39,140 nucleotides of DNA, taken from positions 1 through 39,140 of the forward strand of contig NZ_CAKMLL010000022.1 of assembly GCF_927797785.1 (NCBI RefSeq). Direction: 5' to 3'. Below, one piece after another: positions 1 through 39,140 of this stretch. The position numbers and the translations under genes were made by a program. This DNA comes from Candidatus Nitrotoga sp. BS. Lineage in GTDB: Bacteria > Pseudomonadota > Gammaproteobacteria > Burkholderiales > Gallionellaceae. How positions within the stretch are numbered: the first letter of the stretch is position 1; every line of letters begins with the position of its first letter. The notes below the pieces were generated by a model that saw nothing but the letters and a program-made list of their open reading frames with translations, made no database searches and was not told the origin of the DNA.

Positions 1-460
1 AAGTGCAGAATTAAAACAAAATTAAATCAATATGTTAAAATTGTTTCTTAAGAGACCTGACCCCATGTATCGCGATGACCCCATGTATCGCGAGCCACAA
101 GGGGTTGGAACCAGCAATGGTAGCCACAGATCTGCCCAACAATTGGACGCGAGACGGTACCGAGATGCTTCTGGGACAGTTTGACTGTCAGGGCGAAACG
201 AGCAACACCACTTTCGCTTGATCCACATGGGTGACTGGTGCGATTCACGCAACCACACGATGAAGCAAAGGGCGCGAAACCGTTTTGCAAAATAAAGGTG
301 ATGGCCAGAGCAGTAAATTTTTATCGCGGCTGTTTGCGAGTATTTTTTTGCGCTCTTGACTTAGGGGAGGCTAATGGGTGACCCCAGTGTTCCTGCAGAA
401 TGTCAAGATGGGCTACGCAAATCCGCAGAATCACAATAGGTATGCTGGTAAATAGGTACT
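1..460. other. Left-edge noncoding region with short repeats
   Basis: I recognise no gene here. Short open frames exist on both strands, but none has a believable ribosome binding site, a family motif or normal composition. The segment holds a perfect tandem 18-bp repeat (58-93) and a further TGACCCCA octamer at 379-386. The same octamer lies inverted near 35387, beside other mobile-element debris, so this stretch is probably decayed insertion-sequence margin. That interpretation is inference. Confidence 0.4.
58..93. repeat. Perfect tandem duplication, 2 x 18 bp
   Basis: Unit TGACCCCATGTATCGCGA is repeated exactly, head to tail, at 58-75 and 76-93. The second copy is followed by G where a third would need T. 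The first eight bases recur at 379-386 and, inverted, at 35387-35394. This resembles the short GGGGTCA-type ends seen around RAYT/IS200-like relics, but no transposase lies next to it. Confidence 0.8.
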
Positions 461-464
461 GGAT

Positions 465-481
465 TGTCGAAATTTTTTACA
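465..481. promoter_or_regulatory. Candidate enhancer (upstream activating) dyad for the PEP-CTERM gene
   Basis: The 17-bp imperfect dyad TGTCGAAATTTTTTACA has TGT and ACA ends and an A/T core. It lies about 270 bp upstream of the sigma-54-type -24 element at 735-750. NtrC-family activators typically bind TGT...ACA palindromes at such distances, and PEP-CTERM genes are known to be controlled by the PrsK/PrsR system with RpoN. Only the dyad and its position are seen; the activator is inferred. Confidence 0.4.
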
Positions 482-702
482 CTAAATCCAAGCATCTACC
501 CGCAATGCGTAGCAACGAACGCTTTCGTTCATGGTTGACTCTTTGGCTTGCATCCTGCCGGCGCATAGGGCGACCCATAAAGCGGGGGTAAAGGGCGGGA
601 GTAATAAGCGCTCATTTGAGGCAATCTAAAAGCCTCCATGGCCGTCGATAAACTTTACACCCAATAGGCCAGAATATTTTCGCGGAAGATCTGAAACGTA
701 AA

Positions 703-715
703 TAATATTTTGATT
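703..715 (-). promoter_or_regulatory. IHF-like site between enhancer and sigma-54 promoter
   Basis: On the minus strand this reads AATCAAAATATTA, a full match to the IHF consensus WATCAANNNNTTR. It lies 20 bp upstream of the -24 element. IHF commonly bends DNA between enhancer and promoter at sigma-54 promoters. The surrounding DNA is AT-rich, so a chance match is quite possible; the position makes it more credible. Confidence 0.4.
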
Positions 716-734
716 ATATTAGATAATAATTTTA

Positions 735-750
735 TGGCGCGGTAATTGCT
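735..750 (+). promoter_or_regulatory. Sigma-54 (RpoN) promoter of the PEP-CTERM gene
   Basis: TGGCGC, five bases, then TTGCT matches the RpoN consensus TGGCAC-N5-TTGCW with one mismatch. The invariant GG (736-737) and GC (748-749) are exactly 10 bp apart, as required. Transcription should start near 761, giving an untranslated leader of about 115 nt before the ATG at 876. RpoN control of PEP-CTERM genes is established in other Proteobacteria. Confidence 0.65.
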
Positions 751-875
751 TAATCTGTGCACATACCTTGTTTGAGCCGTGTAAGCGTGATCTGAGCGCC
801 GCATCAACTGGTGAAGCTTGGGATGGTTAAAAATACTTCGAGATATATCATCAATCCATATATGAGGCAAACCAA

Positions 876-1643
876 ATGACCAAGTCCAACCTTCGGAGGT
901 TTATTCCAGCAAGTCTGTCAGCATTAGCACTATGCAGTAATTTCGCGTCGGCAGCGCCTATTCAGGTGGATCTCGATACTGCTCTTAGCTTTTTCATCAA
1001 CCCAAATCCGAATTACTCGGTGGCGGTGAATCTTTCGGGAAGCCCGATCTCATATACTCCTGGTGATTCACTCAGCTTAGCTATAGAGTTTGTCGATCTA
1101 GACGGATCCGGCGGGCACGGAGTAGGCGCCGATCAGTATCTTCAGGTCTTTGACTTAATAAATCAAATCGGCTCGGATCCAAACCCCCCGCAAGACATTA
1201 ATGTGTTTCTTGGCGGAAACATACCGACGGGGCTCACTGGTTTATCTTTCCAGATCACTTTCACTGGTGTGACAGGGTCCATTAGCGGGACAACTTTCAC
1301 GGGTTCCGCACCCTTCTGTAACGAACCTTTGTATTGTTCGTCAGGTGCCACAGGTGCGGACCTCATACCCTCCCCTGCAGGTGTAACCCAAGATGCCTCT
1401 TTCTTTTACCACGACTTTCATATTAACTTTTCGACAGATGCCAATTCGTTGATTTCACCATTTGACATTACTTCGCTCTCCTTTGGAGGTGCGGCAGATG
1501 CGGTCAAACCCACTACTACTACTTCGACGACGGTACCAGAGCCTGCAACCTTAGCTCTATTGGGACTGGGCATAGCTGGCTTGGGCATAATTCGGCGACG
1601 TCGTTTTTTGGGTACTTCGGATCACTTGATCATTTCGAAGTGA
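876..1643 (+). CDS. PEP-CTERM sorting domain protein, exported
   Basis: 255 residues, ATG start preceded by GAGG at 864-867. An N-terminal signal peptide (basic MTKSNLRR, hydrophobic core, likely cleavage after ASA near residue 26) leads to a low-complexity, Gly/Ser/Thr/Pro-rich middle without a recognised enzymatic domain. A TTTTSTTV linker precedes the C-terminal sorting signal: VPEP at 220-223, a hydrophobic helix (224-239) and four arginines (240-243). Such proteins are exported, processed by exosortase at the PEP motif and released to the surface or exopolysaccharide matrix. A 12-residue tail follows the arginine cluster, longer than usual. Expression is probably from the sigma-54 promoter at 735-750. 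No exosortase gene is in this window. The specific function is unknown. Confidence 0.9.
   Translation: MTKSNLRRFIPASLSALALCSNFASAAPIQVDLDTALSFFINPNPNYSVAVNLSGSPISYTPGDSLSLAIEFVDLDGSGGHGVGADQYLQVFDLINQIGSDPNPPQDINVFLGGNIPTGLTGLSFQITFTGVTGSISGTTFTGSAPFCNEPLYCSSGATGADLIPSPAGVTQDASFFYHDFHINFSTDANSLISPFDITSLSFGGAADAVKPTTTTSTTVPEPATLALLGLGIAGLGIIRRRRFLGTSDHLIISK
1614..1641 (+). other. Hairpin overlapping the 3' end of the PEP-CTERM gene
   Basis: ACTTCG (1614-1619) pairs with CGAAGT (1636-1641), and inside it GATCA (1620-1624) pairs with TGATC (1627-1631). The structure covers the last codons and touches the stop codon. No T-tract follows, so it is not a standard intrinsic terminator; it may protect the mRNA 3' end or mark an old junction. 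Confidence 0.35.
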
Positions 1644-1664
1644 ATATGTGGAAATGGGTAGAGT

Positions 1665-1880
1665 AGAGAACAGCCGAACGACTGCCAAGGGCGCATCTAC
1701 TTTGCCCCGGCATAGCACCACAAAGTCGTCCGCATAGCGGACGATATGCGCTTGTAGTTTCCGGCGCAGTTGATGCTTGTTCTATATCCGGTCAAGTAGG
1801 TGAGGTAGCAGTTTGACAATAGCGGTGAGATGACACCGCTCGGCGAGCGTGCCACGGCTGTTGGCTTTGCCGCCGCCCAC
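1665..1880 (-). pseudogene. Decayed group II intron reverse transcriptase/maturase fragment
   Basis: Minus-strand translation across frames gives the RT core: GGGKANSRGT, then (shifted one frame) GVISPLLSNCYL, then back in the first frame LLDRI, a TAG where the family has Trp, then NKHQLRRKLQAHIVRYADDFVVLC. The catalytic YADD is encoded at 1725-1736. This covers only the palm region; the N-terminal fingers, the maturase domain and the intron RNA are missing. At least two frameshifts and one nonsense codon make it nonfunctional. Similarity ends near 1665, about 20 bp beyond the PEP-CTERM stop codon. The family assignment rests on the consecutive GTPQGG-like, GVISPLL and RYADDFVVLC motifs and is strong. 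Confidence 0.85.
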
Positions 1881-1889
1881 ATTTTTTAG

Positions 1890-2253
1890 GACGTTTACGT
1901 TCTCAAATTTTAAAATGAAAAGTTCCGTATCAGCTCCGGAGATCACTTCGAACGGCCAACTCCTGTATCGAACTTGAACAGTGACTGTCGCATTAACCCT
2001 GACAAACCCAAGCGCATGTGCTACGTGGTTGTGAAACAAGCTACCAATATGTCATACGTGTAGGTGGAGCAATAAAAGGGAGTCAGTTCGCAGAGTAACC
2101 AAGTGCCAAGGATTAGGATTACAGCATGTATTTCAACTGTATGCATTGCGCCATAAGTAGGCATCTGACTAAATTTGGTTCGAAACAGCTGGATCAGTTG
2201 CTTAATCGCATCCAGCTTAAACACTACAGCATTCGTGCATTATCATTCGCCTG
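1890..2253. other. Noncoding spacer between the RT relic and mnmC
   Basis: Only short open frames without supporting signals occur here. One minus-strand frame begins at a GTG at 2224 (FKLDAIKQLIQLFRTKF at its N-terminus), but it has no recognised family and no clear ribosome binding site. I see no terminator with a T-run for mnmC. Confidence 0.35.
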
Positions 2254-4077
2254 CTATACCAGCCCCCGCTCAGTGGTTAATGCATTCACCACCGCCAATG
2301 GCAGTGGCAACAATTGTCCACATACACTCGCCGCAATCAGTTCACCGGAAAGCCCGGCAGTGATCAGACCGCGCGTGCCATGACCCAGACTGGTATATAA
2401 CCCCGGCAATATTTCGCCCACTAACGGCATGGCTCCGGGAACGGAAGCTCTCACAGATGCACGACCATTCAGTTGCCCAACATCCAATGTATCAATATTC
2501 ATCAACTTGGCTAGTGCCGGGGAGATGTCCGCCAACTTGGATAAATTCTCTGCATGATCGGATGCCCGCAAATCCACTGCCTCATCGTTAAAACCATGCG
2601 TCGCTCCCAGCATGTGCAGCTCTCCGGCGGATGGAGCAAGATAACCATTGGCCGATACGATCGTCCGCAAATTTTTGCTATGCGGTGAAACTGGCAGCAA
2701 CGTGATCTGCCCACGCACCGACGTCAGCGGAAGGTGTGACAACGGCGCAAATGATTTCACCTGATAACCGGTACAAACCACCACTACCTGAGCCTCATCA
2801 GAGCATGTTTGCTGGCACTCGTCTTTTCCCTCCACCCGCCAGCCGGACTTTACCGCTGTCAATGATTCCGCGCGATAGCCGGTACGCTGCTCAATGGCGG
2901 AGTTCGTTGCCAATGCTGCGCACATCTGTGGCGGAACCAGCCAGCCACCGGCGGGAAACCACAGGCCGCCATGTGCCAACTCAATACCCGCCAGCTGGGA
3001 TGCTTCAGCCGCGTCCACACGACGTAATACATGCGCTGGCCAATCAAGGGCAGCCAGCCGGTCGATACGTTTCGCTTCATGTTCAGAAAATGCCAGTTGC
3101 AGCTCTCCACATTCCGCTCGGACAACTCCATCTATGGGTAGTTTTTCATCCAGCAAGGCCAGCGCATGCCCATAAGCGGCCAGCACAAAACGGTGCAACG
3201 GGTTCATGCCTGCACTTAACCGGACATGCAATACGCCGCGAGGATTGCCCGATGCCGCCGCAGCCAAAACCGGCGCGCTTTCGATCAGGGTAACGGAGAC
3301 TCCGCGCATCGCCAATGCTGAAGCAACGGCACAACCGGCCACGCCTCCACCGATCACGATGGCTTTTGTTACAGGAGTGCGTACCGGCGGCGAACCGGGC
3401 AGATGGCCATGCAGCATTTCGCGTTTACGTCCAAAGCCTGGAGATTTACTGACCTGAAATCCCGCTTGCTCCAAACCGCGTCGCACCCATCCGGCACAAG
3501 TATAGGTGGCGAATGAAGCACCTGGCTGAGAGATACGCACGATGTTCTCGAATACTGGCAGCGTCCACATTTCGGGGTTGCGTGCCGGTGAAAAACCATC
3601 CAGAAACCATGCATCGATGCCACCGCAAATTTCATTTAACGCATCTGTTACATCACCTATCACCAAGGTAAGGCGTATCTTTCCACCGGCAAAACACCAG
3701 CGATTCCAGCCGGGTACGCGGCGGCGCCAACGGGCAAGGAGTTCTTCGGCATACTGCCGCAACGTGGGCCAAAGTGCTAAAACTTCGGTTAGCTCTTTCT
3801 CATCAAGCGGATATTTTTCGACACTGAAAAAATCCAAGCTGCTGTTGGACGGAGCGACCTTATCGAATAGCTGCCAAGCGCATAAAAAATTCAACCCTGT
3901 GCCGAATCCTGTTTCGCCGATGGCAAAACTCTCTCCACTTGATAAAGATGTAAAACGTTCGGGCAGCCGATTGCCTTGCAGAAAAACGTGGCGTTTTTCC
4001 TCCAGACCGGAATCATTTGAAAAGTAGACATCGCTGAAACGGATGGAGAACGGCTGCCCGTCCTGCCAGTTGAGCAT
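2254..4077 (-). CDS. mnmC: Bifunctional tRNA mnm5s2U34 methyltransferase / FAD-dependent cmnm5 oxidoreductase
   Basis: MnmC completes 5-methylaminomethyl-2-thiouridine at tRNA wobble position 34: the C-terminal FAD domain removes the carboxymethyl group, then the N-terminal SAM domain methylates the amine. Visible are the DVYFSNDSGLEE start typical of the family, the SAM loop GETGFGTGLNF near residue 55, the DAWFLDGFSPARNPEMW catalytic segment near 160, and the FAD dinucleotide-binding GGGVAG near 245. An alternative TTG start at 4092 adds five residues; neither start has a strong ribosome binding site, and ATG 4077 fits the family better. Length (607-612 aa) is slightly shorter than the E. 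coli enzyme. It is monocistronic and sits between accessory segments. Confidence 0.95.
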   Translation of the reverse strand: MLNWQDGQPFSIRFSDVYFSNDSGLEEKRHVFLQGNRLPERFTSLSSGESFAIGETGFGTGLNFLCAWQLFDKVAPSNSSLDFFSVEKYPLDEKELTEVLALWPTLRQYAEELLARWRRRVPGWNRWCFAGGKIRLTLVIGDVTDALNEICGGIDAWFLDGFSPARNPEMWTLPVFENIVRISQPGASFATYTCAGWVRRGLEQAGFQVSKSPGFGRKREMLHGHLPGSPPVRTPVTKAIVIGGGVAGCAVASALAMRGVSVTLIESAPVLAAAASGNPRGVLHVRLSAGMNPLHRFVLAAYGHALALLDEKLPIDGVVRAECGELQLAFSEHEAKRIDRLAALDWPAHVLRRVDAAEASQLAGIELAHGGLWFPAGGWLVPPQMCAALATNSAIEQRTGYRAESLTAVKSGWRVEGKDECQQTCSDEAQVVVVCTGYQVKSFAPLSHLPLTSVRGQITLLPVSPHSKNLRTIVSANGYLAPSAGELHMLGATHGFNDEAVDLRASDHAENLSKLADISPALAKLMNIDTLDVGQLNGRASVRASVPGAMPLVGEILPGLYTSLGHGTRGLITAGLSGELIAASVCGQLLPLPLAVVNALTTERGLV

Positions 4078-4181
4078 GGAGGAAGAGTTCAACTATCGTC
4101 CAAACTGGCTGTAGGCAGCTTAAACAACGTATCAGGGGTCGATATGATCATTAATTAAGCTTACGAAATAAGGAGGTTGCC

Positions 4182-4232
4182 ATGAGCATGAATATGCGTG
4201 CAAATATTTTGTTAAGAAAATATACGGTATGA
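4182..4232 (+). CDS. Possible 16-residue leader-like peptide with strong ribosome binding site
   Basis: AAGGAGG at 4170-4176 stands 5 nt before ATG 4182, about the best ribosome binding site in the window, yet the frame encodes only MSMNMRANILLRKYTV before TGA. The stop overlaps (ATGA) the start of a second short frame, 4229-4297 (22 residues, beginning MKPRASLHILIHD). No family is recognised. It could be a true small peptide pair, or the surviving 5' end of a frameshifted gene. Confidence 0.25.
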   Translation: MSMNMRANILLRKYTV

Positions 4233-4410
4233 AACCAAGAGCATCACTGCACATTCTGATCCATGACTCCACTGCGCGGAACAAAGTAGCGTTTTGAATC
4301 GTAAAGATGCCAAAAATCGCAATAGTAAAGCGACCATTCAATTTATGCTTATCAACTAGCTATTTCCAGCTTCCATAAAAAGTCATGACAACCACCTTAA
4401 GAATAAAAAT

Positions 4411-4701
4411 TTATTTCTCTGGCGGACACTCACGCAAGCTAAGTAAATTAATTGGCTGCTCCCCATCGTGATCAGTTTTTAAGTACTTATATCCAAGTGA
4501 ACTGGTAGCGACAACTACCCAAAATGGATGCCCCGCTACAAGAGTGGTAAATCGCCACTTACCAATTGAAACACCCTCAATTGCCTCTTCCACAGATAAT
4601 TGCCAACGAAGTCCTTCAGCATCGACCCCACCTATAAAGTTAATGCGCTCATGTGCAAGTTTACTATCGCTCTTTCTAATACAGGAAATTCGTAAATCCA
4701 T
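4411..4701 (-). CDS. DUF3892 domain protein
   Basis: 96 residues, ATG start with GGAGAA 5 nt upstream. The sequence follows the DUF3892 pattern: RISCIRK at the N-terminus, an IGG turn (23-25), GLRWQLSVEEAIEG in the middle, GKWRF, then GYKYLKTDHDGEQPINLLSLREC near the C-terminus. The family is small, soluble and of unknown function, often found singly in accessory regions. It stands alone here, with AT-rich noncoding DNA on both sides. Confidence 0.85.
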   Translation of the reverse strand: MDLRISCIRKSDSKLAHERINFIGGVDAEGLRWQLSVEEAIEGVSIGKWRFTTLVAGHPFWVVVATSSLGYKYLKTDHDGEQPINLLSLRECPPEK

Positions 4702-5132
4702 GCTTTTCTCCTTATAACCATCTATTTAGACGGCACTGACAATAACAATCAAATGCGTCTATCTGAATGTGTTAATTTAATAAATCTATCATATATTTTA
4801 TTTACGCCAACAATTAACACTGATTGCAGGCCATTAGTAAGAGCTATACGAGTGACATTTTTGTCCAGTTTATTTTATCGAGTTCACTGAATTTTTTGAA
4901 CCCTCCTTTATCCTGAAAATAGAAAAAAGACCAGATTTTTAGCCTAGTCCTTTAAAATCTCAAACATAATCTCATTCAATTTATTTTCGTTATGCACAAC
5001 TTCAATCTGAGCATTCCATATAGAACGCGTCGCTAACACGGAAGCTATAGTTCGAGTCATGCAACAAATTTCTATTTTTTTACGGCTCACGAACTATTTC
5101 ATGCTGTCACTCGCTTTACGATAGGCAATTTA
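4702..5132. other. AT-rich spacer with one unassigned 48-codon minus-strand frame
   Basis: No recognised gene. A minus-strand frame runs from GTG 5090 (or ATG 5060) to TAG at 4944, encoding a peptide that starts VSRKKIEICCMTRTI and ends FEILKD, with no ribosome binding site. A lone AAGGAGGG on the minus strand at about 4901-4908 is followed by no start codon. In other species aroA-cmk-rpsA would be expected after tyrA here; I see no trace of them. Confidence 0.35.
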
Positions 5133-5157
5133 CCAATAAACATTTCCTGTTTATTGG
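5133..5157 (-). terminator. Hairpin containing the tyrA stop codon
   Basis: CCAATAAACA (5133-5142) and TGTTTATTGG (5148-5157) form a perfect 10-bp stem with a 5-nt loop. The tyrA stop (5151-5153) lies inside the stem. No T-tract follows on the minus strand, so it is an imperfect terminator candidate or an mRNA 3'-end stabiliser for the long amino acid operon. Confidence 0.45.
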
Positions 5158-6023
5158 GGAGTCCAGTTGATGCGCACCGAACGAGCAATATTGAATATTG
5201 CTTCCAGTTTGGTGCCATCGGCTTCCGCAAGCGCACTATGCAAAGATTCCAGTTCTTTCATGTAGAGGTCCATCTCGATCAACAATGCATCACGGTTGGC
5301 TAAGCAGATATCGCGCCACATTTCCGGCGAGCTTGCTGCAATGCGGGTGAAATCGCGGAAGCCGCCAGCGGCAAAAGAGAGTAACAAATCACGGTTATCG
5401 CGCTTCGCCAAATCATGCACCAATGCAAATGAAAGCAGGTGCGGCAGATGGCTAACAGCAGCAAACACTTCGTCATGCTGTTTCGGCGTTAATTCGCTCA
5501 CCAACGCGCCACACAGTTCCCATGCCAATCTTACGCGCGCCACAGAATCAGCAGCGTTTTCTGGTAACGGAGTCAAGATTACTTTTTTGTTTTGATACAG
5601 ATCAGCTTGCGCCGCGAAAGCGCCACTTTGCTCGCTGCCTGCTATAGGGTGTGCCGGTATAAAACGGGAAATATGTTCGGCTAAATGTTTATAAGCGTAA
5701 GCAACAACATCGCACTTGGTACTGCCACCATCAATAATGAGTGTATGAGCACCCAGGTGCGGCGCAATGCGGGCCATGATATCGGCCATCTGCCCCACGG
5801 GCGTGGCCAGCAATACCAGATCAGCATCGCCCAGCTCTGCCGCGAGATCAGATCCGCTGCGGTTGATAATACCGAGTTGTTGTGCCTGTGCCAGCGTCTG
5901 CGCGCTGCGTCCGAAACCGACTACTTCATCCACAGCATTCATCCGCCGCAAAGCAAGTGCAAACGAGCCACCGATCAGGCCAACGCCGAAAATTACAACT
6001 TTGCGAAATAATGGCTTTGTCAC
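5151..6023 (-). CDS. tyrA: Prephenate dehydrogenase
   Basis: Oxidatively decarboxylates prephenate to 4-hydroxyphenylpyruvate for tyrosine synthesis. The N-terminal Rossmann loop VGLIGGSFALALRR is near residue 15. The HPIAGSEQSGAFAA segment carries the conserved catalytic-site histidine. The C-terminal helical part includes SHLPHLLSFALV and GGFRDFTRIAASSPEMW, as in the TyrA family. I chose GTG 6023 because GAGGG stands 5 nt upstream; the longer TTG start at 6035 is poorly placed against its own ribosome binding site. It has no chorismate mutase or ACT domain, so it is a monofunctional enzyme of about 290 aa. It is the last gene of the operon, 36 nt after aroF. Confidence 0.95.
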   Translation of the reverse strand: MTKPLFRKVVIFGVGLIGGSFALALRRMNAVDEVVGFGRSAQTLAQAQQLGIINRSGSDLAAELGDADLVLLATPVGQMADIMARIAPHLGAHTLIIDGGSTKCDVVAYAYKHLAEHISRFIPAHPIAGSEQSGAFAAQADLYQNKKVILTPLPENAADSVARVRLAWELCGALVSELTPKQHDEVFAAVSHLPHLLSFALVHDLAKRDNRDLLLSFAAGGFRDFTRIAASSPEMWRDICLANRDALLIEMDLYMKELESLHSALAEADGTKLEAIFNIARSVRINWTPQ

Positions 6024-6059
6024 GACTGCCCTCAACTCTCCCGCTAGCGTGAGATCGAA

Positions 6060-7076
6060 TTAAAGTGTGCGTCCAATCGCTGTGGCAATACCGCCCAACA
6101 CGCCCATTAACTTCTTCAACTCTTCTGGAGTCAGCGCCTGATCGGCATCGCACCAAGCCTCGCTCGGCGTTGGGTGCATCTCAACCAACAATCCATCCGC
6201 TCCCGCCGCAATCGCTGCCTGAGACAGCGCCGCGACCATCCATGCCTTGCCACCGGCATGTGAAGGATCGACAATTACTGGCAGATGGGTTTCCTTTTTA
6301 ATGACTGGGATAGCTGTCACGTCAAGTACGTTGCGGTAATAAGTTTCAAAAGTACGGATGCCGCGCTCGCAGAATATGATGTTATGGTTTCCGCCAGCGG
6401 CAATGTATTCTGCAGCCATCAGCCACTCGGAAATGGTAGCCGACATGCCGCGTTTGAGTATGACTGGCTTGTTGATACGGCCTACTTCTTTGAGTAGATC
6501 GAAATTCTGCATATTGCGGGTGCCAATCTGAATGACATCGACGTCATTTTCGAGAAAGGTGTCCAGCATGCGGATATCCATCAACTCGGTCACAATAGGC
6601 AGTTTAAATTTACTGGCTGCCTGACGGAACATATGTAACCCCTCAACACCCTTACCCTGAAAAGTGTAGGGGCTGGTGCGAGGCTTGAATGCACCGCCAC
6701 GCATCAAACGGCAGCCTGCCTCACTCACGTACTGGGCGGATAAGTCCATCTGCTGCTGAGTTTCTACTGAGCACGGGCCCGCAATAATCTGGATTTGATT
6801 GCCGCCCAGCTTGACTCCACCGATATCAATCACTGTGCTTACTGGATGAGATTCGCGCGATACAATTTTATATTGTTTAACAATATGCATCGCCGATTCC
6901 ACCCCGGGCAATGGGGTAAACATTTCTTCGGTTAACTTGCGCTCATCACCAATAGCGCCGATCACAGTGCGTTCAATGCCTCGGGAAATATTGGCGTCCA
7001 ACCCGGCATCCTTGAGCTTCTTTACGACTACGCTTATTTGGTCGTCGGTAACATCTTTGTTCATTACAATAATCAC
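6060..7076 (-). CDS. aroF: 3-deoxy-7-phosphoheptulonate synthase (DAHP synthase), B. subtilis-like type
   Basis: First step of the shikimate pathway: phosphoenolpyruvate plus erythrose 4-phosphate to DAHP. Residues 1-70 form a ferredoxin-like regulatory domain beginning [14 protein letters not shown], and 98-105 are IAGPCSVE of the TIM barrel, followed by [39 protein letters not shown] and [12 protein letters not shown]. This is the short DAHP synthase with an N-terminal regulatory domain, not the E. coli AroG type. GTG start with GGAG 8 nt upstream; its GTGA overlaps the hisC stop codon, implying translational coupling. Its placement between hisC and tyrA ties the pathway's entry enzyme to its phenylalanine and tyrosine branches. 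Confidence 0.95.
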
Positions 7077-8203
7077 GCTGCTTCTCCTAAAGCCTGCGCG
7101 AGCGCAAGCAGAAATTTCTCATTTTCACTTTCCAGACCAATGCTCACTCGCAAATAATCTGGCATATCGTAGTTGGCAATCGGCCGCACAATCACCCCCA
7201 ATTCCAACAGGCGGCGATACATCTGTCCTGCCCCTTTTTCCCCACTCCGGGTTGAATTCACTATGCGGCAACATACGAAATTTCCTAAAGAGGGGATGTA
7301 CTCCAAACCTAATCGCGTCAAACCTTGCGTAATCTGTTCCATGCCGGCTTGATTTAATGCGCAAGTCTTCTTTACAAAATCCTCGTCCTGTAACGCTGCT
7401 ACAGCAGCGGCTTGCGCTACGCTGTTAACATTGAACGGCTGCCGTACTCGGTTTAGCATATCCGCCACTAACTCATTTGCCAATGCATAACCAACGCGTA
7501 AACCGGCCAAACCATACGCCTTGGAGAAAGTACGGGAAATAATCAAGTTGGGAAAGTCACGCAACCAGCTCACACTATCGTAACGCAAATTTTGTGGCAG
7601 ATACTCGTTGTACGCCTCATCCAGGACCACCAGCACCTGTGGTGGCAGTGCACGCAGAAAATCCAGTAATTCCGTCGCATCGAGAAAAGTACCCGTGGGG
7701 TTATTCGGGTTCGCGATGAATACCATCTTCACCTTATGCTGCACCGCAGCCTGCAGCATTGCGGAAAGGTCGTGGCCAAATCCTTTGGTGGCTGGCACAC
7801 TGATGCCCGTAGCGCCTACCGCTTGCGTAGCCAGCGCGTACACCGCGAAAGCATGAGCAGAATAAACCGCCTTATCGCCTGGCGCGAGAAAAGCACGTGC
7901 GGCCAATTCCAGTAAATCATTCGAACCATTTCCCAGCACGATGCATTCACGTTCAACCTGATATCGCTCGGATAGAGCATGCTTCAGATTGAAACAATTG
8001 CCATCGGGATAACGTGCAATGTCGCTAATCGCAGCATGCATCGCAGCCACGGCAAGGGGACTGCTGCCGAGGGGGTTCTCATTAGATGCCAGCTTTACGA
8101 TGCCACTGATGCCGAGCTCGCGCTCCAGCTCGGCAATCGGTTTGCCAGGCTGATAGGGCGCTATTGAACGAATATAAGAAGGGGCTAGCTCACTGTAGTT
8201 CAT
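7073..8203 (-). CDS. hisC: Histidinol-phosphate / aromatic aminotransferase
   Basis: 376-residue fold-type I PLP aminotransferase. Visible are [13 protein letters not shown] near residue 37, the NPNNPTG loop (166-172), DEAYNEY, and the PLP lysine K228 in [17 protein letters not shown], followed by RQPFNVN. Family members use histidinol phosphate and often also phenylpyruvate or 4-hydroxyphenylpyruvate. Lying between pheA and aroF-tyrA, this copy probably serves as the terminal aminotransferase for Phe and Tyr, as the hisC2 copy does in pseudomonads. That role comes from context. It overlaps aroF by 4 nt. A 119-nt gap with a small hairpin separates it from pheA, the longest internal gap in the operon. 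Confidence 0.92.
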
Positions 8204-8250
8204 TTAAAACCTTAGTTAATTTCATTTCCATCATTCCCGCAGAAGCAGGT

Positions 8251-8271
8251 GCTCTGTCATTGAGATAGAGC
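8251..8271 (-). other. Small hairpin in the pheA-hisC gap
   Basis: GCTCT (8251-8255) pairs with AGAGC (8267-8271) across an 11-nt loop that can pair further. No T-tract follows on the minus strand, so readthrough into hisC is expected. It may be an mRNA processing or stability element. No other feature is visible in this gap. Confidence 0.3.
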
Positions 8272-8322
8272 TTAATTTGTCTTTATGGGAATAGCGATAT
8301 TTTTAATATTGCACAAACGGTC

Positions 8323-9390
8323 TTATAAGGTAGCCGGGTACGAACCCAGGGTTTTTACGAACGCGGCGATTTGCTTTAATTCAGCCAGTGCGACTGCCAC
8401 TTTTGGATCATGCTGATGCCCTTCAATATCCATATAGAACACATATTCCCACATACCGGAACGCGCCGGCCGAGATTCCAGCTTGGTCATGCTGACGTCA
8501 TTTTTGACCAGCGGCGCCAACAAATCGTAGACCGCCCCAGGGCGATTAGGTGCAGACATGACCAGTGAGGTTTTATCCTTGCCGGATGGCGCTACATCTT
8601 GGTTGCCGATAACCAAAAAGCGCGTGGTATTGCGCGGGTGATCCTCAATATTTTGAGCCAATAATGGGATGTTGTAATTTTTGGCAGCCTTAGCGCTTGC
8701 GATCGCCGCACTATCTGCCTGCTGTTCCAAAGCCAGAAGAATCGCCTGGGTATTGCTGCCAACTGGCACGCGCTCGGCATTAGGCAAATTCGTATTCAGC
8801 CAGACTTGGCACTGCCCCAAGGACTGCGAATGTGAAAACACTCGCTTGATGGCTGAAATGTCAGCAACTTTCGACATCAAGCACTGATGTACCGGCAGCA
8901 TCACTTCGCCACACACCTTGAGCTGGCTTTGCAGCAACAAATCCAACGTGCGTCCAATCGCACCTTCAGTGGAATTTTCTACCGGAACCACACCATAATT
9001 TGCCTCGCCGCTTTCTACAGTTTGAAAGACTTCATCTATTGAAATACATGGCTTACACAGAACTGCATGACCAAAACGCTTCTCTACTGCTTCCTGACTG
9101 AAGGTTCCACTTGGCCCCAAGTATGCAACACATAGTTGCGACTCTAATGCACGGCAGTGAGACATGACCTCGGTAAATAATTGCGTAATACTCTGACTCG
9201 GCAACGGACCGGAATTATTGCTAACCATACGCTGCAATATCTGCGCCTCTCGCTCTGGCCGCAGCACTGTATTTTTACCTTTAAAATGACCGATTTGCCT
9301 TGCCAGCGATGCGCGCTGGTTAAATAACTTGAGTAAATCCTCGTCAATTAAGTCGATTTCTTCACGGTATTTATTGAGTTCATCACTCAT
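8323..9390 (-). CDS. pheA: Bifunctional chorismate mutase / prephenate dehydratase
   Basis: P-protein of phenylalanine synthesis: chorismate to prephenate to phenylpyruvate. Residues 1-85 are an AroQ chorismate mutase helical domain (YREEIDLIDEDLLKLFNQR). Residues 88-270 are the dehydratase, starting VAYLGPSGTFSQEA and containing NTTRFLVIG. Residues 273-355 form an ACT regulatory domain with the phenylalanine-binding ESRP motif near 302. At 355 aa, length and domain order match the proteobacterial P-protein. Feedback inhibition by phenylalanine is therefore expected. It follows serA closely, its ATG abutting a 17-bp tandem duplication of the serA stop region. Confidence 0.96.
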   Translation of the reverse strand: MSDELNKYREEIDLIDEDLLKLFNQRASLARQIGHFKGKNTVLRPEREAQILQRMVSNNSGPLPSQSITQLFTEVMSHCRALESQLCVAYLGPSGTFSQEAVEKRFGHAVLCKPCISIDEVFQTVESGEANYGVVPVENSTEGAIGRTLDLLLQSQLKVCGEVMLPVHQCLMSKVADISAIKRVFSHSQSLGQCQVWLNTNLPNAERVPVGSNTQAILLALEQQADSAAIASAKAAKNYNIPLLAQNIEDHPRNTTRFLVIGNQDVAPSGKDKTSLVMSAPNRPGAVYDLLAPLVKNDVSMTKLESRPARSGMWEYVFYMDIEGHQHDPKVAVALAELKQIAAFVKTLGSYPATL

Positions 9391-9423
9391 TGCTTATACA
9401 TCCATATTGCTTAAACATCCAAA
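9390..9423. repeat. Near-perfect tandem duplication (2 x 17 bp) at the serA/pheA junction
   Basis: TTGCTTATACATCCATA (9390-9406) is followed directly by TTGCTTAAACATCCAAA (9407-9423), with two mismatches. On the minus strand the unit contains the end of serA with its TAA stop, so stop codon and GGA are present twice just before the pheA ATG. The second copy may supply the pheA ribosome binding site. Confidence 0.7.
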
Positions 9424-10595
9424 TTCAAGTCGCGCACCATTAGCACACCTGAAATGGCCGCGATCTGCGCAATCATCTCAGGAGGTGTAGCGATATCGGT
9501 ATCAACCAGTGTGTAAGCCATCTCACCATGTGATTTATTTATCATATTGTGGATATTAATGCCGGCTCCGGCCAAAGCAGTAGAAATCTGCCCCAACATA
9601 TTGGGCACGTTGGCATTGGCGATGGCGATACGGAAGGACGATTCGCGCGGCATATTAACTGTAGGGAAGTTTACCGTATTGTTCAGGTTACCGTTCTCCA
9701 GATAGTCACGCACTTGCTCCGCCACCATTACCGCGCAATTGTCTTCCGCCTCTTGCGTGGAAGCGCCCAGATGAGGCAGGGCAATCACTGCCGGATTACC
9801 TTGCGTCTTCTGCATGGGAAAATCGCAAACATAATAGCTAATACGTTTGGCGGCTATACCAGCCAGCACTGCATCTTCATCCACGATGCCATCGCGCGCA
9901 AAGTTCAGCAGCACGCATCCTGGCTTCATCACTTGTACACGCTGTTCATTAATTTTGCCTCGTGTGGCATCCAGCAAGGGAAGATGCAGGGTAATAAAAT
10001 CACTTTGCTTAAGCAGATCTTCTATGCTGTTCGCCTTCTTCACCTGTGAAGCCAGGCCCCATGCTCCGTCCACGGTAATTTCAGGGTCGTAACCCACCAC
10101 TTGCATGCCCAAGCCAATGGCAGCGTCCGCCACCAGACGACCAATGGCGCCCAAACCAACAATACCCAAGGTACGGCCACGCAATTCAATACCTGCGTAA
10201 TTTTTTTTGCCATCTTCGACCAGCTTATGCAACGTGGCGTTATCGCCCTCCAAATTGGTGGTGAAATGCAGCGCGGCAATCAAATTGCGCGAAGCCAACA
10301 GCATACCTGCGATAACTAACTCTTTCACTGCATTGGCATTTGCACCCGCCGCGTTGAAAACTGGCACGCCTCGCGCATTCATTTTTTTAACGGGTACATT
10401 ATTAGTACCAGCGCCCGCGCGGGCGATGGCTTTCACACTAGCCGGAATATCCATCTCCAGCATATTTTGCGAGCGCACCAAGATCGCATCAGGTTCTGCA
10501 ATGTCGTTGCCAACAACATAATTTGTAGCGGGCAAGCGGGCAAGCCCAACCGTTGAAATTTTATTTAACGTCAGTATTTTAAAAGTTTTAGCCAT
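9411..10595 (-). CDS. serA: D-3-phosphoglycerate dehydrogenase
   Basis: NAD-dependent first step of serine synthesis, 3-phosphoglycerate to 3-phosphohydroxypyruvate. It begins MAKTFKILTLNKIS; GLGAIGRLV is the NAD-binding loop, GAGTNNVPV marks the substrate-binding domain, and LPHLGASTQEAEDN carries the catalytic His. The C-terminal 70 residues form an ACT domain (VPNMLGQISTALAGAGINI) that usually senses serine. ATG 10595 was chosen over TTG 10607; it overlaps the last codons of serC by 8 nt. At 394 aa it is the short form without the extra allosteric domain. It is directly downstream of serC, so two of the three serine pathway enzymes are co-transcribed. Confidence 0.95.
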   Translation of the reverse strand: MAKTFKILTLNKISTVGLARLPATNYVVGNDIAEPDAILVRSQNMLEMDIPASVKAIARAGAGTNNVPVKKMNARGVPVFNAAGANANAVKELVIAGMLLASRNLIAALHFTTNLEGDNATLHKLVEDGKKNYAGIELRGRTLGIVGLGAIGRLVADAAIGLGMQVVGYDPEITVDGAWGLASQVKKANSIEDLLKQSDFITLHLPLLDATRGKINEQRVQVMKPGCVLLNFARDGIVDEDAVLAGIAAKRISYYVCDFPMQKTQGNPAVIALPHLGASTQEAEDNCAVMVAEQVRDYLENGNLNNTVNFPTVNMPRESSFRIAIANANVPNMLGQISTALAGAGINIHNMINKSHGEMAYTLVDTDIATPPEMIAQIAAISGVLMVRDLNLDV

Positions 10596-11670
10596 GATTC
10601 TTTGCAAAATGTGTTATGAAATCAACCAATGTTTGCACACCTTCCAGCGGCATCGCATTGTAAATGGAAGCGCGCATGCCACCGACAGAGCGATGGCCCT
10701 TCAGTTGTAATAGGCCGTGAGAATCCGCCTGCTTGAGAAACTCGCCATCCAGACTGGCATCTTTCAGAGTGAATGGCACGTTCATACGTGAACGATCGGA
10801 CTTGACCACCGGGCAATTGTAAAAACCATTGCTGGCATCGATCGCCTGATACAACAGATTTGCTTTTTTGATATTGTTCTGCTCCATCTGCGCCAATCCG
10901 CCATTGCGCTTGAGCCACTGAAATACCAGTCCGGCCATGTAAATACCGTAAGTGGGTGGCGTGTTATACATTGAATCATTGTCAGCATGAATCTTATAAT
11001 CCAGCATAGAGGGCGTGCTCGGTGACACATTCCCAATCAAGTCTTCGCGCACGATAACAATACATAACCCAGCCGGACCAATGTTTTTCTGCGCCCCGGC
11101 ATAAATCAATCCATATTTGGATACATCAATCTGGCGCGATATAATATTCGATGACATATCCGCCACCAAAGGAATATCAGTTGTTTCAGGAACCCAATTG
11201 AATTCGACTCCGCCTATCGTCTCATTCGACGTGTAATGCAAATAGGCTGCATTCGGATCACACTGCCAAGTATCAAACGCCGGCACATAAGTAAAATTTT
11301 TGTCTGCGCCACTGGCCACAACATTTACATTGCTAAATTTTTTCGCTTCGGCTATTGCTTTCTTGGACCATTCACCAGTATTAACGTAATCAGCTGAAGT
11401 CTTGCCCCGTAACAGATTCAGTGGAATCATGGAGAATTGCAAATTCGCCCCGCCTTGCAGGAATAGCACCTTGAAATTAGCCGGGATCGCAAGTAGATCA
11501 CGTAAATCGCTTTCCGCCGCAGCTGCGATACCCATAAACTCCTTGCCACGGTGACTCATTTCCATAACAGACATGCCGCTGCCATGCCAGTCCAACAACT
11601 CCGCACTTGCCTGTTGCAACACCTCATGCGGTAATACTGCGGGACCTGCGCTGAAATTATAAATTGTCAT
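10588..11670 (-). CDS. serC: Phosphoserine / phosphohydroxythreonine aminotransferase
   Basis: PLP enzyme converting 3-phosphohydroxypyruvate to phosphoserine; it also serves the DXP-dependent pyridoxal phosphate pathway where that exists. It starts MTIYNFSAGPAVLP and has SHRGKEF and FLQGGANLQFSM. PLP lysine K195 lies in YAGAQKNIGPAG, and SPSTPSMLDYK, HRSVGGMRASIYNA and the C-terminal FITHFAKNHG complete the family pattern. At 360 aa it is full length. ATG start with AGG 6 nt upstream. It begins 14 nt after gyrA and overlaps serA, so it is probably expressed mainly from the gyrA promoter. Confidence 0.97.
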   Translation of the reverse strand: MTIYNFSAGPAVLPHEVLQQASAELLDWHGSGMSVMEMSHRGKEFMGIAAAAESDLRDLLAIPANFKVLFLQGGANLQFSMIPLNLLRGKTSADYVNTGEWSKKAIAEAKKFSNVNVVASGADKNFTYVPAFDTWQCDPNAAYLHYTSNETIGGVEFNWVPETTDIPLVADMSSNIISRQIDVSKYGLIYAGAQKNIGPAGLCIVIVREDLIGNVSPSTPSMLDYKIHADNDSMYNTPPTYGIYMAGLVFQWLKRNGGLAQMEQNNIKKANLLYQAIDASNGFYNCPVVKSDRSRMNVPFTLKDASLDGEFLKQADSHGLLQLKGHRSVGGMRASIYNAMPLEGVQTLVDFITHFAKNHG

Positions 11671-11684
11671 AACTTGCCTATTTT

Positions 11685-14264
11685 TTAATCGGGTTGGATT
11701 AAATGGGAAAGATCTTCCGGCTCTGGATCGGCAATACGGCTCAAACCCGCAAGTTTGTCGTCTTTGCCTAAATTAATTAGTGTCACGCCTTGCGTGGAAC
11801 GGCTCATTTCGCGGATTTCATTGACACGCGTGCGGATTAGTACGCCATTCGTTCCAATCAACATGATTTCGTCTTCCTCGTTTACCAGCGTAGCCGCTAC
11901 CACTTTGCCATTTCGCTCGGAAGTTTGAATTGCAATCATGCCCTGAGTACCACGACCATGGCGTGTATACTCTGACATTGGCGTGCGCTTGCCATAGCCA
12001 TTCTCGGTCGCAGTCAATACCGCTTGGCTTTCATCGCTAGCCACCAAGAGCGCAATTACACTTTGTTTCGCAGCCAGCTTCATGCCGCGTACACCGCGCG
12101 ATACTCGCCCCATGGAACGCACATCGTTTTCGTCGAAACGTACCGCTTTGCCGCCGTTGGAAAACAGCATTACGTCATGCTTGCCATCCGTCAACGCCAC
12201 GCCGATCAGATAATCGCCTTCATCCAGGTTAATGGCTATGATGCCAGCCTTGCGCGGGTTGGCGAAATCAGACAACGCAGTCTTTTTCACCGTACCCTTG
12301 GCGGTAGCAAAGAATACATATTGATCTTCCGAGAACTCTTTTACCGGCAGAATCGCGTTGATCTTCTCACCACTTTCCAGTGGCAATAGATTAACAATTG
12401 GCCTGCCGCGGGCGGTACGGGCGCCCTGAGGTACGTCGTACACCTTGATCCAGTACACTTGGCCACGACTGGAAAAACACAGAATATAATCGTGCGTATT
12501 GGCAATAAACAGGCTATCTACAAAGTCGTCCTCTTTAGGAGGCGCAGCCTGTTTGCCACGACCACCACGTTTCTGCGCCACATATTCCACTAACGGCTGG
12601 GCTTTCATGTAACCGCCATGCGACATCGTAACCACCACGTCCTCCGGCGTAATCAGATCTTCCATACTCATATCTTGAGTATGAGTGACAATTTCGCTGC
12701 GGCGCTTGTCGCCGTATTGCGCTTTAATGGCAACCAGTTCGTCAACGATAATTTTCGTTACGCGCTCTGGCTTGGCCAGAATATCAAGCAGGTCGATAAT
12801 CTTGTCCATCACGTCGCGATATTCGCTGACAATTTTATCTTGCTCCAGCCCGGTTAAACGCTGCAAACGCAACTCCAGAATAGCCTGCGCTTGCATGTCC
12901 GAAAGCCGATATGCGCGCTGCTCGCCCTGCCCTGACATCCCGAATTCCGGCTCTAAACTTTCCGGACGGGATGCATCGCTAACCCGGAGTAATAACTCCT
13001 CGACCAGTGTAGATCGCCATGTCCGCGCCATCAAACCCTGCTTGGCTATCGCGGGACTCGCCGCTGCTTTAATCAGCGCTATTATTTCATCCACGTTGGA
13101 GAGTGCAACTGCCAAACCTTCCAGAATATGGCCACGATCCCGCGCCTTGCGCAAATCAAATATCGTGCGACGCGTTACCACTTCTCGCCGATGGCGTAGA
13201 AAAGCATCCAGAAATTGCTTCAAGTTAAGCAGCTTGGGCTGGTCGTCTATCAAGGCCACCATATTCATGCCGAAACTGTCTTGCAGCTGGGTCATTTTAA
13301 ATAATTGATTGAGAATTACTTCCGGCATTTCATTGCGCTTTAGCTCAATCACAGCACGCATTCCGGATTTATCCGACTCATCGCGAATTTCGGAAATCCC
13401 CTCAATTTTCTTTTCGCGCACCAACTCACCAATCTTTATTAGCAAGTTCGCTTTATTCACTTGATAGGGCAACTCATCAATAATGATGGCCTGGCGATTA
13501 TTCCCCTTTTCGATATCTTCGAAATGAGTGCGCGCACGCATCACCACGCGCCCACGCCCGGTTCGGTAACCTTCCTTTACGCCTGCCAAACCATATATGA
13601 AACCCGCAGTTGGAAAATCTGGCGCTGGAATATATTCTATCAATTGCTCGATATCCAGATCAGGGTCTTTCAGTAGCGCCAGACAGGCATCAATCACCTC
13701 GCCTAGATTGTGCGGTGGAATGTTAGTCGCCATACCAACGGCAATGCCGGTTGAGCCATTGACCAACAGATTGGGAAAGCGCGCCGGGAATACTAACGGT
13801 TCATGCTCGGAACCATCGTAATTAGGTCCAAAATCTACGGTCTCCTTGTCCAGGTCGGCCAGCAGCTCGTGCGCAATGCGCGCCATGCGAATTTCGGTAT
13901 AACGCATCGCCGCTGCGTTATCGCCATCCACCGAACCAAAGTTACCCTGTCCGTCTACCAAAGGGTAACGCAGTGAAAATGTCTGCGCCATACGAACGAT
14001 CGTGTCGTACACCGCCGTATCTCCATGCGGATGATATTTACCGATCACGTCGCCCACAATGCGCGCCGATTTTTTGTAGGGCTTATTCCAGTCGTTGGAT
14101 AGTTCATGCATGGAAAACAGTGCGCGACGATGTACCGGTTTAAGGCCGTCACGCACGTCAGGCAAGGCGCGTCCAACAATCACGCTCATTGCGTAATCGA
14201 GATACGACTTGCGCATCTCATCTTCAAGACTGACTACCAGAATTTCTTTAGCAAATTGTTCCAT
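11685..14264 (-). CDS. gyrA: DNA gyrase subunit A
   Basis: DNA-breaking subunit of the type II topoisomerase that introduces negative supercoils. ATG 14264 gives [20 protein letters not shown]; a GTG five codons upstream is possible. The active-site Tyr122 lies in [11 protein letters not shown], as in E. coli numbering. In the quinolone-resistance region position 83 is Thr and 87 is Asp ([11 protein letters not shown]); Thr83 is the wild-type residue in pseudomonads, so no resistance is implied. The C-terminal beta-pinwheel contains the GyrA box (QKRGGRGK). Length is about 859 aa. It heads the serC-serA-pheA-hisC-aroF-tyrA operon, with 14 nt to serC. Confidence 0.98.
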
Positions 14265-14307
14265 AGGTATAGCGGGCACTCTAGAATTTCTTGCAAAACA
14301 ATCTCTA

Positions 14308-14337
14308 AGTTTAACATGCCCGCCTTAGGCGAGACAA
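14308..14337 (-). promoter_or_regulatory. Candidate gyrA promoter with palindrome in the spacer
   Basis: On the minus strand TTGTCT (14332-14337), an 18-bp spacer and TAAACT (14308-14313) form a plausible sigma-70 promoter about 45 nt upstream of the gyrA ATG. The spacer holds the near-palindrome CGCCTTAGGCG (14321-14331), where a regulator could bind. Both boxes match the consensus only partly. Confidence 0.4.
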
Positions 14338-14447
14338 AACATAATTTCTTGGCCGCGCATACACCTGAAATTATGTCGTCTGATTGGCTGGCGGTTCAAG
14401 ACGAGTTTTGATACATTCTGCATTTGACCCTGAATTATGAACACATC

Positions 14448-15143
14448 ATGACTAATGCTGATCCGCTTGAACTGGAAAAATTTAGTCAGCTCGCCCACAA
14501 TTGGTGGGATATCCAAAGCGAATTCAAGCCCCTACACGAAATCAACCCGCTGCGCTTGGACTATATCAACCGCATCGCAGCCCTAAGCGGCAAAACTGTG
14601 CTGGATGTCGGCTGCGGCGGCGGCATCCTTTCTGAAAGCATGGCCGCACTTGGCGCAGAGGTGACGGGTATTGATTTGGGCGACAAGGCGCTGCAAGTTG
14701 CCAAGCTTCACTTGCTGGAAAGCGGTCAACAGGTGGACTACCGCAAAATCGCCGTGGAAGACCTGGCTGCGGAACAGGCAGGTCACTACGATGTGGTTAC
14801 TTGCATGGAATTGCTCGAACATGTGCCCGATCCATCCAGCACTGTGGCTGCCTGCGCCCAACTCGCCAAGCCGGGCGGCCATGTATTCTTTTCCACCCTC
14901 AACCGCAACCCGAAGTCCTATCTTTTCGCGGTGCTTGGCGCGGAATATTTACTTCGTTTACTACCGCGCGGCACTCACGATTATGCTAAATTTATTAAAC
15001 CGTCCGAACTCGCACAATTTTGCCGCAATGCGGGGCTTAACATCTGCGACATCAGCGGCATGAGTTACCACCCACTTCATAAAACCTACTCACTCAGCCA
15101 GAGCACTGACGTCAACTACCTGCTCGCCTGTCGTCGTGACTAG
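14448..15143 (+). CDS. ubiG: Ubiquinone biosynthesis O-methyltransferase
   Basis: SAM-dependent enzyme performing both O-methylations in ubiquinone synthesis. It begins [21 protein letters not shown] and continues [15 protein letters not shown], the UbiG signature; motif I is [16 protein letters not shown] near residue 50, and later come [10 protein letters not shown] and [16 protein letters not shown] 14448 fits the family start; a TTG eight codons upstream at 14424 is less likely. At 231 aa it is full length. It is divergent from gyrA and overlaps the next phosphatase gene by 8 nt, indicating coupled translation. Confidence 0.96.
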
Positions 15144-15789
15144 TGCCGTCCTGTTCGATCTAGACGGCACTTTCGCGGACACTGCACCCGACCTGGCAGC
15201 CGCCCTAAATCACCTGCTCAACCTCCATGGCAAGCTGCCCATGCCTTTGGAAGCAATCCGCCCACAAGCCTCGCATGGCTCTCTAGGCTTGTTGAAACTG
15301 GGTTTTAACATTGAACCGGATGCGCCGAATTTTTCCGATTTACGCGATGCCTTCTTAGATTATTATGCTGGTCATATTTGCGTTTACACCACTCTGTTTC
15401 CTGGGATGGCGGAACTGATCGAAATATTGGAAAAACGTGGCCTGCCGTGGGGCATTGTCACCAATAAACCTCATCGATTTACCCTACCTTTGATGCAAGC
15501 GCTGGGCTATGCGCAACGCGCTGCCTGCCTGATCAGCGGCGACACCTGCGCACGTGCCAAACCCTTCCCGGATTCGCTACTTAAAGCTAGCGAATTGCTA
15601 AAGATCACACCACACCTCTGCCTGTATCTGGGTGATGACAAACGCGACGCGGAAGCAGCGCAAGCCGCCGGGATGCGTTGCATCATTGCCCGCTATGGCT
15701 ACATCGGCTCCCTGGAGGAGTTACCCAGCTGGCCTGCGCAAGGCGAAATTGATTTCCCATCCCAATTATTACAATATTTAACTGCATGA
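15136..15789 (+). CDS. HAD phosphatase: phosphoglycolate phosphatase-like, MupP candidate
   Basis: 217-residue HAD-superfamily phosphatase. Motif I is [15 protein letters not shown] (residues 6-20, nucleophile D8), motif II lies in IVTNKPHRF, motif III is the lysine in [10 protein letters not shown], and motif IV is [18 protein letters not shown]. Homology alone suggests Gph (2-phosphoglycolate). However, an ubiG-HAD phosphatase pair near gyrA is the arrangement of pseudomonad MupP, which dephosphorylates MurNAc-6-phosphate in peptidoglycan recycling. The GTG start lies inside the ubiG stop region (8-nt overlap). The 3' end faces the DUF2905 gene 5 bp away. Family is certain; substrate is not. 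Confidence 0.9.
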
Positions 15790-15794
15790 CGAAC

Positions 15795-15995
15795 CTACTT
15801 CCGCCACATCCATAGTAATAGAATCAGCAGCAACGACACCAACAGACTGGTCATCAACGGAAAGTGGAAGCTGAAGTTCTCGCGCGTGATGGAAATATCG
15901 CCGGGCAACCGCCCAAAGGGGAATTTGGAAAGCCATGGCCAGAGAAGGCCGATAACCAGCAGCATGATTCCCAGAACGATAAAAACGCGCTGCAT
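15795..15995 (-). CDS. DUF2905 family small membrane protein
   Basis: 66 residues starting MQRVFIVLG. Two hydrophobic segments (about 5-22 and 47-62) flank the family's core FPFGRLPGDISITRENFSFHFPL, so it is a two-helix inner-membrane protein of unknown function. ATG 15995 was chosen because GGAG (16002-16005) lies 6 nt upstream; the GTG at 15998 is too close. It is tail-to-tail with the upstream phosphatase gene, with only 5 bp between the stop codons, leaving no room for separate terminators. Confidence 0.88.
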   Translation of the reverse strand: MQRVFIVLGIMLLVIGLLWPWLSKFPFGRLPGDISITRENFSFHFPLMTSLLVSLLLILLLWMWRK

Positions 15996-16184
15996 CACCT
16001 ACTCCAAAAAGATACACATCGAATTTTCTTCGAACTGTCGATGGGTAAAATCAAAAAATACCCTTTCCAAGGAAATTATTTAACCGTTTGTGCATCATAA
16101 TGGATATTCGTTGGGATCAGTAATTAGAACCGCGCAATAGTGTTCGTTGTGGTACGGTTGCACCATAATTATAGAGGCAGAAAA

Positions 16185-16985
16185 GTGGCAAGATTGTGGA
16201 TACAGTTGAACAAATCATGGCGCTTACTCAAAATTTGGGCGCGACAAATTCTATGCGGAACAGTTGTAGCATTTTTAGGTTTGAACATTACGGGTTGCAC
16301 CCTCCAGACATCGACCCCAGCAACCTCAAGCCCAAGCCCAAGTCCGCCGCAAGAGTCTTACGCCGTTCAGCAACGTGAAATCGAACGTCTGCAGCAGCTA
16401 TTGACGGAAAAAGACGCGTTAATCCGAAATCTGAACGCTCGTCAACAGGATCAGGCCAAAGCTTTACAGGAATCCACCAGCAAAGTCACCCGTGACCAGG
16501 TTGTGTTGCGACGGCTAGCCACGAAGCCAGGTGCAGCGTCATCTATCGCGGAAGCAGAAGTGGCTATAGCAAGTTTAAAACTATCTCAGGTCACAGTGCC
16601 CGAACAAATACTGCAGGCACAGCGTCTTCTCGATGCAGCTACGGCGTCCTACGCCAAAGGAAACTACGGCACAACCATGAACCACGCCGCGCAGTCACGA
16701 GAGTTCATCGAAATGGTGAAGGATAACCACTCCCGCAAAACTTCAGATCAACGCCTTGCGATGGTAGTATTCAACGTCCCCATTCCGTTACGAGCCAAGA
16801 GCAACGTCAACCTGCGCCGAAAGCCATTCACCAACGCGGCCAAGCTCGTAACACTTAAAAAAGATTCCGCGTTGACTGCACAGGCCTATCTGGATGACTG
16901 GCTACAAGTGCAGACTAGCGATATGCGTTCTGGATGGGTACTAAACACACTGGTAGAAGTGCGGGTGGGAGATCTTGATCATTAA
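16185..16985 (+). CDS. SH3-domain lipoprotein with coiled coil
   Basis: 266 residues from GTG 16185, which has AGAGG 7 nt upstream; a longer GTG start at 16140 adds residues before the signal peptide. A basic N-region and hydrophobic stretch end in a lipobox (ITGC, Cys38), so a lipid-anchored envelope protein is predicted. A Pro/Ser/Thr spacer follows, then a coiled coil (IERLQQLLTEKDALIRNLNARQ region), a helical middle and a C-terminal bacterial SH3 domain (about 195-262: LRAKSNVNLRRKPF, WLQVQTSDMRSGWVL). SH3b domains often bind cell-wall peptides. A cell-envelope role is likely; the exact function is unknown. Confidence 0.75.
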   Translation: MARLWIQLNKSWRLLKIWARQILCGTVVAFLGLNITGCTLQTSTPATSSPSPSPPQESYAVQQREIERLQQLLTEKDALIRNLNARQQDQAKALQESTSKVTRDQVVLRRLATKPGAASSIAEAEVAIASLKLSQVTVPEQILQAQRLLDAATASYAKGNYGTTMNHAAQSREFIEMVKDNHSRKTSDQRLAMVVFNVPIPLRAKSNVNLRRKPFTNAAKLVTLKKDSALTAQAYLDDWLQVQTSDMRSGWVLNTLVEVRVGDLDH

Positions 16986-17109
16986 CCTTATTTTGACGCA
17001 AACGTAATATCCTACCAATCCAATCGCATAGCGGACAGCATAATGTCAAAGCATACTTTAAAGTGCGACTCACAAGCATCGGCGCAGTGCCAGGAGCCCA
17101 TAGGCTGCA

Positions 17110-17250
17110 ATGCTCAATGTGAGCGTGATAGTGAAACCCACGCCAGCCATTTTTCTCATTGTGGTTCAGCCCGAAGTCCAGTTTCAGGCCACCTCTAAAG
17201 ATTATGCCAAGCTTGTCGAGATACTCGATAGGTTAGCACTGGTAAGTTAA
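17110..17250 (+). CDS. Possible small protein upstream of the HDOD gene
   Basis: 46 codons from ATG 17110 (AGG 5 nt upstream) to TAA at 17248, directly before the HDOD ribosome binding site. The predicted peptide has a hydrophobic first half (AIFLIVVQPEVQF) and an amphipathic end (DYAKLVEILDRLAL), which looks protein-like. A second frame, 17043-17198, overlaps it and encodes a 51-residue cysteine-rich peptide. At most one is likely real. No family is recognised. Confidence 0.3.
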   Translation: MLNVSVIVKPTPAIFLIVVQPEVQFQATSKDYAKLVEILDRLALVS

Positions 17251-17259
17251 GGAGACATT

Positions 17260-18087
17260 ATGCAAGACCATAAAATGCGGGAATTGGCAGAGTGGGTGAA
17301 CTTTCTTAGTCAAGTCGATATCCCCGTATTGAAACAAACCGCACGCAATCTGTCTGCACTACGCCAGAATGAAAAAAACCTCAGTGCGCGGAGTGTTGCT
17401 TATGTTATCAGGCACGACCCAATGATGACCGTCAAACTACTGCGTCATTTGCAACAGAAAAAGCATCGCAGCCAAGAGCATGAATTGGTGGAGGTAGATC
17501 AAGCATTAATGATGTTGGGTCTCGATATATTTTTTAAGAAGGTGCCGGCAGAACCGCTGGCGGAAACAGTTCTAAGCGGACGGATGGATGCCTTGAGCTG
17601 CTTATTGCGAGTGATGCATCGTTCAAACCGCGCGTCCACTTTCGCTGTAGATTGGGCGGTACGCTTGAATGATATGCATCATGAGGAAGTACGTATCGCT
17701 GCATTGCTATTTGATATTGCCGAACTGCTGATGTGGTGTTTTGCGCCTGAAGATATGCTGAAGATCCGAGCCATGCAGCAACAGAATAAAACATTGCGCA
17801 GCAATGATGCGCAGGAACGGGTGTTAGGCTTTACATTGTTACATTTGCAATCTGCATTGGCACTCAAATGGTCACTGCCCAAGCTGCTGATCGCGCTGAT
17901 GGATGGCGAGTGTGCCAATCAACAGCGCGTGCGTAATGTCTTGCTAGCCGTCAATCTTGCGCGCCACTCTGCCAATGGCTGGGCCGATGCGGCTCTTCCC
18001 GATGACTATATAGACATTGGCAAACTCCTGCATATGCCTCCGGAAGAAGTGAAGGTTATGATCGGTGCGGAAGAGAAGGGTCTATGA
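17260..18087 (+). CDS. HDOD domain signalling protein
   Basis: 275 residues, ATG start with AAGGAG 5 nt upstream. The HDOD pattern is seen from LPxL-like VDIPVLKQTARNLSAL (20-35), SARSVAYVIRHDPMMTVKLLRHL (43-65) and VDQALMMLGLDIFFKKV (78-94) to a second half with AALLFDIAELLMWCFAPEDML (about 147-167) and a long alpha-helical tail. HDOD proteins are regulatory relatives of HD phosphohydrolases, but I see no HD dyad or GGDEF/EAL partner domain, so it is probably non-enzymatic. It is convergent with miaA. Confidence 0.85.
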   Translation: MQDHKMRELAEWVNFLSQVDIPVLKQTARNLSALRQNEKNLSARSVAYVIRHDPMMTVKLLRHLQQKKHRSQEHELVEVDQALMMLGLDIFFKKVPAEPLAETVLSGRMDALSCLLRVMHRSNRASTFAVDWAVRLNDMHHEEVRIAALLFDIAELLMWCFAPEDMLKIRAMQQQNKTLRSNDAQERVLGFTLLHLQSALALKWSLPKLLIALMDGECANQQRVRNVLLAVNLARHSANGWADAALPDDYIDIGKLLHMPPEEVKVMIGAEEKGL

Positions 18088-18091
18088 GCTT

Positions 18092-18124
18092 CTGAAAAAC
18101 TGTGCACCTGATTTTTTCAGTGCA
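18092..18124. terminator. Candidate bidirectional terminator between HDOD gene and miaA
   Basis: CTGAAAAA (18092-18099) pairs with TTTTTCAG (18113-18120). An alternative stem pairs TGCAC (18103-18107) with GTGCA (18120-18124). The A-run and T-run on opposite sides suit termination of both convergent transcripts, though the stem is AT-rich and weak. Confidence 0.45.
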
Positions 18125-18134
18125 AATCCTTATC

Positions 18135-19088
18135 TCACTTTGTGGGCGATATGTTTTGTAGCTGACACACCGCAGCAAGTACTTGCCGCGCGAGATTGTC
18201 GGCTAAACAATCAAATTCGATTATTTCCGGCATGCCACGCAACCAGGTAAGCTGACGCTTGGCCAATTGACGCGTGGCGGCATTGCCTTTATCCAACAAC
18301 TCCGTTTCGTTTATTTCTTTAGCGAGAAATTGCCATGCCTGACGATAGCCTACACAGCGCATGGAGGGCAGATTGGGATGCAACGAATATTTTTCTTTAA
18401 GAGCAAGCAATTCATCCACCAAGCCGAGTTTAAGCATGGCAGCAAATCGTGTGGCGATACGTGCATGCAATTTGCTACGATCACTTGGAATGAGCGCAAT
18501 CTGCATGACGTGATACGGCAGCGGCTGTTTGTTCTGCTGTTTATACAGCACGGACATCGGTTGACCGGAGAGTTGATAAACTTCCAGCGCACGTTGGATA
18601 CGCTGCGCATCGTTTGGCTTTAGAAGCGCAGCTGTTTCCGGATCAACCTGAGCCAATTCGGCATGTAGTGCAGGCCAACCGATACGTATGGATTGTTCGT
18701 CCAAAGCGGCACGCACTTCAGAGTCGGCCTGCGGTAGTTCATTCAGACCGAAGAGCAAGGCGCGAAAATACAACATGGTGCCGCCAACCAGCAAAGGAAT
18801 GTGCCCGCGTTGAGTGATGTCACTCATCAAGCGCAGTGCATCCTGGCGAAAAGCTGCTGCGGAATAAACACTGGTTGGGTCAAGTATATTGATCAGATGG
18901 TGTGGCGCATGAACGAGGACAGCAGCCTCGGGTTTGGCAGTGCCGATATTCATATCCCGATACACCAACGCGGAATCAACGCTAATAATTTCAACTGGAA
19001 GCTGCTGTGCCAGTTCTACAGCCACTTGAGTCTTTCCGCTGGCGGTAGGGCCCATAAGGAAAAAAGCGGGAGGCAGTGGTGTGTTCAT
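18135..19088 (-). CDS. miaA: tRNA dimethylallyltransferase
   Basis: Adds the dimethylallyl group to adenosine 37 of tRNAs reading UNN codons. With ATG 19088 the protein is 317 aa and starts [20 protein letters not shown], the P-loop being residues 13-20. Further signatures are [62 protein letters not shown] and [13 protein letters not shown] longer in-frame start at 19160 lies inside mutL and would precede the P-loop with unrelated sequence. The start codon overlaps the mutL stop (ATGA), so translation is coupled. hfq, which often follows miaA, is not present. Confidence 0.96.
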
Positions 19089-20956
19089 TTTCCCCGCATG
19101 AACAGCGTATCCAATTCTGCAATACTCATTTGAAACCAGGTCGGACGACCATGATTGCACTGGCCGGAACGTTCTGTACGTTCCATTTCTCGCAGGATAT
19201 TATTCATCTCAGGCACGGTCAGGATTTGATTCGCGCGAACAGCGGAATGGCAAGCCAGCGTGGACAACACTTCGTTGCGTCGTTCAGTCAGCACTCGAGA
19301 GGCGCCGTATTCACGCATTTCATGCAACACATCACGTGCGGCAGCTTCGGCGTTAGCCTGTTTAAGCATAGCTGGCATGGCCCGCACTGCCAGTGTTGTC
19401 AGCGACAATGGAGCGATATCAAAACCGAGTTGTGTCATGGCAGCATGATTTTCCTCGGCTGTGGCAATGTCCAATGCGTCGGCCGCAAAGCTCACCGGGA
19501 TTAGCAACGGCTGCATGGGAATTTGCTGCCCATCAAGTGCCGTTTTAAGTCTTTCATATACGATACGCTCGTGAGCAGCGTGCATGTCCACCACCACCAG
19601 TCCATGCTCGTTTTGCGCCAGCAAGTAGATACCGGCCAGCTGTGCCAAGGCAAAGCCGAGCGGCGGAATTTCTGGTTCTGATAAAAAAGATTGAGAAGGA
19701 GTGCTTAAAATGGGCGCATCATTTTGGTTATCCTCCTCCCCTCCCCTGCTTTCCTTCCTTCCAAAAAGAGCATCGTAAAAAGCCAGCGGCTGTGATGCCG
19801 TATGCAACTGTAAAGGCTGCTGCATCGACATGGTTCGTTGCACGGATGGAATCTGAGCTAATTGATTCGGCAGGTCAGATGCATTTTCTTTTAGAGCCAC
19901 GGGTGTACTCAAAACTTGTTGCAGCGTATGGAACACGAATTGATGAATGGCCTGACTCTCGCGAAAACGAACTTCGATCTTGGCAGGATGTACATTCACG
20001 TCCACCAATTCTGGTGGCATATCAAGAAACAGCACGAAGGCGGGATGGCGCTGGTGATGAAGGATATCCTGATAGGCTTGTCGGATAGCATGAGCGATTA
20101 CTTTGTCGCGGATAAAACGTCCATTCACAAAAAAATATTGCGCTTCGCGTGATGCTTTCGAATAGGCAGGCAGGGAAGCCATGCCATATAAATGCAGCCC
20201 GGCTGCCTTGCGCGAGACAGGCACCGCACTTTGCGCAAACTCTTTGCTAAGCATAGCTTCGATACGTTTTGGCAATGCCTCTGCTTTTTCTTCCCAAGAT
20301 ACTTCAGAAACCGTAGAGGTCGAAGCAAGAGGCGTGCAGCCTGAGCTTGATAGCATGGGTAATTGCCACATCATACGGTTGTTGTGCTGCAGACTGAAGG
20401 CAACATCCGGGCGTGAAAGCGCGATGCGCTTGAAGGTTTCTTCGCAATAAGCGAGCTCAGTGGCTTCGGACTTAAGAAATTTACGCCGTGCCGGGGTATT
20501 GAAATACAGCTCACGTATTTCCACACTCGTGCCATGAGCGTGTGCGGCCGGAATAACTTCGCTCTGTGACCCATCCACGGATTGGATCTGCCAAGCATGC
20601 TGGCTTTCCGCCATGCGGCTGGTAAGAGTTACCTGCGCCACTGCCGCCATGCTGGCCAAAGCCTCGCCGCGAAAGCCCATGCTGGCGACGCGCTGCAAGT
20701 CAGCTAATGACGCAATCTTGCTGGTTGCATGGCGCATAAGGGCGAAAGGTAACTCATCCGGAGCGATGCCATTGCCATTGTCGCGCACACGCAGCAGCTT
20801 CACGCCACCGCCTTCCAGCTGCACGATAATTTCGGTGGCACCCGCATCCAGGCTGTTTTCCAGCATCTCCTTAAGCGCGGCAGCAGGACGTTCGATCACT
20901 TCGCCAGCAGCGATTTGGTTGATGAGCAGATCAGATAAGAGCTGTATGGTGGCCAT
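19085..20956 (-). CDS. mutL: DNA mismatch repair protein MutL (endonuclease type)
   Basis: 623 residues. The N-terminal GHKL ATPase has [26 protein letters not shown] (16-40), DNGNGI (59-64) and GFRGEAL (94-100); the transducer domain has [12 protein letters not shown] variable Gln/Ser-rich linker (about 350-430) joins the C-terminal dimerisation domain. That domain contains [12 protein letters not shown] (457-468), fitting the DQHA-X2-E-X4-E metal-binding endonuclease motif, together with ACHSA (568-572) and CNHGRP (600-605). MutL therefore probably nicks DNA itself in a MutH-independent pathway. ATG start without a strong ribosome binding site. It is the first gene of the mutL-miaA operon and divergent from the large flavoprotein gene. 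Confidence 0.97.
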
Positions 20957-21299
20957 ATAGAATGATTCAGGTTACGGGTACTGAATTATAACTTTTTCAT
21001 GCTATGGCAGTGCGGTGGCGAAGATAAAATCGTATAATCACAAGTTAATAAAAATTATCATTGCCCGGTATAGCCGGGTTTTTTAATATGTTTGGGCTGG
21101 CAAGCCTGTCGGATTAATAAATCCGTAGCACAGAATTAGCCGGGCGAAGGTAGATTTACAGCCGATTCCGTTTAAGTCCTTGAGCTGCTAGATCGCAGAA
21201 GTTGTGTTCGTATACAAGCAAGATGCCTCGCTTGCCGCTGGGTTGTGACACCTCGGTTTTAAATTCACAGCGCATAATAAATTCAGGAGTTTGCACTGC
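20957..21299. other. Divergent regulatory region between mutL and the flavoprotein gene
   Basis: No gene is visible in these 343 bp. The plus strand holds a TATAAT box (21033-21038) with no good -35 element, an intrinsic terminator hairpin (21064-21084), and two small stems: GGCT/AGCC (21095-21106) and CGGATT/AATCCG with an AATA loop (21110-21125). About 175 bp then remain before the flavoprotein ATG. The layout would suit a regulated leader or a very short RNA. Confidence 0.45.
21064..21084 (+). terminator. Intrinsic terminator in the leader of the flavoprotein gene
   Basis: CCCGG (21064-21068), loop TATAG, CCGGG (21074-21078), then TTTTTT (21079-21084). It points in the plus direction although the nearest upstream gene, mutL, reads away from it. 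It therefore ends either an unseen short transcript or an attenuated leader. Confidence 0.65.
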
Positions 21300-24200
21300 A
21301 TGGAAAGCATAAATTCTCAGCAACCTATCACAAGTATTGATAGTAGCGTAACGCCTCCCCCAGTTTTAAAACTGGGATTCGGAATGAAATTTGAAGATCT
21401 CTACAGCGTCGATGGGCTGCCCCGTATCGACTCTTATTTCCTGGCCGAACTTTCTGAAAGCGAACCGTTACTGGCGGAAAAACTGGCCGCAGCGCGTAAA
21501 ACACCGGATCACATGACGCATCTGGAAGAATCGCAGCTCATTATTAATCTGGCCCCACACCTGGAAGACTTTCTTGGTCAATTATTTAATATTCAGACTG
21601 CGGTACGCAAATCGGCAGAACAACACCATGAGCTAGCGCCCCTGTTCCACTGTAAACGTATTTTTGTGCAGCGAAAAGCAATAAACAAGTACAAAGCGGC
21701 TGATGCCGCAGCTTTCGATGGTGACGTCCTTGCAACAGCATTATTACAAGCTTTCGGCGATACCACTGGTGAAATGAGCGAATTACTTTTTGCCCGCCAG
21801 GTTAACAACTGGCTTGATGCCGAGGCAGAAAATATCGACAAACTTGATCTTGCCATGCGTTACGCGGCTTGGGCGGTGCATACCACAACTGGGAAAAAAC
21901 GCCATGGGCACGGCGTGTTATTCAAGGTTCCTGCCAAGCTCGATTTTCAGCGCCTGATACCTATCATCCCAATTGAAAATGTTCCATACACCGCGCATCG
22001 CCTTGCGGATAGCCATCTGCGTCAACGCGAGGGTTTCGCCCTTACTGACAAAGGTACGGACTTGGCTGGCGCCATGGGTGAAGCTAATTACTGCATTTGG
22101 TGCCATGAACAAAGCAAGGACTCCTGCTCGATTGGACTGCGGGAAAAAGCGGGTGTTGCTGATGCCCCCCCGCCATTTAAGAAAAGTACTTTCGGCATTC
22201 CACTGGCGGGTTGCCCCGTGGATGAAAAAATTTCCGAATTTCATAAAGTTAAAGCTTCCGGTCTGGCATTGGGTGCATTGGCTATCATTGCTGTAGATAA
22301 TCCGATGTGCGCTGCAACCGGTCATCGAATTTGTAACGATTGCATGAAATCATGCATTTATCAAAAGCAGGAGCCGGTAAATATTCCACAGTCCGAGACA
22401 CGCTCCTTAAAGGATGTTCTGGAGCTACCGTGGGGCTTTGAAATTTACAGCCTGCTCACCCGTTGGAACCCCCTCAATATTCGTCGGCCCTATCCGCGTG
22501 CTGCTACTGGCAAGCGTGTACTTGTCGTCGGCATGGGTCCTGCCGGTTTTACGCTGGCACATCATTTGATGAACGATGGTCATATTGTTGTTGGTGTCGA
22601 CGGGTTAAAAATCGAGCCGTTGCTGGGCGATTTATCTGGCGTGGATGCAGATGGCAATCGAGTGGCATTTAGCCCGGTCTACGATGCAAGTGCATTGAAG
22701 GAACCGCTGGATAACAGAGTTATGGCCGGTTTTGGTGGCGTGGCCGAGTATGGCATTACGATTCGATGGGATAAAAATTTCCTTAAAATCATTCGCCTGC
22801 TGCTGGAACGGCGCACACAGTTCGCGCTACTCGGTGGCGTACGTTTCGGCGGGACCATTACGGCCGAAAGTGCTTTTGAATCAGGCTTCGATCATATTGC
22901 ACTGGCAGCTGGTGCTGGCCGCCCAACATTGCTCGACATACCTAACGGTATGGCATGCGGTGTTCGAACTGCGTCTGACTTTTTGATGGCATTGCAATTG
23001 ACAGGGGCTGCCAAGCCAGACTCCATCGCCAACATGCAAGTTCGCTTACCCGTTGTAGTAATCGGCGGTGGCTTGACCGCTATTGATACAGCCACTGAAT
23101 CTCTTGCCTATTATCCGGTACAAGTTGAGAAATTCCTTTGCCGCTACGAAAGGCTGATAGCTGAAAAGGGTGAGGCCGTATTGCGCAGCATGTGGACGGC
23201 GGATGAAACAATTATAGGCGACGAGTTTTTGAGTCATGCTCGAGCTATACGCGCGGAGCGGGCCATGGCCTTGAGCGAAGGACGTAACCCCAACATCCTT
23301 CAGCTTATCAAATCATGGGGAGGCGTCACTTTGGCCTATCGCAAGCGCCTGGTCGACAGCCCTTCATATACCCTCAATCATGAGGAAGTGGAAAAGGCGC
23401 TGGAAGAAGGGATTTATTTTGCCGAAGGTTTGACCCCAGTGCGGGTAGAGGTGGATACAAATGGCAATGCGATTGCCATGGAGGTAATGCACCAGGTATT
23501 AAATGCCGAGGGAGCCTGGCAGAAGGCCGGGCAAATTAATCTACCCGCGCATACCATCTTTGTGGCTGCGGGCACCCAACCGAACACAGTTCTGGCACGC
23601 GAGTTTCCAGAAAAATTCAAGCTTGATGGCCGATACTTCCAGGCATGTGACGAACAAGGAGAACCCGTCAAACCAGAGCGTAGCAATACCAAACCGGCCC
23701 AGGCACACGTGCTTCAGTACAAGCACCATGATGGCCGCTTCATCAGCTTTTTCGGAGACCTGCATCCTTCATATTCCGGTAACGTAGTCAAGGCCATGGG
23801 TAGTGCAAAGCAGGGTTATCCGGTGTTAAGCAAAGTATTGTCACAAGTTGCCGCTGCAGATAAAGGGAACGATCAGGATTTTCTTGCACGCCTGAGCAAC
23901 GATCTGCGCGCCACCATACATCAAGTGATCCGCCTTACCCCTACCATCATAGAAGTAATCGTCAAGGCGCCTGCCGCGGCGCGAAATTTTCAACCGGGGC
24001 AATTTTATCGCCTGCAGAATTATGAGACTCATGCCACACAAGTCGATGGTACACGTATGGTCATGGAAGGTTTAGCTTTGACCGGCGCTTGGGTTGATGT
24101 CGAACAAGGCTTGCTCTCTACTATTGTGCTGGAAATGGGTGGTTCTTCTCAGTTATGTGCTGCGCTGAAACCCGGTGAACCAGTAGTGCTTATGGGGCCA

Positions 24201-24884
24201 ACTGGTACGCCCACTGAAATTGTTCCGGGAGAAACAGTGATGCTGGTTGGTGGGGGCTTGGGCAACGCCGTACTATTTTCCATCGGCAAGGCATTCCGTA
24301 GCGTCGGCTCTAAAGTTCTTTACTTTGCTGGCTACAAAAAAATGATAGACCGTTACAAGGTGGAAGACATCGAAATGGCCGCTGATGTGGTGATTTGGTG
24401 CTGCGATGAAGCGCCCGGATATATACCGGACCGTCCCCAAGACCGAACTTATGTAGGTAACATCGTGCAGGCCATCAAAGCCTATGCCAGCGGTGAACTA
24501 GGACAGCAAGACCTTGCGGTGAAGCAGGTCGATCGCCTCATCGCGATTGGTTCAGACAAGATGATGGCCGCTGTTGCAGGGGCCCGTCATAGCGAACTGA
24601 AACCCTATATGAAACCGGATCACCATGCCTATGGCTCCATCAATTCACCCATGCAATGCATGATGAAAGAGATTTGCGGCCAGTGCATTCAAGAACACTT
24701 CGACATTACGACTGGGGAAAAAACCTATGTATTCTCCTGTTTTAACCAAGATCAAAAACTGGACTGCGTAAACTTCCCCGGTTTGAACGCACGGCTCAAG
24801 CAAAATACCGTGCAGGAAAAGCTGACCGCGCAATGGATAGAACATTGCCTCGAACAAGATGACATGTTGACGGGTATATCTTAA
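21300..24884 (+). CDS. Fused NfnB/GltD-like and NfnA/PyrK-like flavoprotein oxidoreductase
   Basis: 1194-residue multidomain redox enzyme; ATG 21300 has AGGAG 10 nt upstream. Residues 1-255 are an unassigned alpha-helical region. Two cysteine groups follow: C265, C268, C276, C305 and C337, C345, C348, C352, suited to Fe-S clusters. A GltD/NfnB-like pyridine nucleotide oxidoreductase comes next, with FAD loop GMGPAG (411-416), second nucleotide loop IGGGLTAIDTA (588-598) and AAGTQPNT near 756. Residues from about 870 form a ferredoxin reductase/PyrK-like module: GQFYRLQN near 900, VGGGLGNAV near 983, and a C-terminal cysteine cluster (C1120, C1126, C1129, C1147) like the PyrK [2Fe-2S] site. 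In Nfn the two modules are separate subunits transferring electrons among NADH, ferredoxin and NADP. The pnt genes follow. Substrates and any bifurcation are inferred. Confidence 0.85.
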   Translation: MESINSQQPITSIDSSVTPPPVLKLGFGMKFEDLYSVDGLPRIDSYFLAELSESEPLLAEKLAAARKTPDHMTHLEESQLIINLAPHLEDFLGQLFNIQTAVRKSAEQHHELAPLFHCKRIFVQRKAINKYKAADAAAFDGDVLATALLQAFGDTTGEMSELLFARQVNNWLDAEAENIDKLDLAMRYAAWAVHTTTGKKRHGHGVLFKVPAKLDFQRLIPIIPIENVPYTAHRLADSHLRQREGFALTDKGTDLAGAMGEANYCIWCHEQSKDSCSIGLREKAGVADAPPPFKKSTFGIPLAGCPVDEKISEFHKVKASGLALGALAIIAVDNPMCAATGHRICNDCMKSCIYQKQEPVNIPQSETRSLKDVLELPWGFEIYSLLTRWNPLNIRRPYPRAATGKRVLVVGMGPAGFTLAHHLMNDGHIVVGVDGLKIEPLLGDLSGVDADGNRVAFSPVYDASALKEPLDNRVMAGFGGVAEYGITIRWDKNFLKIIRLLLERRTQFALLGGVRFGGTITAESAFESGFDHIALAAGAGRPTLLDIPNGMACGVRTASDFLMALQLTGAAKPDSIANMQVRLPVVVIGGGLTAIDTATESLAYYPVQVEKFLCRYERLIAEKGEAVLRSMWTADETIIGDEFLSHARAIRAERAMALSEGRNPNILQLIKSWGGVTLAYRKRLVDSPSYTLNHEEVEKALEEGIYFAEGLTPVRVEVDTNGNAIAMEVMHQVLNAEGAWQKAGQINLPAHTIFVAAGTQPNTVLAREFPEKFKLDGRYFQACDEQGEPVKPERSNTKPAQAHVLQYKHHDGRFISFFGDLHPSYSGNVVKAMGSAKQGYPVLSKVLSQVAAADKGNDQDFLARLSNDLRATIHQVIRLTPTIIEVIVKAPAAARNFQPGQFYRLQNYETHATQVDGTRMVMEGLALTGAWVDVEQGLLSTIVLEMGGSSQLCAALKPGEPVVLMGPTGTPTEIVPGETVMLVGGGLGNAVLFSIGKAFRSVGSKVLYFAGYKKMIDRYKVEDIEMAADVVIWCCDEAPGYIPDRPQDRTYVGNIVQAIKAYASGELGQQDLAVKQVDRLIAIGSDKMMAAVAGARHSELKPYMKPDHHAYGSINSPMQCMMKEICGQCIQEHFDITTGEKTYVFSCFNQDQKLDCVNFPGLNARLKQNTVQEKLTAQWIEHCLEQDDMLTGIS

Positions 24885-24979
24885 TGATAAAATCGCTCAG
24901 TAATTTGTTTTTTAGAGATGCCCTTGAATAATTACTTCTGCCCGGTAGACTCAGGCCATATTAAAAGAGGAGATGTTTC

Positions 24980-26104
24980 ATGCGTATAGGGATTCCTAAG
25001 GAAACGCGCGCAGGTGAAACACGTGTTGCGGCAACGCCCGAAACAGTGAAAAAAATGCTGGCCGCCGGTCATGCAGTCATGGTGCAGCAAGGTGCCGGAA
25101 CAGGCGCGAGCATTCCCGATGCAGACTATCTGGCTGCAGGAGCCACCTTGGTCAGCGACGCGGAGGTATATGCGCAAGCTGAGATCATACTTAAAGTGAA
25201 AGCCCCAACCGAAGACGAGCTGGCAAAGCTGGCCGCAAAAACCGTACTGATCGGCTTACTTTCACCTTTTCAGGCGGACTTGGTTGCAGCCTACGCCAAA
25301 CAGGGCATTACCGCTTTTGCCATGGAAAAGCTGCCGCGTACGTCACGCGCGCAAGCTATGGACGTTCTGTCCTCGCAAGCAAATATTGCCGGATATAAAG
25401 CAGTGCTGGTGGCGGCGAATTTATATAATCGGTTTATACCGATGTTGATGACGGCTGCCGGAACGGTGAAGGCAGCGCGCGTGGTGATATTAGGCGTAGG
25501 TGTTGCTGGTTTGCAGGCTATCGCCACTGCCAAGCGTATGGGTGCGGTGATTGAGGCCTCCGATGTACGTCCTGCAGCGAAAGAACAAGTAGCATCCCTG
25601 GGTGCCAAGTTCATTGACGTGCCTTTTGAAACTGATGAAGAGCGAGAGATTGCCCAAGGCGTTGGCGGCTATGCCCGCCCCATGCCAGCCAGCTGGATGG
25701 AACGTCAAAAGGTAGAGGTTGCTAAACGTGTGGCACAAGCCGACATTGTCATTACCACTGCATTGATTCCCGGTAGAGCCGCACCCGTGCTGGTAACTGA
25801 AGATATGGTCAAATCCATGAAACCGGGATCCGTGATCGTGGATATGGCTGCTGAAGCAGGCGGCAATTGCCCGTTGTCTGAAGTAGGCAAGACAGTGGTC
25901 AAGCATGGCGTCACACTGGTAGGTGAAGACAATCTGCCTGCTTTGGTTGCGACAGATGCCAGTGCTTTGTATGCACGCAACCTGCTTAATTTCCTCACTT
26001 TACTATGCGACCCTAAAAACGGCGGAAAAATGAACATCAATCGTGATGACGATATTATCGCCGGATCGTTACTGAGTATTGACGGAGAAGTGGTTACTAA
26101 ATAA
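24980..26104 (+). CDS. pntAA: NAD(P) transhydrogenase subunit alpha part 1 (NAD-binding)
   Basis: 374-residue soluble dI component of proton-translocating transhydrogenase. It begins MRIGIPKETRAGETRVAATP, has RTSRAQAMDVLSSQANIAGYKAV near 116, the Rossmann loop GVGVAGLQAIATAKRMGA near 174, DVRPAAKEQ, and a C-terminus ending in DGEVVTK with no membrane helices. The alpha subunit is thus split, as in Rhodospirillum rubrum, and the helices are encoded by the next gene. Ribosome binding site GAGGAG is 7 nt before ATG. It lies 95 nt after the flavoprotein gene, so co-transcription is plausible. Confidence 0.96.
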   Translation: MRIGIPKETRAGETRVAATPETVKKMLAAGHAVMVQQGAGTGASIPDADYLAAGATLVSDAEVYAQAEIILKVKAPTEDELAKLAAKTVLIGLLSPFQADLVAAYAKQGITAFAMEKLPRTSRAQAMDVLSSQANIAGYKAVLVAANLYNRFIPMLMTAAGTVKAARVVILGVGVAGLQAIATAKRMGAVIEASDVRPAAKEQVASLGAKFIDVPFETDEEREIAQGVGGYARPMPASWMERQKVEVAKRVAQADIVITTALIPGRAAPVLVTEDMVKSMKPGSVIVDMAAEAGGNCPLSEVGKTVVKHGVTLVGEDNLPALVATDASALYARNLLNFLTLLCDPKNGGKMNINRDDDIIAGSLLSIDGEVVTK

Positions 26105-26109
26105 ATAAT

Positions 26110-26126
26110 CTCCCTCTCGGAGGGAG
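26110..26126 (+). other. GC-rich hairpin between pntAA and pntAB
   Basis: CTCCCTC (26110-26116) and GAGGGAG (26120-26126) form a perfect 7-bp stem with a TCG loop. No T-tract follows, so it is more likely an mRNA stabiliser or pause that tunes subunit ratios than a terminator. Confidence 0.5.
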
Positions 26127-26173
26127 AACTGGAAGAGACTAAAATTCGCCAATCTCAACATAGGAGTTTAGAA

Positions 26174-26470
26174 ATGAGTACTGTAATTGATCCTGTAATT
26201 ATCAATCTGACCGTATTTGTACTGGCCGTGGTGGTCGGCTATCACGTGGTATGGAATGTCACACCCGCGCTACATACGCCGCTAATGGCAGTGACCAATG
26301 CCATTAGCGGCATTATCATCGTCGGTGCCATGTTGGCGGCGGGGCCTGAACAACTGGACGCCGGCACGATCATGGGCTTAATCGCAGTTATGCTGGCAGC
26401 AGTTAATGTATTCGGTGGTTTTCTGGTAACGCAACGCATGCTGAGCATGTTCAAAAAGAAAAGCAAATAA
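26174..26470 (+). CDS. pntAB: NAD(P) transhydrogenase subunit alpha part 2 (membrane)
   Basis: 98 residues with three predicted membrane helices (about 10-28, 36-56, 64-88) and a basic KKKSK end. The N-terminus has the PntAB pattern [38 protein letters not shown] (broken here only by position, residues 9-46). This is the alpha-side part of the proton channel (dII). GGAG lies 9 nt before ATG. It stands between pntAA and pntB in the standard order of the three-subunit enzyme. Confidence 0.94.
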
Positions 26471-26623
26471 GCCAAAACGCCACAACTCAGACGCGAAGTA
26501 GTGAAGTGGAGCGACATCAGCCATTAATTTGTGAATGGCTCCCTGCTTATTCGTAGGAGCGTCACACCACTTCTCCTGACTCGCGAAATAAAGCAGTTAC
26601 AAAAAAATATTCAAGGAAAATTT

Positions 26624-28003
26624 ATGTCGGCAAATTTTGTTGCATTAGCCTATTTAGTCGCCGCTGTCTTGTTCATCCTGGCACTGAAAGGCTTGAGCTC
26701 TCCAATTTCCGCACGGAACGGAAACATGTTCGGCATGATAGGCATGGCCATTGCGGTGCTTACCACGCTGACTGTCACCCAGAACCTGGTTTATATTGTG
26801 CTGGCTATCATTGTGGGCGGATCAATCGGTGCGGTGGTCGCCCGACGTATTCAAATGACTGCCATGCCTGAATTGGTGGCGGCCATGCACTCACTGGTCG
26901 GTCTGGCGGCGGTGCTGGTCGCCATGTCCGCGTTTTATAATCCAGTCGCCTACGGCATCGCGCCGTTGCATGCCAGCAACCTGATTGAGTTATTCATCGG
27001 CACGTTTATTGGTGCGATCACATTCACTGGTTCCATCATCGCATTCGGCAAACTGTCCGGCAAGCTTGGCAGCAAGCCGCTAACATTTTCAGGACAACAC
27101 TGGTTTAACCTGTTCCTGGGTGTTGTGATGATCGCTTTCGGCATCATGTTCACGGTTACGGAAAGTTGGACACCATTCCTGATCATGATTGTTTTGGCGC
27201 TGGCGCTGGGCGTGTTACTGATTATGCCGATTGGCGGGGCGGACATGCCAGTAGTCGTATCCATGCTTAACTCCTATTCCGGGTGGGCGGCAGCGGGCAT
27301 TGGCTTTACCCTGAATAACAATATGCTGATTATTGCCGGTTCATTAGTAGGCAGCTCTGGCGCGATTCTCTCTTATATTATGTGCAAGGCAATGAACCGC
27401 TCTTTCTTCAATGTAATTCTCGGTGGCTTTGGTGGTGAAGCTGAAGTGGGAGAGGCTGGCAAGGTCGAACAACGGCCAGTGCGTAGCGGTAGTGCGGATG
27501 ACGCTGCATTCCTGATGGGCAATGCGGGTAGCGTCATCATCGTGCCGGGCTATGGCCTGGCGGTCGCGCGGGCACAACATGCAATCAATGAAATGTCTAA
27601 TCTTTTAATCGAAAATGGCGTCAATGTACGTTATGCCATTCACCCTGTGGCTGGACGCATGCCGGGGCATATGAACGTGTTACTGGCCGAGGCTGAAGTA
27701 CCTTACGATCAAGTACTTGAAATGGACGAGATCAATAACGAATTTGCCGATACTGATGTAGTACTGGTTATCGGTGCCAACGACGTGGTGAATCCTGCAG
27801 CCAAAACTGACCCGCACTCTCCTATTTATGGCATGCCGATCATTGATGCACACAAGGCGCGCACCATTCTGGTGGTAAAGCGCAGTATGGCTGTTGGTTA
27901 TGCAGGACTGGACAATGATTTGTTCTATTTAGACAAAACCATGATGGTGTTTGGCGATGCAAAAAAGGTAGTCGAGGAAATTATCAAGTCGTTGCAGCAT
28001 TAA
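26624..28003 (+). CDS. pntB: NAD(P) transhydrogenase subunit beta
   Basis: 459 residues from ATG 26624, with AAGGA 6 nt upstream; the frame is open farther upstream to 26531 but lacks signals there. The N-terminal half has multiple membrane helices (dII), including GSIGAVVARRIQMTAMPELVAAMHS. The C-terminal dIII binds NADP, with IIVPGYGLAVARAQHA, HPVAGRMPGHMNVLLAEA, EMDEINNEFADTDVVLVIGANDVVNPAA and KRSMAVGYAG. With PntAA and PntAB it uses the proton gradient to drive NADH plus NADP to NADPH. In an autotroph this would supply NADPH for carbon fixation; that is inference. Confidence 0.97.
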   Translation: MSANFVALAYLVAAVLFILALKGLSSPISARNGNMFGMIGMAIAVLTTLTVTQNLVYIVLAIIVGGSIGAVVARRIQMTAMPELVAAMHSLVGLAAVLVAMSAFYNPVAYGIAPLHASNLIELFIGTFIGAITFTGSIIAFGKLSGKLGSKPLTFSGQHWFNLFLGVVMIAFGIMFTVTESWTPFLIMIVLALALGVLLIMPIGGADMPVVVSMLNSYSGWAAAGIGFTLNNNMLIIAGSLVGSSGAILSYIMCKAMNRSFFNVILGGFGGEAEVGEAGKVEQRPVRSGSADDAAFLMGNAGSVIIVPGYGLAVARAQHAINEMSNLLIENGVNVRYAIHPVAGRMPGHMNVLLAEAEVPYDQVLEMDEINNEFADTDVVLVIGANDVVNPAAKTDPHSPIYGMPIIDAHKARTILVVKRSMAVGYAGLDNDLFYLDKTMMVFGDAKKVVEEIIKSLQH

Positions 28004-28452
28004 GTTACTCGATGACTTATCTGGGGTACAACTAAATAATCAGCGCTTTGAAAATATCCATCTGAAATTGTAAATATTCTTAAACAATGCAGTAGGAATA
28101 ATAAAACCTGGGTTTAGAAGTACTCTAATCGAATTGCATCTCATAATTCATGACCACATTAAAGATGGAATTACATAAGCACTCAGGAAATCCTGAAGCG
28201 CCTTAAAGTATTTCTCCAAATTGTCGTAAAGTAATATACTTGATGGCTATTTATGAGATGCAAAAAGTGAATTCTTAGGAATACCATATTGGGCCGACTA
28301 GGATACTTTTGAATTGATCTGCCAGTCAAACCGTCGGTGGCGGCACCTCTCATCTCAAGCTTCACTTGACCGCATTAATAATGCACCCATGTTCAGTCAG
28401 ACACACTGCAATTATGGAGTTTTCATGCAAAACATGATGTTAAATTATTAAT
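28004..28452. other. Spacer between pntB and the GGDEF-EAL gene
   Basis: No gene is visible. TCAGGA-AA-TCCTGA (28183-28196) is a short perfect dyad. TAAAGTAT-N11-GTCGTAAA (28204-28230) resembles a sigma-28 promoter with the correct 11-bp spacer but only five of eight matches in the -10 half. It lies about 220 bp upstream of the next gene. No convincing terminator for pntB was found. Confidence 0.3.
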
Positions 28453-31400
28453 GTGGTAACTCCATTCGCTGCATCACGCATTAATGTGATTCAGAAGCTA
28501 CTATCTTTGTCTCCTACCGTCCGATTTTTACCATGGTTAGTAGTGATAGTTTCTTTGGTTGTAACCCACCAGTTATGGAAAAATGCACACAACGAAGCTG
28601 TACGGGAATTGCAATATAATTTCAATTTTCGTGTGCTTGATGTCAGAAACCGCATTGAACAGCGTATGCAGTCTTATGAACAAGCGCTACGGGGCGTACA
28701 AGGTTTATTCGCCGCCTCCATTAACGTAGAACGCGACGAATTCCATGCCTATATCCTCGATCAACATATTGTGGAGAACCTCCCTGGTATACAAGGCGTT
28801 GGATTTTCGCTGATCGTACCTGCAGTGCAGCAAAACAAACACACTACAATTATCCGCAAGGAAGACTTTCCCCCACACCCCATTAGTCATAATGGGAAAC
28901 AAGACATCGCCACCTCCCTCATCTTCATCGAGCCCGTCACAGAGAGTAATCGACGCACTTTTGGTTACGACATGTATTCCGATCCGATACGACGTGTTGC
29001 AATGGAGCAAGCACGCGACAACAATAAAGCCGTTATCACAAGTAAGACAAAACTTATACAAGAAAAAAGTGAGAGCACGCAGGCTGGTTTTCTGATGTAT
29101 TTACCTATTTACAAAAATGGTGCGCCATATGCCACCTTAGCTCAGCGCCGCGCAAACCTAATCGGCTGGGTCTGTGCTCTGTTTCGGATGGATGATTTAA
29201 TGCGTGGCATTCTCGGTACACGTGTACCTGACATCAACATAAAAATTTACGATGGCGAGGAAATGTCGAGTAAGACGCTAATGCATGATGCCGATAGCAC
29301 AAACAAAATCGGCGTCAAGATGGATCCGCTCTTCCATGCTTCCAAGCACTTTGAAATTGCTGGCCACACCTGGACAATGGCTAATAGCTCTCTCTCTAGC
29401 TTTGAGGCACAGCTGGACGAAGAACAGTCGCAGTCCATCATCGTGTTTGGCTTAGCTGTAAGTATATTGCTGGGGCTACTCACAGGGTTGCTGGTGCAGG
29501 GTCGGGAACGCGCTCTTCGAGCTGCGCGGAAGATGAATGAACGATTAATCGAGAGTGAGGAGCGCCTACGCCTTAGTCTGATGTATGGCGAAATCGGCAC
29601 TTGGGATTGGGATATTTGTACTAGCGAACTGTATTGGTGCGACCATATTTCTTACCTGATGGCCTGCCCTGCAGGAAAACAGAATAGTACTTATGAAGAT
29701 TTTATGAGCAGCATACATCCTGATGATCGTCAGAACGTTGTCAATTCAATGAATGCCTGCGTTGAAGCAAGCACTAGATACAACATAGAGCATCGAGTGA
29801 TTTGGCCGGACGGCACAATACGCTGGTTACATCAGCGTGGCGGTGTAATACGCGATAAAGATGGGACTCCTCTGAAGATGCTGGGTGTGGTTCAGGATAT
29901 TACCAGCAAAAAACTGGAGGAGATAGAACTGGTCGAGATCGATACGAGATTGCGCACCATTATTGATGCCGCCCCGGACGCCGTAGTGTTAATGAATTCA
30001 GAGGGCATTCTCACCGGCTGGAATGGACAGGCAGAAAAGATTTTTGGCTGGACCCGAGAAGAAGCCATCGGACAAATGCTGCACGATATGATCATCCCGC
30101 AGCAATATCGTAATGCGCATATTCAGGGCCTGAAACATTTTTTGGCTTCCAGCGAGGGGCCTGTACTAAACAAGCGCATAGAGATAGCAGGCTTGCATCG
30201 CGATGGCCACCAATTTTCTATCGAATTGGCAATATCTCCAGTCAAACATAAAGATAAATATGAGTTCTGCGCTTTCATCCACGACATCACAGTTCGCAAG
30301 AATACTCAAAGCTTACTGCTGCATGCCAAAGAAGACGCTGAGCGGAGCTCCGCAGAGTTAATCAGCTATATCCAGGCCATTGACCAGCACGCCCTCGTTT
30401 CAGTCGCCGACCCTGTCGGGCGCATCATACAGGCCAATGAAAAGTTCTGTGAAGTCAGTGGCTACAGCCCGGAGGAGCTGCTCGGTCATGATCACCGCAT
30501 CATCAATTCCGGGATGCATCCAAGCGCTTTCTTCATCGATATGTGGACAACCATCACCCGTGGTGACATCTGGCGCGGTGAAATTTGTAATCGCGCAAAA
30601 AACGGCACATTGTATTGGGTAGATAGCGCCATCGTGCCACTCAAAGGTGTGAACGGGCAAATTGTACGTTACATTTCGGTCAGGGTTGATATCACCAAAC
30701 GCAAGGAAGCTGAGCAGCATATCCAGTCCCTGGCTTACTACGATGTGTTGACTGGACTACCCAACCGTACCCTGCTGCGTGACCGTCTCGGTCAGTTGAT
30801 CGCTGAATCCCATCGCGATAAGCAGCAATTTGCATTGCTATTTATTGATCTTGATCGCTTTAAGTATATTAACGATTCGATGGGGCATGCGGTGGGCGAC
30901 AAACTATTGCAGGAAGTCGCGCTGCGCTTGCAGGAATGTGTGCGTGAAGTGGATACTGTGTCGCGTATCAGTGGCGACGAATTTATTGTGTTACTGCGTG
31001 AAACTGATGCAAACGGTGCGGCGCATGTGGCTGGCAAGATACTCAAGACACTGACTACTCCTTGTAATGTCGGCACTCTGCAAATCGTCACCCATGCCAG
31101 CATCGGCATCAGTATTTACCCTGATAATGTGGATAGTGACGACGAAATCAATACATTGATCAAGCACGCTGACGTGGCGATGTATCGTGTAAAGGCTGAG
31201 GGCCGCAGCAATTTTTTGTTTTTTGAGTCTGAAATGAATTTCCGTGCTAATCAACTATTCTCCATGGAAAATGATATGCGCCTGGCATTAGAGCGCAACG
31301 AGTTTACATTGCATTATCAGCCTCAGGCGAACTTGATTAGTGGAATGGTGTGCGGTGCGGAGGTTTTGCTGCGTTGGGAGCATCCAGAAAAAGGCTTTGT

Positions 31401-32031
31401 TTCACCAGCCGAATTTATTCCGGTGGCCGAAGAGACTGGGCAGATTATACCTATAGGGGAATGGGTGCTGCGCACAGCTTGCAAGCAACTGGCCGAATGG
31501 CGGCGACAGGGAATGGCCCAATTTCCGCTGTCTATAAATATATCGGTCATACAGCTACGTCAGCCTCAACTTGCGCAAATAATCATCGCTGTATTAGAAG
31601 AAACGGGGCTGGACCCAAATGACTTGGAGTTGGAAATTACTGAAGGCGTCATGCTGAACGAAGCTCAAGCAGCAATGGATTTTCTGATCAATATGAATGA
31701 GCTGGGAGTGAAGTTGGCCGTGGATGATTTCGGCACTGGGTATTCTAGCCTTAGTTACTTGAAGAAAATGCCGCTTGATCGACTGAAGGTTGATCAATCA
31801 TTCGTGCGTGACGTCGCTACTGATGACAACGATGCGGCTATCGTGCGGTCCATCATTAGCCTGGGCCACCAGTTCAAATTACAGGTCATCGCGGAAGGCG
31901 TGGAAACGCTGGAACAACTTGATTTCTTGCGCATCAGAGGCTGCGACGAGGTTCAAGGTTATTATTATAGCCGTCCACTGCCAACTGAAAAATTTGCAAT
32001 GTTCGTCAATAGCAATCCAGTACTAAATTAG
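28453..32031 (+). CDS. CHASE-PAS-PAS-PAS-GGDEF-EAL cyclic-di-GMP protein
   Basis: 1192-residue membrane sensor. A transmembrane helix at about 24-42, a periplasmic CHASE domain (about 70-310) and a second helix (329-349) precede three PAS domains (about 370-490, 500-615, 640-750). The GGDEF domain has SGDEF (840-844) with the inhibitory I-site R831-x-x-D834 exactly five residues earlier. The EAL domain has EVL (970-972) instead of EAL but keeps NIS, ELEITEG, DDFGTGYSSL, K1112 in RLKVDQ, AEGVET and QGYYYSRPL. Both synthesis and hydrolysis of cyclic di-GMP are thus possible, probably tuned by the PAS ligands. The GTG start lacks a clear ribosome binding site, but stop codons allow little else. 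Confidence 0.93.
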   Translation: MVTPFAASRINVIQKLLSLSPTVRFLPWLVVIVSLVVTHQLWKNAHNEAVRELQYNFNFRVLDVRNRIEQRMQSYEQALRGVQGLFAASINVERDEFHAYILDQHIVENLPGIQGVGFSLIVPAVQQNKHTTIIRKEDFPPHPISHNGKQDIATSLIFIEPVTESNRRTFGYDMYSDPIRRVAMEQARDNNKAVITSKTKLIQEKSESTQAGFLMYLPIYKNGAPYATLAQRRANLIGWVCALFRMDDLMRGILGTRVPDINIKIYDGEEMSSKTLMHDADSTNKIGVKMDPLFHASKHFEIAGHTWTMANSSLSSFEAQLDEEQSQSIIVFGLAVSILLGLLTGLLVQGRERALRAARKMNERLIESEERLRLSLMYGEIGTWDWDICTSELYWCDHISYLMACPAGKQNSTYEDFMSSIHPDDRQNVVNSMNACVEASTRYNIEHRVIWPDGTIRWLHQRGGVIRDKDGTPLKMLGVVQDITSKKLEEIELVEIDTRLRTIIDAAPDAVVLMNSEGILTGWNGQAEKIFGWTREEAIGQMLHDMIIPQQYRNAHIQGLKHFLASSEGPVLNKRIEIAGLHRDGHQFSIELAISPVKHKDKYEFCAFIHDITVRKNTQSLLLHAKEDAERSSAELISYIQAIDQHALVSVADPVGRIIQANEKFCEVSGYSPEELLGHDHRIINSGMHPSAFFIDMWTTITRGDIWRGEICNRAKNGTLYWVDSAIVPLKGVNGQIVRYISVRVDITKRKEAEQHIQSLAYYDVLTGLPNRTLLRDRLGQLIAESHRDKQQFALLFIDLDRFKYINDSMGHAVGDKLLQEVALRLQECVREVDTVSRISGDEFIVLLRETDANGAAHVAGKILKTLTTPCNVGTLQIVTHASIGISIYPDNVDSDDEINTLIKHADVAMYRVKAEGRSNFLFFESEMNFRANQLFSMENDMRLALERNEFTLHYQPQANLISGMVCGAEVLLRWEHPEKGFVSPAEFIPVAEETGQIIPIGEWVLRTACKQLAEWRRQGMAQFPLSINISVIQLRQPQLAQIIIAVLEETGLDPNDLELEITEGVMLNEAQAAMDFLINMNELGVKLAVDDFGTGYSSLSYLKKMPLDRLKVDQSFVRDVATDDNDAAIVRSIISLGHQFKLQVIAEGVETLEQLDFLRIRGCDEVQGYYYSRPLPTEKFAMFVNSNPVLN

Positions 32032-32432
32032 GATTGGATATAATTTTCGTTATTTTCTAGATGCATTGTTCGTCACCCCAGAGCTTGGGGAGTCTCATAT
32101 CGACCAAGAGAAAAGACCACCAAAAAGTGCCACGCCCGACTGCAAGATTCCAGATTTTTTCACTGCTACAAAATAATATTGTACTAAACTTACTTTCAAG
32201 GACGGTTTCAACCGGAAGTCCTTATATTCCCCCCCTGAAACAGCGCGGCGACCTCATATTTCGGGAATACAAACTGCGATCAAATTTTTACTCGCGCCTT
32301 GTCTTGACTAGAAAATTGAAATTTAGATGCGCCCTAAAGTTGAGTCCTTATAAATAAGATTTCAGAGTTGAATCACCTATGAACAAAGTGGGGCTTACTC
32401 TCCAGAAAAGAACACTATAATTTCATTCACCA
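32032..32432. other. Spacer between the convergent GGDEF-EAL and sulP genes
   Basis: No supported gene. A 98-codon plus-strand frame lacks ribosome binding site and family features. CCCCA-GAGCT-TGGGG (32076-32090) is a stable hairpin 45 bp after the GGDEF-EAL stop, without a T-run. It may act as a 3'-end structure for that transcript. Confidence 0.35.
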
Positions 32433-34067
32433 TCAGACGATATTCTTCTGGATCAGAACCTTCTTACCCGATGGGTATTCATCATGGTGGTCGTGTAAAA
32501 CAATAAATTCTTCGTTCTTTACTAATCTTTCCTTGCCGTATATATCGCGAACCTCAACTGAAATATTATGATTGGGTGCTGTTACTAAAAAGTCATCAAT
32601 TGTTTCCACAATGTCGTGATCAATAAAATGAGATTTGCTGGCATCAATTACAAGCGTACTGTTTGGTTTGACATGTGCAAGAAGCTTTCTCAATAATGCC
32701 TTATTGAGAAAGGATACATCTTTATGAAACGTTAATACATAAGATGAATCATCTTGAATCAGAGTAATGGCATCACGGTAATTAGCCTTAATAACGAAGA
32801 ACAAACCAAATACTATACCGACTGACATGCCTATTAATAAATCGCTAGCTAAAATCGCTGTTATTGTAATAATGAACGGCAATAATTGACTCCAACCCTT
32901 TCGATAGAATTCCTTGAATAAAGCTGGTTTAGCGAGTTTATACCCAGTATGCAGCAAAATGGCTGACAAACAGCCCAGTGGAAAATAATTTATGTAATTT
33001 GAAAAAAACATTACGCTCAGCAATATACATAGGCCATGAATAATAGAAGATAGTGGCGATTTACCACCAGAGTTAATATTGGCTGAACTACGCACAATAA
33101 CAGCAGTTATTGGTAAACCGCCGATTAATCCGGAAACAATATTTCCAACGCCTTGTGCTTTAAGCTCTCTATTAGTCGGTGAAGTGCGTTTTAAAGGATC
33201 TAGCTTATCTACTGCTTCTAGGCTTAACAATGTTTCGAGACTACCAACAATAGCTAGCGTGGCTGCAACAATATAAACCTGAGGATTAGTCCAATAACTG
33301 TAGTCAGGAAATATGAAGTTATTCAAAAACTCGCCAACACTATTTGAGACAGGAATATTCACTAAGTGAACTGAACCGACCGCCCAATCCGGAAACCAAC
33401 GCTCAGCAGATAAATTATATAGAATTCCCCATACTATCGCTATTAATGGGCCAGGAATTAATTTTAGAATTTTTTGCCTTTTAAACCATGGCTTTTCCCA
33501 AACTATCAGTATCAGCAAGGCAACAATGGATGTCACTAATACACCATGCGAAATGGAGTTAAAAGCATCATATATTGGGAGTAAAAATTCTTGTACATCT
33601 TCTTCCCTATAAGCCTCAGGACCACCATATAGCACGCTATAACCAGTAGCATGAGGGATCTGTTTAATAATTAAAATCAACCCAATGGCAGCTAACATTC
33701 CTTTAATAACAGCTGAAGGGAAAAAAGCACCGACGATCCCTGCTTTGAGAAAGCCAGCTATTAGCTGCATAAAGCCCGCTAATACCACGGCAACTAAAAA
33801 CCCTTGGTAACTACCTAACGTTTCAATAGCGTTAAAAACAATCACCGTTAAACCGGCCGCCGGACCCGAGACACTAAGTTGTGAACCACTTAACCAAGCG
33901 ACAACTAGCCCACCGACCATTCCTGCTATCAATCCAGCGAACATAGGCGCTCCAGATGCCAGGGCGACACCAAGGCATAACGGAAGGGCCACTAAAAATA
34001 CCACGATACCCGAAGGAATATCATCCTTTAGGTGTCTAAAGTAGTGATGTCTGAGTTGTTGGGTCAT
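32433..34067 (-). CDS. SulP family anion transporter with STAS domain
   Basis: 544 residues. The sulfate permease N-terminal region is seen as DDIPSGIVVFLVALPLCLGVALASGAP (split here: residues 15-41), then VSGPAAGLTVIVF, about 10-12 membrane helices, GGLPITAVIVRSSANINSGGKSPLSSI in the substrate-path region and a C-terminal STAS domain (about 440-520, with TLVIDASKSHFIDHD). ATG 34067 was chosen because GGAG is 9 nt upstream; the ORF can begin at TTG 34082. SulP proteins carry sulfate, bicarbonate or other anions, some with sodium. Bicarbonate uptake would suit an autotroph, but the substrate cannot be read from sequence. It lies downstream of the usp gene in the same orientation, 284 bp apart. 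Confidence 0.92.
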   Translation of the reverse strand: MTQQLRHHYFRHLKDDIPSGIVVFLVALPLCLGVALASGAPMFAGLIAGMVGGLVVAWLSGSQLSVSGPAAGLTVIVFNAIETLGSYQGFLVAVVLAGFMQLIAGFLKAGIVGAFFPSAVIKGMLAAIGLILIIKQIPHATGYSVLYGGPEAYREEDVQEFLLPIYDAFNSISHGVLVTSIVALLILIVWEKPWFKRQKILKLIPGPLIAIVWGILYNLSAERWFPDWAVGSVHLVNIPVSNSVGEFLNNFIFPDYSYWTNPQVYIVAATLAIVGSLETLLSLEAVDKLDPLKRTSPTNRELKAQGVGNIVSGLIGGLPITAVIVRSSANINSGGKSPLSSIIHGLCILLSVMFFSNYINYFPLGCLSAILLHTGYKLAKPALFKEFYRKGWSQLLPFIITITAILASDLLIGMSVGIVFGLFFVIKANYRDAITLIQDDSSYVLTFHKDVSFLNKALLRKLLAHVKPNSTLVIDASKSHFIDHDIVETIDDFLVTAPNHNISVEVRDIYGKERLVKNEEFIVLHDHHDEYPSGKKVLIQKNIV

Positions 34068-34351
34068 TATTTGCGTCTCCAAAATCTTATGTTAATCGCT
34101 TCAAGCTTAATTCCCCGCCCTTTGGGAAAAAGTCCGGTGAAAGCCGGCTGATTTACAGCTCGACAATACCCATGGCTAACAGCGGGTGCTTTATTTTGGC
34201 TATCTCAGTAGTTATCTGTTGATTTTTGGTAACTGCTTAATTATGAAGGCATGAAGGATTTTTCGTTAATCATAAAAATCCCCAACCATATGATTTATAA
34301 GTGTTTAGTAGATCATTAAATCAAATTCAACAGCTAATTGCAACATAGCCT

Positions 34352-34801
34352 TTATTTTGGCCTTAAAACCAATACGTCACAGGGTGAAAGTTTTAAAATG
34401 CGATCCGCAAAAGAGCTAAGGAAAAGCCCAGCAAAACCTCTTTTATTTCTTGTTGCTATTACGATCATACCTGCATTAATTTCTTTAGCATACTCAGCCA
34501 GCCTATCTGCTGGAGATTTCGCAATTATAACTTCAAAATGCGCTTTTTTTAGTACCGACAAAGGCATCATCTCACTTGCTTTATTCTTTATAAAATCAAG
34601 CGCATGCTGTTTCATATTTTTTTGTTCGTCCTTGCTAAGGGTTTCGTCAACACCCATATCACTAACGTACACATCTTTCCTGATAACGTGAACAAAATAT
34701 ACTTCCTTTTTGGTCCAAACATATTCATGCCCCCATCTTGAAATACTTGGCATAAACTCATCTTCGGTTGGCATGGCAATTACTATTTTTTGTGGGTTCA
34801 T
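34352..34801 (-). CDS. Universal stress protein (UspA-like)
   Basis: 149 residues from ATG 34801, with AAGGA 8 nt upstream; an ATG three codons earlier overlaps that ribosome binding site. It begins MNPQKIVIAMPTEDEF and ends with ADRLAEYAKEINAGMIVIATRNKRGFAGLFLSSFADRILKLSPCDVLVLRP, the Usp pattern (the segment spans the last third). The ATP-binding G-x2-G-x9-G-S/T motif is degenerate (A-T-R-N ... S-S), so it is probably a non-ATP-binding type. It may share regulation with the downstream sulP gene, as Usp proteins often pair with anion transporters. Confidence 0.88.
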   Translation of the reverse strand: MNPQKIVIAMPTEDEFMPSISRWGHEYVWTKKEVYFVHVIRKDVYVSDMGVDETLSKDEQKNMKQHALDFIKNKASEMMPLSVLKKAHFEVIIAKSPADRLAEYAKEINAGMIVIATRNKRGFAGLFLSSFADRILKLSPCDVLVLRPK

Positions 34802-35661
34802 TTTTTTCATCCTTAAATAAATATAAATTGCCAAATCAAACAATAATCTATTGGGTTATCCCTAGTCAAGATAATGATAAATCTGTTGGCATCGACATAA
34901 GCTGCCCAGAGGAAGTTTGAATTTAATGAACCCGCCGACTTAGCCGAAACTCAACAGTTTTTTTGTTGATATCCAGAACCAGATCATGAAACAACCCCAA
35001 AAATAGTATCGATAATGCCGGTTGCATAACAGCCCGAATTCTGGAGAACGCAGATCCTCTACTTGATTTAAGTGGGCATGCACAATTAGTCCAAGAAAAC
35101 TCGGCGGATAAACATTGCCGATTTGGGATTGATTGAGAAATATTCATTGAACTGCATACTTGCATCATGCGGGCCTTAACTGACGAGCAGGTAGCAGGTA
35201 GTAAAAAAAAGCGATCTCGGCAAACCGCTTGCCAATGGCACTAACTAAATCCAGATTCCGGCTGGGAAGTAGCGCCATGACCAAGGCACCAATCGCCGGA
35301 ACCACAGGCGAATTACACGTAACGTCCCCATTGTTAATCAATCAATGAGGTCAAGTCTCCCATTCATACATTGTTTCAAGAATAATTGGGGTCAGACTCT
35401 CATGGCGCTCGGATAATAAATAGAACCCATAAAATCATAATGATAGAATAATAACTCTGTCAATTTTTTTGCGCAATCGTATTTCTCCATCGTTGTATCA
35501 GGCTTTTCTCCTATTGGTTGATCTGGGCAATCCCTCTGCGGAGTGCAGATATCGCTATGACTGTTCAAATGTTATTGCTTAACCGAGTTTGACCAGAGCA
35601 AACAGCAAGAGGCCGTAAGGGGAGCGTAATGAGCAATAGACTCGGGAGCTACGGGGTGCAG
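34802..35661. other. Long noncoding region with mobile-element flank and a possible gene relic
   Basis: 860 bp without an intact gene. At 35387-35394 the octamer TGGGGTCA occurs within AATAATTGGGGTCAGACTC, a flank typical of RAYT/IS200-like elements. A minus-strand frame, 35165-35341, encodes VVPAIGALVMALLPSRN and a further hydrophobic stretch, reminiscent of the N-terminus of NuoM/NdhD-like proton-pumping subunits. Other short frames have no support. Base composition shifts to AT-rich close to the usp start, where its promoter should lie. Confidence 0.4.
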
Positions 35662-36393
35662 CTACTTCACTCTTAGTCGCGCGAATAATTCCTGAGCTGA
35701 GGGGCTAACTATGTTTCTAACCGTGCCATCATGCAAGCCATGAGTAGGAATAGGTAACCCGGCTTGGACGTAATGGGCACGCCAGTTGGATTCGTACAAG
35801 ACTGTGTGCAGTCCAGTCCATGCTCCTTTGAGTTGATTGAGCTTGAACATGTCAAACATCACACGGTCACAAATGGATGTCCAGGCATTTGGAATCATGC
35901 CCCACATGGGCCACATAAAAGCTGCAGACCGGGCAAAAGACATACAATTTGTGTCTACATGGGTATGCTGCAAATCCTCCGTATGCTCAAGTCGCAGGTA
36001 CTCATGACCAGGCACAAAAATGTGTCGGTATGAAAATACTGCATCCAGAATTTTTCCCTGCGCTTGGGCTTGTTCATAAACATTCACCAAGCTCGTCACA
36101 TGATTTGGTTCGTATAAGTTATCCGCATCCAGGAAACAAATAACATCTGCGCCTTCGTTCAAGGCGCAGATGGCACCCACACTTCTGGGCGTACATCCAT
36201 AGTCGCCATGAGCGACCGGTAAAGTGATAGAAGACAGATTTTTAACGCCTGAAGTAACATCAGGCTTGGGGTATCCGTCAGAAATGAGGTAATGCTTCGT
36301 ATCTTGATGTGTCTGCGCCAATACACTTTGGATGCATCGGCGCAGGATTTCATCCGACTCTTTGTAGTATGGCGTAATAATCGCAACCTTCAT
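35662..36393 (-). CDS. Family 2 glycosyltransferase
   Basis: 243 residues, ATG start with AAGGTGG upstream. It begins MKVAIITPYYKESDEILRRCIQSVLAQTHQD, the standard GT-A start (residues 1-31), followed by ISDG, the acidic DAD metal site in CFLDADNLYEPNH (about 89-101), and a conserved WHTVLYESNWR-like C-terminal region. No membrane segments are seen, so it is a cytosolic or peripheral sugar transferase, probably for exopolysaccharide or surface glycan. It starts 25 nt after the UDP-glucuronate decarboxylase gene in the same orientation. Donor and acceptor are unknown. Confidence 0.88.
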   Translation of the reverse strand: MKVAIITPYYKESDEILRRCIQSVLAQTHQDTKHYLISDGYPKPDVTSGVKNLSSITLPVAHGDYGCTPRSVGAICALNEGADVICFLDADNLYEPNHVTSLVNVYEQAQAQGKILDAVFSYRHIFVPGHEYLRLEHTEDLQHTHVDTNCMSFARSAAFMWPMWGMIPNAWTSICDRVMFDMFKLNQLKGAWTGLHTVLYESNWRAHYVQAGLPIPTHGLHDGTVRNIVSPSAQELFARLRVK

Positions 36394-36418
36394 TTGGTGG
36401 CCACCTTCGCATGGAAAC

Positions 36419-37345
36419 TTAAACGTTGAAATAAGCGATTGTTTTTTTCAAGCCATTGATCAGATCAACCTTTGGGTACCAATCTAGCTGGTTTTTTGCC
36501 AGGTTGATGTCGGGTTGCCTTTGTTTGGGATCGTCCTGAGGCAGAGGTTTAAAAACCAATTTGCTCTTTGAGCCTGTCAGCTTAATCACTATTTTGGCAA
36601 ACTCCAGAATCGAAATTTCTGAAGGGTTTCCAATATTGACAGGTCCGGTAAATTCATCGCCGGTATCCATGGTTCGGATCAACGCATCAATCAAATCGTC
36701 AACGTAACAAAAACTTCTGGTTTGGTTACCATCACCATAAATTGTGATGCCATCTCCTTTGAGAGCCTGAACGATAAAGTTACTGACTACACGGCCATCA
36801 CCGGGCTGCATCCTCGGCCCGTAAGTGTTAAAGATTCGTGCCACTTTGATCCGCAAATGGTGCTGTCGCCAGTAGTCAAAGAAAAGCGTTTCAGCGCAGC
36901 GCTTGCCTTCATCGTAACAACTGCGAATACCGATCGGATTGACCCTGCCCCAATACGCCTCCGACTGGGGTTGAACTTCCGGGTCGCCATACACTTCACT
37001 CGTGCTTGCCTGGAGAATTTTTGCCTTTACTCGCTTGGCCAGTCCCAGCATGTTGATAGCGCCATGCACACTTGTCTTGGTGGTTTGTACCGGGTCAGAT
37101 TGGTAATGTACCGGTGATGCAGGGCAGGCCAGGTTGTAAATTTCGTCGACCTCCTCATATAGTGGAAAAGTAACATCGTGCCGCATTAATTCAAAATGGG
37201 GATGTCCCAGCAAATGTTTAATATTTTCCTTGTTACCCGTGAAAAAATTGTCAACACACAATACATCTGAACCGCTGGCCACCAGCCGCTCACATAGGTG
37301 CGACCCTAAAAAACCAGCCCCACCGGTTACAAGTATTCTTTTCAT
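36419..37345 (-). CDS. UDP-glucuronate decarboxylase-like NAD-dependent epimerase/dehydratase
   Basis: 308-residue extended short-chain dehydrogenase. NAD loop GGAGFLG (8-14), [34 protein letters not shown] (56-78), STSEVYGDP (114-122), catalytic Y144-x3-K148, [26 protein letters not shown]. The [10 protein letters not shown] and [17 protein letters not shown] segments are diagnostic of the UXS group, which makes UDP-xylose from UDP-glucuronate. Length matches the bacterial enzymes. Together with the following glycosyltransferase it forms a two-gene sugar-nucleotide and transfer module, plausibly linked to exopolysaccharide. Confidence 0.93.
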
Positions 37346-37471
37346 TGTTTGTCAGCTGGACGCTAAGGATAGGAAATTTAAGCGCGACACGCAATCTCTC
37401 GTGCAAGCTGCTCTCACTCTACAGGAGGGAATCACCTGTGTCACCGGGTAAATCCAAGAGTTGAATAAAGA
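37346..37471. other. Spacer with a small dyad upstream of the UXS gene
   Basis: Contains ACAGG (37421-37425) pairing with CCTGT (37435-37439) across an AGGGAATCA-type loop. It should hold the promoter of the minus-strand UXS-glycosyltransferase pair, but no clear -35/-10 pair was identified. Confidence 0.3.
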
Positions 37472-37633
37472 GTGACTTTACTTGCCCACACCAACAGCGG
37501 TAAATATTGGCGTTTTGATTATTGCCACGGAGGCAAGCGGAAGATGCTGGCACTGCGTGTATATCCGGACGTAACCCTAGCCGATGCCAGGCCGCAACGA
37601 GATTTTGCGCTCAAGCGTCGCGAAGCAACGTAA
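37472..37633 (+). pseudogene. Tyrosine integrase fragment (DUF4102 arm-binding domain)
   Basis: A 53-codon frame encodes TNSGKYWRFDYCHGGKRKM, then LALRVYPDVTLADARPQRDFALKRR, matching the N-terminal arm-DNA-binding domain of P4-type phage/island integrases (GSKYWRFKYRFGGK...LALGVYPDVSLADAR). It stops at TAA 37631-37633, where the sequence switches directly to a transposase relic. The catalytic domain (R-H-R-Y) is absent, so this is a remnant. No tRNA attachment site is visible nearby. Confidence 0.85.
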
Positions 37634-38246
37634 GAGGTGCAATTTATCTGGATGACGAAGATAGGCTGAACTGGCTTAAAATTGTTTAACGAAGTATGTT
37701 CGCGCTTAAACTGGATTTGCCATGCCTATTGCTTGATGACCACCATTATCATGTGGTCGTGGGAACGGACTGCTAATTGCTCGAGTTACCCGCTATGTAG
37801 TCTTGAACCCGGTGAGAGCGAGCATGGTTAACGACGCAGCCGATTGGCCCTGGAGCAATGATCGATCGATGATGAATCAAGCGGCACCGTTGAAATGCTA
37901 GGAAGTCAATTGGCTATTGAGTCATTTTGGTTCGGATAAAGAACGTGCTTGTGTTCATTATCAGAATTTTGTCCGCGCGGGTATTGGCTTTCCACCCGTT
38001 TGGGATAAACACCTTAACAAGATTTTTCTGGGTAATCAGGATTTTGTCGATACAATGTAAAGCCTAATCAACATGGATCTTAATAAGTTCAAAGAGATAC
38101 CAAAGCTCAGCGCAGACCTTTGGGGAAACCGCTCGATTTTAAATTCTTTAAAGAAGGCATGCAGAATGCATATGAGACCGATTGCCGATGCTTTTTGGGT
38201 ACATAATGCCACTGTCAGCAGAGCGATCCATAAAACTGCGCTCTAA
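37634..38246 (+). pseudogene. Decayed REP-associated tyrosine transposase (RAYT, IS200-like)
   Basis: Across several frames the family sequence can be followed: RGAIYLDDEDRLNWLKIV, EVCSRLNWICHAYCLMT, a one-base-deleted NHYHVVV (the HUH metal site), then after an internal deletion RYVVLNPVRASMVNDAADW, WLLSHFGSDKERACVHYQ, NFVRAGIGFPPVWDKHLNK, IFLGNQDFVDTM, and a C-terminal helix-turn-helix-like IADAFWVHNATVSRAI. There are at least three frameshifts and two internal stops, and the block with the catalytic tyrosine is deleted. It directly abuts the integrase relic. The nonfunctional status is clear. Confidence 0.88.
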
Positions 38247-38284
38247 AATGCATGATTGTGCCCCCTTTCTCTCTTGAGATCACT

Positions 38285-38764
38285 ATGAACGATCAAGATA
38301 TTTCCATAGCCGTAGTGGCTACACAGGTTGCCTCACGGACAAAACCATCGAACTATCCAGAACCGTTCGCTTCCCGAATGGCGGGGCGAGAGAAGCGACC
38401 CCTTGGCGACTTGTTTGGCCTGTCAAATTTCGGGGTAAATCTAACGAAACTTTTGCCCGGTGCTGGTTCAGCCTTGCGGCATGCCCATTCCAAGCAAGAC
38501 GAATTCATCTACATATTGCACGGTCATCCCATGCTAGTCACCGATGCCGGTGAAACGCAACTCTCTCCTGGCATGTGCGCGGGATTCAAAGCGGGTACGG
38601 GCAACGCGCACCAGTTGCTAAATCGTACAGGTGAAGAAGTGCATTACCTTGAGGTTGGCGATCGCAGCGCAGGAGATTCCGCCGTATACCCTGACGATGA
38701 CTTACAGGCAGATCTCCTCGATGGAAAATGGCGGTTTGCACACAAAGACGGTTCGCCGTATTGA
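38285..38764 (+). CDS. Single-domain cupin protein
   Basis: 159 residues from ATG 38285. Cupin motif 1 is HAHSKQDEFIYILHG (H-x-H-x4-E-x6-G) and motif 2 is AGTGNAHQLLN, so three His and one Glu can bind a metal. The N-terminal part includes PFASRMAGREKRPLGDLFGL, seen in a subgroup of small cupins of unknown substrate; the C-terminus has YPDDDLQA and a KWRFAHKDGSPY end. It is followed 38 nt later by the ABM-like gene in the same direction, probably one transcript. Both lie beyond the transposase relics, so recent acquisition or rearrangement is possible. Confidence 0.85.
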   Translation: MNDQDISIAVVATQVASRTKPSNYPEPFASRMAGREKRPLGDLFGLSNFGVNLTKLLPGAGSALRHAHSKQDEFIYILHGHPMLVTDAGETQLSPGMCAGFKAGTGNAHQLLNRTGEEVHYLEVGDRSAGDSAVYPDDDLQADLLDGKWRFAHKDGSPY

Positions 38765-38802
38765 AGTTTACGCTCGTCTAACAACCTGCTATTGGAGTGC
38801 AC

Positions 38803-39084
38803 ATGCAACATGTTTTAATCATGCACGAGGTCGAAGCCTACCCAGCATGGAAAGCAATATTTGACCAAGCAGCGGACATAAGAAAGCGTGCTGGAGAAAT
38901 CAGCTACCAACTACTGCGATACGACAACAATGCAAACAACATTGTCCACTTTTCGGAGTGGTCATCATTGGATAATGCCAGGCGCTTCTTCGAATCTCCT
39001 GAATTGGTGGAAATCAGACAGAAAGCTGGCGTAAAAGCCCCCGACTTTATCTATCTGCAGGAGATAGAGCGTGGTGTGTTATAG
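38803..39084 (+). CDS. Small ABM-like (dimeric alpha-beta barrel) protein
   Basis: 93 residues from ATG 38803, with GGAG 5 nt upstream (a GTG at 38797 overlaps the ribosome binding site). It has the pattern of small ferredoxin-fold proteins related to antibiotic biosynthesis monooxygenases: HVLIMHEVEAYPAWKAIFDQ at the start, YQLLRYDNNANNIVHFSEW in the middle, LDNARRFFESPELVEIRQKAGV and a final beta strand. Members are often cofactor-free oxygenases or simply ligand binders. The function here is unknown; pairing with a cupin suggests a shared small-molecule role. Confidence 0.75.
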   Translation: MQHVLIMHEVEAYPAWKAIFDQAADIRKRAGEISYQLLRYDNNANNIVHFSEWSSLDNARRFFESPELVEIRQKAGVKAPDFIYLQEIERGVL

Positions 39085-39140
39085 CCCTAACGAATAAGGT
39101 TAGGTGCGACACGAAGTTGCACGATGAAGTTGTTCTGCCA

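Follow-up and report, generated by a model that had tools for sequence, protein, structure and literature searches.

What is an Nfn-like flavoprotein doing beside a proton-translocating transhydrogenase (Pnt) in an aerobic bacterium? Nfn, which exchanges electrons among NADPH, NADH and ferredoxin, is known mainly from anaerobes, and Nitrotoga, Nitrosomonas and Nitrosospira are aerobes. The question arises from a stretch of 39,140 nucleotides of Candidatus Nitrotoga sp. BS, referred to here as the window. On its forward strand an open frame begins with TTG at 21291 or with ATG at 21300 and ends with a stop at 24884. The ATG at 21300 is the likely start, because it is preceded at a distance of 10 bases by AGGAG (21285..21289, found by eye), the probable ribosome-binding site. 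The resulting single-chain Nfn-like flavo/iron-sulfur protein (NFL; 21300..24884) comprises 1194 residues, numbered from this ATG. As the sequence-only reading had stated, pntAA, pntAB and pntB follow on the same strand, which is borne out by the open reading frames and by Pfam and NCBIfam matches for pntAA (24980..26104; PF01262, PF05222 and NF006942), pntAB (26174..26470; PF12769) and pntB (26624..28003, with the probable start MSANFVAL; PF02233, 656.7 bits). The PntAA, PntAB and PntB domains thus stand in the order of the three-gene form of proton-translocating Pnt. The longest pntB frame begins at GTG 26531. The 95 bases between NFL and pntAA (24885..24979) contain no forward-strand site in the terminator scan; since the promoter and terminator scans yielded sites no more numerous than in shuffled sequences, no operon is claimed from them. 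The divergent neighbour of NFL on the reverse strand (19085..20956) is an open reading frame that we take to be mutL.

The NFL chain starts with a mostly helical N-terminal domain (residues 19-262, about 240 residues; 21354..22085; model pLDDT 85.9), for which a Foldseek search of the PDB gave no match at E ≤ 0.001, the best of 33 having an E of 2.6. The ligand region of two putative [4Fe-4S] clusters follows (22092..22397), with Fer4_20 at residues 303-365. Family models (Pyr_redox_2 at 406-787), fold and alignment assign residues ~406-787 (22515..23660) to a GltD/NfnB-like module with FAD and NADP(H) Rossmann domains. The C-terminal part (residues ~872-1194; 23913..24881), of which PyrK/DHODB-type NCBIfam models cover about 872-1132, is a PyrK/NfnA-like module with FAD and NAD domains and a [2Fe-2S] site. 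When the whole predicted structure (pLDDT 83, pTM 0.85) was compared by Foldseek, NfnI of P. furiosus ranked first, with TM scores (target) of 0.79 for the large and 0.82 for the small subunit, as against 0.67-0.71 for GltD chains; the modelled fold is nearer to both Nfn subunits than to GltD. The earlier proposal that both modules are joined in one chain is confirmed by these family models and by the structural comparison.

This ranking bears on the database names, by which NFL would be a glutamate synthase beta subunit or a polyprenylphenol hydroxylase. Its best NCBIfam model is NF005128 (PRK06567; 765.4 bits in three stretches, from about residue 23), called 'glutamate synthase/polyprenylphenol hydroxylase', a name that covers this longer single-chain type; NFL scores below the curated cut-off of 1072. 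In PMC5481527 the name has been accepted uncritically for a protein of Neorickettsia. No literature came up under the name PRK06567, and the papers listed in wider searches include no functional study of the longer single-chain Nfn-like type. The middle module does resemble GltD in fold; NFL differs from it in carrying the PyrK module, and in having Arg (R489) where 20/20 GltD-like controls have Lys (FKL motif). Moreover, GltD works with GltB, which is larger than 1197 residues, and no frame exceeds 1197 residues between positions 15 and 34 kb of the window, too short for a GltB partner. We regard the function implied by these names as scarcely credible.

The cofactor residues were followed in a near alignment of 77 rows (the NFL of the window and 76 relatives) and in a far set comprising 43 of 44 more distant loci, L128 being left out for want of a frame longer than 700 residues. 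The putative [4Fe-4S] ligands C265, C268, C276, C305, C345, C348, C352 and E366 are invariant in 77/77 near rows and kept in all 42 scorable far-set rows, one further row being gapped; E366 is presumably a ligand, as read from the alignment. R489, which aligns with the Arg at N5 of the bifurcating flavin of Nfn, is Arg in all near (77/77) and far (43/43) rows. Two papers tie an Arg at the equivalent site in Nfn to the low potential of the flavin (PMC6405883) and point out an Arg at the same flavin site in Stn (PMC7483475). Nfn has two Arg for the 2′-phosphate of NADPH; R681, aligned with one of them, is invariant, and the other position, 682, varies, being Lys more often than Arg (K 62 and R 15 of 77; K 25, R 16 and Q 2 of 43 in the far set). 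The expectation that no FAD or Fe-S residue would turn out to be lost therefore held, the FAD-motif and Fe-S residues being kept in the alignments.

Nfn-like character was retained in architecture, flavin Arg and [4Fe-4S] ligands, but not in three published Nfn signatures, which, according to PMC6405883, are an Asp-ligated [2Fe-2S] cluster, ERxPxT and the cluster spacing. The spacing RCx2Cx4Cx3CPV / GRVCPQExQCx3C is absent; NFL has Cx2Cx7C, a CP 29 positions on, and RICx2Cx3C. In place of ERxPxT of the a-FAD domain NFL has EGLALT, with E, G, A and T in 77/77 rows, and the motif varies across the far set. Likewise, the Asp-ligand motif DGTGMCGxCRx10CV is replaced by C1120, C1126, C1129 and C1147 (Cx5Cx2Cx17C), an all-Cys predicted [2Fe-2S] site present in 77/77 rows, with which the far set agrees; the model is of low confidence here (block means 63 and 54). 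Since the Asp ligand of Nfn is credited with +80 mV in PMC6405883, the all-Cys site raises the possibility that the high-potential branch is missing, and it argues for caution with respect to a possible electron bifurcation. NFL could accordingly be a non-bifurcating NAD(P)H:ferredoxin reductase or a plain NADH/NADPH exchanger with a [2Fe-2S] potential too low for a gated high-potential branch. The invariant four Cys, EGLALT and the finding that none of the five PF00175 proteins in the window's genome reaches the cut-off of the Fpr model speak for this alternative, whereas R489 and the NfnB-type Cys/Glu ligands, kept in every scorable row, speak against it, and two flavin modules are more than a plain reductase should require; we consider it somewhat unlikely.

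In comparison with NfnAB (P. furiosus NfnI, 5JCA/5JFC; Thermotoga maritima, 4YLF), NFL shares both FAD/NAD(P) modules, the ligands for two [4Fe-4S] clusters including the Glu, the N5 Arg and a [2Fe-2S] site. Unlike NfnAB, it is a single chain with the NfnB part ahead of the NfnA part and an extra N-terminal domain, besides the differences in cluster ligation, spacing and a-FAD motif given above, and its hosts found here are Proteobacteria, nitrifiers among them. The fusion of subunits that are separate in Nfn is real, but it is not new: PMC6405883 describes single-chain Nfn homologues, some of which end in the PyrK part, and among them a fused pattern C, for instance in Mobiluncus curtisii, as not characterised. 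As described there, pattern C resembles NFL in being a single chain with the GltD-like part first and a C-terminal a-FAD, NAD and [2Fe-2S] part; it exceeds the clostridial fusions (2,274 bp gene) by about 200 residues, as compared with the 1194 residues of NFL. We infer that pattern C corresponds to NCBIfam PRK12779, which gives NFL only 92.5 bits (cut-off 1519). When 94 genomes from the class were searched with PRK12779, 37 gave matches at E ≤ 1e-60 and none above the cut-off; the 20 that were inspected were GltD-like frames.

The NFL frame is not a chance one, because its relatives show 63-90% identity along most of their length (80 loci among the matches listed; 580 confirmed stretches), named loci among these matches including Nitrosomonas, Nitrosospira and Nitrotoga. 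Counting the window's genome, matches at E ≤ 1e-50 occur in 69/220 sampled genomes of the order and in 15/299 of the phylum. According to a survey of complete genomes (PMC6085437), aerobes almost entirely lack bifurcating enzymes apart from Fix, and a single characterised aerobe has Nfn. Against this near-absence stands the NFL family, which keeps both the flavin Arg and the cluster ligands and occurs in 69 of the 220 genomes sampled from a single order. It is a long-standing question how nitrifiers, whose electron donors are of high potential, obtain low-potential electrons; NFL offers a single gene to test, and such work would also correct the misleading database name.

The conserved linkage with pnt that the sequence-only reading proposed to survey in relatives was present in part. 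Among the matches listed, pntAA lies downstream of NFL in 6/6 readable Nitrotoga-type loci (L002-L007) and in 16/21 readable Nitrosomonadaceae loci, whereas the other 49 NFL loci, some on short contigs, show no pnt match. In the order sample, Pnt adjoins NFL in at least 5/69 carriers, the place of PntB missing for four. The linkage is real, yet limited to two lineages, the Nitrotoga type and the ammonia oxidisers. This restriction would suit an accidental gene order in related genomes, as would the three changes of the adjacency label on the NFL tree, perhaps one gain and two losses. However, the outer neighbours differ between the two lineages (mutL versus cysN), an AU test rejects a sister relation of their pnt genes (p 2e-6), and mutL adjoins pntAA without NFL in 3/8 stretches around pnt from other genomes; we therefore deem mere accident very improbable. 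NFL was apparently inserted between mutL and pntAA in the mutL-side lineage, and the pair was probably assembled twice. A transfer of NFL and pnt as one unit between the ammonia oxidisers and Nitrotoga was discarded, a common clade being rejected by the pnt genes. The NFL tree itself places Nitrotoga with Nitrosomonadaceae at a support of 42 and does not reject Nitrotoga with Gallionella (p 0.445).

We tentatively propose, at a little less than an even chance, that NFL is a single-chain Nfn-like NADPH/NADH/ferredoxin oxidoreductase chained with Pnt, leading from proton motive force via NADPH to reduced ferredoxin. Pnt would spend the proton motive force to hold NADPH highly reduced; NADPH would bind the GltD-like module and reduce its FAD, from which electrons would pass through the two [4Fe-4S] clusters to a ferredoxin, and the PyrK-like module would swap electrons with NAD(H) via FAD and the [2Fe-2S] cluster. 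In this way an aerobic chemolithotroph in need of low-potential electrons could charge its ferredoxin. Directly shown are the predicted fold, the conserved ligand residues, and the gene order with its conservation; we infer the rest. Where the sequence-only reading saw two side-by-side routes for balancing NADH, NADPH and ferredoxin, the adjacency stands, but Pnt and NFL look more like steps in series than parallel routes. The Nfn-first Foldseek ranking, the Fe-S ligands, R489 and the two-lineage Pnt adjacency support the ferredoxin reading; the all-Cys site and the Pnt count in carriers weigh against it. More far-reaching and in our view unlikely is that NFL represents an overlooked large branch of the Nfn superfamily in aerobic chemolithotrophs, in which Pnt and NFL would reduce ferredoxin in two steps at the expense of the proton motive force, bifurcation at the GltD-like FAD being tuned by the all-Cys [2Fe-2S] cluster and gated or docked by the new helical domain.

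Other neighbours suggest a narrower role, a dedicated supply of reductant to assimilatory sulfite reductase, directly or via one ferredoxin, in place of CysJ. In Nitrosomonadaceae the order is nitrite/sulfite-reductase-type hemoprotein, DUF934, cysH, cysD, cysN, NFL, with cysN ahead of NFL in 20/24 loci among the matches listed. In L131, from another class, cysI, a CysG-like gene, cysH, a cysD-like gene and cysNC lead to NFL, cysNC ending 2 bases before its frame, and the genome gave no match to PF00667 (CysJ-type). On the other hand, beyond Nitrosomonadaceae and L131 no cys cluster stands next to NFL in the neighbour tables; the window's genome, likewise without a PF00667 match, carries its cys genes on another contig without NFL; and two Nitrosomonadaceae genomes have NFL beside cysHDN and pnt despite CysJI-type genes (families scanned in one). 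PF00667 occurs in 8/69 NFL carriers versus 13/151 non-carriers of the order sample (Fisher p 0.47), showing no anticorrelation; whether a genome carries NFL does not hinge on the lack of CysJ. We judge a dedicated sulfite-reductase supply improbable, and the co-occurrence counts together with the two genomes also weakened NFL as a direct CysJ substitute. For the proposed NFL-Pnt route to ferredoxin, the lack of CysJ dependence, the separate cys genes in the window's genome and the absence of a shared neighbour in most of 40 other stretches count against, while the cysN/cysNC neighbours, the lack of PF00667 or Fpr-level matches in the window's genome and adjoining ferredoxin-type genes count in favour. 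The latter are found in 4/40 stretches: in L159 FdxA overlaps the NFL start, and in L153, L156 and L168 an RsxB-type gene lies 80-250 bases downstream of NFL.

The gene for NFL, the single-chain Nfn-like flavo/iron-sulfur protein of 1194 residues, occupies an open frame on the forward strand from an ATG start at position 21300 to 24884. The open frames together with Pfam and NCBIfam matches confirmed the gene order of the sequence-only reading, with pntAA, pntAB and pntB of the proton-translocating transhydrogenase following downstream in the same direction. Pfam detected Fer4_20 and Pyr_redox_2 in NFL, and NCBIfam placed PyrK/DHODB-type matches in its C-terminal third; the best NCBIfam model, PRK06567, scored 765 bits, below its cut-off of 1072. 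Among PDB sequences, the top matches were Nfn and Xfn chains. Using Foldseek, an AlphaFold2 model built from 77 input sequences (mean pLDDT 83.3, pTM 0.85) matched both the large and the small subunit of P. furiosus Nfn (TM (target) 0.79 and 0.82, respectively), in support of the Nfn-like two-module build. GltD chains reached 0.67-0.71, and NfnABC, dihydropyrimidine dehydrogenase and Stn were further matches. The N-terminal domain (residues 19-262) was modelled as mostly helical with a pLDDT of 85.9, low over the last ~20 residues, and yielded no Foldseek match in the PDB at E<=0.001 (best of 33, E 2.6). As a guess, it might provide a docking site for ferredoxin or a partner.

In the 77 rows of alignment A1, built from the window plus 76 of 80 loci retained from one scan (63-90% identity), C265, C268, C276, C305, C345, C348, C352 and E366, R489, R681, E923 and T928 as well as C1120, C1126, C1129 and C1147 were invariant (77/77). 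In a distant set of 43 usable loci out of 44 tried (36-64% identity), R489 and R681 were each present in 43/43, and all twelve Fe-S positions were kept in 42/42, one further row being gapped; position 923 was E in 35 and P in 7 rows, position 928 T in 34 and S in 8. Thus, the Fe-S ligands, whose loss had been named as a possible objection to the proposal, are retained in every scorable row. All 20 GltD-like control frames carry Lys at the position equivalent to R489, in contrast to the Arg of NFL. Dihydropyrimidine dehydrogenase has Arg at this position too, and therefore R489 is no proof of bifurcation. A review (PMC6405883), in the part available, states that this type of Arg is conserved across all Nfn homologues and gives an Asp ligand and +80 mV for the Nfn [2Fe-2S] motif. 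In contrast, the NFL site comprises four invariant Cys, with five residues separating the first two. Judged from these residues, the all-Cys site counts against classing NFL as Nfn; the energetics could go either way.

In Nfn, the cluster chain terminates at the ferredoxin docking place, as described in the same part of PMC6405883. Because of this ending, the recurrence of ferredoxin genes beside NFL and the NADPH that Pnt would supply, we favour electron flow from NADPH to ferredoxin, with NAD(H) as the putative second partner. A ferredoxin-type gene adjoins NFL in 4/40 fetched stretches (FdxA in L159; RsxB-type in L153, L156 and L168), most of the 40 showing no common neighbour. Bifurcation would render this direction favourable, whereas without it the reaction would run only near equilibrium. 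Mainly because of the all-Cys [2Fe-2S] site, our confidence in this mechanism is moderate.

The linkage with pnt held in two groups of relatives among the 80 loci. pntAA lies downstream of NFL in 6/6 readable Nitrotoga-type loci (L002-L007, the L003 contig ending inside pntAA; L008, ending inside NFL, was left out) and in 16 of the 21 readable among 24 Nitrosomonadaceae loci defined by the NFL tree (L036, L044 and L049, with <2.5 kb downstream, were left out). The distance is 53-826 bases in linked loci, and a small gene separates NFL from pntAA in L053, L055 and L069. The linkage did not extend to the remaining 49 loci, where no pnt match was found near NFL, some contigs being short. In the order sample, NFL adjoins PntB in 5/69 carriers, namely the window and, within family f187, 4/6 carriers (fetched f187 members cluster with Nitrosomonas); 4 further carriers have no listed PntB place and 10 no PntB match.

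mutL, the divergent neighbour of NFL, adjoins pntAA without NFL in 3/8 stretches fetched around pnt of other genomes, and NFL therefore looks like an insertion between the two genes in the window lineage. The gap, counted from one match to the next, is ~100 bases in L211 and ~145 bases in L207; in L209 it is ~1 kb and contains two small frames. L207 and L209 belong to the window's own family. The other 5 stretches contained no mutL. In a pnt tree of 32 rows, Nitrotoga-type pnt formed a group (support 95) with two stretches of the same family, L205 and L209; a clade with ammonia-oxidiser pnt was rejected (AU p 2e-6). L206, L207 and L208, also of this family, carry pnt of a more distant type. 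The simplest account would be that NFL and pnt were put together twice, separately. A single ancient linkage followed by losses is a possible alternative, and the NFL tree gave no clear placement for the Nitrotoga-type versus the ammonia-oxidiser node.

In Nitrosomonadaceae the order is a divergent CysB-type regulator, a nitrite/sulfite-reductase-type hemoprotein, DUF934 (in some loci only), cysH, cysD, cysN, NFL and pnt. The hemoprotein, which may be of ferredoxin type, reached no NCBIfam cut-off, its best model being ferredoxin-nitrite reductase. cysN was found 99-2247 bases before the NFL match in 20/24 loci, with response-regulator-like genes in the interval in some. In a genome of another class (G544; L131:1887-11146), NFL closes a series of sulfate-assimilation genes (cysI, CysG-like, cysH, cysD-like, cysNC), cysNC ending 2 bases ahead of its frame; this genome contained no PF00667 match. 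Two Nitrosomonadaceae genomes, G378 (L203:8799-12379) and G335 (L204:6196-9761), carry CysJI-type genes divergent from cysHDN-NFL-pnt, which take the place of the other sulfite reductase type and DUF934 of relatives (families scanned in L203). A Nitrosomonas subgroup (L047, L053, L055, L069, L149, L151, L152) has, judged by eye, response-regulator-like or HPt-like genes in the cysN-NFL or the NFL-pntAA interval.

Counting the window genome (3.1 Mb), the family occurs in 69/220 order-sample (E<=1e-50) and 15/299 phylum-sample genomes. In the class sample, 112/274 genomes gave some match at E<=0.001, many short and GltD- or PyrK-like, and 52/274 at E<=1e-100 (counted from the list). PntB was present in 59/69 carriers versus 105/151 non-carriers of the order sample (Fisher p 0.012, kinship ignored). 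The closest named relatives among the matches listed are Candidatus Nitrotoga (83-90% identity). In the window's own genome, the L179 frame is presumably the nitrite oxidoreductase beta subunit. Four MAG records with NFL (L009, L020, L023, L033) are titled Bordetella parapertussis or Chitinophaga pinensis; their NFL clusters with environmental Betaproteobacteria, and the titles appear to be wrong.

A 2019 review (PMC6405883, in part) reported fused Nfn homologues, falling into three of four patterns, with no biochemical work on them, and a 2018 survey, in the part available, found Nfn in one aerobe (PMC6085437). Literature searches of an open-licence library listed no study of the longer NFL type; the terms transhydrogenase, NADPH and bifurcat are absent from the main text of the 2018 Nitrotoga paper (PMC6050957) and of the Gallionellaceae pangenome (PMC10734462). 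Neorickettsia helminthoeca NHE_RS02780, annotated as a family member, was assigned glutamine-to-glutamate conversion via its database name, according to an excerpt of PMC5481527. The family's residues would argue against a literal reading of this name.

Nitrosospira briensis Nsp8 and Nitrosovibrio sp. Nv4 (L031, L052) carry a second pntAA-like gene downstream of pntB. Immediately behind pntB in the window, a CHASE-PAS-GGDEF-EAL protein of 1192 aa is encoded (28453-32031), and three stretches of the same family (L205, L207, L208) encode, behind pnt, a protein with a similar C-terminal half.
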